64,000 bases of DNA, from contig NZ_JAALJI010000035.1 of the NCBI RefSeq assembly GCF_011064595.1, positions 1 to 64,000 of the forward strand, given 5' to 3'. Of the stretch, positions 1 through 64,000 are shown piece by piece. Positions within the stretch are counted from its first letter, which is position 1. Each line of letters starts with the position of its first letter. This stretch comes from Paludisphaera soli. Lineage in GTDB: Bacteria; Planctomycetota; Planctomycetia; Isosphaerales; Isosphaeraceae. A program made the position numbers and the translations under genes. The notes beneath the pieces were generated by a model. It worked only from the letters and a program-made list of their open reading frames with translations, did not search any database and was not told the DNA's origin.

Positions 1-398
1 GGGGAGATATTAAGGCCTCCCCCCATCGGGTTCAAGAGGTCACCGAGATTTCTTCCCGAAGTCCTCCCAAAACCCTAATGACACCAACGGGTTACGACTT
101 CCAAAAATCTCGAATGCCCGTTTCGACCCAGATCCTTCTGGGGGGATTTCGCGGAAGTCCCGGTCGACCCCGGGGGGGATTCCCGGAATTCCGGCTGGAC
201 GGCTGGCAAACAGGGTGATCTGTATCCGATAAGCCAATCTGAAGAAGCCAGGGAATGGCCGCGAGACCCAGGGAGCGGGGATCGATCATGGAAGTCGGCA
301 CGGCGGTCATGCGAGGGAGGCGGGCGGATCGACGCCGGGGGATATCCGGCGGCGGGCGGAACGGGCTCAACGGGCCCGGAACAAGGGAGTGCCCCGCG
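1..398. other. Left-edge non-coding stretch with two imperfect direct repeats
   Basis: I see no convincing gene here. Two imperfect direct repeats lie at about 140-163 and 173-194: each has a run of six or more G, then ATT, then a CGGAA-TCC core. They sit upstream of two replication-type winged-helix genes, so they could be protein-binding sites, but two copies are too few to call iterons. An open frame that extends the next gene upstream to 255 lacks a good ribosome binding site. Confidence 0.3.
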
Positions 399-716
399 AT
401 GATGACGGACGTGGACGAGGCGACCCAGCTCGACTGGGTGCAGAGCGTGCTGTTCGACCGCGGCTATCTGGCGAAGATCCGCGGCGAGGCGATCAAGGTG
501 TACCTGGTGGTCATCGAGGCGGTCGGGGGCGAGCCCGATCGGAGCGTGACGATCAGCCTGAGCCAGCTCGTCGCCCGGACGCGGCTCTCCACCCCCACCG
601 TCATCGACGGCCTGGCCCAGCTGGAACGGCTGGGGCTGGTCGTCTCCACCACCGGCCCTCGCGGCAAGGTGAAGACCTATTACGTCGCCGACCCCCCGCC
701 GGCCGACGCGGGCTGA
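399..716 (+). CDS. Small winged-helix DNA-binding protein (helix-turn-helix, MarR/Rep-like)
   Basis: A protein of 105 residues, probably a sequence-specific DNA-binding protein. The start at 399 is preferred over an open extension to 255 because AAGGGAG lies about 9 bases upstream and homologous-looking sequence begins there. After a short N-terminus (QLDWVQSVLFDRGYLAKIRG) comes IKVYLVVIEAV, and then a winged-helix unit: LSQLVARTRLSTPTVIDGL (recognition helix), a linker, and a beta wing around VVSTTGPRGKVKTYYV. The IKVYLV segment and helix-turn-helix match the gene that follows at 833, so the two are paralogues. No catalytic domain is present. It may act as a regulator or accessory protein of the downstream replication-type protein; this is inferred from position and similarity. 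Confidence 0.7.
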   Translation: MMTDVDEATQLDWVQSVLFDRGYLAKIRGEAIKVYLVVIEAVGGEPDRSVTISLSQLVARTRLSTPTVIDGLAQLERLGLVVSTTGPRGKVKTYYVADPPPADAG

Positions 717-832
717 GCTGAGCTGGGCAGGCCGATCCGATCGGTCCCGGCCGACGCGCGGAGTCGCGGCCCTTCGGCCGCCGGCGGGTGGGATTTCGTC
801 AGGGCGACCTCGAGGCAAGGTGGCATCCGGCC

Positions 833-1879
833 ATGGCATCGTATTTCTTCCGGGTCGAGCACGACCTGCTCCGGTCCGAGGCCTTCCGATCGCTGGGGGG
901 CTCGGCGATCAAGGTCTATCTGGTGATCGGCCTCTATACGGACTTCGGCACCGACTGGGGGTATCCCAGCACGCGCACGATCGCCCGCCAGGCGGGGCTG
1001 AGCCGGCAGACGGTCATCGACGCCATCGCCGAGCTGGCCGAGGCGGGGCTGCTGGTGACCAACAAGTCCAAGGGGAGGTCCACGGCGTACCGGGTCCTCC
1101 GGCAGGCCGCGCCCGAGCGCCGGCCGACGGGCGATCGGGCCAAGCCCCCCGCGGCCAAGAAGACCAAGAAGGCCGCCCCGACCGGCCGAGATCTTTTAGA
1201 GGCCTCCCGGGAAACCGGACCAGATTCTTTAGTCGACCCTTCGAAATCCGGCCTATTTTCTTTAGTCGAGCCGGTCCATAAGTTGGACCGCGCCGGCCGT
1301 GAGGATGGGCCCAAACGAGAAACAGGAACGAAAGAAGACACAGCGTCCGCCCCGATCCCGGGCACGCCCTTCCGCCTGAGCGCCGACGGGCGGCTCCTTG
1401 TTGCTGTCGATTTGCAGGGTTTGTTGACGAATCAGGGCCTGCCCGAGAACCTGGCGAACCGCCTAGTTACGCAGAAGGATCCAGAGGCGGTCGCCAAGGT
1501 GCTCCTCAACGCCTTCTATCTGCAGAGCCAAGGTAAGCTGCAGAATGGCCCCGGCTACATCCGCGCGGGGATCGAGGACGGGTACGACCTGCTCCCCCAG
1601 GTGGCGAACCGGCTGGAGAGCCGTCGCCGCGAGCTGGCGGACCGGCTCCGGCGCATCGAGCAGGAGAAGAAGAAGGAGGTCGCCGTCGACTCCCTGGCAT
1701 CCCAGGAGGCGGCCGTCTCCTACGTCCTGGAGAATCTCCATCCGGATGAGCTGAAACGACTTACGGTCGTCGCCCTGAAGAGCCTGCCGGAGCCCGTGGT
1801 GCGTCGCAACCCGACCCTGTCGAACCCTTTCGTCCGGGGGAAGGTCTACGAGCTGGCGTGCGGCGAGCCAGTGGAGTAA
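833..1879 (+). CDS. Replication-initiator-like winged-helix protein
   Basis: A protein of 348 residues. Start 833 (MASYFFRVEHDLL) has AAGGTGG about 9 bases upstream; the frame is open to 788 but without support. The N-terminal ~85 residues form a winged helix (GSAIKVYLVIGLYTDFG, then STRTIARQAGLSRQTVIDAI and a wing KGRSTAYRV), paralogous to the preceding gene. Residues ~95-175 are basic and low complexity, with three degenerate 11-residue repeats of type SLV(D/E)P. The C-terminal half has a helix-rich region including GPGYIRAGIEDGYDLLP, a pattern seen in plasmid and phage replication initiator proteins, then a charged coiled coil (RRELADRLRRIEQEKKKE). Together with the adjacent ParB-methyltransferase this suggests a plasmid, phage or integrated-element module. 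A transcription factor is the alternative. Confidence 0.6.
   Translation: MASYFFRVEHDLLRSEAFRSLGGSAIKVYLVIGLYTDFGTDWGYPSTRTIARQAGLSRQTVIDAIAELAEAGLLVTNKSKGRSTAYRVLRQAAPERRPTGDRAKPPAAKKTKKAAPTGRDLLEASRETGPDSLVDPSKSGLFSLVEPVHKLDRAGREDGPKRETGTKEDTASAPIPGTPFRLSADGRLLVAVDLQGLLTNQGLPENLANRLVTQKDPEAVAKVLLNAFYLQSQGKLQNGPGYIRAGIEDGYDLLPQVANRLESRRRELADRLRRIEQEKKKEVAVDSLASQEAAVSYVLENLHPDELKRLTVVALKSLPEPVVRRNPTLSNPFVRGKVYELACGEPVE
1189..1287 (+). repeat. 33-bp tandem repeat (about three degenerate copies) inside the Rep-like gene
   Basis: Three units of 33 bp (11 codons) lie head to tail. The best-conserved core is TTCTTTAGTCGA at 1225-1236 and 1258-1269, with a degenerate copy around 1192-1203. The units encode SLV(D/E)P-type 11-residue repeats. 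They are clearly richer in A/T than the surrounding sequence. Confidence 0.6.
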
Positions 1880-2105
1880 GTCCTTTCGGCTGAACAACTT
1901 GGGCACGTTTCGACGCGGCTTCCGGCCGCGTTTCGTTTTGCGCCCGCCGCGGGCGGAAAATCGGGGTTTCGCGGGCGGGTTTCGGGCGATCCCGGGAACG
2001 CAAATGGCAGTCGGGCTGGGATGCCAGAATGACTGGTGTCAAAATCGGCAGGCATGGGTTGCGGATTCGGGATTCAGAAATTCGGAGCTAAACGGCTCTC
2101 GGGAC

Positions 2106-3638
2106 TTAGGTTTCGGCGATCCCGCATGCGGGATTTGCGTTCGCGGGATCAATCGCCTCCCGTGCGTCGGTCGGCTTGCGGAGGATCAGGAGGTCGCGGA
2201 CCTGGCCCAGCAGGCGGCCTTCCACCCGGGCCCGCCGCACCTGCTGGGGTGTGTAGTCGCCGCTCATCGGGCAGCTGATCCGGCGCTCGGGGAGGAAGCC
2301 CGCCTCGAGGCCGGCCCGGTAGCCGAGGAAGACGTGGTCGATGTAGCCGTGGCCCCGCGGCAGGTCCTTCTCGGTTTGCGTCGCCAATAAAAGCGCGAAG
2401 TGTCCGCCGGGGCGAATCGTTAAATAAGCGGATCTGGCCAGCTCGGCGAGGAACCGCGACCAGTCGTCGAGTGGGGCCGAGGCGACGCTCTCGCGGGGGT
2501 ACTTGCGGGCGAGCATGGAGTGGTACGGCGGATCGCAGAAGAGGAGGTCGCAGCCGAGGGCTTCCGGCGGGAGTCCGAGGCGGACGTCGCGGGGGGCGAT
2601 CTCGGGGCGGACGGGTTCGAGGTCGTAGGCGAGGCAGCGGCGCCCCATGGCGAGGGCGACGTCGAGGGTGGTGCCGCCGCCGGCCATGGGGTCGACGACG
2701 AGGTCGCCAGGCTCGGTGTAGTAGTGGAGCGCGTGGGCGACGAGCGCCGGGGGGATGGAGCCGGGGTGGGGGACGCCGAAGGCCCGGTCGTGGCGGAACG
2801 ACCAGACGTCGTACGGCGTGGGCCGGAAGTCTCGGGCGAACTTGTCGCGGCGGCGGAGGTCCTTGTAGGCCGCGTGGATGGTCTTCGTCCCGGCGTCGAT
2901 CTGGGCGACGCCGGCCAGGGCCCGGGGGTCCCCCTCGCCGGCGGCCTTCCAGACCGCCCGGGCCTGGCGATACAGGTCCTTGCCCCCCAGGCCGATCCGC
3001 TCGGCGACGGCCGCGTCGGTGCGCCCGACCTTCGGGGTCGGTCCGTCGGCCCCTCGCCCCGTGTCGACTCGAGCGTCGGAATTCCGACTCTCGGCGGCGG
3101 GCTCGGCATCCAGCCACGACGGATGGTCGGGGAACGGGATCGTGCGGGGGCCCCCTTCGGAAGGGAGGTGGGACTGGGCGTTCCGCAGGTTGCCGCGACT
3201 CCGCGCCTGCGCGTCGGCTCCCCAGAGGCGTTGGAGGGCGTCAGCCTCGCGCATCATCTGGCTGAACGTCTTGCGGCGCTGGCGGTTGAACTCCAGCACG
3301 GCCGCCCTGCGGGCGTCGTCCGAGTCGTACCTGCCGATCGCGCAGGGGATGCGGTCGATTCCCAGTTCGATGGCGCAGGCGAGGCGACGATGCCCCGAGA
3401 CGACCTCCCAGCGGCCCCGCGCCAGGCCCGACGCGACGACCAGCGGCTCCAGGATCCCGTGCTCGCGGACGCTGCCGATCAGGTCGTCGATCTGGCCCGC
3501 CGGGTCGCCGTAGAGTTCCAGGCTGAACAGGTTCTGGTCGAGCGACCGCACGTCCAGCATCGCATGAGGGGCGGAGGGCGAGGGGGGCTCGCTCGGGATG
3601 GGGCTCGGCCTGGCGGCTCGGCGCGCGGGAGAAGCCAT
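2106..3638 (-). CDS. ParB-like nuclease domain fused to DNA methyltransferase
   Basis: A protein of 510 residues. Residues ~30-125 are a ParB/sulfiredoxin-type domain with VREHGILEPLVV and VVSGHRRLACAIELG, the usual GHRR motif. A helix-turn-helix-like region follows (AVAERIGLGGKDLYRQA), typical of ParB. The C-terminal half is an amino-methyltransferase (N4-cytosine or N6-adenine class): SAM-binding motif VVDPMAGGGTT at ~314-324 and catalytic DPPY at ~369-372. ParB-methyltransferase fusions are known from phages and mobile elements, where they modify the element's DNA. The specificity cannot be read from sequence and no partner restriction enzyme is nearby. The N-terminal ~26 residues are low complexity, so Met27 is a possible start. 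It is convergent with the Rep-like gene. Confidence 0.85.
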   Translation of the reverse strand: MASPARRAARPSPIPSEPPSPSAPHAMLDVRSLDQNLFSLELYGDPAGQIDDLIGSVREHGILEPLVVASGLARGRWEVVSGHRRLACAIELGIDRIPCAIGRYDSDDARRAAVLEFNRQRRKTFSQMMREADALQRLWGADAQARSRGNLRNAQSHLPSEGGPRTIPFPDHPSWLDAEPAAESRNSDARVDTGRGADGPTPKVGRTDAAVAERIGLGGKDLYRQARAVWKAAGEGDPRALAGVAQIDAGTKTIHAAYKDLRRRDKFARDFRPTPYDVWSFRHDRAFGVPHPGSIPPALVAHALHYYTEPGDLVVDPMAGGGTTLDVALAMGRRCLAYDLEPVRPEIAPRDVRLGLPPEALGCDLLFCDPPYHSMLARKYPRESVASAPLDDWSRFLAELARSAYLTIRPGGHFALLLATQTEKDLPRGHGYIDHVFLGYRAGLEAGFLPERRISCPMSGDYTPQQVRRARVEGRLLGQVRDLLILRKPTDAREAIDPANANPACGIAET

Positions 3639-3732
3639 GGGGGACGTCCTTGTCCGTGGGGCCGTTCGGTCGGTGATCGCCGGGAATCTAGCAGAGGGGC
3701 CGGTTCCTGTCGAGCGCGAGCGGGCCGTGCCG

Positions 3733-4251
3733 TCATCGCCCGGGGCCGGGCGGGAGATCGAGATCCGGGGCCGCCTCCCTCCCGTCGATCTCCCGGAGGA
3801 GGCGATGGGCCCGGTGCAAGACGTCGTGGATGCGGTTGATGGACGAAGCAGCCTTGGCCCGGCGGAGCAGCCGGTCGGCCTCGCGAATCGACTTTCGGGC
3901 GGCCTGAGCGATCATGTCGAGGTCGCCTCCAACCTGCCTGGCCGCTTCGGCGTAGGCGAGCAGGTGGTCGAGGAAGGAGCATCGCTCCCAAAGCACGCCT
4001 CGGGGCCTGGCCTGGATGAAGTGGGCCAGGTGGTCGAGATCGGCGTGGTGGAGGAAGAATAACGGGACCTGCCAGTTGCCTCGAAATGCGAGATGCCGCA
4101 GCTTCTCGTTTTTTAGTTCCGCGAGCCAGGCCGCCTGCAACTCGGGCGGGACGTCGGCCGCCAGGTACTCCGCCTCGCGGCCGTCGCGGGACATGTAGAA
4201 ACGCGAGCCGTCGTACTGCATGAAGAGTTCTCTGGCGTCTTCGCTATCCAT
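3733..4251 (-). CDS. Hypothetical protein, mostly helical
   Basis: A protein of 172 residues starting MDSEDARELFMQYDG. The frame continues upstream to 4404, but that extension has unrelated composition. I do not recognise a family. It is soluble, with no signal peptide or membrane segment. A central section has FRGNWQVPLFFLHHADLDHL with adjacent histidines, and the C-terminal third is a long amphipathic helix rich in Arg and Ala (AARKSIREADRLLRRAKAAS). It follows the ParB-methyltransferase on the same strand and is divergent from the secreted protein at 4508. Function unknown. Confidence 0.6.
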   Translation of the reverse strand: MDSEDARELFMQYDGSRFYMSRDGREAEYLAADVPPELQAAWLAELKNEKLRHLAFRGNWQVPLFFLHHADLDHLAHFIQARPRGVLWERCSFLDHLLAYAEAARQVGGDLDMIAQAARKSIREADRLLRRAKAASSINRIHDVLHRAHRLLREIDGREAAPDLDLPPGPGR

Positions 4252-4507
4252 GATCGAACCCTGAAAATCGGAGGCTGTAGACGATCGCCCCTCGGTTTGG
4301 GCTTTCGAGTTATCCGGTCGGGATCGGGAAGGCTTGGCTTGGAGATCGAAGATTCGTGGGCCCCGAAGCCGCATGATGGTCGCAAAAGTCTCGGAGGGCC
4401 GCAAAAGTCGGGGCGAGGCCGCTCGGCGTCTTGACCGGGACGGGCGGAATGTCTAGGGTTCAAGAGACGATCCCGTCCGTATCGAAGTTCCAACTCGGGG
4501 ACGACCC

Positions 4508-4981
4508 TTGAACTTGGCCCTCGCACGTCGCCGAAGCCTCCGGGTCGCCTTGATGGCGATCCTAGCGGCGTTGGCGACGTCGACCGGGGCGAGGGCGTGC
4601 TCCCCGGCGAAGATGGCCGTCGGGATCTGTGCGGCCGCATGCGGCTGCTGTGAGAAGCCCGCGGCCCATGTCGAGCCGTACTCGGACCACGCGGGGGCGG
4701 TCCTCGCCCCCGGCAGGGCCCAGGCCGCCGACGCGGGGGGCTCGTGCAGCCCGAACCGCGGCTGCGCCTGCCGCGCCGACCGATCCGAGGCCCCCGAGCC
4801 CGACGGTTCGAATCGGCGAACCACGGGCCCGAAGAAGACGGACCTCAGTCGCGTCTCGACCCAGGCCGCGGCGGATCTTCAGGATCCGTCTCCCCGGCCC
4901 TCCTGCCGCCCGACCACGCCCGTGGAGAGTCCGCCGCCCAGGTCCCCGCTCTACCTGCGGCACTCCCGACTCCTGATCTAA
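4508..4981 (+). CDS. Small secreted Cys-rich, Pro-rich hypothetical protein
   Basis: A protein of about 157 residues with a probable TTG start; an internal ATG lies a few codons later within the signal peptide. The N-terminus is a classical signal peptide (basic RRR, then LRVALMAILAALATSTGARA), followed by a Cys-rich stretch (ACSPAKM, CAAACGCCEKP, CSPNRGCACRADRS). The second half is low-complexity and proline-rich, ending in a short hydrophobic tail (PLYLRHSRLLI). The same plan (signal peptide, Ala-Cys, Pro-rich linker) recurs at 7924 and 20443. Function unknown; start codon and exact first base are uncertain. Confidence 0.5.
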   Translation: MNLALARRRSLRVALMAILAALATSTGARACSPAKMAVGICAAACGCCEKPAAHVEPYSDHAGAVLAPGRAQAADAGGSCSPNRGCACRADRSEAPEPDGSNRRTTGPKKTDLSRVSTQAAADLQDPSPRPSCRPTTPVESPPPRSPLYLRHSRLLI

Positions 4982-5231
4982 ACCGGCCCCGCATCGAGGT
5001 CGCCGGCCCTTCTGCGCCCGTCGTCCGTCCGTCCCCGAGCGAGGCTCGGGCCGACGCGTCGATGCGCGGCGAGGTCCGACCGGTCCCGATGCCGGGGGCG
5101 AGGAGGACGGTCCGCGCCGCATCGCGCGGATCGTCCTCCCCCTCCCTGCCATGCAGGGAACGGGGGCGAGCCCGTCCGCGTCGTGCGGCGGCCGCCATCC
5201 AGGGGAAGGTCATCGAGTTGGGAGAAGACTC

Positions 5232-5879
5232 ATGGATCGTCGTGGAATGCTGGGCCTGGTCGGCGCGCTCGCGCTGGCCGTCGTGACGAGCGTCGCCGGG
5301 GCCGCCGAGGCCAAGAAGTCGGCCGACGCGAAGAAGTCGTCGTGTGCGTGCTGCCCGGAGCCTTGCTCCGACTGCGCGTGCTCCGCCGCCGCCAAGGCCG
5401 GCGCGAAGGCCGAGTGCGGCGCCTGCTGCGTCGACGGCGCCTGCTGCGCCGCGACCGCCAAGGCGGCCCCGGCGAAGGCCGCGACCTGCTGCCAGAAGGA
5501 GGCCGGGGCGAAGAAGGTCGCCGAGGTGAAGAAGGCGGCCTGCGGATGCTGCGACGGGGCCTGCCCGGCCTGCGCCTGCGACGCCGGCGGGAAGTGCGGC
5601 GACTGCTGCGCCACGGCCTCCTGCTGCGCCGCGTCCGCCAAGGCGAAGGCCTCCGAGCCGGTCAAGGCCGCCAAGACCGACGCCGACTCCTGCTGCCAGA
5701 AGGAGGCGAAGGCGAAGAAGGTCGCCGAGGTGAAGAAGGCCGCTTGCGGGTGCTGCGACGGGGCTTGCCCCGCCTGCGCCTGCGACGCCGGCGGGAAGTG
5801 CGGCGCCTGCTGCGTCGACGACGCCTGCTGCGCCGCGACCGCCAAGGCGGCCCAGGCGAAGGCTCCGGCCGTTCGCTGA
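5232..5879 (+). CDS. Secreted Cys-rich repeat protein (metallothionein-like composition)
   Basis: A protein of 215 residues. The start at 5232 follows GGGAGAAG. Residues 1-25 form a signal peptide (RRGMLGLVGALALAVVTSVAGAAEA). The mature protein alternates Lys/Ala-rich helical linkers (AKKVAEVKKAA) with Cys clusters such as CACCPEPCSDCAC, CGACCVDGACC, CGCCDGACPACAC and CGDCCATASCC. A module of about 68 residues (CCQKEA to GGKCG) is present twice with only a few changes. Over 40 cysteines in CC, CxC and CxxC spacing suggest metal binding, disulfide cross-linking or lipid modification after export. I know of no named family matching it. A hairpin terminator follows at 5955. Confidence 0.75.
   Translation: MDRRGMLGLVGALALAVVTSVAGAAEAKKSADAKKSSCACCPEPCSDCACSAAAKAGAKAECGACCVDGACCAATAKAAPAKAATCCQKEAGAKKVAEVKKAACGCCDGACPACACDAGGKCGDCCATASCCAASAKAKASEPVKAAKTDADSCCQKEAKAKKVAEVKKAACGCCDGACPACACDAGGKCGACCVDDACCAATAKAAQAKAPAVR
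5487..5810 (+). repeat. Internal 204-bp-period duplication in the Cys-rich gene
   Basis: Two near-identical segments, about 5487-5606 and 5691-5810, lie 204 bp (68 codons) apart. Each encodes CCQKEA, AKKVAEVKKAACGCCDGAC and DAGGKCG. The copies differ at only a few bases, so the duplication is recent or kept uniform by recombination. Confidence 0.7.
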
Positions 5880-5954
5880 TCCCGGCCGGGGAGGGCCGGC
5901 CCCCGGTGGCTCGGAGGCCGGCCCCGGTCGAGACCCGAAGGTCGGACGCAAACA

Positions 5955-5982
5955 GGGGCGGGTCGCGCAAGCGGCCCGCCCC
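5955..5982 (+). terminator. Hairpin terminator with GCAA tetraloop
   Basis: A stem of 12 bp (GGGGCGGGTCGC paired with GCGGCCCGCCCC, one T-G wobble) closes on a GCAA tetraloop. It lies 75 bases downstream of the Cys-rich gene and is followed by a short T-containing stretch (GTCGTCATTCT), but no long U tract. Confidence 0.6.
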
Positions 5983-6136
5983 GTCGTCATTCTACGGCAA
6001 AATGGGGCGGTCGCGGCGGTCCGGCACCCGGATCCGACGGAATTCGAAGGGCCTCGATTTCGGCGCGAACCTCGCAAGACTCTCGATCCGCCGACGAATG
6101 CCGGCTAGACCCCGACCCATCCGAAGAGGACGACCC

Positions 6137-6532
6137 ATGGGCCTGCTGTTCGCGATCGTGCCCGTCTTCATCGCCGTCTGCTTCCTGGCCGTCTTCGCCG
6201 TGATCGCGGTCCAGGCGGCGTCCGGGATCGCCGAGTGGTCGCGCAACAACGCCCTACCGATGCAGGAATCCCCCGCCCGAGTCCTGGCGAAGCGGACCGA
6301 GATGCGCGGGGGCGGCCATCGCCACGGCCACGGGCTCGGCCGGGTCCGCACCAACTATTACGTCGCGTTCGAACTCCGCTCGGGCGAGCGCCGGGAATTC
6401 GGCGTCGCCGGCCCGGAGTACGGCGTCCTCGTCGAGGGGGACGAGGGGACGCTCGCCCACCAGGGGACCCGCTACCACGGCTTCCGCCGCTCCGGCGCCA
6501 AGGGAGGTGGTGGGGACTTCAGGCTGCCCTGA
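6137..6532 (+). CDS. DUF2500 family membrane-anchored protein
   Basis: A protein of 131 residues. The N-terminus is one transmembrane helix (LLFAIVPVFIAVCFLAVFAV, about residues 3-30). A soluble domain follows with the DUF2500 signature: PARVLAKRTEM, then NYYVAFELRSGERREFGV, EYGVLVEGDEGTLAHQGTRY and GFRR. In this family a short beta domain is tethered to the membrane; its biochemical role is unknown. A His-Gly segment (GGGHRHGHG) sits between the first two strands. It is convergent with the HEAT-repeat gene, with stop codons only 14 bases apart. Confidence 0.85.
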   Translation: MGLLFAIVPVFIAVCFLAVFAVIAVQAASGIAEWSRNNALPMQESPARVLAKRTEMRGGGHRHGHGLGRVRTNYYVAFELRSGERREFGVAGPEYGVLVEGDEGTLAHQGTRYHGFRRSGAKGGGGDFRLP

Positions 6533-6546
6533 CCGGGAAGCCCCGG

Positions 6547-7785
6547 TCAATCCCGGACACCGGAGGGGTCGTCCTGGATGGCCGCCAGGAGAGCCCGGAA
6601 CTTGGCCGGGTCCCAGGGGAGGCCGTACTCCAGGCCGACGTCCATGAGCTGCCCGTAGAAGAACGGCTGCTTGTCCCAGACGGGGCCGCGGCCGATCGCG
6701 AACAGCGCCTGCCGTTGCTCGTCCGTCAGTTGGGCCGGATCGAGGCGGCGGAAGCCCGTCCTGGGATCCTTGCCGATTCGCGACGGGTCGGGGATCACGA
6801 CGCTCAGCAGCGTCTGGAACACCTCGGCCCCGGCCATCGGCTCGTGCACCTGCTCCGCGGCCCGGCAAAGCGCCGCGAGGATGGGCCCGCTCGGGGGAGG
6901 CTCGATGAGCTGAACGGCGGCGCCCGCCTGGGCCAGGGGGCCGAGCCAGTGCCAGGAGACCCCCTCCGCCACCGTCCGCTCCGGGTCCTGGATCGCCCCG
7001 AGGAGCACGTCGAGGCACTCCGCCGGGGCCGATTTCCCCAGGAGGACGGCCAGGGAGACGGCCGCGTTCGTGCGGACCGGCGACGGCCGGTCGGGCGACG
7101 TCTCGGCGACGAGGAGCGGGACGTCCGACGCGTCGCCCAGGTAGCGGTCGAGGATGCCCAGGCCGAGGATCGCGTTCGCCCGCTCGGCCCCGTCGGGACG
7201 GCTCAGGACGGCCTCCCGGACGAAGCCCGCCGAGTCCGACGCCGCTTCCGGGAACCAGGCCAGGGCCTTCACCGCCTCCATGCGGACCTTCGGGTCGTCG
7301 TCCCGGGTCAGGCGCTGAAACGCGCCCACCCGCCCCAGCACGGCTTCGTACGCGTCCCGCTTCCAGAGGTCCTGGAGTTCCGGCTCCTCGTCTTCGTCCT
7401 GGTCCGGCTCCGCCGCCCGGATTCGCGCGAGCTCTTCCGGCCCGCCGAGCCCCTCGGCCTCCACGAACGCGGCGGCGGGATCGAAGCCTAGCGGGACGTG
7501 CCATTCGGGATATCCGATCGCCAGGCCGACCAGGAGCCGGATCAGCTCCACCCTGTCCCGGGCGGAGGGGGCTTCGAGCAGCTCGAACAGGAACGGGACG
7601 GCCGGGGCGCTGGCGCGGTATCGCGATCCCTGGTGGCAGATGTTCGCGCGGAGCAGCCCGAAGGCTCGCTCGCGGGCCTGGGCGTCGTCGGACCCCAGGG
7701 CGCGGATCCAGCCCGGCACCTCGTCGGCGCGGCCGTAGGCGTGCGTGAGCCTCCCCCAGTCGATCCGATCCAATCCTTCAAGCAT
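6547..7785 (-). CDS. HEAT-repeat-like protein
   Basis: A protein of 412 residues with no signal peptide. It starts MLEGLDRIDWGRLTHAYG and consists largely of paired amphipathic helices of HEAT/armadillo type, for example DDAQARERAFGLLRANI, DDDPKVRMEAVKALAWFPEAA and SPVRTNAAVSLAVLLGK. Alpha-solenoid proteins of this kind act as protein-binding scaffolds. Similar proteins are common in planctomycetes and actinobacteria, in some cases next to toxins, but no toxin is adjacent here. An acidic insert (DQDEDEEPELQD) lies around residue 130. A specific function cannot be assigned. Confidence 0.7.
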   Translation of the reverse strand: MLEGLDRIDWGRLTHAYGRADEVPGWIRALGSDDAQARERAFGLLRANICHQGSRYRASAPAVPFLFELLEAPSARDRVELIRLLVGLAIGYPEWHVPLGFDPAAAFVEAEGLGGPEELARIRAAEPDQDEDEEPELQDLWKRDAYEAVLGRVGAFQRLTRDDDPKVRMEAVKALAWFPEAASDSAGFVREAVLSRPDGAERANAILGLGILDRYLGDASDVPLLVAETSPDRPSPVRTNAAVSLAVLLGKSAPAECLDVLLGAIQDPERTVAEGVSWHWLGPLAQAGAAVQLIEPPPSGPILAALCRAAEQVHEPMAGAEVFQTLLSVVIPDPSRIGKDPRTGFRRLDPAQLTDEQRQALFAIGRGPVWDKQPFFYGQLMDVGLEYGLPWDPAKFRALLAAIQDDPSGVRD

Positions 7786-7923
7786 GGCGACGCCTCTGGG
7801 TCAGGAGTTTCGCGGCAGGAGTCCGCCCCGAGAACTGAGTCTACCGGAGCGGCGGACTCGGCGGACGAACTCGCCCGCCGCCGGGCCTCGACTCCGACGG
7901 CGGCCTCGGGATAGACTGGCGGC

Positions 7924-8259
7924 ATGAAGTGGATCCCGGCCTGGCTCGTCCTGATCGCGGCGACGACGGGGACGCCCCTCCGGCAGTCGGAAGCGTGCGG
8001 CGACTTCGCGCGGTTGAACGTCGAGCCGCCCCGATCCGCCGGGTTGGAGGCGCCCGACGGCGGCGTGGGGGACGACGCCGACCTGGGCGTGCCGGCCGAC
8101 GCGCCGGCCGTTTCGGACGAAGCCGCCGCGCCCCACTTCCTCCCCCCCTCCCCGGTCGCATCGACGCTCGCCGGCCCCGCACGTCGGTGCGACCGCGACG
8201 GGCCGCCCCCGGACCCACCCCCGCGCCGCCGGTCCCGGCTGCAAGTCTTCCTGTTCTGA
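7924..8259 (+). CDS. Small secreted hypothetical protein
   Basis: A protein of 111 residues. It has a signal peptide ([19 protein letters not shown]) followed by EACGDF, an acidic low-complexity middle ([16 protein letters not shown]), and a Pro/Arg-rich tail with [20 protein letters not shown]. The layout resembles the secreted proteins at 4508 and 20443. It ends 65 bases before the DUF1559 gene on the same strand, so they may share a transcript. No known domain. Confidence 0.5.
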
Positions 8260-8324
8260 GCCCGCGCCCGGACACCGCCCCTCGCGTCCCGGACACGGTT
8301 TCGCCTTCGAACGGGAGATCCTCA

Positions 8325-9272
8325 ATGCGACTTCCCCAAGTGCCTCGGCCCCGTCGCGCGTTCACGCTGATCGAATTGCTGGTGGTGATCGCGATCATCG
8401 CCGTGCTGATCGCCCTGCTCCTGCCCGCCGTGCAGTCGGCGCGCGAGGCGGCGAGGCGGCTGCAATGCTCGAACAACCTGAAGCAGATCGGGCTGGCGAT
8501 GCACGCGTATCACGCGTCGAGCGACACCTTCCCGCCCGGCTACATCACCGGCGTGCTGGGCCCGGAGCCGAACAGCCCGGAGACCGGCCCCGGCTGGGGC
8601 TGGGGGTCGATGCTCCTGAGCGACCTGGAGCAGCGGTCGCTGACGAACGCCGCCAATTTCACCCTGCCGATCGCCGCGCCGGGGTCGCGGACGGTGCGGA
8701 CGGCGAGCCTCTCGGTCTTCCTCTGCCCCAGCTCCACGGGCGCGGAGGGGCCGATCCTGCTGAAGGACGCCGCGGGCGCCACGCTCGTCGCCGACCTCTC
8801 GCCGGGCCAGTACGTCGGCTCGGCGGGCCAGCTGGAGGTCGAGGAGTTCCCGGCGCACAACAACGGGATCTTCTACCGCAACAGCCGCATCGGCGTGCGC
8901 GAGATCACCGACGGGACGAGCACGACCCTGATGGCCGGCGAACGCTCGCGCAACGTGGCCGACGCGACCTGGGTCGGCGTGATCCCGTACTCCCGCGTCT
9001 GCACGAACCCGCGGTGGCCCGTCCGCGACTGCGAGACCGCCAACGTCATGATCCTCGGCCACACCGGCCCCTCGCCCGACCAGCGCTGGGTCGACGTCCC
9101 CAACTACAAGGGGGCCGGCGCCGACGACTTCTGGAGCCTGCACCCCGGGGGCTGCAACTTCCTCTTCGCCGACGGCTCCGCCCGCTTCCTGAAGGAGACC
9201 ATCGACCCCCGCGTCTTCAGCTTCCTCGCCACCCGCGCCGGCGGCGAGGTCGTCTCGTCCGACCAGTTCTGA
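8325..9272 (+). CDS. DUF1559 (prepilin-type N-terminal) secreted protein
   Basis: A protein of 315 residues with GGGAGAT just upstream of the start. The N-terminus has a type IV prepilin/pseudopilin signal, [20 protein letters not shown], with Phe-Thr-x-Ile-Glu after the cleavage region, then a long hydrophobic helix and the DUF1559 entry motif ([32 protein letters not shown]). The C-terminus has the family tag [24 protein letters not shown]1559 proteins occur in dozens to hundreds of copies in planctomycete genomes. They are presumed to be exported by a type II-like system and surface exposed, but their role is not established. Confidence 0.95.
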
Positions 9273-9372
9273 AGGGGAGGCCCGCCGGCCGGGCCGCGGG
9301 ATGAGGCGTCGGTCGGGAGACGTTCAAGGCGACTCGGCCGCTCCGTCCCCGCCGCCGCCCCGTTTCCATCGC

Positions 9373-10052
9373 TCAGCGTTTTCCGAAGGGCCACCACCAC
9401 CGCCGGCCGATCGTCCGTTCGAACGCTTCCATCGGCAGTTCGAAGGGGTCGGGGTCGACGCCGAGGGCCTGATCCGGGCGGCGGCCGAAGAACCGGCCCA
9501 TCACCTCGAAGGCGAGTTCCTCCCCGTACGACGAGGCGTCGAAATCCTCGATCTCCCCTCCGATCTCCGCCCGGAAACACCGCCGGCCGTCCCGGATCAC
9601 GGACCGCTCGAAGTGGGGCCGCTCCTCGGGCAGCGGGTCGCCCTCTTCCAGCATGACCCCCTCGTCGGCGCAGCCGCCGTAGGCCCGGAGCAACCTCCCC
9701 CCTCGAAGTAGGTGTAGCTCCAGAGGTTGACGACGCTGTGAAGGCCGACCCGCAGGACGGCGGCCTTCGGGAAGACTTCCAGGACCCGGGCCGTGAGCCG
9801 GTCGGCCCCGGAGTCCAGGCAAGCTTCGCCGATCCGGGGGTCGCCGAGGATCGCAGCCCCGTCGTAGGCCCCGACGACGAGCCCGGTAGGGTAGATGCCG
9901 CTGTCGAAGCGGGTCATGCCCAGGCTGCCGGGCCGTCCGAGGCCGAGGTCGGCGATCAAGCTCCGAGCCCGGACGGGGTCGTGGAGCAGCCTCGTGCCGA
10001 GGTAGCCCGGCCCACGTTCGTTGACCAGGATGCACGACGCCTTCCAGCCCAT
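9373..10052 (-). pseudogene. Hypothetical protein gene broken by a frameshift at a G6 run
   Basis: The first part (MGWKASCILVNERGPGYLG to NLWSYTYFEGG) is read from 10052 and the second (RLLRAYGGCADEGVMLEEGD to RRWWWPFGKR) from another frame ending at 9373. Both halves have natural protein composition and join cleanly if one G is added to the GGGGGG run (plus-strand C6 at 9697-9702), giving about 226 residues. As written the first frame runs on into low-quality sequence (to 9597). It could be a sequencing error, a real pseudogene or phase variation. I do not recognise the family. The N-terminus (ASCILVNERGPGYLGTRLLH) looks like a globular alpha/beta domain. Confidence 0.65.
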
Positions 10053-10299
10053 GCGGCACCGCCTCGTCTGCCTCGCCTCGGCCTCCGTCCGACCGACCCG
10101 GGCCGACACCCGCGGCCCCGCTCGGGAAGGATAGCCTGGGATCGCGAGAGATCCAAGCCCGACGCCCGCCCGCCGCGCGATGAGGGCCCCGTCCGCTGCG
10201 GCGGCCCTTCGGCGATATCCCCTCGCGGGCCCGTCCGGGGCGGGTTAGCCTGAAACGGCGAAAATCGGACTGGTATCGGAGCCGAGCGAGGAAGACGCC

Positions 10300-11685
10300 A
10301 TGACGCCCGAGCGGGTCGAGAACCTCATCATCGGCAGCGGCGAGGCGGGGAAATACCTCGCCTGGACGCTGGGGAAGCAAGGGCGCGACGTGGTCGTCGT
10401 GGAGCGCGGGAAGGTCGGCGGGGCGTGCCCGAACGTGGCGTGCCTGCCGACCAAGAATGTGATCCACGGGGCGAAGGTCGCGGCGATGGTCCGCGAGGCG
10501 GGCCGCTTCGGCGTGCGGACCGGGCCGGTGGAGGTCGACATGGACGCCGTGAAGGCGCGCAAGCAGGACATGGTCGACGCCCTGCAGGAGATGCACCTCG
10601 ATCGGTTCGCCGCCAGCGGGGCGGAGCTGGTGATGGGCGAGGGGCGGTTCGTCGGCGAGCGGACGATCCGCGTGGGCCTGAACGGCGGGGGCGGGCGCGT
10701 CTTTGAAGCGCAGCGGGTCTTCCTCGACGTGGGCAGCCGCGCGAGCCTGCCGCCGACCCCCGGCCTGGCCGAGGCCCGGCCGATGACGCACGTCGAGGCG
10801 CTCGACCTGGCGCGGCTGCCGGAGCACCTCGTCATCCTCGGCGGGGGCTACGTCGGGCTGGAGTTCGCGCAGGCGATGCGACGGTTCAGCGCGCGGGTGA
10901 CGGTCCTCAACCGCTCCGGCCGGCTCCTCGAACGCGAGGACCCGGACGTCTCCGAGGCCCTCCTGCAACTGATGGACGACGAGGGGGTGGAGGTCCGCCT
11001 GCACGCCTCGGCCGTCGCCGTCGAGGGGCGTTCGGGCGAATCGGTCCGGATCACGCTCGACAACGGCCAGGTGATCGAGGCGTCCGACCTGCTCGTCGCC
11101 GCCGGCCGGACCCCGAACACCGACTCGCTCGACGCGGCGAAGGGGGGCGTCGAGCTGGACGCTCGCGGCTTCGTCCATGTGGACGACCGCCTGGCGACGA
11201 CCGCCCCCGGCGTCTGGGCGATGGGCGACTGCGCGGGGAGCCCGCAGTTCACGCACGCCTCGTACGACGACTACCGCGTGGTGCTCGCCGCCGTGCTCGG
11301 CGGCTCGCGCTCGACGGCCGGCCGGCTCGTCCCCTACTGCCTGTTCACCGACCCGGAGCTGGCCCACGTCGGCCTCTCCGAGGCCGCCGCGCGGGCCGCC
11401 GGCGTCCCCTATCGGCTAGCGAAGATGCCGGCCGCCGCGGTGTTGCGCACCCGCACGCTCTCGGCCCCTCGGGGCTTCCTCAAGGCCGTCATCGCCGCCG
11501 CGCCCGACGACCGCATCCTCGGCTTCACCGCCTTCGCCGCCGAGGCCGGCGAGCTGCTCGCCGCCGTCCAGTCCGCCATGATCGCCGGCCTCCCCTACAC
11601 GGCCCTCCGCGACGCCGTGTTCGCCCACCCCACCATGTCCGAGGGCCTGACCGTCCTCTTCGCGGAACCGCCGAAGGCGCCGTGA
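10300..11685 (+). CDS. Pyridine nucleotide-disulfide oxidoreductase (mercuric reductase/lipoamide dehydrogenase-like)
   Basis: A 461-residue class I flavoprotein disulfide reductase, full length for the family. In order: FAD-binding GSGEAG (~12-17); redox-active GGACPNVACLPTK (Cys43 and Cys48); NAD(P)-binding ILGGGYVGLEFAQ (~184-196); second FAD motif GVWAMGDC (~305-312); and a dimerisation domain ending FAHPTMSEG, whose His contributes the catalytic base of the partner subunit. It transfers electrons from NAD(P)H through FAD to a disulfide substrate. It lacks the N-terminal HMA domain and C-terminal Cys pair of true MerA, and no lipoate-complex genes are adjacent, so the substrate is open. 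Confidence 0.9.
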   Translation: MTPERVENLIIGSGEAGKYLAWTLGKQGRDVVVVERGKVGGACPNVACLPTKNVIHGAKVAAMVREAGRFGVRTGPVEVDMDAVKARKQDMVDALQEMHLDRFAASGAELVMGEGRFVGERTIRVGLNGGGGRVFEAQRVFLDVGSRASLPPTPGLAEARPMTHVEALDLARLPEHLVILGGGYVGLEFAQAMRRFSARVTVLNRSGRLLEREDPDVSEALLQLMDDEGVEVRLHASAVAVEGRSGESVRITLDNGQVIEASDLLVAAGRTPNTDSLDAAKGGVELDARGFVHVDDRLATTAPGVWAMGDCAGSPQFTHASYDDYRVVLAAVLGGSRSTAGRLVPYCLFTDPELAHVGLSEAAARAAGVPYRLAKMPAAAVLRTRTLSAPRGFLKAVIAAAPDDRILGFTAFAAEAGELLAAVQSAMIAGLPYTALRDAVFAHPTMSEGLTVLFAEPPKAP

Positions 11686-11866
11686 GGCCCGCTTCGCACC
11701 CCCGACGGCCGGCCGCCGTCGCGCAAGCGGCATGCCGGGGCGTTGCTTTCGAGGGCGGGGTCGACGAGACTGTCCCGCATCGGGAAAGGGCGGCGTGGGG
11801 CCTGGCGACGAACGTCGGCCTCGCCGCAAACGTGATCCGGCGGTGCGCGTCGAGGGAGATCGGCGG

Positions 11867-12253
11867 ATGGCGGAGATCGTGGGGGAAATCCTGTACGGCT
11901 TCGCGGACTTCGTGGTCGTGCATCTGCCCTGGCTGTCGTTCGGGTTCTATCTGATGCTGCTCTTCCCCACGGTGGCTTCGCGAGCCCGCGGTTGGGCGTC
12001 CTCCCTGGAGCGATGGTGCTGGGGGCTCGGGAGGAAGCGGATGCTCGCCCGCCTGAAAGCGGCCGCCGGCCCGCACGACCCCATGGACCTGATCGACGGC
12101 GCGACCCGCTGCGAGATGGCGGGCGAATGGGCGCGGGCGGTCGTCCTGTTCCGCATGGCCGGGGACCTCCTGAAGGGGACGCCGGACGCGACCTACGTCG
12201 CGAACTGCATCCGGCGCATCGAGGAGAAGCGGGAACGGGTCCGCGGCATCTGA
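11867..12253 (+). CDS. Hypothetical small protein with one membrane segment
   Basis: A protein of 128 residues. The start at 11867 follows GAGGGAGA; the frame is open to 11732 but without features. A hydrophobic N-terminal stretch (DFVVVHLPWLSFGFYLMLLF, ~14-33) is probably a membrane anchor. The C-terminal part is helical and resembles a single TPR-like hairpin (CEMAGEWARAVVLFRMAGDLL, then YVANCIRRIEEKRERV). Function unknown. It is followed 36 bases later by another small membrane protein on the same strand, so the two may be co-transcribed. Confidence 0.6.
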   Translation: MAEIVGEILYGFADFVVVHLPWLSFGFYLMLLFPTVASRARGWASSLERWCWGLGRKRMLARLKAAAGPHDPMDLIDGATRCEMAGEWARAVVLFRMAGDLLKGTPDATYVANCIRRIEEKRERVRGI

Positions 12254-12289
12254 GCGCCGGGCCTCGGCCCGCTCCGACCGGAGGCGACG

Positions 12290-12877
12290 ATGGAGACGGA
12301 AGTCGAATGGCGGCGGGGCCCGGGGAACGGGTACGGCTACACCTGCGGCTGCGGTCGGGCGGTCGCCGTCTCCACAGCCCTCTGCGGGTCGCCCGCCCGC
12401 TGCGAATGCGGCGCGGAGACCAGGGTCCCCAGCCTCAGCCGCCTGCGGGAACTCACCGGCCGCGACCCCTACGAGGCCGGCCTGATGGACGAGATCCGCC
12501 GCCTGATCCGCGACGGCCGCCTCCCGTCAAGCGGGGTCTGCGCCCTGTCCGGGAGGCCCACCGAGGACACGGTTTTGTTGAGCGTGCTCATCCCGAGGTT
12601 CTTCCAGGACCAGTCCCACCGGGGGATGGGGAAGGCGCTCCTGATGACCTGGCTCCTGGGCTGGCTGGGCTTCATGCTTTATCAGGTCTCCAAGAAGCCG
12701 CAGATCGAGGAGGAAGGCGCGGAGAGCCTGGAGATCCCGCTGCGGCTCGCGGCGGACCAGGCACCCCGGGCCCGGGAACTGAGCCAAAGGCGGCTGCGCA
12801 AGCTCCTCCGCACGGAGCCCCTCTACGCCCGACTGCTGCAAGAGAACCCCCACTCTCGCATCACGGTCCTGGGGTGA
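12290..12877 (+). CDS. Hypothetical protein with Cys-rich N-terminus and membrane helix
   Basis: A protein of 195 residues. The first 45 residues contain four or five Cys in zinc-ribbon-like spacing (YTCGCGRAV, then [13 protein letters not shown]). A second CxL motif ([14 protein letters not shown]) follows near residue 84, and a hydrophobic helix ([15 protein letters not shown]) lies around 120-135. The C-terminal part is charged and helical. No recognised family. The last 17 bases overlap the convergent methyltransferase gene. It probably forms a pair with the membrane protein at 11867. Confidence 0.6.
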
Positions 12878-13664
12878 CCTCTCCGCGCGGCCGGATCGCC
12901 CGGGTGGCGACGTACGCCGGAATCACGCGGGCGAGGGGGGAGCCGGGGTCGACGTCCTCGTAGAAGCCGGCCAGCAGGAAGCCGGCGGCGAGCTGGCCGC
13001 CGATCTGGTCGTCGAGGGTGTGGCCGAAGCAGAGCGGCTCGTCGCGGTCGGCGAACCGCCGGCGCTCCTCGTCGGTCAGGCTCGTCAGGTCGGAATACGG
13101 GATCGAATAGGCGACGCGAAGCTCGCCGCGGTCCAGGGCGGCCTCGTCGAACAGGAAGGCGACGGGGTTGGTGAAGCCGGCCAGCAGGGTGCCGCCGGGG
13201 CGGAGGACGCGGAAGGCCTCGCGCCAGACCGTGCGGACGTCGGGGGCGAACGTGTTCGAACAGGGGTGGACGATCAGGTCGAACGACCCGTCCGCGAACG
13301 CCGAGAGGTCCGCCATGTCCCCCTCGACGCATTCGATCGCCAGCCCCTCGCGGTCGGCGACCTCGCGATCGCGGGCCAGCTGCTTCGGGCTGGCGTCATA
13401 CACCGTCACCCGCGCCCCGGCCGCCGACAGGATCGGCCCCTGCTGCCCTCCCCCGCTCGCCAGGCAGAGCACGTCCGTCCCCGCGAGCGGCGGGAACCAG
13501 TCGGCCGGGACGGGCTTCGTCGGCGTCAGCACGATGCTCCAGTCGCCCGTCCGAGCCCCGGCGATCGCGTCGGGATCGACGGGGACCGTCCAGCGGTTCC
13601 CGCGCTCCACCTGGCTGTCCCAGGCGCGGCGGTTGTAGCCGAAAATCGATCCGGGATCGTTCAT
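12861..13664 (-). CDS. Class I SAM-dependent methyltransferase
   Basis: A protein of 267 residues starting [23 protein letters not shown] lies upstream. The Rossmann methyltransferase signature is clear: [19 protein letters not shown] (motif I), [11 protein letters not shown] (acidic ribose-binding residue at the end of strand 2), [19 protein letters not shown] (motifs II/III) and HPCSNTF, then [16 protein letters not shown]. It belongs to the Methyltransf_11-like small-molecule group. The substrate is unknown. It is divergent from the HEAT-type gene at 13740. Confidence 0.9.
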
Positions 13665-13739
13665 GCGTCGATTCCACTCCCCCCGTCTTGCGGCGCGGCG
13701 GCCCTCTCGACAGGATGAAGGCCCTTCAAGGAGAACGCC

Positions 13740-15554
13740 ATGGCCAAGCGGCCCCGGATCGAAATCACGACCGACCCCGAACGGATCGCGGAACTGCGGC
13801 GGGACCGGGCGGAACGCTCGCCCGCCGACCCGCTGGAGCGGTTCTTCCGCGAACTGCCCGACACGTATTCGCTGGGCGAGACCCAGATCGCCATGCTGAA
13901 AGCCCGGCGCGGCGAGGCCGTCCCCAGGCTCCTGGAGGTCGCCGCCCGCGCGGGGGTGAAGCAGGTCGAGGGGGCGGCGGCGATCGTGGCGCTCTGCGCC
14001 CTGGAGGAGCCCGCCGTCCTGCCGATCGCGCGCAAGATCGTCCGGTCCCGGGCGAAGAACGCCACCTGGCGGCACATGCTCTTCACCCCCGAGGCCCGCT
14101 TCCTGGGGACCGACCCGGAGATCCGCCGCACCCTCCTGGCGGACCTCGACTCCGACGACCCGAAGGTGGCGAAGCAGGCCGTGCAGGAGTGCGGCATCCT
14201 GGGCCTGCCGGGGGCGTTGGAGGAATTCTCCGAACGGCTCGGCCGCCCCGGCGCGGCCGACGCGGCGCGCATGGCCTGGTGGATCGCCCAGGGCGCGCCG
14301 ACGCGCGCCAACCTGGACCGGATCGGCGCCGCCTGGCTGGACGAACCGGCGGTCGTCGGCGACGAATCGGCCGGGTTCCTCGCGGCCGTCGTCCGGCTGG
14401 GCGGGGAAGGCGGGCCCGACGTCCGGGCGGCGTCCATCGACCTGCTCCTGCGATGGTTCGCCGAGGTCCGCGACGGCGTCCGGCCGGTCGACTTCATGAC
14501 CGGGTCCATGGCGATCCTGGACGCGCTCGACGCCCTCCGTCGCGCGGCGCCGGGCGACCCCCGCTGCGCGGCGATGGCCGCCGACCTGATCCGGGGCCGG
14601 CATCGCCTGGTGGAGACCTTCCTGTCCCGGGCCCTCGACGCGACCGCCGCCGACCCCCCCCTGCACCGCTCGCTCGCCCTGGGGCTGATGGAAGGCCCGG
14701 ACCCCAGCGCCGCCCGCGCCGCGGCGAAGTCGCTCGGCTCCACATTCGCGGGCGCGGTCGACGATGAGATCGTCGCCGCGATCCGCGCCGCCCGGGTCCA
14801 GCACGGCGCGGCCGAGGAGTTCGACGAGGCCCTGTCGCGGATCGGCGGCGCCACGGCCTCCGCGGCGGCCGAGGCCCAACTCGACGAGCAATCCGGCCCG
14901 GCCCGCATGAAGGTCCTCTGGCGCACGCGCGGGCTGGCGGCCGAGCCGGCGCTCGCCCGGGCCGCGGCGCTCGGCGTCCTCCCCGCCGGGAGCGACCCCG
15001 CCGCGATGGCCGAGGCCGCCCGCGCGGCCCTCCTGGAAAACTGGCCCGACCGCGAGCCCGAGCCGGCCGACGTGTTCCAGCGGGCCCTGGCGCAGGCCGG
15101 CGCCCTCGTCGGCTTCGACACCGAGGCCGACGAGATCCCCCCGCCCCACGACGCGCTGATCCTGAGCCTCGCGGGAGCCACCCGCGACGCGTTCGTCGTC
15201 GAGGCCGCCCGCCAGACCTGGGACATCCCGGCCGGCGTCTCCGAGGAGGACGTGATGGATTCGGGCGACGTCGTCGACGCCTACAAGGTCGAGTTCCTCC
15301 ACGACGGCCGCCTCGTCGCGTTCCGCGCCCGCTACTTCGGCGACTACTACGACGCCGAGGCCGTGGCCGACGCCCTCAACGCCGCCCTGGCGGAGTCCGC
15401 CCGCCCCGAGCGCTTCCAAGCCGTCCTCACCGACGGCCAGGACCTGGAACTCCTGCTCGCCACCCCCGACGCCGCCGAGGCCCTCCGGAACGAGTTCTTC
15501 CTCCCCGTCGTGGTCGAGCGCCCGCGCCGGCGGAAGAAGCCGAAGGGGTCGTGA
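13740..15554 (+). CDS. Large HEAT-like repeat protein of unknown function
   Basis: A protein of 604 residues preceded by AAGGAGAA. It is a predominantly helical, Ala/Arg/Asp-rich protein with repeat-like helices ([57 protein letters not shown]) consistent with an alpha solenoid. The C-terminal ~100 residues look different: a beta-containing domain with [19 protein letters not shown] and [20 protein letters not shown]. The end is basic ([11 protein letters not shown]). No enzymatic motif was found. Confidence 0.65.
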
Positions 15555-15716
15555 CCCGCGCGGGGGCTGCTCGACGGAGGCGACCCGGCACGCCCGCCCT
15601 TCGCGTGACGAGGCGGGGCCCGCGACCGACCGGGCCCGGGGCTTGAGGCCCGACGGCGAGCGCGCCCAGAATGCGGGCGACGCCGAATGGCAAGTCGCCC
15701 CCGGAGTCCCGATGTT

Positions 15717-16892
15717 ATGAGCCGACTCGGATGGATGATCGTCGCCTGCTGGCCCCTGGCCGCGGTGGGCCAGGCGCCCGCTCCGGATACGCTGGCGGCC
15801 ATCAAGGCGGAGGAAGATGCGGCGAGGCGTTCGTTCGTCGAAAGAGCGAGAGAAGTGAAGGCCGCGGAGGACGCGAGGGCCGCGGACGAGGCCTATCACG
15901 CCAAGGTGCAGAGCCTGATGGACCGGGCTTTGACCCTGGCCCGCTCGCATCCGGGAGAACCGGAAAACCTCGCCGCGCCCGCGTGGGTGGCGAGCCAGGC
16001 GGCAATTGCGAGGGGCGATGCCATCGCAAAACGCGGCGACGCGGCGTACCGCCTCCTGGCCGATGCGCCGGTGCTGGACGATACGGCCATCCTCCCGGCG
16101 ATGTTCGCCGCCCCGGGCGTCGGCCCCCGCTGCCCCGAGGCCGAGCCGTTTCTCCGCTCGGTCATTTCCCGGAGTCGGAACCCGGACCTCGTCACCCTCG
16201 CTCGATTCGGCCTGGGCACCTCCCTGGCCGAGATGGCCCGGCTGCATGACAGGCTCGCCGCGCCGATCAGCGGCCCCGCGTTGGCGAAGGAACTGACCGA
16301 GGCTTCTCGGGACCGCTGCCGGGCGGTCGACGCCCCGAAGCTCCGGGGCGAGGCCGAAGCCCTGCTGGAGGAGGTCGTCCGCGAGCAGGGGGACGGGCCC
16401 AACACCCTGGGGGGTCAGGCCGCGGGAGATCTTTACCGGATTCGGCACCTCAGGATCGGCCAGCCCGCGCCGGATCTCGTCGGCGAGGACCTCGACGGGG
16501 CGCCCATCCGGCTGCGCGACTTCCGGGGCCAGGTCGTGATCCTGGCGTTCTAGTCGCTTACGGATGATCCCCACATGAGGTCGATCCGCCGGGACAAGGA
16601 TCTTGCCGCGGCCCTGAAGGGGCGTCCGTTCGCGGTGGTGGGGGTCAACGGCGACGCGGAAGAGGACCGGGCCAAGGTCAAGGAGGCGGTCGCGAAGGAA
16701 GGGATCGCCTGGCGATCCTTCTGGGCGGGCGGCCCCGACGGCGAGATCCCCCGGACGTGGGGCGTCCAGAACTTGCCCACGGCCTACCTCCTCGACGCCG
16801 CCGGGATCATCGGCGACGACCAGGCCGGCGAGGACCTCACCCCCGCCGCCCTCGAACCGCTCCTCCGCGCGGCCGAGGACGCCGCCCGATGA
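15717..16892 (+). pseudogene. TlpA/thioredoxin-like protein interrupted by an in-frame amber codon
   Basis: One continuous frame is split by TAG at 16551-16553. The first part (278 residues) has a signal peptide-like N-terminus ([19 protein letters not shown]), a helical N-terminal domain and the start of a TlpA-type thioredoxin fold ([30 protein letters not shown]). The frame resumes directly after TAG with [41 protein letters not shown] and [16 protein letters not shown], the rest of the fold. The stop occupies the site where family members have Trp (FWA/FWS), so TGG to TAG is the simplest change. The usual WCxxC redox motif is absent even ignoring the stop. It may be a pseudogene or a sequencing error; readthrough is less likely. 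Confidence 0.75.
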
Positions 16893-17610
16893 GCCCCTCG
16901 GGGACTATTGAAGCGGAATCCCGCGATCGCTCATCGAGGGGCCGACCAACTATTCCCCATTCCGCGAACGTGAGGCATCCTCTCCTCTGGGGCGTTGCGC
17001 GCCGAGCACGCCCCCCTCTTTGGCAATCCGCCGGTCGGTGATCGCAACGCGAGGCCGTGCCCGGGCCGATGCGCGTATCGGCATGAGGTGAAGCGCGCCG
17101 AACGAACCCAAATTCAGAGCCGGTCGCTCGGGGGGAAATCCCTTGCGGCGTCGAGACTTGGGTCCGATGGGTTCGTTTTCAGGCCGGCGCGGACGAAGCC
17201 AATTTCGCGGGACTGCGGTCAGGTTCGACGCAAGGTCGTCGGTCGATGTGGACGAACCCTGGGGACTTCCGAATGAGGAGATGGGCCGGATGAGGATTCG
17301 AGATCGGGCGAAGATTTCGGCGCGTCGTCTCGGGCGTTCCTCCGCGCGCGAGGGCGACGGCGTGCCCGCCCGATTCTCCGGGCGGCCTCCGTGTTCATCT
17401 CCCCCCCATCCGGCCCTGCGGGCCACCTTCCCCCACCGGGGGGGAAGGGAAGACGAGCGAGGACGTCCGAACCCGGGCCGAGGCCGCCGGGGGCTGGGGT
17501 CGGCGGCCGGGGCGCGTTAGAGTCGCGGCTTGAGGCGGCCGACGGCCGGGGCCCCGCATGGGAAGGGGCGCGGGGCCGGGAAGGGCCGAGACCCGAAGGA
17601 GTCCTCTCCG
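16893..17610. other. Long intergenic region with an inverted repeat and one REP-like unit
   Basis: No convincing gene. A perfect 10-bp inverted repeat (AACGAACCCA at 17101-17110, TGGGTTCGTT at 17168-17177) encloses 57 bases. One REP-like unit lies at 17399-17457: GGCCC-TGC-GGGCC, then CTTCCCCC-ACC-GGGGGGGAAG. The rest is ordinary GC-rich sequence. The ribosome binding site GAAGGAG of the next gene is at 17595-17601. Confidence 0.5.
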
Positions 17611-20244
17611 ATGTTCATGCGACGATCCGTCCTGCCGGCCCTGATTTGCAGCCTGCTCGCGACGCCCGCCGGGGCTCAGCCGGGGGTCGTGGTGTCCGTG
17701 ACGCCCGACGGGCCGGTCGCCTCGCTCCAGGCGGCGCGCGACCGGGTGCGGGAGCTTCGCAAGGAGGCCGGGGGCCGGCGCGAGCCGGTCGTGGTCCGGT
17801 TCGCGGCGGGGACGTATCGGCTGACGGAGCCCGTCGCGTTCGGGCCCGAGGACGGGGGCGTCGCCTATGAGGCCGAGCCGGGCGCGGAGGTCGTGATCGA
17901 CGGCGGTCGGGAGGTCGGCGGGTTCCAGGCGACGGGCGACGGCCTGTGGGTCGCGAAGGTTCACGCCGCCGCCGGCGAGCGGCCCTTCGAACAGCTCTAC
18001 GTCAACGGCCGACGCGCCGTGCGGGCGCGGACGCCGGACGAGGGCTACCACTACATGAGGAAGGCCGGGACGCCCGACCCGGGCCGCTCGTTCGTGGGGC
18101 GTCGCGAGGACCTGACGCTGGCGGGGCTGGAAGGGCTCTCGCCCGAAGAACTCCGCGAGGTCAACGTCGTCGCCTACCACTCGTGGGAGGTCTCGCGGCA
18201 CCGGATCGCGTCGTTCGACGCCGCCTCCGGCAAGGTCGACCTGACCGGCCCGGCGCCCTGGGAGTTCCTCAAGTGGGGACCCAACCAGCGCTACCATTTG
18301 GAGAACCTCCGCGAGGCTCTCGACCAGCCCGGCGAGTGGTTCCTGGACCGCGACGGCACGCTGGCCTACAAGCCGCTCCCCGGTGAAGAGATCGGCAAGT
18401 CCCGAATCGTCGCCCCCGTCGCCGGGTCGTTCCTGACGATCCAGGGCGATCCCGACAAGGGGGCGTTCGTCGAGGACCTGGCGTTCCGGGGCCTGACCTT
18501 CCGCCACGCCGCGTACAACCTCCCGGCCGAGGGGCACGCCGACCCGCAGGCGGCGGCGAGCGTCCCGGCCGTGGTGCAGGTCGACGGGGCCCGTCGGGTG
18601 GCGCTGGAGGGATGCCGGATCGAACATGTCGGCGTCTACGGCGTCTGGTTCCGTCGCGGCTGCACCGACTGCAAGGTCGAGCGCTGCGCCCTGGTCGACT
18701 TGGGCGCGGGGGGCGTGCGGATCGGCGAGGCGGGGAGGCCGGCGAGGCCCGAGCACGCGACGGGGAAGGTCGCCGTGCACGACACCATCATCCGGGGCTT
18801 CGGCCGCTGGTTCCCGGGGGCGATCGGCGTCTGGATCGGCCAGTCCAGCGACAATGCGGTGACGCACAACGACATCGCCGACGGCTTCTACACGGCCGTC
18901 TCCGTGGGCTGGTCGTGGGGCTACGCCCCGACCGACTGCAAGCGGAACGCGATCGACGACAACCGCCTGCACCATATCGGCCGCAACGTCCTCAGCGACA
19001 TGGGGGGCGTCTACACCCTGGGGCTCTCGGAGGGGACGAGCGTCAGCCGCAACGTGATCCACGACGTCGACTCGTACAACAAGTCGGGCGCCGGCGGCTG
19101 GGGCCTGTACAACGACGAGGGCTCCACCGGGATCGTCCTGGAGGACAACCTCGTCTGGAACACGACCACCGGCAGCTACCACCAGCACTACGGCCGCGAG
19201 AACGTCGTCCGCAACAACATCCTGGCGTTCAGCAAGTACGGCCAGGTCATGCGGAGCCGGGCCGAGGACCACCTCTCGTTCACCTTCGAGCGCAACGTCG
19301 TCTACTGGGAAGGGGGCCCGCTCCTGACCGGCGTCTGGACGGACAAGAACTTCCGGCTGGATTCGAACCTGTACTTCGAGGCCTCGGGCTCGCCGGTGAC
19401 GTTCGCGGGGAAGTCGCTGGAGGAGTGGCGGAAGGCCACCGGGCAGGATGCGCATTCCAAGATCGCCGACCCCTTGTTCGTGGATGCGGAGGGATATGAC
19501 TTCCGACTCAAGCCCGGGAGCCCCGCCGTCGCGATGGGGTTCAAGCCGTTCGACTTCTCGAAGGCCGGCGTGCGTGACGCGGCCTTGCGGGCCGAGGCCG
19601 ACGCCCCCCTGCCCGCCTCGACGCCCGCCCCCGAGCCGCCGCCGCTCTCGGTGTCGGAGGACTTCGAAGCGGTCGCCCCGAGCGCGACGGGCTATTCGCC
19701 CGAGTCCGCGGCGCTCTCGCACGGCGGCCGTCCCGAGCTGGTGGCGGTCACCGAGGAGGCGGCCGCGAACGGGCGGCGGAGCCTGAAGGTCGCCGACGCG
19801 GCGGGGCTGAAGAACGGGTTCGACCCGCACTTCTACTATCAGCCGCATTACGAGAAAGGGCTGGCGACCTGCTCGTTCGCCGTCCGGGCCGAGCCGGGGG
19901 CGACCTTCTACCACGAGTGGCGCGACGGCGCGAGCCCGTACCGGACGGGGCCGAGCCTCTGGATCGCCGACGGCAAGCTGAAGGTCCGGGGCCGCGCCGT
20001 GATGGACGCCCCCGCCGGCGAATGGCTGCGGGTGGAGGTTCGGGCCCGGCTCGGCGACGGCGCGGCGGGGGCCGAGCCGACCTGGAGCCTGGCCGTCTCC
20101 CGCCCCGGCGCCGACCCCCTGAAGCTGGACGGGCTGGCCGTCGATCCGGGCTGGAAGTCGGTCGACTGGGTCGGCTTCGTCAGCCCGGCGGAGCACCCCA
20201 CGGCCGTCTTCCTGGACGACCTGGAGCTGAACGTCCGGCCCTGA
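17611..20244 (+). CDS. Secreted right-handed beta-helix protein, probable carbohydrate-active enzyme
   Basis: A protein of 877 residues. Start 17611 is preceded by GAAGGAG. A signal peptide ([23 protein letters not shown]) directs export. Residues ~25-650 form a parallel beta-helix of the pectate-lyase-like/GH141-like type: an opening [19 protein letters not shown] with [14 protein letters not shown], then repeated coils such as [60 protein letters not shown] and ENLVWNTT-type turns, closing with [20 protein letters not shown]. After a Pro-rich linker (~660-690) comes a beta-sandwich that is probably a carbohydrate-binding or LamG-like domain. The likely substrate is a polysaccharide, acted on outside the cytoplasm. 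The exact activity is unknown. Confidence 0.85.
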
Positions 20245-20299
20245 ATGCGGGCCTCGCGGGTGGATTCGAAGAAAATGGCGAGATTGTCCGATCATCGAC

Positions 20300-20328
20300 T
20301 TGCGATGCGCGAATCGGATCGGTATATT
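20300..20328 (+). promoter_or_regulatory. Sigma-70-like promoter upstream of the small secreted protein
   Basis: TTGCGA at 20300-20305 and TATATT at 20323-20328 are separated by exactly 17 bases, in a locally AT-richer stretch. It reads toward the gene at 20443, leaving a leader of about 105 bases. Prediction by eye only. Confidence 0.5.
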
Positions 20329-20442
20329 GCCCTGCGAGCCACGCCTTCTCCGTTCGGAAGCGGCCGTTCTCGGCCTTCGTGCAATTCGGACCCGCGGCGG
20401 AATCCGCCGCCCGGCAGCGAGTCAAGATCGGGGCTGTTCGTC

Positions 20443-20889
20443 ATGAAGCCGCCCTCCATCCAGCCTGGGAACCGTCCGGGAGCGGGGATCCTCCTCGCCT
20501 TCCTGTGCGGGCTCCTGCTCGCGCCGAGGGCCGTCGAGGCCGGGTGCGGGGCGGCGATGGGGCTGGCCTCGCGATCGGCGTCGCTCGCGCGGCTGGAGAT
20601 CCTCGGCCACGACGCCCACGGCCCGATGGCGACGCCCGAGGAGGGCGCGCCCGCGCCCGTCCCGGACGGCGTCCCCCGATGCTCGGGGCCTTCCTGCTCG
20701 AACGACGTCCCCTCCCCGCCCCCCTCGGGCGGACTCCAGCCCGCGCCCGGGCGCGGCGAGGCCCTCTCCGCGACGCAGCTCGTCGCGGCCGACCCGCCCG
20801 GCCCCCTCGCCTTCCCCGTCTCGGACGAGCGTCTCGACCCTTCGGCCGAAGCCTCGCGCGTGTTCCACCCCCCTCGACGTCCTTCCTGA
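20443..20889 (+). CDS. Small secreted Cys/Pro-rich hypothetical protein
   Basis: A protein of 148 residues starting MKPPSIQPGNRPGAGILLAF, with a signal peptide ending near VEAGCGAAM. The middle is low-complexity, with GVPRCSGPSCSNDVPSPPPS (two close Cys, then prolines), and the tail is Pro/Arg-rich. It has the same plan as the proteins at 4508 and 7924. The sequence upstream to 20245 is open but lacks protein character. A promoter is predicted at 20300. It is followed 82 bases later by a 42-residue membrane peptide gene. Confidence 0.55.
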   Translation: MKPPSIQPGNRPGAGILLAFLCGLLLAPRAVEAGCGAAMGLASRSASLARLEILGHDAHGPMATPEEGAPAPVPDGVPRCSGPSCSNDVPSPPPSGGLQPAPGRGEALSATQLVAADPPGPLAFPVSDERLDPSAEASRVFHPPRRPS

Positions 20890-20971
20890 TCGAGCCTTCG
20901 CGCTCACCGTCCCATCCCGATTCCGATTCGTGCCGATTCGCACAAGAATCCCGGACGCATGGAGACCGATC

Positions 20972-21100
20972 ATGAAGAACGTGATGAAGCTGGGTTCGTT
21001 CGACGCCGCCCTGATCCTCCCCGACGACGCCGTGACCCGCCTCGGCACCCTGGGCGTCGTGGCCGGCGGCCTGCTGGCGCTGGTTGTGTTGATGTTCTGA
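20972..21100 (+). CDS. 42-residue small protein with C-terminal membrane helix
   Basis: A short frame with GGAGA seven bases upstream of ATG at 20972. It encodes MKNVMKLGSFDAALILPDDA and then VTRLGTLGVVAGGLLALVVLMF, a polar head followed by one membrane helix ending at the stop. The size, tail-anchored layout and good ribosome binding site argue for a real gene. It follows the secreted protein at 20443 and is closed by REP-like hairpins from 21114. Function unknown. Confidence 0.55.
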   Translation: MKNVMKLGSFDAALILPDDAVTRLGTLGVVAGGLLALVVLMF

Positions 21101-21113
21101 GGGGGCGTCGACG

Positions 21114-21485
21114 TCTTCCCTCCCCCCCGGCGGGGGAAGGTGGCCCGAAGGGCCGGATGAGGGGGAGGACGAGCACGGAATCCCGCCGGAGAAACCGGCG
21201 GGTCGGCCGTCGCGAATCGTCCTTCTCACCTCGTGGGAGAAGGTGAAAGGCCGGACGAGGGGGGCGTTTCGGAACGCCGTCGCTCACTCGTCTCGCCCGC
21301 CTGCATGGTCCCCCTCATCGACCGCTTCGCGGGCCTTCCCCCACCAGGGGGGAAGGGAAGACGAGCGAGGCACCGGCTGAACAGCAGCCGGGCGTGGACG
21401 CCGTCGCGTCCTCGCGCCGTCCGGCTTGATGGTCCCCCTCATCCGGCCTTGACGTCTCCTCTTCACCCACCGGGGGGAATGGGAG
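21114..21485. repeat. Cluster of four REP-like palindromic units
   Basis: Units lie at about 21114-21176 (reverse), 21221-21264 (reverse, shorter), 21306-21370 (forward) and 21427-21485 (forward, degenerate). The forward consensus is CCCCCTCATCCGGCC, a short C/G hairpin, then CTTCCCCC-ACCA-GGGGGGAAGGGAAGACGAG. Conserved joining segments (GACGAGCACGGA with a CCGGAGAAACCGGCGG hairpin; GCTTGATGGTCCCCCTCAT) recur in the cluster at 56255. The block fills the gap between 21100 and 21533 and may also terminate transcription. Confidence 0.85.
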
Positions 21486-21533
21486 ATATGGGGAATCCGA
21501 TTCTTTCCTCTTCAGCCGAGGGGTGGCGGCGGC

Positions 21534-22100
21534 ATGGCCTGGATTCGGACGATCAAGCCGGACGAGGCGGACGACGAGCTGAGGGCGGCGATGGCCGCGC
21601 AACACGCGCTTTATCCGGCGGAATATGACGGCCCGATCCCGGGGATCGACGCCGAGATGCCGGGGATCGTGGCGGCGCACACGCTGATCCCGCAGGCGCT
21701 GCACCACGCCTTCGCGACGTTCGGCTCGCTCATGGCCCCCGACCTGCCGCTCCGGCGTCGCGACCACGAGATGATCGCCCTGATGGTCTCGCTGACGAAC
21801 CGCTGCCGGTACTGCTCGGCCTCGCACCGGGAGTTCCTCAACCGCGTCGAGCTGGACGAATCCCTGGCGCGGGCGCTCGCGGAAGACTACGCGAACGCCC
21901 CGCTCTCCGAGGCCGAGCGCGCCATGCTCGACTACGCGGTCCAGATCACCCGGGACGCGACGCGGCTCTCCCCCGCCTGGCACGACCGGCTCCGAGCCGT
22001 CGGGTTCGACGACCGGGGGATCCTCCAGATCACCCTGATCGCGTCGTGGTTCAACGCGATCAACCGCACGGCCGATGCGCTGGGGGTCGGCCGGGACTGA
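21534..22100 (+). CDS. AhpD/carboxymuconolactone decarboxylase-like (peroxidase-related) protein
   Basis: A protein of 188 residues with GAGGGGTGG upstream. It is an all-helical protein of the AhpD-like superfamily. The catalytic signature is [12 protein letters not shown] (CxxC-x-x-H type, around residues 97-107), in which two cysteines and a histidine perform thiol-dependent peroxide reduction. Flanking segments fit: [18 protein letters not shown] before, and [18 protein letters not shown] after. It most resembles uncharacterised peroxidase-related enzymes. The reductant is unknown. Confidence 0.85.
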
Positions 22101-22212
22101 GGCCGATCAGGCCGATCGGGGTTGGAAGCGGAAGGCCGGATGGGGACAATGGCGGCCTCTCCCCGCGCTCAGGTCCCATCCCGTCCACCCGCCCCCGCTT
22201 GGAGCCCGATTG

Positions 22213-23415
22213 ATGTCCGACGCCGCGAATCGCCCCCATGTCCGCACCCAGGCCGTCTGGGCGGGCGAAGGGGGCGTCTTCATGGGACGCGCCACGCAGG
22301 TCCCGGTCGTCCACAGCGTCTCGTTCGGCTACGACGACCTGGACGAGTGGAAGGCGGCGTCGCTGGGGGAGGTCCCGGGGCACATCTACGGCCGGAACAC
22401 CAACCCGACGGTCGCCGTGTTCGAGGAGAAGGTCCGGGTGCTGGAGGGGGCCGAGGCCGCCACCAGCTTCTCCACCGGCATGGCCGCGATCAGCGACACC
22501 CTGTTCACCCTGCTGGAGCCGGGCCAGAGGGTCGTCTCGGTGGTCGACACCTACGGCGGCACCAACCGGATGTTCAGCGAGTTCCTCCCCCGCGTCGGCG
22601 TGGAGGCGACGCTTTGCCCGACCGCCGATCACGACGCCATCGAGGCGGCGATCGACGAGGCCCCGCGCGTGCTCTACCTGGAGAGCCCCACCAACCCGAC
22701 GTGCAAGGTGCTGGACCTCGCCCGGCTGGCCGCCCGCGCCCGGTCGAAGGGGGCGATCGTGGTGGTCGACAACACGTTCGCCACGCCCATCAACCAGCAC
22801 CCGCTGGAGCTGGGCGCCCATCTGGTCCTCCACAGCGCGACCAAGTTCCTGGGGGGCCACGCCGACGCCCTGGGGGGTGTGGTCGCCGGCGACAAGGACC
22901 TGGTCGAGTCGATCTTCCGCCGCCGCGAGATCACCGGCGCGACCCTCCACCCGGAAGCCGCCTACCTCCTGCTGCGCGGGATGAAGACCCTGGCCCTGCG
23001 CGTGGAGCGGCAGAACGCCAACGCGATGACCGTCGCCCGCTGGCTCGCGGCCCGTCCCGAGGTCGCCGACGTCTTCTACCCCGGCCTGGAAAGCCACCCC
23101 GGCCACGACGTGGCGAAGCGGCAGATGCCGGGGGGCTTCGGCGGCGTCTTGAGCTTCCAGCTCCACGGCGATTTCGACGTGGTGAAGCGGTTCCTGCCGC
23201 GCCTGCGGTGGGCGCATCGGGCGGCCAACCTGGGGGCCGTCGAGACCGTCGTCGCGCCGCCGGCCACCGGCTCGCACGTCGAGCTGACCGCCGCCGAACG
23301 CGCCGCGCTGGGCATCCCCGAGACCCTCGTCCGCTACTCCTGCGGCATCGAGGACGTGAACGACCTGATCGCCGACCTGGCGCAGGCGCTGGAAGCCTCG
23401 CGGCGCGGGGCCTGA
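22213..23415 (+). CDS. Cystathionine gamma-synthase family PLP enzyme
   Basis: A protein of 400 residues; start 22213 has TTGGAG 8 bases upstream. It is a PLP-dependent enzyme of the Cys/Met metabolism family: phosphate-cradle YGRNTNPTV (~59-67), SFSTGMAAIS, VDTYGGTNRMF, VDNTFATP (Asp binding the PLP ring nitrogen), catalytic Lys211 in HSATKFLGGH, and YSCGIEDVNDLIADLAQAL at the C-terminus. Such enzymes act as cystathionine gamma-synthase, beta- or gamma-lyase, or methionine gamma-lyase, which cannot be separated reliably by motif. A second family member, metY, lies at 28236, so this copy may serve transsulfuration while metY uses sulfide. Confidence 0.9.
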   Translation: MSDAANRPHVRTQAVWAGEGGVFMGRATQVPVVHSVSFGYDDLDEWKAASLGEVPGHIYGRNTNPTVAVFEEKVRVLEGAEAATSFSTGMAAISDTLFTLLEPGQRVVSVVDTYGGTNRMFSEFLPRVGVEATLCPTADHDAIEAAIDEAPRVLYLESPTNPTCKVLDLARLAARARSKGAIVVVDNTFATPINQHPLELGAHLVLHSATKFLGGHADALGGVVAGDKDLVESIFRRREITGATLHPEAAYLLLRGMKTLALRVERQNANAMTVARWLAARPEVADVFYPGLESHPGHDVAKRQMPGGFGGVLSFQLHGDFDVVKRFLPRLRWAHRAANLGAVETVVAPPATGSHVELTAAERAALGIPETLVRYSCGIEDVNDLIADLAQALEASRRGA

Positions 23416-23422
23416 TGGGGAG

Positions 23423-24655
23423 TCAGGCGACCGGCGAGGCGTCGGTCGCCGTCCTCGGGACTTCGGCCATGGCCGACGCCCCGAAGACGGCGACGATCCC
23501 CGAGGCCGCCAGGGCGGCGATCATGGGGACGCTCGGGTAGTGGTAGCGGTCGCCCCCCACGGTCGCCATGTGGACGGCCGCGAAGTAGGCCCAGAAGACG
23601 ATCGGCGGCAGCCCGATCCAGCGGCGGAAGCCTAGCCGGCGGAGGGCGTGCACCGCCCCGACGACCGCCGCCAGCATGGCCGCGCCGAAGTAGAGGGCGC
23701 TGGCCAGCTTCATAGGCCCCAGGACGCCGCGGCCGAAGACGCGGGTCAGCCCCGCCTGGTTCCAGACGACCCCGATGCTCTCCCGGGAGTGGGTCATGAT
23801 GAACTTCTTGACGAGGCCGACGGCGAACCGCTCCGGGTGCTCCAGGACGTACTGCCGGCCCTCGCGTTTCAGGAGCGCGTCGCGCTCGACTTCGTTCAGC
23901 TTCTCGACCCGGGGCGGCAGCGGCATGTAGCCGCCATTGGAGTCTGGGTTGTTGCCCATCCAGAAGTTGGCCCCGCCGTTGGCCGAGATCAGGACGGGGC
24001 TGCCGAAGATCCGGGCGTTGCGGGCCGCCCAGGGGGCGATCAGGATCGCGACGACGAGCACGACGCCCGCCGCCTCGGCCGTGTTCGCGACCAGGCCGCC
24101 CCGGCGCATGTCGGGGTCGACGACGCGCCGCCACCAGAGCAGCGCGGGCATGGCGAGGGCGAGCGGCCGGACGTAGCTGGCCCCGGCCGTCAGCGCGCCC
24201 ACGGCGGCGATCCGCAAGGCCGTCGGCCAGCGGTCGCGGCCCTCGGCGTAGAGCGCGCACAGGATCAGGAAGTTGAAAGGCAGCTCGCTGGCGAGGATCG
24301 TCGTGAATTGAATTTGGCCCGGCCAGGCCGCCAGGATCAGGCCCGTGATCACGCCGGCCCGCGGCCCGAACCACCCGTGGGCGAGCGTCATCGCGAGCCA
24401 GACCGTCCCGACGCCGAGCGCCACGTTCAGGGCCACGATCGGCCCGTAGCCCACCCCGAAGGCCTTGTAGAGCGTCGCGTAGATCGCGGACGTCCCCACC
24501 GGCCAGTAGACCGAGGGCACGCCAGGCTTGAACCCGTAGCCGTCCCCCGCAGCGATGTTTCGCGCGAGGATGTCGTAGGCGGCGCTGTCCGACTCGGGGA
24601 CGACCGGCACGACGACGCCCCAGGCGACCCGGAGGGCCAGGGCCAGGGCCAGCAC
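23423..24655 (-). CDS. Membrane glycosyltransferase, GT39/ArnT-like (dolichyl-phosphate-mannose type)
   Basis: About 410 residues with a GTG start as drawn. It is an integral membrane protein with about ten hydrophobic helices. The first periplasmic loop has the catalytic acidic signature of GT-C enzymes (VVPESDSAAYDILARNIAAG), then GTSAIYATLYKAFG. Such enzymes transfer a sugar from a polyprenyl-phosphate donor to lipid or protein outside the membrane. The N-terminus is uncertain. A better start (ATG at 24732, MASHHSDLPPEP) lies in another frame, and one extra base in either the G6 (24661-24666) or G7 (24703-24709) run would join it to this gene. The nearby HAD-UbiA gene could make a polyprenyl-phosphate sugar donor. 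Confidence 0.8.
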   Translation of the reverse strand: MLALALALRVAWGVVVPVVPESDSAAYDILARNIAAGDGYGFKPGVPSVYWPVGTSAIYATLYKAFGVGYGPIVALNVALGVGTVWLAMTLAHGWFGPRAGVITGLILAAWPGQIQFTTILASELPFNFLILCALYAEGRDRWPTALRIAAVGALTAGASYVRPLALAMPALLWWRRVVDPDMRRGGLVANTAEAAGVVLVVAILIAPWAARNARIFGSPVLISANGGANFWMGNNPDSNGGYMPLPPRVEKLNEVERDALLKREGRQYVLEHPERFAVGLVKKFIMTHSRESIGVVWNQAGLTRVFGRGVLGPMKLASALYFGAAMLAAVVGAVHALRRLGFRRWIGLPPIVFWAYFAAVHMATVGGDRYHYPSVPMIAALAASGIVAVFGASAMAEVPRTATDASPVA

Positions 24656-24986
24656 GGCGAGGGGGGCCCAGCCTGTCGTTGAGGTCGCGCCGTCCGGGGC
24701 TCGGGGGGGAGGTCTGAGTGGTGGGACGCCATGAGGGTTCGCCGTCTCCTGCGGTGCGGGGCGTGGCGGTCCGACCCGATGAAGAGGACCCCACGGGGGG
24801 GCGCCGGATGCCGGGCGCGAAAAAGAGCCTCGCTGGGGAGGCCAGCGGATCGAGGATACTATAAACTAAGCATTCTGGGCAATCATCCACCCGATGGCGG
24901 CGCGAACGCCCCCTCGGCCGGGCGAAGTCGCCTGCGAGCAGCCTTTTTCAGCCTTCACGTGACGCTTGTTTGAGGTGATGGGACCT
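24656..24986. other. Divergent intergenic region between the glycosyltransferase and HAD-UbiA genes
   Basis: This gap should hold both divergent promoters. An AT-richer patch (GGATACTATAAACTAAGC around 24852-24870) is the best promoter candidate, including TATAAA. GAGGTG at 24972-24977 is the ribosome binding site for ATG 24987. The left ~80 bases may be part of the glycosyltransferase gene (see that entry). Confidence 0.35.
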
Positions 24987-26405
24987 ATGGAGACGATCGC
25001 CGCCGAGCGAGACCGCCCCCTCTGCGTGGATCTCGACGGGACCTTGATCGCGACCGACCTCCTCTGGGAATCGTACTTCGCCCTGGCCCGCAGCCGCCCG
25101 ACGGCCCTGCTCCTCTCCCCCGCCTGGTTGCTCAAGGGGCGGTCGCGGCTGAAGAGCGAGATCGCCGATCGGGTCGTCCTGGACATCGGCACGCTCCCCT
25201 ATCGTGAGGCCGTGGTGGACTTCCTGAAGGCCGAGAAGGCCCGGGGGCGGCGAATCGTGCTGGCGACCGCCTCCGACCGCCGGTTCGCCCAGGCGGTCGC
25301 GGACCACCTCGGCCTCTTCGACGAGGTGATCGCCTCCGACGCCGGGGAGAACCTCAAGGGCCTCACCAAGCTGGCCGCGCTGGAGGCCCGGTTCGGCCGC
25401 GGCGGCTTCGCCTACCTCGGCGACTCGACGGCTGACCTGCCGATCTGGGAGGGCGCCGGCGAGACGCTCCTGGTCGACTCCCAACCCGGCGTGGTCCGGC
25501 GCGCCTCGGCCTTCCGCGAGCCGTCGAGGGTCTTCGAGGGGACGCGCGTGGGGCCCCGGGCGCTGATCAAGGCCCTGCGTCCCCATCAGTGGGCGAAGAA
25601 CATCCTGTTGTTCGTTGCCCTGATGGCCTCGCACCGGTTCTTCGACCTCGCCTCCTGGCTGAGCTGCCTGACGGCGTTCGCGGCCTTCTCGGCCGCCGCG
25701 TCGGCCGTCTACATCCTGAACGACCTGCTCGACCTGGAGTCGGACCGCAAGCATTCGCGCAAGCGGAGGCGGCCGTTCGCCAGCGGGGCCGCGCCGATCC
25801 CCATCGGCGTGGTCATGATCGGCGCCTTGCTGGCGGCCTCGGCCGTGGCGGCCGCGTTCCTCCCCGCGCGGTTCGGGGCGCTTCTGGTGCTCTACCTGGT
25901 CCTGACCACGCTGTATTCCGTGTATCTGAAGCGGAGGCTGATGGTCGACGTGATCTGTCTGGCGGGGCTGTACACGCTCCGGATCCTGGCCGGCGGCGAG
26001 GCGGCCTCGGTGATCATCTCGCCCTGGCTGATGGCCTTCTCGATGTTCCTCTTCTTGAGCCTGGCGTTCGCCAAGCGATACGCCGAGCTGACCGGCGCGA
26101 GCGAGTCCGGCGGGAAGATCGCCGGGCGGGGGTACTGGCCGTCGGACGTCGACCTGATCCGCTCGTTCGGGCCGATCAGCGGCTACCTCTGCGTGCTCGT
26201 CTTCTGCCTCTATCTCAACAGCCCGGACGTCCGCTTGTACTATCGCCGACCGGACCTCCTCTGGTTGATGTGCCCGATCCTCCTCTACTGGATCTCGCGG
26301 GTCTGGTTCCTGGCCTGCCGGGAGCAACTCGCCGACGACCCCGTCGTCTTCGCGCTCCGGGATCGGAACAGCCATGCCTGCGGCCTCCTGTTCGCCGCCA
26401 TCTGA
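24987..26405 (+). CDS. HAD hydrolase-UbiA prenyltransferase fusion (DPPR synthase-like)
   Basis: About 472 residues. ATG 24987 is chosen because GAGGTG lies 9 bases upstream; the frame is open to a TTG at 24966. Residues ~10-190 are a HAD phosphatase: CVDLDGTLIATD (nucleophile Asp), ATASDRRF, and LGDSTADLPIWEGAG. Residues ~195-470 are a UbiA-type membrane prenyltransferase with about eight helices, the Asp-rich motif NDLLDLESDRKHSRKRRRPF (~245) and second motif YSVYLKRRLMVDVICLAGLY. The closest known activity for this architecture is transfer of phosphoribosyl to polyprenyl phosphate with dephosphorylation, giving a polyprenyl-phosphate sugar donor. That assignment is by family and not proven here. 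Confidence 0.85.
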   Translation: METIAAERDRPLCVDLDGTLIATDLLWESYFALARSRPTALLLSPAWLLKGRSRLKSEIADRVVLDIGTLPYREAVVDFLKAEKARGRRIVLATASDRRFAQAVADHLGLFDEVIASDAGENLKGLTKLAALEARFGRGGFAYLGDSTADLPIWEGAGETLLVDSQPGVVRRASAFREPSRVFEGTRVGPRALIKALRPHQWAKNILLFVALMASHRFFDLASWLSCLTAFAAFSAAASAVYILNDLLDLESDRKHSRKRRRPFASGAAPIPIGVVMIGALLAASAVAAAFLPARFGALLVLYLVLTTLYSVYLKRRLMVDVICLAGLYTLRILAGGEAASVIISPWLMAFSMFLFLSLAFAKRYAELTGASESGGKIAGRGYWPSDVDLIRSFGPISGYLCVLVFCLYLNSPDVRLYYRRPDLLWLMCPILLYWISRVWFLACREQLADDPVVFALRDRNSHACGLLFAAI

Positions 26406-26619
26406 AGGCGAAGCGACGGGCCAGGAAGCCGGCGAGATCCGCCCCTCGCGCGAGCCGGGGCGGCCCCGCCGTCGCGGGCGAGCGTCGACATCCCTCCTCG
26501 GAGAGGCCCGGAACGACGGGGTCCATAGGACTCGAGTTCATTCGAGGCCCCGGCGCCCGGTCCCGTCCGACGAATCCTCGCCGAGATCCCCGACCGGTCC
26601 GCAGGTTCCGGGACTCGAC

Positions 26620-27657
26620 TCAGACGAACCGCCTGAGGGGGGACTGCAGGAGAGCCCAGACGGCGGCGAAGGAGAGGAAAATCACCACGACCGCGTGGGC
26701 GGAGGGGGTCAGGTCGGGGGTGGGGAGGCGGTTGGAGACGGCGTAGACCATCCGGTGGACGGACATGTGGACGAGGTAGACCCCCATCGCCATGCCGACC
26801 GCCGCGGCGACCCAGCGGGGGGGCTCGAACCGCCAGGTCGAGGCGAGGGCGACCAGCAGCATCGCCAGGCCGTAGCGGACGGCCAGCTCGTCGTCCAGGC
26901 CGGCCGCGATCAGGGCGTAGGCCGCGCTGTTGTGCAGGACGACGGCGATCACGCCCGAGCGTCGGAGTTCGGCGTGCCGGGTCGCGGTGCCGACCGCCAG
27001 GCCGAGGAAGACCGCCGGCAGGCAGCGGAGCCACTGCGGGGCTGGCGTCCCCTCGTCGCCGAAGTAGGGCTTGTCGATCGCCAGGACCGCCAGCGAGAGC
27101 ACCGCCAAAAGCGCCGCGAGCAGGCAGGAATAGCTCGGCCGGACGCCGGCCGTCAGCCGCCGGGCGACGTTGACGAAGAGGACCATCGCGAAGGCGAAGG
27201 GCAAGTACCAGAGGTGCACCGAGGTCCCCGTGAGGAACATCCGGCCCCCCAGCTCGTCGACGATCGAGGTGCCGTGCCGCAGGTAGGTGGCCACCTCGAC
27301 GACGCCGTAGACCCCGCACCAGAAGAGCCAGGGGAGCAGGAGCCGCGAGCCCGACTTGCGGACCTGCTGCGCCAGCGGCCGGGGCTCGCCGCGGCCGGCG
27401 GCCAGGGTGGCCGAGATGATCGCCAGGGTCGGCAGCCGCCAGGCCATGTACTCCGCGCCCGGCGCGCCGGTGTGGAACCAGACGATCGCCACCAGCGCGG
27501 CCAGGCGGAGGACGTCGAAGCCCGCCACCCGGTCGCGGCCCGTCGCCGCCGCCCCGTCGCGCGAGGCCGCGCGGCCGGCGGCCTCGCGAGCCGGTCGGTC
27601 TTGCCTCCCCCCCAGCGCGACGGGGGGCCTGAGCACGAACTCGTCGGGGCTCGTCAT
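26620..27657 (-). CDS. Acyltransferase family 3 membrane protein
   Basis: A protein of 345 residues. After a charged cytoplasmic N-terminus (~45 residues) comes DVLRLAALVAIVWFHTG, the first helix of acyltransferase-3 proteins with the catalytic-type His near its end. About nine further helices follow (WLFWCGVYGVVEVATYL, VHLWYLPFAFAMVLFVNVAR, AVGMAMGVYLVHMSVHRMV). These enzymes O-acylate sugars or lipids at the membrane. Together with the GT39 and HAD-UbiA genes it suggests modification of a cell-envelope glycan or glycolipid. Substrate unknown. Confidence 0.85.
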   Translation of the reverse strand: MTSPDEFVLRPPVALGGRQDRPAREAAGRAASRDGAAATGRDRVAGFDVLRLAALVAIVWFHTGAPGAEYMAWRLPTLAIISATLAAGRGEPRPLAQQVRKSGSRLLLPWLFWCGVYGVVEVATYLRHGTSIVDELGGRMFLTGTSVHLWYLPFAFAMVLFVNVARRLTAGVRPSYSCLLAALLAVLSLAVLAIDKPYFGDEGTPAPQWLRCLPAVFLGLAVGTATRHAELRRSGVIAVVLHNSAAYALIAAGLDDELAVRYGLAMLLVALASTWRFEPPRWVAAAVGMAMGVYLVHMSVHRMVYAVSNRLPTPDLTPSAHAVVVIFLSFAAVWALLQSPLRRFV

Positions 27658-28235
27658 GAGCGGCGTCCCTCTGATGAAGATCCGTCTGTCAGGGGAGTCT
27701 GGGAGCCTCGCAAGGCCGCCCCGGGAGGGGGCCGTTCTCGCGGGCGAGGCTCCGCGTCGGTCGGCGTGTCGCCGGTTGCGTGCGGATTCCGAATGGAACG
27801 ATGAACTGAGAAACTCTTAATTCCCCGCCGATCCATTCCGGCGCGAGTCTAGGCGCGCCCGGAGCGGGCGTCAATCCGGTATCGACCCCGGTCGAGAGCC
27901 CTCGCGCCCGGCGTTCGCGGGCCTCGCCGCACCGGGGAGTCGGCGTCGCCGCGGGTCGTCCCCGGCCGGTCGTTCTCGATATTCTCCGCGCCTCGTCCCA
28001 TGGGTCCGAGGGGGGATCCACCCACGATCCCGGAGCTTCAGCCGTCGCGATCGACGCCCTTTCCGCCCGGAACGGTCTGGAACCTGGCGGGCGGTTGGGA
28101 TCTAATTCAAGGTCCGCGGCGGCCGGCGCGCGGCCGTGCCGCGGCGCGTCGGTCGAATCCCGATCCAGGCCCCGCGTCCGGGCCTCGCGGCCTTGCCGCG
28201 AGCCGTCCGACGCCATCCCCGCAGCGGTCGATTTC
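27658..28235. other. Divergent intergenic region upstream of metY
   Basis: No gene is supported in this 578-base gap. An AT-richer patch (GAACTGAGAAACTCTTAATTCC around 27801-27822) may contain the promoter of the acyltransferase or of metY. I looked for SAM/SAH-type riboswitch architecture ahead of the methionine genes and could not make a convincing fold by eye. The metY leader would be long if transcription starts near 27800. Confidence 0.3.
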
Positions 28236-29519
28236 ATGAAACTCGAGACGATTTGCCTCCACGGCGGCGCCGAACCCGACCCGACCACGCTCTCGCGGGG
28301 GGTGCCGATCTACCGCACCAGCTCGTTCGTCTTCAAGAGCGCCGAGCACGCCCAGAACCTGTTCGCGCTGAAGGAGCTGGGCAACATCTACACCCGGCTG
28401 ATGAACCCGACGACCGACGTGCTGGAGAAGCGCGTGGCGATGCTCGAGGGGGGGGCGGCCGCGTTGGCGGTGGCCTCGGGGACGTCGGGGATCTTCTACT
28501 CGATCATCAACCTGGCCCAGGCCGGCGACAACATCGTCTCGGCCCGGAACCTCTACGGCGGCACGTACACCCAGTTCCACGACATCCTGCCGACCCTGGG
28601 CATCCAGGTGAAGTTCGTGGACTCCAACGACCCGGACGCCTACGCCGCCGCCATCGACGGCAACACCCGCGCCCTGTTCTGCGAGAGCGTGTCGAACCCG
28701 GCGCTGGAGGTCACCGACATCGAGGCGGTCGCCAAGATCGCCCACGCCCACGGGCTCCCCCTGATCGTGGACTCCACGTTCTCCACCCCCTACCTGACCC
28801 GGCCGATCGAGCACGGGGCGGACGTGGTGGTGCACTCGCTGACCAAGTGGTTCGGCGGCCACGGCACGGGCATCGGCGGCGTGGTGGTCGACGCCGGCAA
28901 GTTCAACTGGGCCGCGGGCAAGCACCCGCTGTTCACGATCCCCGACACCAGCTACCACGGCCTGCGCTGGGGGATGGACCTGCCCGAGCCGCTGGCCCCG
29001 CTGGCCTACATCCTGCGGATGCGGACCGTCCCGCTGCGGAACCTGGGCGCGTGCATCGCGCCGGACAACTCCTGGATGTTCCTCCAGGGGATCGAGACGC
29101 TGGCCCTGCGGATGGAGCGGCACTGCGAGAACTCGCTGGCCGTCGCCCGGCACCTGGCCGCCCACCCGAAGGCCACCTGGGTCCGCTTCCCCGGCCTGGA
29201 GAGCGACCCGATGTACGACCTGAACAAGAAGTACCTCCAGGGCAAGGGGGGCTCGATGGTCGTCTTCGGCATCCGCGGCGGGGCCGAGGCGGGCCGGAAG
29301 TTCATCGAGTCGCTCCGGCTGTTCTCCCACCTGGCGAACGTCGGCGACGCCAAGAGCCTGGCCATCCACCCGGCCTCCACCACCCACTCGCAGCTCGACG
29401 AGGGCCAGCAGCGCGAAGGTGGCATCGGCCCCGACCTCGTCCGCCTGTCCATCGGCCTGGAACACATCGACGACATCCTCGCCGACGTCGACCAGGCGCT
29501 GGACGTGGCCTGCCCCTGA
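28236..29519 (+). CDS. metY: O-acetylhomoserine sulfhydrylase (O-acetylhomoserine aminocarboxypropyltransferase)
   Basis: A protein of 427 residues, full length for the long-form MetY group. It converts O-acetyl-L-homoserine plus sulfide to L-homocysteine with PLP. Motifs: [15 protein letters not shown] at the N-terminus, [26 protein letters not shown] (Asp to the PLP nitrogen), catalytic Lys204 in [11 protein letters not shown], the long insertion [13 protein letters not shown] typical of sulfhydrylases, and [19 protein letters not shown]. The start at 28236 fits the family; the frame upstream is filler. metX lies 360 bases downstream on the same strand, supplying the substrate, so this is the direct-sulfhydrylation route to methionine. 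Confidence 0.95.
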
Positions 29520-29586
29520 CGGGGCGAGCCGGACGCCGGATGGGATGGATGGACGCGATGAGGGCCGGAGGGCCTTGAAGGCCGGC

Positions 29587-29850
29587 CCTCCCCCCTTCTC
29601 CCCTTGAGGGAGAAGGTGCCCCGCAGGGGCGGATGAGGGGTGGACGCAGCCGAGGCCCGTGGGTCTCGGCCGCGGCATCCTGCAGGCTCTCGGCCGGTCG
29701 ACCCCTCATCCGGCCGTCCCGGCCACCTTCTCCCTCAAGTGGAGAAGGGAGGACGCGCACGCCGACGCTTCTTCGCGCCATACCCCTGGATGATCCCCCT
29801 CATCCGGCCCTTCGGGCTACCTTCCCCCGCCAGGGGGGAAGGGAAGAGAC
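29587..29850. repeat. Three REP-like palindromic units between metY and metX
   Basis: Units lie at 29587-29640 (reverse: CCTTCTCCCCTTGAGGGAGAAGG, then CGGATGAGGGG), 29701-29755 (forward: CCCTCATCCGGCCGTCCCGG, then CTTCTCCCTCAAGTGGAGAAGG) and 29791-29850 (forward: CCCTCATCCGGCCCTTCGGG, then a C5/G6 hairpin). The first two form an inverted pair. Two stem types occur, a C/G-run type and a TCTCC/GGAGA type. They lie between two genes of one pathway and may modulate metX expression. Confidence 0.8.
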
Positions 29851-29878
29851 CGTCCCCTTCAGCCGACCGCATCTTGAT

Positions 29879-31045
29879 ATGAGCCAAGCCCTCAACGAAA
29901 CCCGGACGCAGTTCTTCGAGTTCGACGACCCGGCGGATCCGCTCCGCCTGTGCGTGGGCGACCCCCTGCCCCGGTTCACGCTGGCGTACGAGACGTACGG
30001 GCGGATGAACGCAGACCGGTCGAACGTGATCCTGCTCTACCACGCCATGACCGGCTGCCAGCACGCCGCCGGCTGGAATCCCGACGTCCCCGGCCTCGAC
30101 GGCCGCTGGACCGAGGAGATGCACGAGGGCTGGTGGGACCCCTTCATCGGCCCCGGCAAGGCCCTCGACACCGACAAGTTCTGCGTCGTCTGCTCCAACT
30201 ACCTGGGGGGCTGCTACGGCTCCACCGGCCCGGCCTCCATCGACCCGGCCACCGGCCTGCCCTGGGGCTCGACGTTCCCCGTGCTGCGGATGCGCGACAT
30301 CGTCGAGTCGCAGATGAAGCTGCTGGACCACCTGGGCGTGAGCAAGCTCCACGCCGTCGTCGGGCCCTCGCTCGGCGGCTTCCTCGCGCTCCTGACGGCG
30401 GCGATCCACCCCGAGCGGGTCCACTACGTCGTCCCGATCAGCACCGGCGTCGAGACCACGATCGACCAGCGGTTGCTGAACTTCGAGCAGGTCACCGCCA
30501 TCGAGGCCGACCCCTACTTCCGCGGCGGCGACTACTACGCCGGCGCCCGGCCGGACGTCGGCCTGGCCCTGGCGCGGCGGATCGCCCACAAGGCGTTCAT
30601 CTCGCCCGACGCCCTGCGCAAGCGGGCCCGCAGCGAGGTCGTCAGCCAGAAGCCCCCCCACGGCTGGTACGAGATGAACCACCCGGTCGAGTCCTACATG
30701 CTCCACCAGGGTCAGAAGTTCGTGAAGCGGTTCGACGCCAACACCTACCTGCGCATCCTCGACGCCTGGCAGTGGTTCAACCTCGTCAACGAGACCGGCG
30801 TCAAGGACCTGCGCGACGTCTTCGCGCGCTGCCGCGACCAGGAGTTCCTGGTCTTCAGCATCGACAACGACCACACGTTCGAGCGCAAGCACCAGGATAA
30901 GCTCGTCCGCCTGCTCAAGCAGGCCGAGGTCCCCGTCATCTGGATCACCGTCCACTCCGACAAGGGCCACGACGCCTTCCTGCTGGAACCCCGGCTGTTC
31001 GCCCCGCACATCCAGGAGGTGCTCAACCACCGCGACGAGGGGTGA
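29879..31045 (+). CDS. metX: Homoserine O-acetyltransferase
   Basis: A protein of 388 residues with the alpha/beta-hydrolase fold of MetX. It acetylates L-homoserine with acetyl-CoA. The oxyanion/substrate region LLYHAMTGCQHAAGW, then VCSNYLGGCYGSTGP and DIVESQMKLLDHLGV precede the nucleophile elbow VVGPSLGGFLAL (Ser164; most MetX have GGSMGG, so Pro and Leu here are unusual). The catalytic Asp is likely in FSIDNDHTF and the His is in HSDKGHDAFLLE. The related serine acyltransferase group cannot be excluded. ATG 29879 is the only sensible start; no strong ribosome binding site is visible. It lies downstream of metY and the REP-like units. Confidence 0.92.
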   Translation: MSQALNETRTQFFEFDDPADPLRLCVGDPLPRFTLAYETYGRMNADRSNVILLYHAMTGCQHAAGWNPDVPGLDGRWTEEMHEGWWDPFIGPGKALDTDKFCVVCSNYLGGCYGSTGPASIDPATGLPWGSTFPVLRMRDIVESQMKLLDHLGVSKLHAVVGPSLGGFLALLTAAIHPERVHYVVPISTGVETTIDQRLLNFEQVTAIEADPYFRGGDYYAGARPDVGLALARRIAHKAFISPDALRKRARSEVVSQKPPHGWYEMNHPVESYMLHQGQKFVKRFDANTYLRILDAWQWFNLVNETGVKDLRDVFARCRDQEFLVFSIDNDHTFERKHQDKLVRLLKQAEVPVIWITVHSDKGHDAFLLEPRLFAPHIQEVLNHRDEG

Positions 31046-31132
31046 CCGCGACGGCCGCCCGGCGAGCCGACCGATACCCGCCGTCCCGACGCTTCGCGTA
31101 CGATGAAGGCTGAGTTCGGGGAGGCGTGAGAA

Positions 31133-31387
31133 ATGAGCCCCGGTGAGAAGATCGTCGACGTCTCCGTGACCGAGGACGAGTTGAGGGTCGAACTGCTCGA
31201 CGGCCGCACGCTGACCGTCCCCCTGGCCTGGTATCCTCGCCTCCTGCACGCGAGGCCGGAGCAGCGGGCGAACTGGCGGATTGCCGGTGGGGGCTATGGC
31301 ATCCATTGGCCCGACGTGGACGAGGATCTGAGTTCGGAGGGGCTCCTCCGGGGGGCGCCCGCCCCGAGACAGCCCGCCGGGACCTGA
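31133..31387 (+). CDS. DUF2442 domain protein
   Basis: A protein of 84 residues with GGGGAGG upstream. It matches the short DUF2442 fold: VSVTEDELRVELLDGRTLTV, PLAWYPRLLHARPEQRANW and the conserved GGGYGIHWPDVDEDLSSEGL. DUF2442 genes are often next to DUF4160 genes and may belong to toxin-antitoxin-like pairs. No DUF4160 gene is present here, so it is solitary. Function unknown. Confidence 0.9.
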   Translation: MSPGEKIVDVSVTEDELRVELLDGRTLTVPLAWYPRLLHARPEQRANWRIAGGGYGIHWPDVDEDLSSEGLLRGAPAPRQPAGT

Positions 31388-31444
31388 ACTCGCGTTGCGG
31401 ACCCACCCGACGAGGGGATCCGATCGACCCTGGAGGACGCCGTC

Positions 31445-31657
31445 ATGACGCCGCCTGAGAGGGCCCCTGCCGACGCGGCCCAACCTCCCGAAGTCGAACA
31501 AGAGGCGCCGGCGTCTCGGCCGTCGGCCGAATCGGAGGACGAGGACGACTTCGATCGCGCCATCGCCGGGTCCTCTCATCGGCTCGTCGGTCTGGCGGCC
31601 AGGCCCTCGCCGAGCATCGGGCCGGGGCGACCCGGACGCTCGACCCCGATCGGATAG
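31445..31657 (+). CDS. Small acidic, probably disordered protein
   Basis: A protein of 70 residues with CTGGAGGA 10 bases upstream of ATG. It is rich in Glu, Asp, Pro and Ala (QPPEVEQEAPASRPSAESED, then EDDFDRAIAG) with a more basic tail. No domain was recognised. The good ribosome binding site and placement between two small genes on the same strand support it, but composition alone cannot prove that it is expressed. Confidence 0.4.
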   Translation: MTPPERAPADAAQPPEVEQEAPASRPSAESEDEDDFDRAIAGSSHRLVGLAARPSPSIGPGRPGRSTPIG

Positions 31658-31741
31658 GAATCTGTTGAAACCGGCCTGACCTCGCTGCGTCTTCCGGGCC
31701 GTCGGCGATCGTCCGGGCGGGTTGTCCTGGAGGCGATGCCG

Positions 31742-32053
31742 ATGAGCCGCTATCTCCACATCGGCGGCGTGGTCGCCGTCGGCTTCGACGCCGGCGGGGC
31801 CTACCTGCTGGTCATCTCCCATTCGGGCCGCGGCGTGTTCTCCACGGCCGATTGGCGGCGCGTGGCCCGGGACGTCGAGCTGGCGTACCCCGTCGGCGGG
31901 GTCGGCATCGGCATCGGCCCGATCGCGGGCCAGCCCGTCGCCGTCACCGAGATGGATTACGAGACCGGCGCGATGCGCGTGCTCGGCCCCGGCGGCCGGT
32001 TCGTGCTCGAATGCGAGAGCAGCGGCATCGCCGTCGTCGAACCGGACGCCTGA
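31742..32053 (+). CDS. Hypothetical small beta-rich protein
   Basis: About 103 residues. ATG 31742 is preferred over 31736 because TGGAGG then sits at normal spacing. The sequence is almost entirely short beta strands (YLHIGGVVAVGFDAGGAYLL, VISHSGRGVFST, GQPVAVTEMDYETGAMRVLG, GRFVLECESSGIAVVEPD). It has no signal peptide. Family unknown. It may be a small beta-barrel or beta-sandwich protein. Confidence 0.6.
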   Translation: MSRYLHIGGVVAVGFDAGGAYLLVISHSGRGVFSTADWRRVARDVELAYPVGGVGIGIGPIAGQPVAVTEMDYETGAMRVLGPGGRFVLECESSGIAVVEPDA

Positions 32054-32231
32054 TCGATCGGCGAAGCCGACCCCGGTCGTCGCCGGAAGAGGCTTGCCGA
32101 GACGGTGCGGGTCGACGATCCTCGAATGTCGGTCGCGATCGGCGTCGCCAGGATCGCGACCTGCGCCTGAGTCGAAGACGAGCCCCCGGACGTCCAATCC
32201 GGGGGCCCAACCGCCCGGAGCCCTCCCCGCC

Positions 32232-33044
32232 ATGACGACCCGCCGCATCCTCTCCGCCCTCGCCGTCTCGCTCGTCGCGGGGGCCTCGGCCCTCGGATAC
32301 TACGCCGTCGAGGAAGGGCACAAGCCCGGCTACAAGGACACGCCCCACCTGCCCGGCGGCAAGTGGCGGGTCCACGACGCCGAACGGCCCCACCCGCCCG
32401 TCGTCACGCCGGGCGCGAAGGTCGGCGACGCCCCGTCCGACGCCGTCGTCCTGTTCGACGGCAAGGACCTCTCGAAGTGGCGCGGCGACCACGGCGACCC
32501 GACCTGGGAGGTCGTCGACGGCGCGATCGTCGCCAAGGCGGGCTCGGGGTCGCTGATCTCCCGCGAGGAGTTCGGCGACGCCCAGATCCACGTCGAATGG
32601 TCCGCCCCCGACCCGCCGAAGGGGAACGACCAGGGCCGCGGCAACAGCGGGATCCTGATCTTCGGCCGGTATGAGATCCAGGTCCTCGACAACTACAAGA
32701 ACCCCACCTACGCCGACGGCCACGCCGGCGCGGTCTACGGCCAGCACCCGCCGCTCGCCAACGCCCTGCGGCCCCCGGGCGAGTGGCAGTGCTACGACAT
32801 CCTGTTCACGGCCCCGAAGTTCAAGGAGGACGGCTCGGTCGAGACGCCGGCCTACGTCACCGTCCTGGTCAACGGCGTGGTCGTCCAGAACCACGCCGAG
32901 ATCTACGGCGCCATGGCCTTCCGCGAACTCGGCCGCTACAGCCCGCACGGGCCCAAGGGCCCCCTGGCCTTCCAGGACCACGGCGACCCGGTCCGCTTCC
33001 GCAACATCTGGGTCCGCCCCATCCCGGCCCAGGACCAGGGCTGA
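32232..33044 (+). CDS. DUF1080 (3-keto-disaccharide hydrolase-like) secreted protein
   Basis: A protein of 270 residues. It has a signal peptide or anchor (TTRRILSALAVSLVAGASAL), then the DUF1080 jelly-roll: VVLFDGKDLSKWRGDHGDPT, WEVVDGAIVAKAGSGSLISR, IHVEWSAP, GRGNSGILIFGRYEIQVLDN, NGVVVQNH and HGDPVRFRNIWVRP. The family includes periplasmic hydrolases acting on 3-keto-glycosides and is greatly expanded in planctomycetes. The gene ends at a 16-bp stem terminator shared with the convergent gene. Confidence 0.93.
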   Translation: MTTRRILSALAVSLVAGASALGYYAVEEGHKPGYKDTPHLPGGKWRVHDAERPHPPVVTPGAKVGDAPSDAVVLFDGKDLSKWRGDHGDPTWEVVDGAIVAKAGSGSLISREEFGDAQIHVEWSAPDPPKGNDQGRGNSGILIFGRYEIQVLDNYKNPTYADGHAGAVYGQHPPLANALRPPGEWQCYDILFTAPKFKEDGSVETPAYVTVLVNGVVVQNHAEIYGAMAFRELGRYSPHGPKGPLAFQDHGDPVRFRNIWVRPIPAQDQG

Positions 33045-33051
33045 CGCCGGC

Positions 33052-33086
33052 CCGCCCCGCCCGCCGCTCGGCGGCGGGCGGGGCGG
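33052..33086. terminator. Bidirectional hairpin terminator
   Basis: A perfect 16-bp stem (CCGCCCCGCCCGCCGC with its complement) closes on a TCG loop, exactly between the stop codons of two convergent genes (33044 and 33087). There is no U tract on either side, so termination would depend on stem strength or Rho. Confidence 0.75.
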
Positions 33087-33782
33087 CTACTTGCGGGCGA
33101 AGAACAGCCAGTCGACGCATTCCTCATCGGCGTGGCGGTTCCAGTAGGCGACGCGCTCCACCCGGACCTCGCGGAACGTGGCGCGCAGGGCGTCGGCGAA
33201 GGGGGAGCTTTCCGCGTAGGACCAGACCGCCAGGACGCCGCCGGGGGCCAGGTGCTCGCGGGCCGACTCCAGGCCCGGGAGGTCGTAGAACGAGGCGTTG
33301 GGGCCGGCCAGGGTGTCGTCTGGGGAATGGTCCACGTCGATCAGGATCAGGTCGTAAAGTCGCGTCGGCGCGGACTGGATCCGGGCGTAGACGTCCCCCG
33401 GCCCCACGACCAGCCTCGGGTCGGCGGTTAGTTCCCCGGAGAGCGGGAACCAGCCCCGGCGGAGCCAGTCGACGACCTGGGGCAGGTACTCGACCACCTC
33501 GACCCGCGCGACCCGCGACGACCCCAGGGCGGCGTGGGCCGTGTACCCCAGCCCGAGCCCGCCGACCAGCACGTCGAGGGCCTCCCCGTCGTGCATCTCC
33601 AGGGCGACGGTCGCCAGGGCCCGCTCCGACGCGGTGTGGAGGCTGCTCATCAGGAACTGATGGTCGAGCGTCACCTCGGTGACGATCACGACCGGCTCCG
33701 AAAGGGTCGCGCGGCGCCTCAGGCAGAGGACGCCGAGGTCGGTGGGCTCGTAGGCGAGGACCTCGAAGCCGGTCGGGTTCAT
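33087..33782 (-). CDS. Spermidine synthase-like methyltransferase-fold protein
   Basis: A protein of 231 residues with the spermine/spermidine synthase-type Rossmann fold: MSSLHTASERALATVALEM, DVLVGGLGLGYTAHAALG (nucleotide-binding glycine loop), RVEVVEYLPQVVDWLR (acidic residue at strand 2), and DLILIDVDHSPDD in place of the catalytic Asp-containing motif of true synthases. It ends with VDWLFFARK. It lacks the N-terminal beta domain of classical SpeE. It starts 21 bases after the receiver-SpoIIE phosphatase gene and shares its strand, so it is probably in the cheB operon. Whether it makes polyamines is unclear. Confidence 0.8.
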   Translation of the reverse strand: MNPTGFEVLAYEPTDLGVLCLRRRATLSEPVVIVTEVTLDHQFLMSSLHTASERALATVALEMHDGEALDVLVGGLGLGYTAHAALGSSRVARVEVVEYLPQVVDWLRRGWFPLSGELTADPRLVVGPGDVYARIQSAPTRLYDLILIDVDHSPDDTLAGPNASFYDLPGLESAREHLAPGGVLAVWSYAESSPFADALRATFREVRVERVAYWNRHADEECVDWLFFARK

Positions 33783-33803
33783 GAGCGGCGACGTCCCGGG
33801 TCG

Positions 33804-35009
33804 TCAGTCGGGGAGGAAGGTCAGCTCGACCATGGAGAGGTCGTCGGCGAAGTCGTCCCGGCCCATGAGGGCGCGGGCGTGGGCGACGAGGTCGTCCATC
33901 TTGGGGGCGGCGGGGTCGTCGAAGGGGCCTCGGCCCATGTACTCGATGAACTCGCCGAACGGCCAGAGGGTGCCGTCGGCCCGCTCGATCTCGTAGGCGC
34001 CGTCGCTGAAGAGGTAGACCTTGGCGAACGGCCCGAGGATCGCGTCGGCCGACGCGTACTCCATGTCGGTGATCGCGCCGATCATCGGGCCCCGGGACTC
34101 CAGCATCTGGAGCTTCACATCGTCGCGCGAGGGGCCGTCGATGAGGACGGCGGGCGGGTGGCCGCCGCCGGAGTAGTGCACCCGGCGCGTCCCCTTGTGG
34201 AAGACGCCGTACCAGATGGTGAAGTACAGGCCGTTCTGCTGGTCCATCTGGAAGGCGTTGTTGAGCGCGTAGAGGACCTGGCTGGGGTCGCGGAAGTCGG
34301 TGTTGGGCAGGGCCTGCGACCGCAGCGCGTTCATGGCCGAGACCGAGAGCAAGGCCGCGCCGACGCCGTGGCCGCTGACGTCCAGCAGATAGAAGGCGAA
34401 GTGGTCGTCGTCCAGCCAGTGGTAGCCGAACGAGTCCCCCCCCAGCTCGGCCGAGGGGACGAACCGCCAGTCGGTGAGGATCTTCCCCTTCGTCAGCTTC
34501 TCGGGCAGGAGCGACTCGACGTAGCGCTCGGCCTGGCGGACCTCGTCGGCCAGCCGCTTCTGGCTCTCCTGCAGGGCCGAATACGCCTCGTTCCGCTGCA
34601 AAAGCGCGATGTAGCCCCGGGAGTGGTAGCGGATCCGGGCGATCAGCTCCAGGCGGTCGGGGAGCTTGACGACGTAGTCGTTGGCGCCCTTGGCGAAGGC
34701 CTCGGCCTTGACGGCGGGCTCCTCCTTGGTCGACAGGACGATCATCGGCACGTCGCGGGTCTCGTCCTGGGCGCGGAAGTTCTGGACGAGGGTCAGGCCG
34801 TCGATGTCGGGCATGACCAGGTCCTGGAGGATCACCGTCGGCTTGATCCGCAGGGCCTCGTCGAGCGCCTTGGTGGCGTCGCGGCAGGAGTGGAACTCGA
34901 TGTCGGCCTCGCCGGCGAGCATCCGCCGCACGGCCTCGCCGATCATCGCCTGGTCGTCGATCAGGAGGACGGTGATCTTGTGCTCGGAGAAGCGGGCGTC
35001 GGTGCTCAT
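33804..35009 (-). CDS. Response regulator with SpoIIE/PP2C phosphatase output (RsbU-like)
   Basis: A protein of 401 residues. The N-terminal receiver has acidic DD at 18-19, phospho-acceptor Asp63 in ILQDLVMPDIDG, Thr/Ser in IVLSTKE, and Lys near 114. A coiled linker (EAYSALQESQKRLADEVRQA) leads to the phosphatase domain (~165-400): ELGGDSFGYHWLDDDHF (metal-binding Asp), LLDVSGHGVGAAL (metal-binding Asp), VHYSGGGHPPAVL, YLFSDGAYEIE and DDFADDLSMVEL. Such proteins dephosphorylate an anti-sigma-factor antagonist or similar target when phosphorylated. It lies 71 bases downstream of cheB, so the hybrid CheA is its likely kinase. In Wsp systems this slot is filled by a GGDEF protein. Confidence 0.92.
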   Translation of the reverse strand: MSTDARFSEHKITVLLIDDQAMIGEAVRRMLAGEADIEFHSCRDATKALDEALRIKPTVILQDLVMPDIDGLTLVQNFRAQDETRDVPMIVLSTKEEPAVKAEAFAKGANDYVVKLPDRLELIARIRYHSRGYIALLQRNEAYSALQESQKRLADEVRQAERYVESLLPEKLTKGKILTDWRFVPSAELGGDSFGYHWLDDDHFAFYLLDVSGHGVGAALLSVSAMNALRSQALPNTDFRDPSQVLYALNNAFQMDQQNGLYFTIWYGVFHKGTRRVHYSGGGHPPAVLIDGPSRDDVKLQMLESRGPMIGAITDMEYASADAILGPFAKVYLFSDGAYEIERADGTLWPFGEFIEYMGRGPFDDPAAPKMDDLVAHARALMGRDDFADDLSMVELTFLPD

Positions 35010-35080
35010 GGGCTCATCCCGGGCTCAGGTCGTCGGCGACCTGGCGGGTCGCGTGGGTGGAGGTACCGGGCCCTATTGTT

Positions 35081-36136
35081 TCATCGCCGGGGGGCCTGCG
35101 CCTGCGCCCCGGTGCGGCCGGCCGCGGCGAGCCCGCGGACGATCGACTCGGCGACGCGGCCGAGCGGCGCGACGACCTCGGCGGCGCCCCGCTCGACGGC
35201 CGCGCGGGGCATCCCCCAGACGACCGAGGTGGCCTCGTCCTGGGCGATCGTGCACCACCCCCGGCGGCGGAGCGCCAGCAGCCCCTCCGCGCCGTCGCGG
35301 CCCATCCCGGTGAGCAGCGCCGCCGCGCCGGCGCCGGGCCAGTTGCGGGCGACGCTCTGGAAGAAGACGTCCACCGAGGGCCGGTAGCAGGCCGCGCGGG
35401 GCTCGGGCGTGTAGCCCAGCCGGCCGTCCTCCCCCAGGATCAGGTGGTCGCCGGTGGCCGCCAGCAGGAACTTGCCGGGCGAGGGGCGGTCCCCCTCGCG
35501 GATCAGCTCCACGCGGCGGCCGGAGTGCTCGCTCAGCCAGCCGGCCAGGCCGCTCACGAAGAACGAGTCCACGTGCTGGACGATCACCGTGGCGACGTCC
35601 CAGCCCCGGGGGAGGTCCTTGAGCACCTCGGCCACCGCGAACGGCCCGCCGGTCGACGCCCCCACCGCCAGCAGGGGCTCGCCCCGGGCCGCCGCCGGCG
35701 TCTCGGGCGGGGGCGTCCAGGGCGTCCGGCACGGCTGATACTTGCCGATCAGCTTGCCCACGGTCTCGATCTTCCGGAGCAGGTCGGCCCCGCCCGAGCA
35801 CGCCCCGCAGGCCGCCAGCACCGGCGTGTCCACCGCGTCGAGCGCGCCGAAGCCCATCGCCTGGTACACCTTGTCGATCTGGCCGCTGACCGTGGCCGTG
35901 ACCACCAGGATCGCGCAGGGGCTCTCCTTCATGATCCGACGGGTGGACTCCACCCCGTCCATCACCGGCATGAAGAGGTCCATCAGGACCAGGTCGGGCG
36001 GGTCGGCGCGCACCCGCTCCACCCCCTCCGCGCCGTCGCGCGCCGTCCAGGCCACTTCCAGCCCGGACGCCGACGCCACGACGCGCCGGAGCGCCTCGCG
36101 GGCCATCACCGAATCGTTGACGATCCCGACCCGCAT
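35081..36136 (-). CDS. cheB: Chemotaxis response regulator protein-glutamate methylesterase (CheB, WspF-like)
   Basis: A protein of 351 residues. The receiver domain has DS at 8-9 and phospho-acceptor Asp53 in LMDLFMPVMDG. After a linker with a short Cys cluster (AACGACSGG), the methylesterase domain carries the catalytic triad: Ser161 in GASTGG, His188 in VQHVDSFF and Asp281 in GMGRDGAEG. It removes methyl groups from receptor glutamates, opposing CheR. It is expected to be phosphorylated by the CheA encoded at 39493-42297. It heads a probable operon with the receiver-SpoIIE phosphatase and the spermidine-synthase-like gene. In wsp clusters the equivalent gene directly follows cheA, whereas here about 3.3 kb intervenes. 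Confidence 0.95.
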   Translation of the reverse strand: MRVGIVNDSVMAREALRRVVASASGLEVAWTARDGAEGVERVRADPPDLVLMDLFMPVMDGVESTRRIMKESPCAILVVTATVSGQIDKVYQAMGFGALDAVDTPVLAACGACSGGADLLRKIETVGKLIGKYQPCRTPWTPPPETPAAARGEPLLAVGASTGGPFAVAEVLKDLPRGWDVATVIVQHVDSFFVSGLAGWLSEHSGRRVELIREGDRPSPGKFLLAATGDHLILGEDGRLGYTPEPRAACYRPSVDVFFQSVARNWPGAGAAALLTGMGRDGAEGLLALRRRGWCTIAQDEATSVVWGMPRAAVERGAAEVVAPLGRVAESIVRGLAAAGRTGAQAQAPRR

Positions 36137-36221
36137 GGAGGAACACCCCGGAAGACGTGCGTCTCGACTTCGAAGACGCTGTATTCTAGGCCGTCGGCCC
36201 GTCGGCTGATACAGGGAAATC

Positions 36222-36244
36222 GGGGGGCCGGCGTCCGGCCCCCC
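36222..36244 (-). terminator. Hairpin terminator after the SDR gene
   Basis: A perfect 10-bp stem (GGGGGGCCGG with its complement) and a CGT loop lie just downstream of the SDR stop at 36254 on the minus strand, followed in that direction by GATTTCCCTGTA. It separates the SDR transcript from cheB. Confidence 0.6.
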
Positions 36245-36253
36245 CGCCCCGGC

Positions 36254-36985
36254 TCAGACCTGGGCCGTGCCGCCGTCCACGAACAGCTCGCTGCCGTTGA
36301 CGAAGCTGGAGTCGCCCGACGCCAGGAAGAGCGCGGCGGTGGCGATCTCCTCGGGCCGGCCCATCGTCCCCCGGGGGATCAGCTTCACGAACTCGTCGAG
36401 CATCTCCTTCGGCACCCCCTCCAGGATGGGCGTGTCGATCGTCCCCGGGCTGAGGACGTTCACCCGGATCCCCCGATCCTTCAGGTCCAGCAGCCATGAC
36501 CGCACGAACGCCCGGAGGGCCGCCTTGCTCGCGCTGTAGACGCCGAAGGCCGGCAGGCCCATCGACCCGGCGATGGAGCCGTTCAGGATGATCGACCCGC
36601 CGTCGTTGAACAGCGGCAGGGCCTTCTGCACCGTGAACAGCGTCCCCCGCACGTTCAGGTTGAAGGTGCGGTCGAACTGCTCCTCCGTCACCGCGCCGAT
36701 CGGCGCGAACTCGCCGGTCCCCGCGCTGGCGAACAGGACGTCGATCTTCCCCTTCTCCTTCGCCACCGTCTCATAAAGCCGGTCGAGGTCGGCGAGGCTC
36801 GACGCATCGCCCGCCACCCCGATGACGTTGCGGCCGATGGCCTTCACGGCCTCATCCACCTTCTCCTTGCGGCGGCCGGTGATGAAGACGTACGCCCCCT
36901 CCTCCACGAACAGCTTCGCCGTCGCCAGGGCCATACCCGACGTCGCCCCCGTGATCACCGCCACCTTGCCTTCGAGCTTCGGCAT
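36254..36985 (-). CDS. Short-chain dehydrogenase/reductase with altered glycine motif
   Basis: A protein of 243 residues, full length for a classical SDR. Cofactor motif [13 protein letters not shown] (the usual TGxxxGIG has Met-Ala in place of Ile-Gly), [20 protein letters not shown] (NAG motif changed to SAG), catalytic Ser in [14 protein letters not shown] with the Tyr and Lys, LSPGTIDTP, and a C-terminal [13 protein letters not shown]. It reduces or oxidises a small carbonyl or alcohol with NAD(P); substrate unknown. It follows a second SDR on the same strand and may be under control of the nearby ArsR repressor. Confidence 0.92.
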
Positions 36986-37083
36986 CGTCCCGCCCTCCCC
37001 TTCGCGATTTCGACCGATCCCTCAGGAAACCCCCGACGATCCTCTCGCGAGAATGCCGGCCCGAGCCCTTCAAACGACGCCGG

Positions 37084-37833
37084 TCAGCGAGCCCCGCCGG
37101 AGACGCGGAGCGTCTCGCCGGTGACCCAGGCCGAGTCGTCGGACGCAAGGAACACGACCACCTTGGCGATGTCGTCCGGCCGGCCGGCCCGGCCGAGCGG
37201 CGTCTGCGCCACGAAGCCCTGCACCGTCCCCTCGTCCAGCGAGGTCATCGCTTTCGTCCCCTCGGTCGCCGTGTAGCCGGGGCTCACGCCGTTCACCCGG
37301 ACCTTCCGCGAGGCCAGCTCCACCGCCAGGCCGCGGGTGATGGTGTCCAACGCCCCCTTGGTCGACGAGTAGATCACGCCCCCCGCGGGCGGGCTCGTGG
37401 CGGCCACGGAGCTGACGTTGACGACGCTCCCCCCCTCGGGGCCGAAGTGCTTGAGGGCCTCGCCGACCACCAGGAGCGGCCCCAGGACGTTCAGGTCGTA
37501 ATGGCGGCGATAGCTCTCCTCGGTCCCCTGCTCGAACGGGCCGAAGCTGAACACCCCGGCGTTGTTCACCACCACGGACGGGGCCCCGAGGGCCTCGCGC
37601 GTCGCCTCGAACATCCGCGCCACGTCGGCCGCCTTCGACGCGTCGCCCCGGATCGCGAAGGCCCGGCCGCCGTCGGCCTCGATCTCCCCGACGACCCGCC
37701 TCGCGCCCGCCTCGTCGGACGCGTAGTTCACCGCGACCGCCGCCCCCTCGGCCGCCAGTGCCTTCGCGATCCCCGCGCCGATCCCCTTCGACGCCCCCGT
37801 CACCACCGCCACCTTGCCCGTCAGCTTGCCCAT
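37084..37833 (-). CDS. Short-chain dehydrogenase/reductase
   Basis: A 249-residue classical SDR: TGASKGIGAGIAKAL (cofactor loop), NYASDEAGAR after strand 2 (Ala-Ser suits NADP), RGDASKAADV, NNAGVFSFG, catalytic Ser in VNVSSVAATSPP, YSSTK for Tyr/Lys, SPGYTATEGT, and ETLRVSGGAR at the end. Substrate unknown. A near-palindrome (37879-37894) resembling the ArsR operator at 38226 lies 46 bases upstream of the start, so expression is probably controlled by the adjacent repressor. Confidence 0.94.
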   Translation of the reverse strand: MGKLTGKVAVVTGASKGIGAGIAKALAAEGAAVAVNYASDEAGARRVVGEIEADGGRAFAIRGDASKAADVARMFEATREALGAPSVVVNNAGVFSFGPFEQGTEESYRRHYDLNVLGPLLVVGEALKHFGPEGGSVVNVSSVAATSPPAGGVIYSSTKGALDTITRGLAVELASRKVRVNGVSPGYTATEGTKAMTSLDEGTVQGFVAQTPLGRAGRPDDIAKVVVFLASDDSAWVTGETLRVSGGAR

Positions 37834-37878
37834 GAGACCCCCCGTTCCCTGCGGACCGAACCGAACTTCGTTCGACGC

Positions 37879-37894
37879 TTGGATGATTATCGAA
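37879..37894. promoter_or_regulatory. Predicted ArsR-family operator (SDR promoter)
   Basis: TTGGATGATTATCGAA is a 6-4-6 inverted repeat with one mismatch in the left arm. It matches the perfect site at 38226-38241 in 14 of 16 positions and lies between the SDR start and the repressor gene. Confidence 0.65.
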
Positions 37895-37935
37895 TTGAAG
37901 TCCGGGGAGTCAAGCGGGGGCGGCGTCGGAGGGGC

Positions 37936-38205
37936 TCAGATTTCGGCGAGCCGGTCGAGGTAGGCGCGGAGGACGTCGCGGCGGAGGGAGAGGTGGGCGC
38001 ATTTCCCCTCGCGGGCGATCTCGATGAGCCCGGCCGTCTCCAGCTCCTTCAGGTGGTGCGAGATCGTGGCGGCGCTGACCTTGTGCGCCTCGCTCATCAC
38101 CGCGCAGGGGGTGGGCTCCGGGGAGGTCCCCAGCTGCTTGAGGATCTGATACCGCCGCGGCTCCGCCAGCGCGCGGGCGATCCGGTTGAATTGCTTGTCG
38201 GTCAA
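37936..38205 (-). CDS. ArsR-family winged-helix transcriptional repressor
   Basis: About 89 residues from a probable TTG start at 38205 ([20 protein letters not shown]), which has GGAG 9 bases upstream; a longer frame to 38340 runs through the operator and is not credible. ArsR signature: [20 protein letters not shown], then the recognition helix [20 protein letters not shown] and wing [15 protein letters not shown]. There is no CxC metal site in the alpha-3 helix, so it is a non-metal or unknown-ligand ArsR. It is likely autoregulated via 38226-38241 and controls the SDR genes. Confidence 0.85.
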
Positions 38206-38225
38206 ACGAGGATCTCCGAGGACGG

Positions 38226-38241
38226 TTCGATTATTATCGAA
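38226..38241. promoter_or_regulatory. Predicted ArsR-family operator (autoregulatory)
   Basis: TTCGATTATTATCGAA is a perfect inverted repeat with 6-bp arms and a TATT centre, located 21 bases upstream of the repressor's TTG start. A related site lies at 37879. AT-rich palindromes like this stand out in such GC-rich DNA. Confidence 0.7.
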
Positions 38242-38901
38242 ATGACCGCCGGTCGTGTCAACCGGCCACGGCGTCCGGCATGTCGCGATCCGAACCATCA
38301 CGGCTCCCCAGGCCGCGCCTCCCCGCGAGACGCCCGCCACGGCCTGGCGGGGATCGGCGATGGCGTTCGTCCACGGTTCACCTCCCCGATCGATTTTCGT
38401 TGCGAGGGCGAGGCCGAGGCCGGATCATGAATGGACCGGCCATGCTCCGGGGCGCGACGACCGCGTGCTAGCCCGGCTCGAAGATCGGCGCGGCTTCTCG
38501 GCGGTCCCTTGCAGGCCGAGCGGCGCCCGGGAGGATGACGGATTCGGGGTCTCCGTTCTCGACGTCGCCAGGGATCGGCGGAAAGAGCACCTCCATCGGA
38601 TCTCAAGCCCGCGGAACTCGGGCGATCCTGCTGATGCGGGAAGGGCGACTCGGATGGGCCCGCCTCCTCGGGCGGAGCGGCGCGAGGCACCGGTCTCCGA
38701 GAGGAGGGCCGCATTCAGGTCGCGATCCGCCGACCTTCCCCGGCCGCGGCCCCTGCATGATGGCTGGACTCCGCGGGTGAGAGCAGAGCCGTCACGCGGT
38801 CGAGCGTGAGAAGTCCAGCCAGAGGGGGTAGGCGGAGCAAGTCGCCGCGCTCCGCGCCCGGGTTGTTTCCCGTCCGGTCACCTTTCCCAGGGGAGAAGCC
38901 G
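38242..38901. other. Intergenic region between the ArsR and Hcp genes
   Basis: About 660 bases without a credible gene. Open frames here (for example 38255-38809 plus) have the Arg/Pro/Gly composition of non-coding GC-rich DNA. The ribosome binding site GGGGAGAA of hcp is at 38890-38897. No repeat or hairpin of note was seen. Confidence 0.4.
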
Positions 38902-39390
38902 ATGCCCATCTACATGAAGATCGAAGGCGTGAAGGGATCCGCGGTCGGGAAGTACAAGGACTGGATCGAGCTGAGTTCGGCCCAGCTCAGTTCCGGCAGG
39001 TCCGTCAACTCGGCGGCCGGCCGGGGCGTGAACCGGGAGGCCAGCGCGCCCTCGCTCTCCGAGATCGTCGTGACCAAGTCCAACGACATCGCCAGTACGC
39101 AACTGTTCCAGCTGAGCTTGAGGGGGGAAGGCAAGAAGGTCGTCATCCATTTCGTCGGGAAGGACAGCAAGGGCGAGGTCCCCTACATGGCGCTGGAGCT
39201 GGAAAACGCGCTGATCTCCAGCTACAGCGTCTCGGGCCATGGCGGCACCGCGGGAGATCGGCCGATGGAGTCGCTATCCCTGAATTTCACGAAGATCACT
39301 TACTCGACGACGCCGGTGGCCGCGTCGGCGGACGCGAAGGTCGTCAAGGATCGGGCGATGTGGAACCTCGCGATCGGGGCCGGTTCGTGA
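38902..39390 (+). CDS. hcp: Hcp-family (type VI secretion tube) protein, orphan
   Basis: A protein of 162 residues with GGGGAGAA upstream. It matches Hcp1: PIYMKIEGVKGSAVGKYKDW (first strand), WIELSSAQLSSGRSV, REASAPSLSEIVVTKSNDI, STQLFQLSLRGEGKKVVIHF, MALELENALISSYSVSG and SLSLNFTKITYS. Hcp hexamers stack into the secretion tube and act as effector carriers. No other type VI gene (sheath, VgrG, ClpV, TssJLM) is in the window, so this copy is an orphan and may work with an apparatus encoded elsewhere. It has no signal peptide. It is on the opposite strand to the chemosensory genes that flank it. Confidence 0.9.
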   Translation: MPIYMKIEGVKGSAVGKYKDWIELSSAQLSSGRSVNSAAGRGVNREASAPSLSEIVVTKSNDIASTQLFQLSLRGEGKKVVIHFVGKDSKGEVPYMALELENALISSYSVSGHGGTAGDRPMESLSLNFTKITYSTTPVAASADAKVVKDRAMWNLAIGAGS

Positions 39391-39492
39391 CCGTGACTCG
39401 CGCGACGTCGCGTCACCTCGCCCGGAGCACTCGGGCGGTCGACGCACGGCCACGAGGAGGATCCCCGTCCGGTCCCATCTTCGCCCCTATCC

Positions 39493-42297
39493 TTATCCTC
39501 GCGCCTCGCCGATCAGGTCGACGACGGTGGAGAGGAAGGTCTGGTCGTGGAAGCTGCTCTTGGTGAGGTAGAAGTTGGCGCCGGCGTCGAGGCCGCGGAT
39601 GCGGTCTTCCTCGCGGTCCTTGTACGAGACGACGACGACGGGGATGGTCCGCAGGCGGACGTCCTTCTTGATGAGCGAGACCAGCTCGATGCCGTCCATC
39701 CGGGGCATGTCGACGTCGCTGACGACCAGGTCGTAGCGGCCGGTGCGGACGGAGTTCCAGCCGTCGACGCCGTCGACCGCCACGTCGACCTGGTAGCCCT
39801 GGTTCTCCAATAGCTGGCGCTCCAACTCGCGGACGGTGATCGAGTCGTCGACCACCAGCACCCGCTTGACCCGGCGCTCGACGCCGGCCGCGGCGGCGGC
39901 GAAGGCCTCGGAGGCCAGCCGGCCGATCCGACGGCCGCTCAGAAGGTTGTCGATCGAGCGGATCAGGTCCTCGACGTCGATGATCAAGACGGGCCAGCCG
40001 TCTTCCAGGACCGACGAGCTGTTGAGGTTCGGCACCCGGCCGAGGCGCGCGTCGAGCGGGGCGACGCGGAGGTCGCGCTCGCCCAGGAATTTATCGACGA
40101 CCACGCCGAAGCGGTGGCTGCGGTCGCTGGCGACGACCACCGGCATCCGGCCGCCGGCCCGCGCCGCGCCCTCCAGTTCGAAGATCCGCGAGGCCTCCAC
40201 CAGCCCCACCGGCTGGTCGTCGATCCGCATGTGGGGCTTGCCTTCCAGCTCCAGGATCTCGTCGTCGGCGACGGTCGTGATGCGGTCGATTCGGTTCAGC
40301 GGGAAGGCGAAGGGCTCGCCGGCGATCTCCACCAGGAGCGCCCGGATGATCGACATGGTGAGCGGGAGCTGGAGCGTGAACCGCGTCCCCCGGCCGAGCT
40401 TGCTGGAGACCCGGAACGTCCCGCGCACCGCCTGCACCATCGTCTGGACGACGTCCAGGCCGACGCCCCGGCCGGAGATCTCGGTGACGTGGTCCTTGGT
40501 GGAGAAGCCGGGGAGGAACAGGAAGTCGAGCAGCTCGGGCTCCGACATCCTCGCGGCCATCGCCGCCGTGGTCAGGTTCTTCTCCACCACCTTGGACCTC
40601 AGCCGCTCCACGTCGATGCCCCGGCCGTCGTCCTCCAAGACGATCTGGAGCATGCCGGCCATGTGTCGGGCTTCGAGCCGGATGGTGCCGGAAGGGTCCT
40701 TGCCGGCGGCGACGCGCTCCTCGGGGGTCTCGATGCCGTGGTCGAGCGCATTGCGGATCAGGTGGTTGAGCGGGGCGTCGAGGCCGTCGAGGATGTCGCG
40801 GTCGACCCCCGTGGTCTCGCCGACGACCTCGAACCGGGCCTGCTTGTTCATCTGCCGGGAGACGTCGCGGACCAGCCGGGGGAAGCCCCGGACGCCGTCG
40901 GCCAGGGGCCGCATGCGGCTGGCGAGGACCTCGTGGTGCAGCCGTCCCGAGATGTCCTCGCCGCTGCGGGCGAATTCCTCGATGGCGTCCAGCGACGTCG
41001 TCAGCCCTTCCTGGCAGCGCGCCGCCTGGTCGCGCGCCTGGGTCAGCATGGCCAGCTCGACGGCGCGGTCGCCGTCGGAACCGGCCCCGGCCGCGATCCG
41101 GCCTTCGAGGTTCTGGAGCATGTCCAGCAGGCTCGTCTGGCGGCGCTTGAGCGCCAGCAGGTCGTCCAGGAACGGCCGGAACCGCCGCGTCTGCACCAGG
41201 GATTCGCCCGCCAGCCCCATCAGCCGCGACAAGCTCTCGGCCGTCACCCGCACGACCCGATCCGCCGCCTCGCCCGAAGGGGACGACGCGGGCGGGGCCT
41301 TCGGCGGCTCCGTCGCCGGCGCGGCCTTCTTCTCCTCGGCCTTGACCTGAGGGGCCTCCGCCGGCGCGGCCGCGGCCGCCGGGGGCGGAGCGGGCGGCGA
41401 CGGTGCGGCGTCCGGCGTCCGGCCGGCCTCGATCCCGGTCAGGGCCTCGGCGATCGCCTCCACCTCGGCCGCCTTCTCGGCCTGCCAGGCCTCCAGGTCG
41501 GGCTCCTTGACGTCGGCGACGGCGGTGAGGAAGTCGACGCCGCGCAGGAGGGCGTCGATCGAGCCGGGGGCGAGGGCGATCTTCCCCTTCTGGGCGGCGA
41601 CGAGCACGTCCTCCATGGCGTGCGCGACGCGGACGGCGGCGTCGAGGCCGACGACCCGCGCGGCGCCCTTGATGGAGTGGGCGGCGCGCATCAGGGGCTC
41701 GATCGCGGCGCTGGAGGCGTCGGACTCCAGGCCGACGAGGCCCTGGGAGAGGACGGCGAGGCGTTCCTCCGCCTCCATGCGGAACAGGTCCATGAGCGAG
41801 AAGCCGCTCAGGTCGGCCTCGGGCTTCGACGGCAAGGGGGCGGGCGGCGGCGGCGCGGCGGGCTCCGACGGTGGGACGGCGGCGGCCGGGACCTGGCCGG
41901 ACTCCACCTCGGCGAGCGTCGCGGCCAGGTCGTCGACCTCGGCCGCCTTCTCGGCCTGCCAGGCCTCGAGGTCGGCCTCCTTGACGTCGGCGACGGCGGT
42001 GAGGAAGTCGACGCCGCGCAGGAGGGCGTCGATCGAGCCGGGGGCGAGGGCGATCTTCCCCTTCTGGGCGGCGACGAGGACGTCCTCCATGGCGTGGGCG
42101 ACGCGGACGGCCGCGTCGAGGCCGACGACCCGCGCGGCGCCCTTGATCGAGTGGGCGGCGCGCATCAGGGGCTCGATCGCGGCGCTGGAGGCGTCGGACT
42201 CCAGGCCGACGAGCCCTTGCGAGAGGACGGCCAGGCGTTCCTCGGCCTCCATGCGGAACAGGTCCATGAGCGAGAAGCCGCTGAGGTCGTCGCTCAT
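39493..42297 (-). CDS. cheA: Hybrid CheA histidine kinase with tandem Hpt domains and C-terminal receiver (WspE-like)
   Basis: A protein of 934 residues; ATG 42297 overlaps the preceding stop (ATGA), so the genes are translationally coupled. Order: Hpt-1 (~1-115, His49 in AAHSIKGAARVVG), Pro/Ala linker, Hpt-2 (~160-275, His207, almost identical to Hpt-1), a long Ala/Pro/Lys linker, dimerisation helices (LSRLMGLAGESLVQTRRF), ATPase (HLIRNALDHGIETPEER, DDGRGIDVERL, GRGVGLDVVQT), CheW-like regulatory domain (PFAFPLNRIDRI, DRSHRFGVVVDKFLGER) and receiver (VLVVDDSITVRE, DLVVSDVDMPRMDG). It autophosphorylates on the Hpt His and donates to its own receiver, CheB and the SpoIIE-type regulator. Duplicated Hpts give extra phosphorylation sites. 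Confidence 0.96.
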   Translation of the reverse strand: MSDDLSGFSLMDLFRMEAEERLAVLSQGLVGLESDASSAAIEPLMRAAHSIKGAARVVGLDAAVRVAHAMEDVLVAAQKGKIALAPGSIDALLRGVDFLTAVADVKEADLEAWQAEKAAEVDDLAATLAEVESGQVPAAAVPPSEPAAPPPPAPLPSKPEADLSGFSLMDLFRMEAEERLAVLSQGLVGLESDASSAAIEPLMRAAHSIKGAARVVGLDAAVRVAHAMEDVLVAAQKGKIALAPGSIDALLRGVDFLTAVADVKEPDLEAWQAEKAAEVEAIAEALTGIEAGRTPDAAPSPPAPPPAAAAAPAEAPQVKAEEKKAAPATEPPKAPPASSPSGEAADRVVRVTAESLSRLMGLAGESLVQTRRFRPFLDDLLALKRRQTSLLDMLQNLEGRIAAGAGSDGDRAVELAMLTQARDQAARCQEGLTTSLDAIEEFARSGEDISGRLHHEVLASRMRPLADGVRGFPRLVRDVSRQMNKQARFEVVGETTGVDRDILDGLDAPLNHLIRNALDHGIETPEERVAAGKDPSGTIRLEARHMAGMLQIVLEDDGRGIDVERLRSKVVEKNLTTAAMAARMSEPELLDFLFLPGFSTKDHVTEISGRGVGLDVVQTMVQAVRGTFRVSSKLGRGTRFTLQLPLTMSIIRALLVEIAGEPFAFPLNRIDRITTVADDEILELEGKPHMRIDDQPVGLVEASRIFELEGAARAGGRMPVVVASDRSHRFGVVVDKFLGERDLRVAPLDARLGRVPNLNSSSVLEDGWPVLIIDVEDLIRSIDNLLSGRRIGRLASEAFAAAAAGVERRVKRVLVVDDSITVRELERQLLENQGYQVDVAVDGVDGWNSVRTGRYDLVVSDVDMPRMDGIELVSLIKKDVRLRTIPVVVVSYKDREEDRIRGLDAGANFYLTKSSFHDQTFLSTVVDLIGEARG
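41461..42289 (-). repeat. Tandem duplication encoding the two Hpt domains of CheA
   Basis: Segments of about 355 bp at 41461-41815 and 41935-42289 are offset by 474 bp (158 codons) and differ at only a handful of bases. The encoded ~118 residues, from LSGFSLMDLFRMEAEERLAV to EAWQAEKAAEV, differ by a single Ala/Pro change. The Pro-rich linker between copies is not duplicated at the same identity. Confidence 0.85.
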
Positions 42298-43070
42298 TGG
42301 CCGATGCTCCGCAGGGCGGCGAACACGCGGTGCTCGTCCAGGAATCCGACGCTGCGGCCTTCCCACGGGATGACCGCCTGGCTGAAGCTGACGGCCGTGT
42401 TGGCGAGCGTGGAGGGGACCCCTTGCAGGGCGCTGCGGGCGAAGTGCTCGACGCCGTGGACCTCGTCGGCGGCGAACGCCCAGACCTCGGAGCGGTCGCG
42501 GTCGCGGAGGACGATGAGCCGCTCGCGCGAGGCGGAGGCGGCCTCGCCGTCGCCCGTCGGGGACGACCTCGGGTCGGCCGCGCCGAGCAGGCCGTACATC
42601 GAGAAGCAGAGCTGGAGCTGGCCCCGGAGGTTGACCAGGCCCCTCAGGACGGCGTTGGTGCGGTGGGGGACCCGGTGCACGGGCCGGGTCAGGGCCGCCT
42701 CGACGACGGCCTGGGTGCGGAAGGCCAGCCACTCCTGCCCCAGCCGGAAGATCAGGACGCCGACGTCGTTGCGCCGGCCCTCGGCGTCGCGGCCGACGAG
42801 CGCCGCGTCGGCCTGCTCCTCGGCGCAGTGGCCCTCGTCGCTGAGCCACCGGGTCCATTCGTCGAGGTAGCCGGGGGGGGCGGGACGGTCGAAGAAGACG
42901 CGCGCGGCCCTGGCGAAGACGGGGCAGTTCCGGCAGTGGACGTGCGTCTTCAGCTCCGGGCAGCTCCGGTCGCCGGCGATCCCGATCCGGTTCCAGCAGT
43001 CGTCGAGCCGGGCCGCGGGGGCGACTTGGGGCGTCCCCGCGCCGACGTCGAGGGTGCGGGGCTCATTCAT
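42294..43070 (-). CDS. CheW-family adaptor with N-terminal Cys motif (WspD-like)
   Basis: A protein of 258 residues. The N-terminal ~110 residues carry the WspD-type Cys signature DDCWNRIGIAGDRSCPEL, THVHCRNCPVF (Cys25, 37, 46, 49), which may bind metal. The CheW domain (~105-255) follows: VGVLIFRLGQEWLAFRT, HRVPHRTNAVLRGLVNLRGQ, ERLIVLRDRDRSEVWAFAAD and a C-terminal VIPWEGRSVGFLDEHRVF. It couples the receptor to CheA. It overlaps the CheR stop by 8 bases and the cheA start by 4, placing it in the middle of a tightly coupled operon. Confidence 0.93.
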   Translation of the reverse strand: MNEPRTLDVGAGTPQVAPAARLDDCWNRIGIAGDRSCPELKTHVHCRNCPVFARAARVFFDRPAPPGYLDEWTRWLSDEGHCAEEQADAALVGRDAEGRRNDVGVLIFRLGQEWLAFRTQAVVEAALTRPVHRVPHRTNAVLRGLVNLRGQLQLCFSMYGLLGAADPRSSPTGDGEAASASRERLIVLRDRDRSEVWAFAADEVHGVEHFARSALQGVPSTLANTAVSFSQAVIPWEGRSVGFLDEHRVFAALRSIGQ

Positions 43071-44379
43071 GCGCCGGGCCTCCCGTCTTGGTGTTGATAT
43101 CGGCGGCGACGCGGCCGCTCTTCAGGGCGCGATCGGCGCGGCGGCGGAAGCCGGCCGCCGCCGCGAGGTCGCCGCGACGCTCGGCGATCAGGGCCAGGGC
43201 CAGCAGCGCCCCGTCGTGCGCGGGGTCGAGATAGATGGCCTTGTTGTAGCAGCCCTCCGCCTCCGACCGCCGGCCGGCCGCCTGGTGGATGCCCGCCATC
43301 AGGACGAAGGCGGCCGCCGAGGGCCCCTCGCGGCGGACGGCCTCCTCGCAGCAGGCCAGCGCCTGGCCGTGGCGGCCCTGGTTGGCGTGCTCCATCGCCC
43401 GTTCGAGCCACGGCCGCGCGTCGTCGGCCGGCGGGCTCGGCGCGGGCGGGGGCGCCGGCGGGGCCGCGATCGCGGGCCGAGGCGGCGTCGGCGGCGGGGG
43501 GGCCAGGCGGGGGCGGTCGGCGAGTTTCGGCGGCGAGGGGAGGGCGGCCTCGGGGCGTCTCGGGGCCTCGTCGGGCTTGCGGCGGCGGAGGGCGAAGGTC
43601 CCGAGGCCGGCGGCCGCGACGAACGCGCGGCCGGCGGGCGAGGCCCCCAGGGTGTCGGCGTGGCCGAGCACGAGGAGGCCGTCGGCGGCCAGGAGCCGGT
43701 CCAGGGTGGCCTCAGCCAGCGCCCGCGAGGGCCGCGCCAGGTAGATCAGCAGGTTGCGGCAGAAGACCGCGTCGTAGGGGGGCTCTCCGGCCAGGAGCGC
43801 GGGGTCGAGGATGTTCCCCAGGCGGAAGCGGACGCGGCCCCGGATCGCCTCGGCGACCTCGAATCCGCCCGGCCGCTCGCGGAACCACCGCGCCAGCCGT
43901 TCCGGCCCCAGCCCTCGGAGCGAGTTTTGCGAGTAGACCCCGGCGCGGGCCGTCTCCAGCCGCCGCTCGCTGACGTCGACGGCGTCGATGACGAAGCGGC
44001 CCGGCGGCAGCCCGGCCTCCTCCAGCGTCACGGCGATCGAGTACGGCTCCTCGCCCCCCGCGCAGGGGAGGCTCAGCACCCGCAAGGGGCCTCGCGAGGG
44101 CCGGGCCGTCCAGCCGTCGCGCGCGAAGGTCCGGAGGAGGTCGAACGGCAGGGCGTCGCGGAAGAACCAGCTCTCGGGGACGACCACCTCGTCGATCAGG
44201 GCCTGCAGCTCGGCCTCCGACCGCGCCACCAGCTCGGCGTAATCCTGCTCCTGCACCAGCCCCGTCGCCCGCATCCGCTCCCGGGCCGCGCGGGGGATCA
44301 GCCCGGGGCCGATCGACGCCCGATCCAGCCCCAGCCGCTCGTTCAAGATCGCGTCGATGGCGCGGAGACCGTCGGACAT
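43063..44379 (-). CDS. cheR: CheR methyltransferase with C-terminal TPR (WspC-like)
   Basis: About 438 residues from MSDGLRAIDAILNERLG; the frame is open to 44427 with an unrelated-looking extension. CheR N-domain helices (LNERLGLDRASIGPGLIPRA, VVPESWFFRD) precede the SAM-binding domain: RVLSLPCAGGEEPYSIAVTL, DAVDVSERRLETARAGVYSQ, YDAVFCRNLLIYL and DGLLVLGHADTL. A Pro-rich linker (~285-335) leads to TPR repeats (ERAMEHANQGRHGQALACCE, AGIHQAAGRRSEAEGCYNKA, YLDPAHDGALLALALIAERR). It methylates receptor glutamates. The TPR tail is typical of WspC-type CheR and probably mediates protein contacts. Confidence 0.94.
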   Translation of the reverse strand: MSDGLRAIDAILNERLGLDRASIGPGLIPRAARERMRATGLVQEQDYAELVARSEAELQALIDEVVVPESWFFRDALPFDLLRTFARDGWTARPSRGPLRVLSLPCAGGEEPYSIAVTLEEAGLPPGRFVIDAVDVSERRLETARAGVYSQNSLRGLGPERLARWFRERPGGFEVAEAIRGRVRFRLGNILDPALLAGEPPYDAVFCRNLLIYLARPSRALAEATLDRLLAADGLLVLGHADTLGASPAGRAFVAAAGLGTFALRRRKPDEAPRRPEAALPSPPKLADRPRLAPPPPTPPRPAIAAPPAPPPAPSPPADDARPWLERAMEHANQGRHGQALACCEEAVRREGPSAAAFVLMAGIHQAAGRRSEAEGCYNKAIYLDPAHDGALLALALIAERRGDLAAAAGFRRRADRALKSGRVAADINTKTGGPAHE

Positions 44380-44476
44380 GGAGTCGGCCCTAAGAGTGAC
44401 CCGGCCGCGGGATCGCGGCTCCGCCATTGTACCCCGAGGCGGGCGGACCGTCTCGCCCGTGCGGGCGGGCGGCCCG

Positions 44477-44941
44477 CTAGCCCGCCGCCGCGGGGGCCAG
44501 GATCTTCTCGACGAGGATGAGCTGGGCCATGCCGGCGTCGGTCTCGGCCAAGCCGCCGAGGTAGGGGGCGTCCGGCAGCACGAACGGGCTGGCGGTCAGG
44601 CCGTCAGGGTCGACGGGGGCGAGGTCGTCGACGTTCTCGGCGATCAGGCCCAGCAGGGCGCGGGGCGCGGGCCCTTGCGGACCGGGGGCCTCGCGACGCC
44701 GCGGGGGGGCGCGGTCGACCAGGATGATGCGGGTGCTGAGCCGTTCGGGCGCCGGCCCCGCCCCCAGGAGGGTCCCCAGGTCGACGACCGAGACGACCTC
44801 GCCCCGGAACTCCAGCACGCCCGCCAGGTGCGCCGGCGCGTGAGGGAGGGGGCGGAGGCGCACCCGGGGGACGACCTCGACCACCCGCGACGCGTCGACC
44901 GCGTAGCGCTGACCGGCGGCCTGGAACGTCAGCAGGAGCAT
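44477..44941 (-). CDS. cheW: CheW-family adaptor (WspB-like)
   Basis: A protein of 154 residues: MLLLTFQAAGQRYAVDASRV, VVEVVPRVRLRPLPHAP, AHLAGVLEFRGEVVSVVDLG, a short insertion in place of the usual central loop (DRAPPRRREAPGPQGPAPRA), then LLGLIAENVDDLAPVDPDGL and QLILVEKIL. It links receptor and CheA kinase. It sits 22 bases downstream of the MCP gene and upstream of cheR, the WspB position. Confidence 0.93.
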   Translation of the reverse strand: MLLLTFQAAGQRYAVDASRVVEVVPRVRLRPLPHAPAHLAGVLEFRGEVVSVVDLGTLLGAGPAPERLSTRIILVDRAPPRRREAPGPQGPAPRALLGLIAENVDDLAPVDPDGLTASPFVLPDAPYLGGLAETDAGMAQLILVEKILAPAAAG

Positions 44942-44963
44942 GGCGGGCCTCGGGTCGGCTGGG

Positions 44964-47018
44964 TCAGGACGGGCGTGGGGCGGGGAGCTCGCAGACGTCG
45001 ACGTTGCCGACGGTGAACCGGGAGACCTCCTCCTTCAGGCCGCCGACCGCCTCGCGGAGGTGGTCGGTGGCGCTGTTGAACTCGCGGAGCGAGGAGGTGG
45101 TCTGGCCGGCGACCTCGCTGAGGCGGAGCATGGCCTCGCGGATCTGGTCGGCGCCCTGGGACTGCACCCGCATCCCCTCGGTCACCTGTTCGAACCGCTC
45201 GTCCAGGCCCTGGACGCCGGCGATGATCGAGCCCAGCTGGCCGCCGATCTGCTGGACCTCGGCGACCACGGCGCGGACCTGCTCGCTGAACTTGTCCATC
45301 TCCATCACGCCGGCCGAGACGCTGTACTGCATCTCCTTGACCATGCGCTCGATGTCGAGCGTGGCGACGGCGGTCTGGTCGGCCAGGCGGCGGATCTCGC
45401 GGGCGACGACGAGGAAGCCCAGGCCGTACTCGCCGGCCTTCTCGGCCTCGATGGCCGCGTTGATCGACAGCAGGTTGGTCTGGTCGGCCACCTTGGTGAT
45501 CGTGGTGACGACCATGTTGATGTTGGCGGCGCGCTCGCTGATGACCGAGAGCTTCGAGCCGATCGAGCCGGTGGACTCGGCGAGCTGCCGCATGGTGCGG
45601 TCCATGCCGGTGAGGCCGTCGCGGCCGGTCGCCGCCTGCTGGGCCGCGTCGCGGACCACGGCGTTGACCTCGGTCATGGTCTTGAGCAGCTCCTGGCTCG
45701 TGGCCGAGATCTCGTTGACGGCGGCGGCGGCCTCGTTGGTGGACGCGCCGTACTCGTACACCGCCTGCTCCTGCTGCCGCGAGGTGGCGGCGATCTCGGT
45801 GGCGGTGGACAGCAGCGAGATGCTCGACTTCTGGATCCGGCCGATCAGCGAGCGGAGGTCGTGGTTCATCTTGCGGATCGCGGTCAGCAGCAGCCCGATC
45901 TCGCCCGGGGCCCGCTCCTGGCAGGTCGCGGTCAGGTCGCCGGCGGCCACCCGGTCGGCCAGCAGGGCGGCCTGGCGGATCGGCCGGGTGATCGTCCGGG
46001 CCATGCCCCAGGCCGCCAGCACGACCAGGGCCGTCGTCGCCGCCAGCAGGCTCCCGACCGCCCAGCGCTGCTGATCGATCATCGCGAACGCCTCGGCCCG
46101 GTCCTGCTTGACGTTGAGCCCCCAGCGGAACGCCGGGATGTACGACCAGGCGGCCACCGCCTGCTCGCCCCGGTAGTCGTTCACGGGGCCGTAGCCGTGG
46201 ACCCCCCGGACGGCCAGCTGCACGGCCTGCGACAGGTCGCTCCCCATCGGGATCCGGCGTTTGAAGGCGGCGTCGGGGTCGTGGCGGAGCGGGGCGACGA
46301 ACATGATCTCGTCCCCCTTGAGCATCCCCACGAGCGCCTCGCCGGTCTCGCCCAGGCCGCTGTAGTCCTGGAAGCTCCGGTAGATCTCCTTGTTGCCGAC
46401 CTGCAGCGCCACCAGGCCGATCAGCACGCCGTCCTTGAGCACCGGCTGGGCCATGAACAGGGCCGGGTTCGGCAGGCCGGGGTAGGACTGGAAGTCCGAA
46501 ACCTCCCCTTGCAGGAGCGTCCGGGCGCGGCGGAAGACCTCGGCCAGCTCGCTGTCTTTCAGCGGGCCCGAGAGGAGCCCAGGGCCCACGTCAAGGCCCC
46601 CCTCCAGGCCGTGCAGCAGCCGGCCGCCGACGTCGAACAGGAGGACGTTTTCGTAGCCGTAGGTCTCGCAGAACAACCGCATCGCCGGCCGCACGCGGGC
46701 CCCGACGGCGGCGGCGGCCGGGGCGTCGCCCGCGTCGAGGGCCCGCGTCAGGTCGATCACGGCGGCCTGGGTGGTGGAAATCTGCCCCAGGACCGCGAGG
46801 TTCCCCTGCCGCTCGCGGATGAAGCTGTTCAGCTCCAGCGCCTTCGAAGCCGAGATCGCCTGGAGCCGGTCGCGCAGGCCCGCCTCCAGCGACCGCGTCG
46901 CCAGCCGGTTGGTGATGGCCGTCAGCACGATGCAGGGGATCAGCGAGATCCCCAGGAACCCCACCATCAGCCGGGTCGTGATGCCGAGCCCCGAGAGCAT
47001 GGACCGGATCTTGTTCAT
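44964..47018 (-). CDS. Methyl-accepting chemotaxis protein (WspA-like receptor)
   Basis: A protein of 684 residues. TM1 (~18-38, [19 protein letters not shown]) is followed by a periplasmic sensor of ~290 residues with dCache-like features ([60 protein letters not shown]). TM2 (~327-347) and HAMP ([20 protein letters not shown]) follow, then a coiled signalling domain with hairpin tip [20 protein letters not shown] and [20 protein letters not shown], the receptor variant found in WspA-type systems. It has no C-terminal CheR-tethering pentapeptide. It is presumably modified by the adjacent CheR and CheB. A periplasmic-binding-protein gene lies immediately upstream. Confidence 0.95.
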
Positions 47019-47097
47019 GAGCGGCGTTCCAGCGTCGAGATCGAGCCGTGGTTTCGTGGGATCGCTTCCGGTCCGGTCCGGTTCGGCCGCGGGGCGC

Positions 47098-48489
47098 TCA
47101 TCGCACCGGCGCGCGGGGGGTCGCGGCGGCCCGCGTCGAGGGGGCGGGGCCGGGCGTCTCCCGGCGGACGGCGCCCCGAGGGCCCCAGACCACGGGCCGC
47201 CCGGCGGGCTCGGCCGAAGAAGCGGGCGCGGCGGGCGCCGGCTCGTCGAGGCCGGGCTTGCCGGTGGTCGTCCACCGCAGGAGGGCGTCCCGCCAGGCCT
47301 CCCGGCTCCGGAAGACCGGATACGAGATCGGCCGGATCGGCCGGGACAGCTTCCAGACGACGTCGAACCGGCCGTCGCGGCGGATCCGCCCCATCTGGAA
47401 GGGCCGCCAGGCGTGGAGCATGTCGTGGTCGATCGAGACGACCCCCTGGGGAGTTTCCAGGCTCTGCCGCGAGAGGCACCCCCGGACGTCCTCCGTGCTG
47501 AGCGACTCCGCCTCCTCCACCGCCTGGGACCACAGCTTCACCGCGTAGTACGCCGAGGCCGCCGGGTCGCTCGCCGTCCGGTCGCCGCCGTACCTCGCCC
47601 GGAGCCGTTCCGCCAGCCCGTCCTTGACCCCGGCCTCGGACGCCTGGAAGTAGCCCTGGCCCGCGTAGTGGCCGACCGTCTCGTCGGCGGGGATCTGGCG
47701 GAGGTCGGCCTCGGAGACCCGCAGGCTGACGATCGGCAGCTCGTCGGCCGTCAGCCCGGCCGCCGCCATCTGCTTGAAAAACGCCAAATTGGCATCGCCC
47801 ACCACCGAGCTGATCACCACGTCCGCCCCGGAGGCTTTCGCCGCCGCGACCAGCTCCTCCATGCCCCCGCCGTCGATCCCCGCGAAAGCCTCGCCCGCGA
47901 CCGAGCCGCCGATCGCCTTGAGCTGGTCGCCGACGACTGCGTGGATCGCGTACGAGGAGACGTCGGCCATCCCGGCCAGGAAGAACTTCCTCGCCTTGAG
48001 CGTCTCGAAGCACCACGAGACCGCCGGCACCGCCTGCTGGTTCGGCAGCGGGCCGGTGCCGATCATGTCGACCGAGACTTCCATCCCCTCGTACACGCCC
48101 GGGAAGAAATAGAGCCGCTTGCCGGCCGTCGCCGCGGCCTCCATCGGCCTGCGGCACGCCGAGGTCAGGCCGCCGAACAGGACGCTCGCCTTCTCGGACT
48201 CGACCAGTCGGCGCGCCTCCTGGCCGAAGACCGAGGAGTCCGACCGGCCGTCGGCGATCACCCAGGTCAGCTGCCGGCCGAGCAGGCCGCCGGCCTCGTT
48301 GATCTCCTCGAGCGCCAGGACCTCGGCGTCGAGCATCTGCTGCTCGACCCCCGCGAGCGGGCCCGTCTTCGAATGCACGAGCCCGACGACGATCGGCGCC
48401 TCGACCCGCCGGATCAGCCCGGGGCCCCAGTAGACGGCCCCCGCCGCAAGCAGACCCGCGGCCAGCAACCCGAGCCACCAACGCCCCAT
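47098..48489 (-). CDS. Membrane-anchored periplasmic amide/urea-type substrate-binding protein
   Basis: A protein of 463 residues. The N-terminal hydrophobic helix ([20 protein letters not shown]) is a signal anchor. The rest is a type I periplasmic-binding fold of the urea/short-chain amide group (UrtA/AmiC-like): [60 protein letters not shown] and DADVVISS-like strands. The C-terminal ~80 residues are a Pro/Ala-rich tail after [19 protein letters not shown]. No ABC permease or ATPase is adjacent. The gene lies 80 bases upstream of the MCP on the same strand, so it probably delivers ligand to the receptor rather than to a transporter. Confidence 0.88.
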
Positions 48490-48769
48490 CGGCTTGACCC
48501 CCGCACCCGGCCGCGATCGCGCACGAATCCTGACCGACAGGCCCGCGTCAACTGCGTCAACTGCGATTATAGACCATTGGCGACCTCCCGGCCCGCGGGT
48601 ACCCCTTAATCTCGACCCGTTTTCGCGGTGCGACGCATCTGCCCGGAACCCCCCAGGGGGCCAGGTCGGTCCACGAACCTCTTCCGCTCGATCCGATCTG
48701 ACTTAGTGGTGTCGTATCCTGACGTCGTGGGTGAAGGGCGGGAATTGCGGAGAGATGGGGAGAAGCGTG

Positions 48770-49015
48770 ATGATCCGGACGTTGCAGGCGATCGGTGCGG
48801 AGTGCGGCGTGATCCTGGACGAGGCCCTCCTGAGGCTCCTCGGGTTGGAGGTCGGCTCCCGCGTCGAGGTCGGCCTCGCGCCCGGCGGGAAGGGGTTGCT
48901 CCTGATCCCCTTGGAGGCCGGCGAAGCGGGGGCCGAGCATCGCGCCCGGGTCCGCGAGGCGTCCCGGCGAGCCATCGAACGGCACGCGTCGGCCTTCCGG
49001 AGGCTGGCGGAATAA
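48770..49015 (+). CDS. AbrB/MazE-type antitoxin-like protein
   Basis: A protein of 81 residues; start 48770 is preceded by GGGGAGAAG, and the frame is open to 48731. An N-terminal swapped-hairpin AbrB fold is recognisable: MIRTLQAIGAECGVILDEAL, LRLLGLEVGSRVEVGLAPGG and KGLLLIPLEAGEAG. The C-terminal basic helix (HRARVREASRRAIERHASAF) would carry the toxin-binding part. A decayed Doc-like toxin frame overlaps its stop codon, consistent with an antitoxin-toxin pair. Confidence 0.8.
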   Translation: MIRTLQAIGAECGVILDEALLRLLGLEVGSRVEVGLAPGGKGLLLIPLEAGEAGAEHRARVREASRRAIERHASAFRRLAE

Positions 49016-49212
49016 GCCCGATCTTCCTCGATCGGACGGACCTGATCGCGCTGCACGCCGATCAGGTCGACGAATTCGGCGGGTGGGGCGTCCGCGACGA
49101 GGGCCTCTTGGATTCGGGCGGCGTGCAGCCGTTCGCGACGTTCCCGGAGCGCCTCGGGCGGCGTGTGAAGGCCCGGCGGATCCGCGTCAGCCCGCCCAGC
49201 TCGCGGGGATGA
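49012..49212 (+). pseudogene. Truncated Doc (Fic/death-on-curing) toxin remnant
   Basis: Immediately overlapping the AbrB-like stop, the frame reads SPIFLDRTDLIALHADQVDE, FGGWGVRDEGLLDSGGVQPF and ATFPERLG. This matches the N-terminal ~45 residues of Doc proteins (FLxxxDVLALHxDQIxxFGG, GIRDxGLLESAxAQPxATF). The downstream HPFVDGNKR catalytic motif is absent and the frame degenerates into Arg-rich sequence by about 49150. No normal start codon is present; the frame begins with ATA. It is most likely a dead toxin left next to its antitoxin. The tail overlaps the convergent J-domain gene. Confidence 0.65.
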
Positions 49213-50026
49213 TCTCGTCGCGGGTCTGGAGGTGGACGGTCAGGTCGTGGGCCTGGAGGTCGTCGCGGAGGGCGAGGAAGCCGGCCTGGGCCGCGACGAC
49301 GTCGGGGAAGCTGGCCCAGCCGACGAACCGGCCGTCCTCGATGCGCGAGCGGGTCGCCTGGGCCTCGCTCCGCGGCAGCTTCTCGAACGCCTCGATGACG
49401 TGCCGCAGGGTGTCGCCCAGGTGGGCGTACTCGGCGCTCCGGGAGACCAGCGAGCGCAGCGGCCACGAGACGACCATGCAGACGCTGAGCGTCGGCCCCT
49501 CGGCGGAGGCGGCGTCCGACGTCGTGGCCGAGGCGTCGCGGCCGGGGTCCTCGGCCATGTCGAAGCGGATCCAGATCAGCTCGACCTCGACCATCTGGAA
49601 GACGCCCGGCGGCTCGGCCCGGGGCTCCGACGGCGGCTCCGGCTCCCATGCGGCGGACGCCCCGGGTGCCTCCTCCTCCTCCGTCTCCGTCGCGGTGCCG
49701 GCCGCCGACCCGCTCCCGAACGGGAACCGGCCCTGCGAGAAGAAGCCCGACATGGGCGAGGGCCGCGACCAGGGCGGGGGCGTCGCCGAGGCCGCCGCCG
49801 CGTCGAAGCCGCCGAACCCGGCCCCGGCCGGCTGCTCCAGGCCCTCGGCCGTGGACTTGAGCACCTCGTAGGCGCGCACGACCATGCGGAACGCCCACTC
49901 GTCGCCGCCGAGGTCGGGGTGGTGCTTCTTGGACTTCTCGCGGAAGGCCTCGCGGACCTCGTCCGGCGTCGCCTCGGCGGGCACGCCCAAAATCGCGCGA
50001 GGATCGAACGGGAAATGGTGGATCAT
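49187..50026 (-). CDS. J-domain protein
   Basis: About 279 residues from MIHHFPFDPRAILGV; five codons upstream another ATG (50041) is possible, but AAGGG favours 50026. Residues ~5-70 are a J domain: ILGVPAEATPDEVREAFREK, KSKKHHPDLGGD with the HPD motif that stimulates Hsp70 ATPase, and AFRMVVRAYEVLKS. A Gly/Phe- and acidic low-complexity middle (ATETEEEEAPG) follows. The C-terminal domain (VEVELIWIRFDMAEDPG to RDEIIPASWAG) is not a standard DnaJ substrate domain. It is a type C J-protein with an unknown client. Confidence 0.85.
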   Translation of the reverse strand: MIHHFPFDPRAILGVPAEATPDEVREAFREKSKKHHPDLGGDEWAFRMVVRAYEVLKSTAEGLEQPAGAGFGGFDAAAASATPPPWSRPSPMSGFFSQGRFPFGSGSAAGTATETEEEEAPGASAAWEPEPPSEPRAEPPGVFQMVEVELIWIRFDMAEDPGRDASATTSDAASAEGPTLSVCMVVSWPLRSLVSRSAEYAHLGDTLRHVIEAFEKLPRSEAQATRSRIEDGRFVGWASFPDVVAAQAGFLALRDDLQAHDLTVHLQTRDEIIPASWAG

Positions 50027-50242
50027 GGGACCCTTCATCACGGACCAGGAGAGCCGACGCCGGCCCGATTCCTTTCATCCGTTCATCCTGCAATCCCCAC
50101 GCCGATCCTTCGCCGGCGCACTCCGAATCTTCACGGGGAGGATGGGCCGCACCCATGATCGGCGCGGGCCGGCGCGCTATCCTCCAAGGTGGCGCCGTCG
50201 CTCGGCGGCGTCGCATCGGGTTACCAGTGGAGGTGTTCCGCC

Positions 50243-52123
50243 ATGGGGAGCGATCGGGAGATGCGGCGCGGTTGGTCGGGTTCGGGGAACGTCGCGTTCG
50301 GGGTCGGGATCATCGCCTGGGCCCTGGGGGGGCCGGGGAGGGCCGAGGCGGGCGTGAAGGCGGCCGACGTCGCCTCGTGGCCGATCGTCGTCGCGGCCGA
50401 CGCCGCGCCCGCGGAGCGGCGCGCGGCCGAGGAGCTGCGCGACGCCTTCGCCGAGGCGGCCGGCGCGCGTCCCGAGATCGCGGCCGAGGCACCGGCCGGC
50501 AAGCCGGCGGTGATCGTCGGCGGCGCGGCGGGCCTGGAGACGGCCGGGCTCGGCGACGAGGGGTTCGTCATCCGGGTCGGCGCCGACCGCGTCGCGATCG
50601 CCGGCGGTTCCCCGCGCGGGACGCTCTACGGCGTCTACTCGTTCCTGGAGGACGAGTTCGGCGTCCGCTACCTGACCGCCGACTGCACGAGCATCCCCCG
50701 GGTCGATCCCGGCAAGCTGCTAGCGGACGGCGAGCGGACGTTCCGGCCCCGGTTCGCCTGGCGGTACTCGTACTACAAGGCCAACCAGGATCATCCCGAA
50801 CTGGCCGCCCGGCTGCGCAACAACGCCGTCGTCGGCGCGCCCGAGCTGGGGGGGCGGTCGGCCTGGTCGCTCATCTCGCACTCGGTTCACAACTGGATCC
50901 CGGTGGCGAAGCTGGGCGCGTCGAACCCCGAGTTCTTCAGTTTGGTCGACGGCAAGCGCCGGGCGTTCATGAAGGACGACCAGTTCGAACAGGGCGGGAC
51001 GCAGCCCTGCTTCACCAACCCGGAGGTCCGCCGGCGGATCATCGAGGGCGTGCTGGCCGAGGCCGAGCGCCGCAACCTGAGCGACGGCGTGGTCTCGATC
51101 AGCCAGAACGACAACGAGCAGTACTGCCGTTGCCCCGACTGCGCGGCGATCGACGACCGTGAAGGCTCGCATATGGGCTCGCTTCTGACCCTGCTGAACG
51201 AGGCGGGCGACGCCCTGGCGAGGGTCCGCCCGGGGGTCTGCGTGGGGACGCTCGCATATCAATACTCGCGCAAGCCGCCGAAGACGCTCAAGCCCCGGCC
51301 GAACGTCGCGATCCAGCTTTGCAGCATCGAGGCCTGCCAGGTCCACCCGCTGAACGACCCCTCCTGCGAGCGGAACCGGGCGTTCTGCTCCGACCTGGAC
51401 GGCTGGTGCGCGATCAGCGATCGGGTCTACGTCTGGAATTACAACGTGGACTTCACCAGCTACAACCTCCCCTGCCCCAATATCGAGATCATCGGCGCGA
51501 ACGTCCGCTACCTGGCGGCCAACGGCGTCCGGGGCGTGTTCATGCAGGCCGCGGGCGACGCCCGAAACACCGAGCTGGCCGACCTGCGCAACCATCTCAT
51601 CTCGCGGTTGCTCTGGGACCCGACCCTCGACGACCGCCGCGTGATCGACGAGTTCGCCGATCGCTACTACGGCGCGGCGGCCGACGACGTGAAGGCGTAC
51701 ATCCGGCTGATCTCGGAGACCCCTCGGAAGAAGGGCGTGCATCGCCATTGCTTCGGCGTCGTCGCCGATTACGGCTACGACGAGTCGCTCGGCCGCGAGG
51801 CCCTGGCGATCCTGGAGCGCGGGATGGCCCGCGCCGAGAACCCGGCGGTCCGCGACCGCGTCGAGAAGCTGACGATCGGCCCGCGCACGATCCTGCTGGC
51901 GCCGTTCGTGGCCTGGGTCCGCGGCCATCAGAGGGAGATCGCCGCCGGCCGACTCAAGGAGGCCCCGCCCGAGGCGTACCGGGGCATGGAGGCCGACCTC
52001 CGCGAGCTGTTCCGGCTCTACGAACGCCACGGCGTCGATCGCTATTCCGAGAACCTCGCCGCAGCGCCGCTGAAGGCGGTGCTGCCCGCCTCGCTGTTCG
52101 CGTCGGCCGACGGGGCGGAGTGA
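50243..52123 (+). CDS. DUF4838 secreted protein (glycoside hydrolase-like)
   Basis: A protein of 626 residues; start 50243 follows TGGAGGTG, and a second ATG lies six codons on. A signal peptide (VAFGVGIIAWALGGPGRAEA) is followed by an alpha-glucuronidase N-terminal-like domain (VAADAAPAERRAAEELRDAF, GPSPRGTLYGVYSFLEDEFG region) and the DUF4838 barrel: FAWRYSYYKANQDHPELAAR, QGGTQPCFTNPEVRRRIIEG, VSISQNDNEQYCRCPDCAAI and YVWNYNVDFTSYNLPCPNIE. These proteins are predicted carbohydrate-active enzymes common in planctomycetes and Bacteroidetes. Substrate unknown. Confidence 0.9.
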   Translation: MGSDREMRRGWSGSGNVAFGVGIIAWALGGPGRAEAGVKAADVASWPIVVAADAAPAERRAAEELRDAFAEAAGARPEIAAEAPAGKPAVIVGGAAGLETAGLGDEGFVIRVGADRVAIAGGSPRGTLYGVYSFLEDEFGVRYLTADCTSIPRVDPGKLLADGERTFRPRFAWRYSYYKANQDHPELAARLRNNAVVGAPELGGRSAWSLISHSVHNWIPVAKLGASNPEFFSLVDGKRRAFMKDDQFEQGGTQPCFTNPEVRRRIIEGVLAEAERRNLSDGVVSISQNDNEQYCRCPDCAAIDDREGSHMGSLLTLLNEAGDALARVRPGVCVGTLAYQYSRKPPKTLKPRPNVAIQLCSIEACQVHPLNDPSCERNRAFCSDLDGWCAISDRVYVWNYNVDFTSYNLPCPNIEIIGANVRYLAANGVRGVFMQAAGDARNTELADLRNHLISRLLWDPTLDDRRVIDEFADRYYGAAADDVKAYIRLISETPRKKGVHRHCFGVVADYGYDESLGREALAILERGMARAENPAVRDRVEKLTIGPRTILLAPFVAWVRGHQREIAAGRLKEAPPEAYRGMEADLRELFRLYERHGVDRYSENLAAAPLKAVLPASLFASADGAE

Positions 52124-52230
52124 GTCGGGACGCGGACGGTACGGGGGTTGCAACCCTGGTCAGGACGTGAGCCGGCGGCGCGAGTCGCCTCGCCGGCGTT
52201 CCTCACCACCCAAGCCCGAGGAGCCCAGGC

Positions 52231-52479
52231 ATGCCGGACGATGTTTATCGCGAGCACAAGCTGTCCGACGCCGTCCCCCGGCCGGAGGACGACGAAGCCG
52301 ATCCCGCCGGAGGCCCCCCCGAGGCCACCCACGCGACCGAGGCCGAGCAACAGCGCGCGGCCGAGGCGAGCCAGCAGGCTCAGAACGCGCAAGGCGACCT
52401 CAAGGATCGCCTGGTGGACATCGGCAAGTCCCAGCACATGGGCGGCCGCGCCCGGGGCCGCGTCAGCGACCGCGGATGA
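52231..52479 (+). CDS. Small hydrophilic hypothetical protein
   Basis: A protein of 82 residues with GAGGAGCC 9 bases upstream. It is charged and Gln/Ala/Pro-rich, probably unstructured in the middle (EATHATEAEQQRAAEASQQA), with a C-terminal LKDRLVDIGKSQHMGGRARG. No membrane segment. It is followed by a strong terminator hairpin at 52502, supporting a real monocistronic gene. Family unknown. Confidence 0.6.
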   Translation: MPDDVYREHKLSDAVPRPEDDEADPAGGPPEATHATEAEQQRAAEASQQAQNAQGDLKDRLVDIGKSQHMGGRARGRVSDRG

Positions 52480-52501
52480 GACCCGCCGCCGTCAAGATCC
52501 A

Positions 52502-52532
52502 GGCCGGGGCGCGCCATCGGCGCGCCCCGGCC
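52502..52532. terminator. Hairpin terminator between convergent genes
   Basis: A perfect 14-bp stem (GGCCGGGGCGCGCC with its complement) closes on an ATC loop and is followed by TCGTTTCG. It lies between the small gene ending at 52479 and the convergent gene ending at 52556. Confidence 0.75.
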
Positions 52533-52555
52533 TCGTTTCGAACGCGCGCCCCGTC

Positions 52556-53065
52556 TCAGCCGATCTGATCCGACGAGTAGATGGCGGCGTGGCGGCCGTA
52601 GATGTCGGCGTCGGAGAAGTAGTGGCCGGAGGACTTGCGGATGGCGGCCTCGCCGTTGAAGACCTTGGAGCTCAGGTAGCTGATCGCCGTCGAACGGATG
52701 TCCGAGTACAGCTGGCGCGACTCCGCGGGCGAGTAGAACTGCAACGAGCCGTTGACGTAGTCGATCAGGCCGTCCTGGCGGGCGTACGGCAGTCGGCCGA
52801 GCTGCGCGCCCAGCTGCCGGCCGAGGTTGTCGTAATTCCGCTGGACCCCCTGGGTGCGGCCGAACTGCTGCGTGGCCCGGTGGATGTTCACCAGGACGTC
52901 ATGGTACGTCCGCGTGGTCAGGATCGCCGACTTGGGGACGAACCTCTGCTCGCCGCCGGGGAGGTTGACGACGATGCCGGCCGCGGCGCGCGAGCCGTTC
53001 AGGACGATGCGGTCTTCCAGGCGGCCGTCGAGGGAAGGGACGAAACCGTGCTTCTTCGTCTTCAT
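52556..53065 (-). CDS. LEDR-motif protein, copy 1
   Basis: A protein of 169 residues from MKTKKHGFVPSLDGRLEDRI; the frame is open to 53278 but the extension looks non-coding. The N-terminal SLDGRLEDRIVLNGSRAAAG resembles the LExR-x-x-L motif at the N-terminus of many planctomycete surface and extracellular proteins. The rest is helical, with RATQQFGRTQGVQRNYDNLG, QLGRLPYARQDGLIDYVNGS and AAIRKSSGHYFSDADIYGRH. It is about 85% identical to the protein at 53452. No known enzymatic domain. Location and function are inferred only from the motif. Confidence 0.75.
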   Translation of the reverse strand: MKTKKHGFVPSLDGRLEDRIVLNGSRAAAGIVVNLPGGEQRFVPKSAILTTRTYHDVLVNIHRATQQFGRTQGVQRNYDNLGRQLGAQLGRLPYARQDGLIDYVNGSLQFYSPAESRQLYSDIRSTAISYLSSKVFNGEAAIRKSSGHYFSDADIYGRHAAIYSSDQIG

Positions 53066-53451
53066 TTCGCGTGTCTCCCGATGTCGAACAAGGTTAAAGC
53101 GGAGGGGGGCGGCGAACCTTCGGGCCAGGCGGTGTTCAGGCCGATTCCGCGTTTTTGAAGGCGAAACGCAGCCCTCTGCCGTCGGCATCGCTTCGCAGGC
53201 CCTCCCAGTGTGAACAGGCTGCACTCGGTCAGGATAACGCGGTTGGGACGATAAAATTACAAAGAATTCCGAAAGCACGGACGTTTTAAGTCGAATTGTT
53301 TCGTTTTCAGTGTGGCGAGAGAGGCCGAAATCGTACGCGAGTGGCGGGATGTACGGCCTCGCCCGCGCGGGTCGGCGAGATCGGTCGGCGCGCGGAACGA
53401 GACCGGGGGTCAGCCCGGTCTCGTCGCGTTCGGCCGGCGTGGGCGGGGAGG
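53066..53451. other. Intergenic region between the two LEDR paralogues
   Basis: No gene is supported in this gap. The stretch 53230-53310 is unusually AT-rich (GACGATAAAATTACAAAGAA, GTTTTAAGTCGAATTGTTTC) and should contain the promoter of copy 1 on the minus strand, leaving a leader of about 180 bases. The part nearest 53451 carries a GC-rich stretch that could end copy 2 transcription. Confidence 0.4.
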
Positions 53452-53955
53452 TCAGATGGGCTGCATGTCCGTGAAGATGGCGGCGTTGCGGCCGTAGATG
53501 TCCGCGTCGGAGAAGTAGTGGCCGGGGGACTTGCGGATGGCGGCCTCGCCGTTGAGCACCTTGAAGCTCAGGTAGCTGATCGTCGTCGAACGGATGTCCG
53601 AGTAGAGCTGCTGGTTCTCGTTCGGGGCGTAGAACTGCAGCGAGCCGTTGACGTAGTCGATCAGGCCGTCCTGGCGGGCGTACGGCAGGCGGCCGAGCTG
53701 CGCGCCGAGCTGGCGGCCGAGGTTGTCGAAGTCCTGCTGGACGCCCTGGGTGCGGCCGAACTGTTGGGTGGCCCGGTGGATGTTCACCAGGATGTTGTTA
53801 TACGTCCGGGTGGTGAGGATCCCGGACCTCGGGACGAACGTCTGCTCGCCGCCGGGGAGGTTGACGACGATGCCGGCCGCGGCGCGCGAGCCGTTCAGGA
53901 CGATGCGGTCTTCCAGGCGGCCGTCCAGCGACGGGACAAACGAGTTCTTCTTCAT
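53452..53955 (-). CDS. LEDR-motif protein, copy 2
   Basis: A protein of 167 residues starting MKKNSFVPSLDGRLEDRIVL with AGGAGCC upstream. It is a tandem paralogue of the protein ending at 52556, sharing the N-terminal LEDR motif, VNLPGGEQ(R/T)FVP, LTTRTY, GRTQGVQ, YVNGSLQFY and the C-terminal HYFSDADIYGR. The copies differ mainly at the extreme C-terminus (FTDMQPI versus YSSDQIG) and in scattered surface residues. High conservation with a few clustered changes suggests fairly recent duplication. Confidence 0.75.
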   Translation of the reverse strand: MKKNSFVPSLDGRLEDRIVLNGSRAAAGIVVNLPGGEQTFVPRSGILTTRTYNNILVNIHRATQQFGRTQGVQQDFDNLGRQLGAQLGRLPYARQDGLIDYVNGSLQFYAPNENQQLYSDIRSTTISYLSFKVLNGEAAIRKSPGHYFSDADIYGRNAAIFTDMQPI

Positions 53956-54407
53956 CGGATGCGGCTCCTAGGCTGTCGGGGAAGATCAGGGGTGATGGGC
54001 GTCCGGTCGTCACGCGACCGGCTTGGTCCCGATACGGGACGACATCCTCAAGCTTCACGCCCGCCTATTCGCTAGCTTCGTGCCAAAACCTTGCAAACCC
54101 ACGAGAGTCCCTATTGTGAACCCCGCGGATCCTGACAGGATACCAGGACGCAAGCCGGGCGATAGGTGCCGCCGGGAAATGTCGCGTAAACGTCCTGGGT
54201 GTCTCAGATGGCGTGATCCTTGCGTCCCGAACGGGCGGGGAGGCGTCGTGCGCAGGGGTGGGAAGCGGGCGGAACATCGGCCCGACGCCGGCGTGAGAGT
54301 TGCGGCGTCGCGTCCGTGTCGGCGCGTCCTTTATACTGGGGGAGCCTTCAGGGGCTTCGGGGCGGATCGAGTCGAGAGGCCGCGGAACGCGGGGGAGCTG
54401 TCGTCCT
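53956..54407. other. Divergent intergenic region before the first dynamin-like gene
   Basis: No gene is supported. It should contain divergent promoters for the LEDR copy 2 (minus) and the dynamin-like pair (plus). Locally AT-richer patches occur near 54060-54125 (GCTAGCTTCGTGCCAAAACC) and 54330 (CCTTTATACTGG). GGGGGAG at 54391-54397 is the ribosome binding site of the next gene. Confidence 0.35.
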
Positions 54408-56240
54408 TTGTTGGAATATTCCACCTGGTCGCGCCGGGTCGTCGACCTGGCCGGGGCGCTCTCGCGGCTGGAGGCCGAGGCCGAGGCCGCGGGGATCGCG
54501 CCGCAGGTCACGGCCGCCTGGCACGCGAACCTGCATCAGAAGCTCGTGCCCCAGGCGGTCGACGCCCCCTACCTGATCGTCGCCGTGGCCGGCGGGGCGA
54601 ACATGGGCAAGAGCACGATGTTCAACCACCTGGTGGGCTTCCCCGCCAGCCGGGTCCACCACAACGCGGCCGAGACCAAGCACCCGGTCTGCATGCTGCC
54701 TCGGGGCTTCACCGACCGTCACGACCTGGCCAAGGTCTTCCCCGGCTTCACGCTCCAGCCCTGGAAGTCCGAGGACGACGCCGTCGCCGAGGGCCATCCC
54801 GACGGCCTGGTCTACCGCGAAGACCCCACCGGCTCGCAGCCCGAGAACCTCGTGTTGCTGGACACGCCCGACGTCGACGCGGCGCTTCCCAACAACTGGA
54901 AGCTCGCCGAGGCGATCACCCACGCGGCCGACGTCCTGATCGCGCTGTTGACCCAGCAGAAGTACAACGACGAGAAGATCCGCCGCTTCTTCCGGATCGC
55001 CGCCGAGGCCGACAAGGCGGTCCTCGCCGTCGTCAACCTGATCGACTGGCCCGACGACCGCGACCATTGCCGAGGGTGGCTGGACACCTTCCGCAAGGGG
55101 ACCGGGGCCGAGCCCCTGCACGCCTACGCCGTCCCCCGCGACCGCGCCGCGGTCCGCGACAACCGGCTGACGTTCCACCCCCTCTCCCCCCGCGCCACCG
55201 ACCCGCGGAAGGACCTGGCGGAGCTGCAGTTCGCCGAGATCAAGATCCGGTCGCTCCGGGGCTCGCTCCGCCAGGCGCTCGACCCCGACGAGGGGATCCC
55301 CGCGTACCTCCGCGACCTGGAGAAGCGGGCCGACGACAACCGCCAGGCCCGCGCCGTGATCCACCAGAAGGTGCAGGTCAAGATCGACCTCCCCCGGCCG
55401 CCGGGCCACATCGTCGGCGACGAGATCTGGCGCTGGCTGGAACCCCGCCGGACCTGGTTCGACCGCAAGGTCCACGGCGCCTATGGCGCGCTCGGGCGGA
55501 CCGTCGCGAAGTGGCTCCCCGGCAGCGTCGAGCCCGCCGAGGACGAGGCGCGGTTCCTCGCCGAGGAGAAGACCCAGCTCAACAAGGCGCTGGAGGCCGT
55601 CTACCACGACCTGGAGCAGGTCCACCGCGTCGGCTCCCCGGCGCTCCGGCAGGAGCTGCAGCCCCTGATCGCCGGCGACCAGCGGCGGCGGGCCTTCGAG
55701 GAACTCCAGCGCCGGCTGGCCGCCGCGCCGCTGGCGACCGAGGCCTACCGCCGGGCCATCGCGACCCGGCTGGAGGCGTTCGAGGCCGAACATCCGACGA
55801 TGATGCGCGCGATCGAGTGGGGCCTGGTGGCGACGGCCATCGCGCGGCCGGCGGTGACGATCGGCATGTTCGGCGCGGCCGACATGGCGGCGGGCCCGCT
55901 GTTCGACGCCGGCGGCCACGCGATCGGCCAGGTCTTCTTCGACGTCGCGGCCGGCTCCGCCCTGACCGCCGGCGGCGAGGGGGCCTTCGCCCGGATCAGC
56001 GGCCCCGCCCGCGCCCTGATCGGCGACCTCTTCGCCGCCTTCTACCGCGAGCGCGCCGAGCTGCTCGCCAAGGTCATCGACGACTGCGTCGTCGGCCGCC
56101 ACCTCGACCGCATCGAACGCCTCGCCGACCTCGGCCAGGGCCAGGACTTCCAGACCGCCTACAAGCTCGCCGCCGAACTCTCCCGCGAGCTGGCCGCCCT
56201 GGACGAGCCGGCCCTGGAAGCGGCGGCCGCCGAGGGCTGA
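54408..56240 (+). CDS. Dynamin-like/large GTPase, member 1 of a pair
   Basis: About 610 residues from a TTG start (LLEYSTWSRRVVDLAGAL) with GGGGGAG 10 bases upstream; the frame is open to 54300. GTPase motifs: Walker A GGANMGKST (~62-70), switch Thr in AAETKHPVCML, G3 LLDTPDVDA, and a G4-like VNLIDWPDD. A long helical region follows (~260-600) with LEKRADDNRQARAVIHQKVQ, FLAEEKTQLNKALEAVYHDL and a hydrophobic stretch (LVATAIARPAVTIGMFGAAD) able to dip into membrane. It is followed after a REP-like pair by a second large GTPase. Bacterial dynamin-like proteins usually act in such pairs on membranes. Confidence 0.8.
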   Translation: MLEYSTWSRRVVDLAGALSRLEAEAEAAGIAPQVTAAWHANLHQKLVPQAVDAPYLIVAVAGGANMGKSTMFNHLVGFPASRVHHNAAETKHPVCMLPRGFTDRHDLAKVFPGFTLQPWKSEDDAVAEGHPDGLVYREDPTGSQPENLVLLDTPDVDAALPNNWKLAEAITHAADVLIALLTQQKYNDEKIRRFFRIAAEADKAVLAVVNLIDWPDDRDHCRGWLDTFRKGTGAEPLHAYAVPRDRAAVRDNRLTFHPLSPRATDPRKDLAELQFAEIKIRSLRGSLRQALDPDEGIPAYLRDLEKRADDNRQARAVIHQKVQVKIDLPRPPGHIVGDEIWRWLEPRRTWFDRKVHGAYGALGRTVAKWLPGSVEPAEDEARFLAEEKTQLNKALEAVYHDLEQVHRVGSPALRQELQPLIAGDQRRRAFEELQRRLAAAPLATEAYRRAIATRLEAFEAEHPTMMRAIEWGLVATAIARPAVTIGMFGAADMAAGPLFDAGGHAIGQVFFDVAAGSALTAGGEGAFARISGPARALIGDLFAAFYRERAELLAKVIDDCVVGRHLDRIERLADLGQGQDFQTAYKLAAELSRELAALDEPALEAAAAEG

Positions 56241-56254
56241 TCGAACTTTGAAAG

Positions 56255-56430
56255 CCTTCCCCCCTGGTGGGGGAAGGTGGCCGAAGGCCGGATGAGGGGG
56301 AAGACGAGCACGGAGACCGTCCGGAGAAACAGGCGAGCCGGCAAGGCGTCGCTTCCTCGCGTCGTCTGCCTTGATGGTCCCCCTCATCCGCCCCTCCGGG
56401 GCACCTTCCCCCACCAGGGGGGAAGGGAGA
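56255..56430. repeat. Inverted pair of REP-like units between the two GTPase genes
   Basis: The reverse unit is 56255-56311 (CCTTCCCCCCTGGTGGGGGAAGG, then CCGAAGGCCGGATGAGGG). The forward unit is 56373-56430 (CCCTCATCCGCCCCTCCGG, then CTTCCCCCACCAGGGGGGAAGG). The joining segment (GACGAGCACGGAGACC, CCGGAGAAACAGGCG, CCTTGATGGTCCCCCTCAT) matches the joining segments in the 21.1-21.5 kb cluster, so the pair plus centre behaves as one composite element. Confidence 0.85.
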
Positions 56431-56470
56431 AATTGAAGAACCGCATCGACCGCAACGAGGACCGACCGCG

Positions 56471-58363
56471 ATGGCCGAGCGATTCACCAAGGCCGACTGG
56501 GAGCGCGAGCACCTGCTCGCCGGCTTCGACCGCCTGCACGACCGGCTGCGGGCCTGGGCGAAGTCCGCGCCGGCGTGGCCTCCGTACGACGAGGCGAAAG
56601 GGCTCGTGGAGCGGCTCGACCCCCGCCTGCGCGTCCCCGAGATCGACCTCGACCGCGCCCTCGTGGTCGGCTTCCTCGGCGGCTCGGGGACGGGCAAGAG
56701 CACGCTGTTCAACGCGCTGCTGGGCCGTCGGGTCAGCCGCGCGGGGAAGGAGTTCCGGCCGATGACCCGGCGCGCCGTGGTGGCCTGCCACCCGGACGTC
56801 GACCCGGCGTTCCTCGGCCTCGACGAGGACGCGCTGGAGATCCATCGCCTGAACATCCCCCTGCTCGAACAGATGATCCTGATCGACTGCCCCGACCCGG
56901 ACACCCAGGACCCCGAGGACGGCGAGGGGGGCGGCCGGCACCTGGACATCCTGCGCTCCGTGCTGCCCCACTGCGACGTGATGGTCCACACGGTGACCTC
57001 GCAGAAGTACAAGTCGCACGTCGTCGGCCAGGAGGTGCGCCGGAACGCGCCGGGGCGTCAGATCCTGTTCGTGCAGACGCACGCCAGCATCGACCACGAC
57101 AACCGGCCCGACCTCCGCCGCTATCTCGACACGCTGGGCCTGAGGGTCCCGGAGATCTACCGGCTGGACGCCGCCGAGGCCCAGGCGAAGCAGGACGCCG
57201 GCCAGCCCGTCGACGCCGAGTTCGCCAGGTTCCGCGACCTGCTGGAGCACGAGCTGGCCAGCCGCGCCCGCCACCGGATCCGCCGCGCCAACCTGCTGGG
57301 CCTCTACGGCTGGCTCCTCTCCGCGATCCGGGGGCCCGTCGACGCCGGACTGGAGGCCGTGGCGAAGCTGGAGGGGGCGCTCGACCAGGAGCGGGCCCGG
57401 ATGGCCGCCAAGATCGCCGCCAAGATGTCCGAGCGGATCGACGCCAACCGCCGGCTCTGGCGCTCGCGGGTGCTCCGGCAGCTCAACCAGACCTGGGGCG
57501 CCGGGCCGCTCGCGTTCCTCATCGGCCTCTGGTCGGCGACCGGCAGCCTGCTCCGCTCGTTGATCCTGCTCCGCGCGCGGACCCCCACGCAGGCGATCCT
57601 CGCCGGCGGTTGGACGGCCGTCTCGCTCGTGGGCGAGAAGTGGCGCGAGAGCCGCGCCGCCGCCGCGCTCACCGCCGAGGCCGACCTGGGCCTGACCGAA
57701 GGCGACCTCGCCCACGCGCGGACGATCCTGCAGGGCTACCTGAACGACGCCCAGATCCGCCCCTCGCCGAGCGACGACGGCGGCGACTTCTCGGCCGAGC
57801 AGCTCGCCACGGTGGCCGTCGAGGTCTACCGCCGGCTCGACGCCGAGATCAACGAGGTCGTCGAGAAGCGCGTCGCCCGCCGCGCCGGGCGGGGCGTCCA
57901 CGTCGTGTTCGAGGCCCTGTTCGCCCTGCTGCCGGCCTGGCTCGTCCTGCACATGGCCAAGAACTTCTTCTATGACCACATGATCCAGGGCGAATCGCTC
58001 CTGGGCCTGGACTTCGTCTTCCAGGCGGCCTTCTGGTGCCTGCTCTGGGGCGTCGCCGTGGGCGGCCTGCTGCTGAGCCGCCTGAATCGCGGGCTCGACC
58101 ATGACTTGAAGGCCGTCGTCGACCGCCTGGCGCACGCCCCCCTGCTCGACGCCCTCTGCCGCGACGCAAGCGACGCCTGCCTCGCCGTCCGCACCCACTC
58201 CGAGGCCCTCGCCGCCCTCGAGCGCGACCTCGCCGACCTCGAACGCCGCGTCGGCGGCGTCCTCGACCTCGGCCTGGGCGCCTTGCGGGTCGAGTCTCCC
58301 CCCGAACTCGCGGCCCCCGCGGCAAACCCGATCCCGGCGAAGACGCCCATCGCGGCGGGGTGA
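56471..58363 (+). CDS. Dynamin-like/large GTPase with C-terminal membrane helices, member 2 of a pair
   Basis: A protein of 630 residues. GTPase motifs: Walker A GGSGTGKST (~70-78), RRAVVACHPDVD in the switch I region, G3 LIDCPDPDT (~137-145), and FVQTHASIDHD near G4. Extended helices follow (LEGALDQERARMAAKIAAKM, SERIDANRRLWRSRVLRQLN), then two strong hydrophobic helices near the C-terminus (EALFALLPAWLVLHMAKNFF; FWCLLWGVAVGGLLLSRL) that would anchor it in the membrane. With the preceding gene it forms a tandem GTPase pair, as in bacterial dynamin-like systems that remodel or protect membranes. The REP-like element between them leaves 230 bases, so co-transcription is likely but not certain. 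Confidence 0.82.
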   Translation: MAERFTKADWEREHLLAGFDRLHDRLRAWAKSAPAWPPYDEAKGLVERLDPRLRVPEIDLDRALVVGFLGGSGTGKSTLFNALLGRRVSRAGKEFRPMTRRAVVACHPDVDPAFLGLDEDALEIHRLNIPLLEQMILIDCPDPDTQDPEDGEGGGRHLDILRSVLPHCDVMVHTVTSQKYKSHVVGQEVRRNAPGRQILFVQTHASIDHDNRPDLRRYLDTLGLRVPEIYRLDAAEAQAKQDAGQPVDAEFARFRDLLEHELASRARHRIRRANLLGLYGWLLSAIRGPVDAGLEAVAKLEGALDQERARMAAKIAAKMSERIDANRRLWRSRVLRQLNQTWGAGPLAFLIGLWSATGSLLRSLILLRARTPTQAILAGGWTAVSLVGEKWRESRAAAALTAEADLGLTEGDLAHARTILQGYLNDAQIRPSPSDDGGDFSAEQLATVAVEVYRRLDAEINEVVEKRVARRAGRGVHVVFEALFALLPAWLVLHMAKNFFYDHMIQGESLLGLDFVFQAAFWCLLWGVAVGGLLLSRLNRGLDHDLKAVVDRLAHAPLLDALCRDASDACLAVRTHSEALAALERDLADLERRVGGVLDLGLGALRVESPPELAAPAANPIPAKTPIAAG

Positions 58364-58675
58364 GGCCGCGGGCGGTCGGGAGTCGTCGTCGGGATTCGCG
58401 CGTCTCGGCTCGCTCCCCCATACCACACAATGCATCCTCGGGCGGAGGTGGCGAAACCGCCGCGGGCGATCCGGGAGACGCCGGCCCCGCGAGGCCATTC
58501 CCTTCCGCCCGCGTGAGTTACGGCCGGTCTCTCGGGCCCTGGCGTCGACTCGTCCTCGAAAGTCTGGATGCGAGCGCGGGGGAAGTACGATAACCCTCGC
58601 ATCCGGCCGAGGCCTCGATTCGCGTTCGGTCGTCCCACCGCCCCGGGGCCGCCCGAGTCTTCACCAGGGAGTGCC
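58364..58675. other. Intergenic region before the lipoprotein hydrolase gene
   Basis: No gene is supported in this 312-base gap; open frames here have non-coding composition. ACCAGGGAG at 58663-58671 is the ribosome binding site of the next gene. GAAGTACGATAACCCTCGC near 58582-58600 is the only AT-richer spot that could hold a promoter. Confidence 0.35.
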
Positions 58676-60619
58676 ATGGGATGGCGTGCCGGCTTGCTGA
58701 TCCTGGTCGCGTCCTCGTCCTTCGGGATCGCCGGATGCCAGGGCGTCTCGATCCGGAGGGTGGGCGGGTCGCCTTCCCTCTCGTCGACGGGCCGCATCGA
58801 GCGGATCGGCCGATGGGCGGCTCGCCAGAAGGTTGAACCGGGCACGCCGCCCCCGCTGCGAGGGGCCTCCCCCGGGCCCGACGCCGGCGAGCCCTCCGAC
58901 CCCGGCTCCCTGCTCGCCCGCGCCGAGCGGAGCTACCGCGCCGGCCTCCAGGCAAGGCGCGAATCGAGCGAGATGAACGCCCGCTATCAGGTCGACGCCC
59001 TGCACGACGCCACGGCCGCCATCCAGGGCATGCTCGCCGAAGCCGGCGGAGAGGCGGACCCGGATCTCCCCAAGGCCCGGGCCCTGCACAGCTCCGCGCA
59101 GGGGGAATTCCTGCGGACCACGAGCGGCCGATCGGTCAAGCTCGACGAGAAATGGCGCGCGGGGCTGGAGCAGAAGGGGATCCGCCTGACGATCGCGCGG
59201 GAGTCGGAATTCCTCGCGCCCGAGTCGTTCGACCGCTTCTTCTTCGACGATGATTTCGCCGTCAGGAACCTCGACGACGAGCACAAGACGGAAGGCGTCG
59301 GCGTGCCGCTGATCGCCCTCCGCAAGTTCGACCTGAGGGCCCTCGACCGCCGCGAGGGGGAGGAGAAGTTCCTCATGCCCCGCCAGGTCTACCCGATGAC
59401 CGCCGTGCTGAAGCCCGAGCCCACCGCCCCGGGCGAGCCGTACAACCTCCGGCTGGAGCTGCACGACCCGCTCGTCGAGCGCACCGTGGACCTGAACGGC
59501 CCGGCGGAGCCGCTGGCCGCGGACCTCACCACGCCGCTCGTGTATCACTTCGTCCAGAGCCCGCTGCCGATCCTCCAGGAGATCGGCCTGCTCGACCCGC
59601 AATGGCTGGAGAAGGTGGCCGGCCTCTACATGCTGCACCCCTACGAGCCGGGCAAGATCCCGGTCGTGCTGGTGCACGGGCTCCGCTCCAGCCCCGCGGC
59701 CTGGATGCACGTGATCAACGCCCTGCGCGGCGACCCGGAGCTCCGGGAACGCTACCAGGTCTGGCTCTTCATGTACCCCACCGGCACGCCCTTCCCCGCC
59801 TCCGCGGCGAAACTCCGCAAGGGGCTGGACGAACTCCGCGAGGTCGTCGACCCCGATCACAGGGACGCCGCGTTCGACCGGGCCGTGCTGATCGGGCACA
59901 GCATGGGCGGGCTGATCTCCAAGATGATGATCGAACAGAGCGGCGACGCGATCTGGAAGCTGGTCGGTCGTCGGCCGTTCGAGGAACTCAAGGCCGAGCC
60001 CGAGCACAAGGAGATGATGCGGCGGGTGTTCTTCTTCGAGCCGCACCCCTCGATCGCCCGCGTCGTCTTCATCGCCACCCCGCACCGGGGCAGCGACCTG
60101 GGCGACCAGTTCATCGGCCGCCTCACCGACCGTTTGATCCGGCTGCCGATCCCCATGCGGCTGCTCTACCGGAAGCTGATCGCCCAGAACGACGAGGACT
60201 TCTTCACGCCCGAGATCCGCGAAGGGGGCCTCCCCTCCAGCATCGACGAACTCCGGACCGACAACCGCCTGCTCCGGACCCTGGCGGATCTGCCGCGCAA
60301 GCCCGTCCCGGTCCACTCCATCATCGGCCAGAAGGACCCGAACCTGCCGATCGAGCTGGGCAGCGACGGCGTCGTCCCCTACACCAGCTCGCACCTCGAC
60401 TGGGCCTCGTCCGAACTGGTCGTCGACGGCGACCACGGCTGCCAGGACGAGGTGGAAACGCTCCGCGAGCTGCGCCGAATCCTGCACCTCCACCTGGGGA
60501 AGACCTTACCGGTCGACGAACCCGACGAGGACGGGCCCGCGGGCTCCCCCGCCGACCGCCGCGACTCGAACCAGAGCTGGCCGGAGGCCCTCCGGTCCCT
60601 GAGGGACGAGCCCGAATAG
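58676..60619 (+). CDS. Lipoprotein alpha/beta hydrolase (lipase/esterase-like)
   Basis: A protein of 647 residues with GGGAG upstream. The N-terminus is a lipoprotein signal (MGWRAGLLILVASSSFGIAG then Cys21). A helical N-terminal region of ~300 residues and a beta region (QVYPMTAVLKPEP, YNLRLELHDPLVERTVDLNG) precede the hydrolase: IPVVLVHGLRSSPAAWMHVI (oxyanion loop), VWLFMYPTGTPFPASAAKLR, nucleophile elbow VLIGHSMGGLIS (~405), IATPHRGSDLGDQ, and DGDHGCQDE with the likely catalytic His. It probably hydrolyses an ester or lipid at the cell envelope. The long N-terminal domain is unusual. Confidence 0.87.
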   Translation: MGWRAGLLILVASSSFGIAGCQGVSIRRVGGSPSLSSTGRIERIGRWAARQKVEPGTPPPLRGASPGPDAGEPSDPGSLLARAERSYRAGLQARRESSEMNARYQVDALHDATAAIQGMLAEAGGEADPDLPKARALHSSAQGEFLRTTSGRSVKLDEKWRAGLEQKGIRLTIARESEFLAPESFDRFFFDDDFAVRNLDDEHKTEGVGVPLIALRKFDLRALDRREGEEKFLMPRQVYPMTAVLKPEPTAPGEPYNLRLELHDPLVERTVDLNGPAEPLAADLTTPLVYHFVQSPLPILQEIGLLDPQWLEKVAGLYMLHPYEPGKIPVVLVHGLRSSPAAWMHVINALRGDPELRERYQVWLFMYPTGTPFPASAAKLRKGLDELREVVDPDHRDAAFDRAVLIGHSMGGLISKMMIEQSGDAIWKLVGRRPFEELKAEPEHKEMMRRVFFFEPHPSIARVVFIATPHRGSDLGDQFIGRLTDRLIRLPIPMRLLYRKLIAQNDEDFFTPEIREGGLPSSIDELRTDNRLLRTLADLPRKPVPVHSIIGQKDPNLPIELGSDGVVPYTSSHLDWASSELVVDGDHGCQDEVETLRELRRILHLHLGKTLPVDEPDEDGPAGSPADRRDSNQSWPEALRSLRDEPE

Positions 60620-60825
60620 GACGGCCGGCTGAGGCGGACTCCGACGTCGACGTTGCGCTTGACTCGCATATCAGGTGGACCAGCCAATGGGGAGCAGGTC
60701 ACAGGGGTCAAGGCGGGCTGCCAGGACCTACCGCACCTCTCGGAAACACGATCCGGTCGATCGTAGGCGCAATTTCTCTTCCGAAGACGAAATTTGCTCT
60801 TGAATCAATAAAAACAGAAGCGCAC

Positions 60826-61203
60826 ATGATTGGCGGATTTTATGAAGCTCTTTTAGCTCTCAAGGTAATTCTCGACGGTCATGAAATACCCGATTTCGGA
60901 TGGGGGCACAACCCAACCGCTTCCGGCTTAGATATGGTCTCGATCAACAAAAATGGCACTGTGTTTATTTGGGATTCGAAAGGAACACGAGGAACATCAA
61001 AGCCTACGCAGTTCGACAGAGACAGCAAAAGACAGGCCTTAATGAAGGAGGCCGAAGGGTTGATCTCCAGAGCATCCAACCTTACCGAAGCAGTGAAGAT
61101 TAAAGCTATTGACAATCTAAGCAGGCAGAGAGTTCAATATAGGACTGCGTACGGCCATGCAGGTGCCGGTGGTTGGAAAATCGTGAGAGGTTATAATAAG
61201 TAA
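60826..61203 (+). CDS. Orphan toxin domain, nuclease-like (PD-(D/E)XK-type), 5' truncated
   Basis: At least 125 residues from ATG 60826 (MIGGFYEALLALKVILDGHE). The same frame carries similar low-GC coding sequence further upstream to about 60750 (LPKTKFALESIKTEAH) with no usable start codon, so the 5' end looks cut off from a larger protein. The key stretch is GLDMVSINKNGTVFIWDSKG: Asp, then 13 residues, then Asp-x-Lys, with an upstream helix Glu. This is the layout of restriction-endonuclease-fold toxin domains at the C-terminus of RHS and other polymorphic toxins. Base composition is far more AT-rich than the surroundings. A candidate immunity gene and an RHS scrap follow. Confidence 0.55.
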   Translation: MIGGFYEALLALKVILDGHEIPDFGWGHNPTASGLDMVSINKNGTVFIWDSKGTRGTSKPTQFDRDSKRQALMKEAEGLISRASNLTEAVKIKAIDNLSRQRVQYRTAYGHAGAGGWKIVRGYNK

Positions 61204-61409
61204 TTTACGAGGCTCAAGATGGATTCCAGGGTGATGGCCACTCGGAATCAGACGCAAGTCCAAGTGAGACACAATCTTAAGCGCTCGGGGGTTAGTGTTT
61301 CGCCACGAAGCCGCAAACCTCGATGCTCAGCCGAGTTACGGCAGAACTGCCAGGACATCACCCCGCAATCCATCTTGCGCCTACATACTTACTTCGAGGT
61401 CCAAACTAA
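61204..61409. other. Spacer between toxin domain and candidate immunity gene
   Basis: A gap of 206 bases, intermediate in GC. Short overlapping frames (61219-61413, 61295-61477) have no protein-like features. I see nothing recognisable in it. Confidence 0.3.
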
Positions 61410-62222
61410 ATGATGACACCAAAATCAGGCGATATTTCCAATATGCCAGAATCGAACAAAAAATCCATATATATTGAATCAGACCTCTTAGAAAGAGTCG
61501 CATTGCTTGGCAAGGTCCAATCGAAATGGGGTATCGACATCGAAGCTAAAGCCAAAAACTTGACTCCTCTCGGTATCAACATACTTGGTCATTCGATCGC
61601 ATGCTATCTGTCTTATCAGCCAATTAATGGCGAAATCCTATTGCTAAAATCAATAGAATATTTAGAACTAGCTCATGCTTCGTCCGAGAAACAAAAACAT
61701 CAATACACACCAGGATATTGTGAGTTTCTTAGAACCGCCCACCTATCATTGGCTCGCTGGCTTTCAACAGGCATGATTTCACAGGATCTCCTGCGAGAAT
61801 CCCAAGGCCACCTTACAGACTACGTCGAACTATTTATGCCTTCGTGGAAACCATTCTCGTTCGATCTTCCTGCTGCGTTATTCACCAAGTCATACGATGC
61901 CATCGCAAAAGTTTATTCTGACGGCAGTAAGCCAAGAGACAGATTTCCAGGGATACCTTACAAACACATGGCTCAAGCCGCAGAGACCGTCGCTAAACTT
62001 GATTCACAATCACGCTTTGCCTTAGAAGATATTTTCAAGAATTACATCAAAGGTTTCGACCTACTACAAATAATCCACAGTACAAACTACACTGCCATCG
62101 GATTTATATTTCGACTTCTTGGCCTCTGCAACACGAACCCTCCATCGCTTTCAGTCAGCAATTGTTGGAATATCATAACAGATCCTGACTTTGATAAGAT
62201 TCTTCCACCAAGCCGTTCTTGA
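61410..62222 (+). CDS. Candidate immunity protein of the orphan toxin cassette
   Basis: A protein of 270 residues (an internal ATG at 61443 is an alternative start; no strong ribosome binding site for either). It is soluble and mostly helical: SDLLERVALLGKVQSKWGID, INILGHSIACYLSYQPINGE, LLKSIEYLELAHASSEKQKH, FLRTAHLSLARWLSTGMISQ and KTDSQS-type turns. It has no signal peptide or catalytic motif and I do not recognise the family. It has the same AT-rich composition as the toxin domain just upstream and is absent from the GC-rich context on either side. Small helical proteins directly downstream of polymorphic-toxin domains are usually cognate immunity proteins; that role is inferred from position. 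Confidence 0.6.
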   Translation: MMTPKSGDISNMPESNKKSIYIESDLLERVALLGKVQSKWGIDIEAKAKNLTPLGINILGHSIACYLSYQPINGEILLLKSIEYLELAHASSEKQKHQYTPGYCEFLRTAHLSLARWLSTGMISQDLLRESQGHLTDYVELFMPSWKPFSFDLPAALFTKSYDAIAKVYSDGSKPRDRFPGIPYKHMAQAAETVAKLDSQSRFALEDIFKNYIKGFDLLQIIHSTNYTAIGFIFRLLGLCNTNPPSLSVSNCWNIITDPDFDKILPPSRS

Positions 62223-62233
62223 AAAATAGTAGA

Positions 62234-62320
62234 GTGGACCTGCCGACCTCCACGTCCCTCCCCAACGGCACCACCGAGACCCGGTCCTACGACGCCCTCT
62301 ACCGGCTGACGTCGGGTAAC
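62234..62320 (+). pseudogene. RHS-repeat remnant cut by the insertion sequence
   Basis: GC content returns to the local norm and the frame reads VDLPTSTSLPNGTTETRSYD then ALYRLTS. This is a textbook RHS/YD-repeat unit (LPNGTxETRxYDALxRLTS). It ends abruptly at the edge of the insertion sequence (GTAAC, about 62316-62320), with a stop codon contributed by the inserted DNA. It shows that an RHS-type gene once stood here, beside the toxin cassette. Confidence 0.75.
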
Positions 62321-63400
62321 TGATTAGCGACTCCCTGCAGCGGTGTCATGAAGGGTGGAGGGCTGTCGGCTGGGCGGCGAGGACGAGGGCTTGGAGGAGT
62401 TCGGGGCCCTTGTGGGTCCGCGACAGCGTTTGGACGACGCTGGTCCAGGCCTCGAAGGCTCGCGTGCCGGCGGGCGTCTTCGTGCATTGCGAGACCTTCC
62501 GCGCGATCACCGCCGGTCGCAACGCTCGCTCGGGCGGCGGCGTGGTCGTCGGCGGGGCTTCGGTCTCGGCGATCGCGGCGACGTGCTTGGGGTCGTGGAA
62601 GCAGGCCGGCGGCTCGGGTTGGGGGGCGTCGTCGAAGGTCGTCCCGACGGCGCGAATCAGACAGGCGTTCTTGGTCTCGCTCCATCCCGAGCCGGTGCGA
62701 TGCACGCCGGGGCCGCGACCCGGTTCGCGGGTGCGGATGCGTCCGCCGTCGCACTCCACGACGGCCAGTTCGGGAGGGCTGGCCGGACGTCGGACCAACC
62801 CGTCGTCGGCGTCGCGTCGCGCGGCCAACTCGGAGCCGACGTCGTGCACGACGCGTTCGATCGTCTTGGCCGAGACGGATTGTCCGCCGACCTGGTCCAT
62901 GACGATCGCCGCCCGCTGGAACGAGCGGGTCTCGGCCCCGGCGAAGGCGATCCGCCGCGTCAACAGCGGCGTCAACGCGCGGGCGTCAAGGCCGAGCGTC
63001 CGCCGGAGGGGGGAAAAAGTCCCGGCGACAGCCGGGACAGTGAGCGACGGACTCCTCCACGTCGACGGGACCGTCGATGGAGGCGATCCGCCGCCGTTTG
63101 GCGAAGGTCTCGCAGCCGACGCCGCACTCAGGACACGTCGCGACGGCGGCCGCCGCGGCGACGACGCGCCCCATGCGCCGCTCCTGAATCCGACGACTGA
63201 GCCGACGACCGAGTTCGTGGGCGCGAGCCTCAATGACGGAATAGTGCGGCACCCCCGCGACGCCGCCTTCCGCCGCTGAAGTTTTTCCTTCAACGTGGAC
63301 GTCGCCCCATCCATGAGACCCCCTCCTCCATCTCCCTCGACCTACCCCAGAGCCCCCACGCGCCGAGAACCAACACGGGGCGTGAGTAGCAATGGAACAG
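62316..63400 (-). mobile_element. Insertion sequence, ISKra4-like (ends approximate)
   Basis: A single transposase-type gene on the minus strand is bounded on the left by the abrupt end of an RHS repeat at about 62316. A weak candidate terminal repeat pair is GTAACTGATTAGCGACTC (62316-62333) and the inverted-orientation GAGTAGCAATGGAACAG (63384-63400), which share GAGT-GC-AAT. I could not identify a target-site duplication by eye. The right end is therefore uncertain. Confidence 0.5.
62346..63314 (-). pseudogene. ISKra4-like transposase with a frameshift
   Basis: The N-terminal part is read in one frame: HYSVIEARAHELGRRLSRRI, a zinc-finger-like CPECGVGC and CPGCRRDFFP, with SIDGPVDVEES between. 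The rest is read in another: LRRTLGLDARALTPLLTRRI, RSFQRAAIVMDQVGGQSVSA and ECDGGRIRTREPGRGPGVH, then GWSETKNACLIRAVGTTFDD. The parts join if one C is removed from the TTTTTCCCCCC run (63008-63018), restoring FFPLRRTLGL. The DDE-type core with ECDGGRI and WSETKNACL fits ISKra4-like transposases. The C-terminus (ELLQALVLAAQPTALHPS) looks shorter than usual. Probably inactive unless the run slips. The true start is unclear. Confidence 0.7.
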
Positions 63401-63517
63401 AAAACCGGCGCAAGGGTCGTCACGCTGCCAGGTTGGCCTGCCCCCGGATTCTGCTCCAGGGATGATGAGGGTGCGGGGGCACGTCAGGACGCGAACCCCG
63501 ACGGAGGCGAGGCGTCG

Positions 63518-64000
63518 TCAGCGCAGCAATCGGGGCGGGCCGTCCAGGGCCACTTCGCCGCTGTTGGTGAAGTAAATCCGGATCTTCGAGATCGGCTTGA
63601 CCGGCTGGTGGATGAGCCTGGAAAGGTCGACGACGGCGTCACCATCGCCGAGATGGGACCGGAGCAAGCGGAGGCTCTGACATTGCCGCCACCCGCCCGA
63701 AGCCACTTGCCACGCGACCACCACGTCATGGTCCGCTTTCAGGCCTGGCAGCGAGAGGAAACTCGCCCCGGCCGTCGGATCGAATTCGTATTCGAGGTAC
63801 GACGGAGCCTGCTTCAGGCGGAACCGGCCGGGCTTGTCCTCGGAAGCGTTGAAAACCTCGGTACGCCGGGCGACGGCGAGAGCCTGCGGGTCGGGCAGGG
63901 GGTGTGGCGGCTCGGCGGACGGGCAACTCCCCGCACCCAACCAGAAACGCTCCGGCGTCGTCAAACGCGTCGTCACGAGGCTGCGCGCCTCGGCGTCGGA
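63518..64000 (-). CDS. C-terminal part of an unknown protein, continues beyond the right edge
   Basis: The frame is open from the window edge to the stop at 63518 (about 160 residues visible); the ATG at 63976 is probably internal. Readable sequence includes PERFWLGAGSCPSAEPPHPL, RRTEVFNASEDKPGRFRLKQ, EYEFDPTAGASFLSLPGLKA and SKIRIYFTNSGEVALDGPPR, a beta-rich region ending in LLR. It has natural composition for this genome and resembles an extracellular beta-sandwich tail. Family not recognised. Confidence 0.5.
   Translation of the reverse strand, partial: SDAEARSLVTTRLTTPERFWLGAGSCPSAEPPHPLPDPQALAVARRTEVFNASEDKPGRFRLKQAPSYLEYEFDPTAGASFLSLPGLKADHDVVVAWQVASGGWRQCQSLRLLRSHLGDGDAVVDLSRLIHQPVKPISKIRIYFTNSGEVALDGPPRLLR

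Follow-up and report, generated by a model that had tools for sequence, protein, structure and literature searches.

Two dynamin-like genes and their features

Two open reading frames lie in tandem on the forward strand of the window, by which we mean the whole 64,000-nucleotide stretch of Paludisphaera soli DNA that was analysed. We refer to the upstream partner as A and the downstream partner as B. Their features are given below in window coordinates; motif positions come from aligned family sequences, and the tip and membrane segments from hydropathy and the structural models.

54408..56240, + strand: gene A, upstream partner, dynamin-like, 610 aa; stop codon 56238-56240
54591..54614, + strand: A, G1/Walker A GGANMGKS, residues 62-69
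54861..54878, + strand: A, G3 DTPDVD, residues 152-157 (DTPD, 152-155)
55035..55046, + strand: A, G4 position NLID, residues 210-213
55842..55988, + strand: A, low-confidence tip region between two long helices, residues 479-527
56255..56426, no strand: 172-bp element in the gap separating the two genes, bounded by 28-nt inverted ends
56471..58363, + strand: gene B, downstream partner, dynamin-like with a C-terminal membrane hairpin, 630 aa; ATG 56471, stop codon 58361-58363
56678..56701, + strand: B, G1/Walker A GGSGTGKS, residues 70-77
56885..56902, + strand: B, G3 DCPDPD, residues 139-144 (DCPD, 139-142)
57077..57088, + strand: B, G4 position THAS, residues 203-206, departing from T/NKxD
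57893..57949, + strand: B, first transmembrane-like helix, residues 475-493
57998..58054, + strand: B, second transmembrane-like helix, residues 510-528

The A reading frame starts at TTG 54408 or at the adjoining TTG 54411, the latter matching the MEYSTW start of one relative. The 172-bp element is a dispersed genomic repeat and no part of the A/B pair. A DUF4838 gene and small paralogues lie beside A.

A preliminary description of this DNA had reported two genes with Walker A and G3 motifs, and both the reading frames and the motifs are present. Among the aligned sequences, including those of the window, the G1 Gly-Lys, the G2 Thr (residue 90 in A and 99 in B) and the G3 D-x-P-D are invariant (60/60 A, 50/50 B). 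The genome has one copy of each gene, and by sequence comparison the two proteins are paralogues (25% identity over 181 residues, E 8e-8).

The two C-terminal membrane helices that had been described in B were also borne out: hydropathy peaks at residues 475-493 and 510-528 fall within predicted helices (474-503 and 513-539), and a third, weaker peak lies at 349-367. Segments over the transmembrane cut-off are found at these two helices in 43 and 49, respectively, of 50 B family members, 44 of which have at least two such segments. The same description had confined membrane helices to the second protein. This holds for the window's A, in which hydropathy gives zero segments over the cut-off, but not for its family, since 38/60 A sequences have a segment near residue 488, within the 479-527 region (pLDDT <50). 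The contrast between A and B is thus a matter of degree, and A residues 479-527 are a putative membrane-binding paddle.

Predicted fold

Sequence-family searches gave only a generic GTPase match for the pair, best to MMR_HSR1 and Era/Der. Pfam Dynamin_N (PF00350) scored 22.5 bits with A and 20.5 with B, below the gathering score of 27. Four Nonomuraea relatives from the same tree scored 30.6, 27.3 and 43.0 (passing) and 26.9 (failing); because the threshold is a sequence cut-off and three of these four relatives pass it, we did not treat the shortfall as excluding a dynamin. Profile searches of PDB sequences, viewed over all 45 matches for A and the best 60 of 132 for B, listed mostly GTPases and ABC proteins. 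Among the matches listed, the dynamin superfamily was represented only by weak hits to guanylate-binding proteins for A (E 0.03-0.24) and to IRG proteins for B (E 0.0055), and no solved bacterial dynamin appeared for either protein.

AlphaFold2 models of A and B (mean pLDDT 85.8 and 83.7) contain the long helices anticipated in the preliminary description. When these models were compared with the PDB using Foldseek, the best 29 matches of A and the best 41 of B were dynamin-superfamily chains. BDLP1 came first for both (5.4e-9 for A, 8.2e-10 for B), and IniA, Cj-DLP, Drp1, mitofusin, Fzo1, OPA1, Mx and EHD4 were among the other top chains; global TM-scores to the solved dynamins were low (TMq <=0.33). 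VIA gave its best alignments to mitofusin/Fzo1: A to Fzo1 9kfd (Z 23.0, 320 residues, 5.5 Å, spanning residues 1-601) and B to MFN1 5yew (Z 22.4, 310 residues, 3.9 Å, spanning residues 7-597). These alignments cover about half of each protein, namely the G domain and neck, with the trunk/paddle outside the match. For comparison, chains from outside the dynamins that matched just the G domain scored Z 15-16 with B and about 13 with A. The high values came from four entries per protein only (5yew, 9kfd, 9kfe and 9kff); the remaining mitofusin entries gave Z 15.4-17.7 at 8-13 Å, which for B is the plain G-domain level.

Taken with the G1, G2 Thr and G3 motifs, the fold ranking assigns a dynamin-type G domain to both modelled proteins. 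In the models, the N-terminal helices, the helix that follows the G domain and the C-terminal helix make up a neck bundle in each, and at the place expected for a trunk/paddle the predicted whole-chain structures have a hairpin (B) or a low-confidence hydrophobic stretch (A). The dynamin-like architecture previously proposed for both proteins therefore agrees with the models, with dynamins first in Foldseek and the best VIA matches to mitofusin/Fzo1.

That A and B are instead unrelated GTPases, such as Era/Der-like ribosome factors, is hardly credible. The top sequence-family matches do point that way, but they are limited to the G1/P-loop region and lie far below the Era cut-off (26.2 and 16.2 bits against a curated NCBIfam value of 237). 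The fold searches rank dynamins first and Era at the G-domain level only; the best Era chain was 30th for A in Foldseek, behind 29 dynamin-superfamily chains. The Era-like placement that the preliminary description had set as grounds for refutation is thus not what these searches gave.

Pairing, distribution and the G4 position

Where related loci had room for the second gene (at least 700 nt), B followed A, in the same orientation, at 53/73; in the other 20 it was present elsewhere in the genome (20/20). Within the window's order (45 genomes), strong matches were found to A in 17, to B in 16 (>300 bits) and to both in 16, and in the genome with A but no B a contig edge falls on the B side. 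In a phylum sample of 294 genomes, at a threshold of 40 bits, 49 had both genes, three A only and four B only, and A was upstream in all 33 genomes with linked places. The 33 upstream and 33 downstream partners split in the tree with support of 100/98, and the two tandem pairs of an actinomycete, Nonomuraea, fall on the matching sides. As the split is shared with an actinomycete, it is old and does not reflect repeated local duplication; on this phylogenetic evidence, A and B descend from an ancient duplication and have been kept together. Distances in the A and B trees were correlated (Pearson 0.97, 38 loci), which we do not use as evidence, since shared genome ancestry alone would yield the same.

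The partners are unequal as well as paired, as the preliminary description had suggested: at least one membrane-like segment is present in 27/27 downstream against 11/27 upstream partners, and at least two transmembrane-like segments in 19/27 against 2/27.

The distribution is patchy. The pair was not found in many genomes of the window's own family. For another family of the class (f3), the phylum sample gave a match in 0/3 genomes, and the class sample one strong match and five weak ones. We examined five places with weak matches in Isosphaerales: those scanned in G321, G323 and G302 are DUF697-bearing GTPases of another tandem family, and G311 has a further Dynamin_N pair. Weak profile matches were consequently not counted as A or B. 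A plasmid collection gave one matching record (Nonomuraea) and no Streptomyces match.

The link to planctomycete membrane architecture, drawn at first reading, fared less well. A role in shaping the invaginations of the cytoplasmic membrane that typify planctomycetes would suit a membrane-active fold and a phylum whose endomembrane system is developed (PMC10632474). However, strong B matches in only 16/45 genomes of the window's order, and homologous pairs in Nonomuraea, make this role improbable.

A further departure from expectation lies at the G4 position, whose register is taken from the sequence alignment. A strict [NT]KxD was found in 0/60 A and 0/50 B sequences of the window's clade. 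The A sequences have the Asn (60/60) and never the Lys (0/60), with the fourth-position Asp in 25/60, the window's A included. The B sequences have this Asp in 11/50, and Asp 208 and Asp 210, just after it, in 50/50 each. Across the phylum set, the fourth-position Asp is present in 4/31 upstream against 27/31 downstream partners, an asymmetry that suggests a division of labour between them. Because the strict motif is absent from both clades, we file A and B as dynamin-fold proteins rather than proven GTPases.

Nucleotide use may then not be GTP-specific, with ATP bound as in the EHD proteins, or with one partner acting as a non-hydrolysing scaffold. EHD proteins use ATP; two EHD4 entries among the structural matches name an ATP analogue or ADP in their titles, and EHD chains were among the better matches (2qpt, Z 17.1 with B and 16.1 with A). 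We nevertheless think this somewhat unlikely, as both proteins have intact G1, G2 and G3 motifs, the canonical Asp persists in a subset of each clade, the invariant Asp 208 and Asp 210 of B could take the base, and the G4 register depends on sequence alignment.

Possible functions and known systems

The preferred reading, which we regard as likely, is that A and B are unequal subunits that together make up a bacterial dynamin-like machine for membrane remodelling, with BDLP/mitofusin architecture. Bacterial dynamin-like pairs are an already known kind; function here is inferred. A and B would assemble into a hetero-oligomer at the cytoplasmic side of a membrane, B serving as its integral anchor and A lying peripherally or inserted at shallow depth. 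Through nucleotide-driven pairing of the G domains and hinge motions, this assembly might then tether, fuse or cut the membrane. Since neither protein has the strict [NT]KxD, nucleotide recognition would be altered, through the invariant Asp after G4 in B or through lower specificity.

What the machine does for the cell could be understood in several ways. One that we tentatively entertain, at rather less than even chances, is a membrane-integrity or stress device: in the way suggested for B. subtilis DynA, for IniA and for Cj-DLP1/2, it would mend or tether membrane after damage, and unstressed cells could do without it. A function that is useful under certain conditions would fit the patchy distribution, in which the two genes are absent jointly; IniA cuts membranes in vitro (PMC6715688) and Cj-DLP1/2 are proposed to tether and repair membrane (PMC6104087). 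On the other side, there is no constant neighbour gene: the commonest neighbour cluster occurs in 27/60 loci, and the clusters identified by scanning encode ABC and OPT transporters and a metallo-beta-lactamase-fold protein (4/9 had no Pfam match). A defence system was considered and rejected, as PADLOC gave weak matches only for both proteins: up to E 0.1, A matched LeoA alone (0.0035), and B matched Cas2 (0.0023), LeoA (0.018), mad3 and LeoBC.

A role as an FtsZ-independent division factor, the pair closing the membrane at division or the bud neck as Streptomyces DynA/DynB do with FtsZ, seems to us unlikely. In its favour, ftsZ has been lost in planctomycetes and division is asymmetric in Planctomycetia (PMC10632474); a broad B profile matches 287/397 Planctomycetia genomes (E 1e-10); the Nonomuraea homologues are in tandem in the same order; and DynA/DynB stabilise Streptomyces Z-rings at sporulation (PMC8748795). 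However, many genomes, among them most of those in the window's order, yielded no pair, which is therefore no universal division component of the phylum, and the main text of the Planctopirus essential-gene paper (PMC10632474) has neither 'dynamin' nor 'GTPase'. More speculatively still, an ancient two-part dynamin might perform the membrane-closing step of budding without FtsZ, having left the guanine motif for another nucleotide or for separate catalytic and structural subunits; we think this very unlikely.

Whichever function applies, the pair offers a concrete, deletable candidate for membrane cutting or shaping without FtsZ in planctomycetes. Among the titles and abstract openings listed for open-licence papers on the subject, none dealt with a planctomycete dynamin; there was nothing on the subject in the portion of PMC4164004 covered, and no 'dynamin' in 300,000 of the 769,434 characters of PMC7203096.

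Among known systems, the fused DynA of the B. subtilis type (NCBIfam NF052648, curated score 1600) can be set aside: it has two DLPs per chain, A and B are separate genes, and NF052648 was not among the matches of either at E up to 1. The ETEC LeoABC system has paired DLP genes, and LeoA recurs in the PADLOC matches of both proteins. Mycobacterial IniA/IniC are likewise paired DLP genes (PMC6715688), and IniA is among the top Foldseek matches of A and B; according to the same source, IniA differs from BDLP in having a loop in place of the trunk and paddle helices. For neither LeoABC nor IniA/IniC did full-length sequence similarity with A and B emerge. The likeness to Streptomyces DynA/DynB is one of layout: two different DLPs, of which DynB has two transmembrane segments (PMC8748795), compared with tandem genes and one partner with two such segments here; the tandem pairs of the actinomycete Nonomuraea also sort to the corresponding sides of the tree. 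DynA/DynB work with FtsZ, their hallmark contacts being with SepX/SsgB/SepF2 and the Z-ring; planctomycetes do not have FtsZ. Mitofusin/Fzo1 gave the best VIA alignments over the G domain and neck of both proteins (Z 22-23), but these proteins are eukaryotic, the chains aligned come from truncated constructs and identity is 13-16%. BDLP1 of Nostoc and Cj-DLP1/2 of Campylobacter differ from A and B in sequence (10-13% identity in the Foldseek alignments) and in the non-canonical G4 of A and B, but have in common with them a large G domain, a neck to which the two ends of the chain contribute helices and, as a putative feature of A and B, a membrane region at the tip. Cj-DLP1/2 are encoded by adjoining genes and form a hetero-tetramer (PMC6104087); A and B adjoin too, and for them we propose a hetero-oligomer.

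A tandem gene pair for predicted dynamin-like proteins, and its surroundings

The preliminary description placed two tandem GTPase genes at this position, and both reading frames were confirmed there, on one strand. The features of the region are:

54408-56240, same strand as B: gene A, the upstream partner (610 aa)
56255-56426, between A and B: element of 172 bp, its inverted ends 28 nt long, one copy of a dispersed repeat
56471-58363, same strand as A: gene B, the downstream partner (630 aa)
17347-17448: partial copy of the 172-bp element
21118-21479: partial copy of the 172-bp element
29594-29842: partial copy of the 172-bp element
52556-53278, minus strand: small protein
53452-53955, minus strand: its paralogue, 85% identical over 164 residues

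A and B are separated by 230 nt, and their G domains show them to be paralogues (25% over 181 residues, E 8e-8). A single copy of each was found in the 7.97 Mb genome; broad A and B profiles, with 29 candidates scored in each search, gave extra matches in two places only (C138 and C35), both confined to the P-loop region. By protein A, the nearest of the named loci compared are those of 'Planctomycetales bacterium 71-10' (87%) and Aquisphaera insulae (63%), which marks the source as a planctomycete of the Isosphaeraceae type.

The 172-bp element has 122 matches in the genome, counted over both strands, and resembles a repeat of the REPIN/MITE type that has been inserted between the two genes. 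The small paralogues also lie beside A in four relatives from the genus (two copies in three, one in the fourth); the one searched gave no confident Pfam match. G+C content is 54% at 60001-62000 against 71% before and 66% after, and the ORF at 61410-62222 was not found in those A/B surroundings of relatives that were compared; this stretch is possibly a recent insertion.

Predicted fold, nucleotide site and membrane segments

Sequence alone would not have identified A and B. MMR_HSR1 was the sole Pfam family above cut-off in either; Dynamin_N fell under its cut-off in both (22.5 and 20.5 versus 27). NCBIfam and PDB sequence matches fell mainly on the P-loop region, with the dynamin superfamily represented, among the PDB matches listed, by weak matches to guanylate-binding proteins alone.

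AlphaFold2 models, built from alignments with 60 rows for A and 50 for B comprising the window and related named loci, had mean pLDDT values of 85.8 and 83.7. The top Foldseek match of both was BDLP1 (5.4e-9 for A, 8.2e-10 for B), and the leading chains, the first 29 for A and the first 41 for B, all belong to the dynamin superfamily. With VIA-align, A matched Fzo1 (Z 23.0, 320 residues, 5.5 Å) and B matched mitofusin 1 (Z 22.4, 310 residues, 3.9 Å), such high values being limited to four entries and the remaining mitofusin entries scoring 15.4-17.7 at 8-13 Å; non-dynamin chains sharing the G domain only gave Z of about 13 (A) and 15-16 (B). The alignments span each protein from its opening helices to its final ones, which in the predicted models is the dynamin neck. 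TM-scores against full dynamins were at most 0.33.

Both families retain an intact G1, G2 Thr and G3. At G4, read from sequence alignment, the window's clade has the strict [NT]KxD in 0/60 A and 0/50 B proteins, and keeps the fourth-position Asp in 25/60 and 11/50. In the wider set, this Asp occurs in 27/31 downstream versus 4/31 upstream partners, and the strict motif in 15/31 versus 1/31; because both are commoner downstream, the downstream partner seems, in most of these lineages, closer than the upstream one to an ordinary GTP-binding protein. The window's clade has moved away from this as well: the window's B reads THAS at the G4 position, followed by Asp 208 and Asp 210 (each 50/50).

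Two C-terminal membrane helices had been proposed for the second protein, and B indeed shows hydropathy peaks at 475-493 and 510-528, in a hairpin of two helices; at least two segments exceed the cut-off in 44 of the 50 aligned B proteins. The window's A has none. Among aligned A proteins, 46/60 have at least one segment anywhere and 38/60 one near residue 488, within a tip stretch (479-527) predicted at pLDDT <50, which may be a peripheral or shallowly inserted tip. We also scored 28 distant pairs (26 planctomycete loci and two from Nonomuraea; 27 proteins per side long enough to judge), calling TM-like segments by a plain hydropathy cut-off: at least one was present in 27/27 downstream partners and at least two in 19/27, while upstream partners had none in 16, one in 9 and two in 2.

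Pairing and age

A and B are one unit. Eighty named loci were compared, 73 with at least 700 nt behind A; in 53 of the 73, B follows A on the same strand, the frames touching or at most 200 nt apart in all bar two (2.6 kb and 0.6 kb). The remaining 20 genomes all carry B elsewhere, one as two pieces; three further matches cross one stop codon. Within the window's genus, B adjoins A in G321, is 2-3 kb off in G322, G323 and G325, and lies ~16 kb away on the opposite strand in G324.

Across the order (45 genomes), at a threshold of >300 bits chosen for this analysis, A-type matches occur in 17 genomes, B-type in 16 and both in 16 (Fisher p 3e-11, genomes treated without regard to kinship); in G306, the sole genome with A and no B, the contig breaks off on the side where B would lie. 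Across the phylum (294 genomes, 40 bits), 49 have both, including one (G211) where the same gene matches both profiles; three have A alone and four B alone, one of the latter (G167) with an A match by BLAST, and these absences are soft, since scoring stopped at a maximum of four candidates for each genome. Where the two places are linked, A is upstream in 33/33 genomes.

Weak profile matches in the order were sampled and are not counted as A or B: G321 (L182), G323 (L183) and G302 (L184) have tandem GTPases of another family, which carry DUF697, while G311 (L186) has a different Dynamin_N pair, with frames of 671 and 409 aa and Dynamin_N well above cut-off. Separately, MAG records titled Candidatus Kuenenia stuttgartiensis (loci L072, L080, L084, L088, L101) carry the A type of records titled Planctomycetaceae, and the titles are probably wrong. 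In both genomes of genus g228 (G330, G331), the B profile match (L179, L180) crosses one TGA, either a frame break or a late stop.

A maximum-likelihood tree was built from the G domains of 66 proteins, 31 upstream and 31 downstream partners from planctomycetes plus four from Nonomuraea (L172, upstream, and L163 and L171, downstream, were left out of the alignments). One branch, with support 100/98, parts 33 upstream from 33 downstream proteins; the tree is unrooted with some long branches, and with the midpoint used for the drawing, five upstream rows, three of them planctomycete and two from Nonomuraea, end up on the root's downstream side. Both Nonomuraea pairs divide along this same branch, so either the duplication behind A and B predates the lineages sampled or the two genes were passed between phyla together. 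Together, predicted structure, gene pairing and phylogeny support the reading of A and B as a dynamin-like pair. The Nonomuraea gerenzanensis record NZ_LT559118.1, with two separate tandem pairs (L148 and L149), is labelled plasmid I in PLSDB and, at 11.85 Mb, is probably a chromosome.

Distribution and possible function

In the class Planctomycetia, the broad B profile matches 287/397 genomes at E 1e-10, 14 of them weakly (E >1e-20). Seven of the weak matches belong to the window's family and five to family f3, for which a single strong match is listed. The pair is therefore common yet dispensable, an argument against a role needed by every planctomycete; that an actinomycete has it too argues against a role tied to planctomycete membranes. 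The proposed link to membrane invagination is not supported. A role in division is attractive but unproven: planctomycetes have lost ftsZ (PMC10632474), and DynA/DynB stabilise Z-rings in Streptomyces (PMC8748795). A role in stress or repair is at least as likely.

In searches of open-licence literature on planctomycete dynamins, we found no paper describing the A/B clade. Bacterial dynamin-like genes are mostly paired in operons, according to PMC6104087, and our results support A/B as a clade of this already known kind, the dynamin-like pair.
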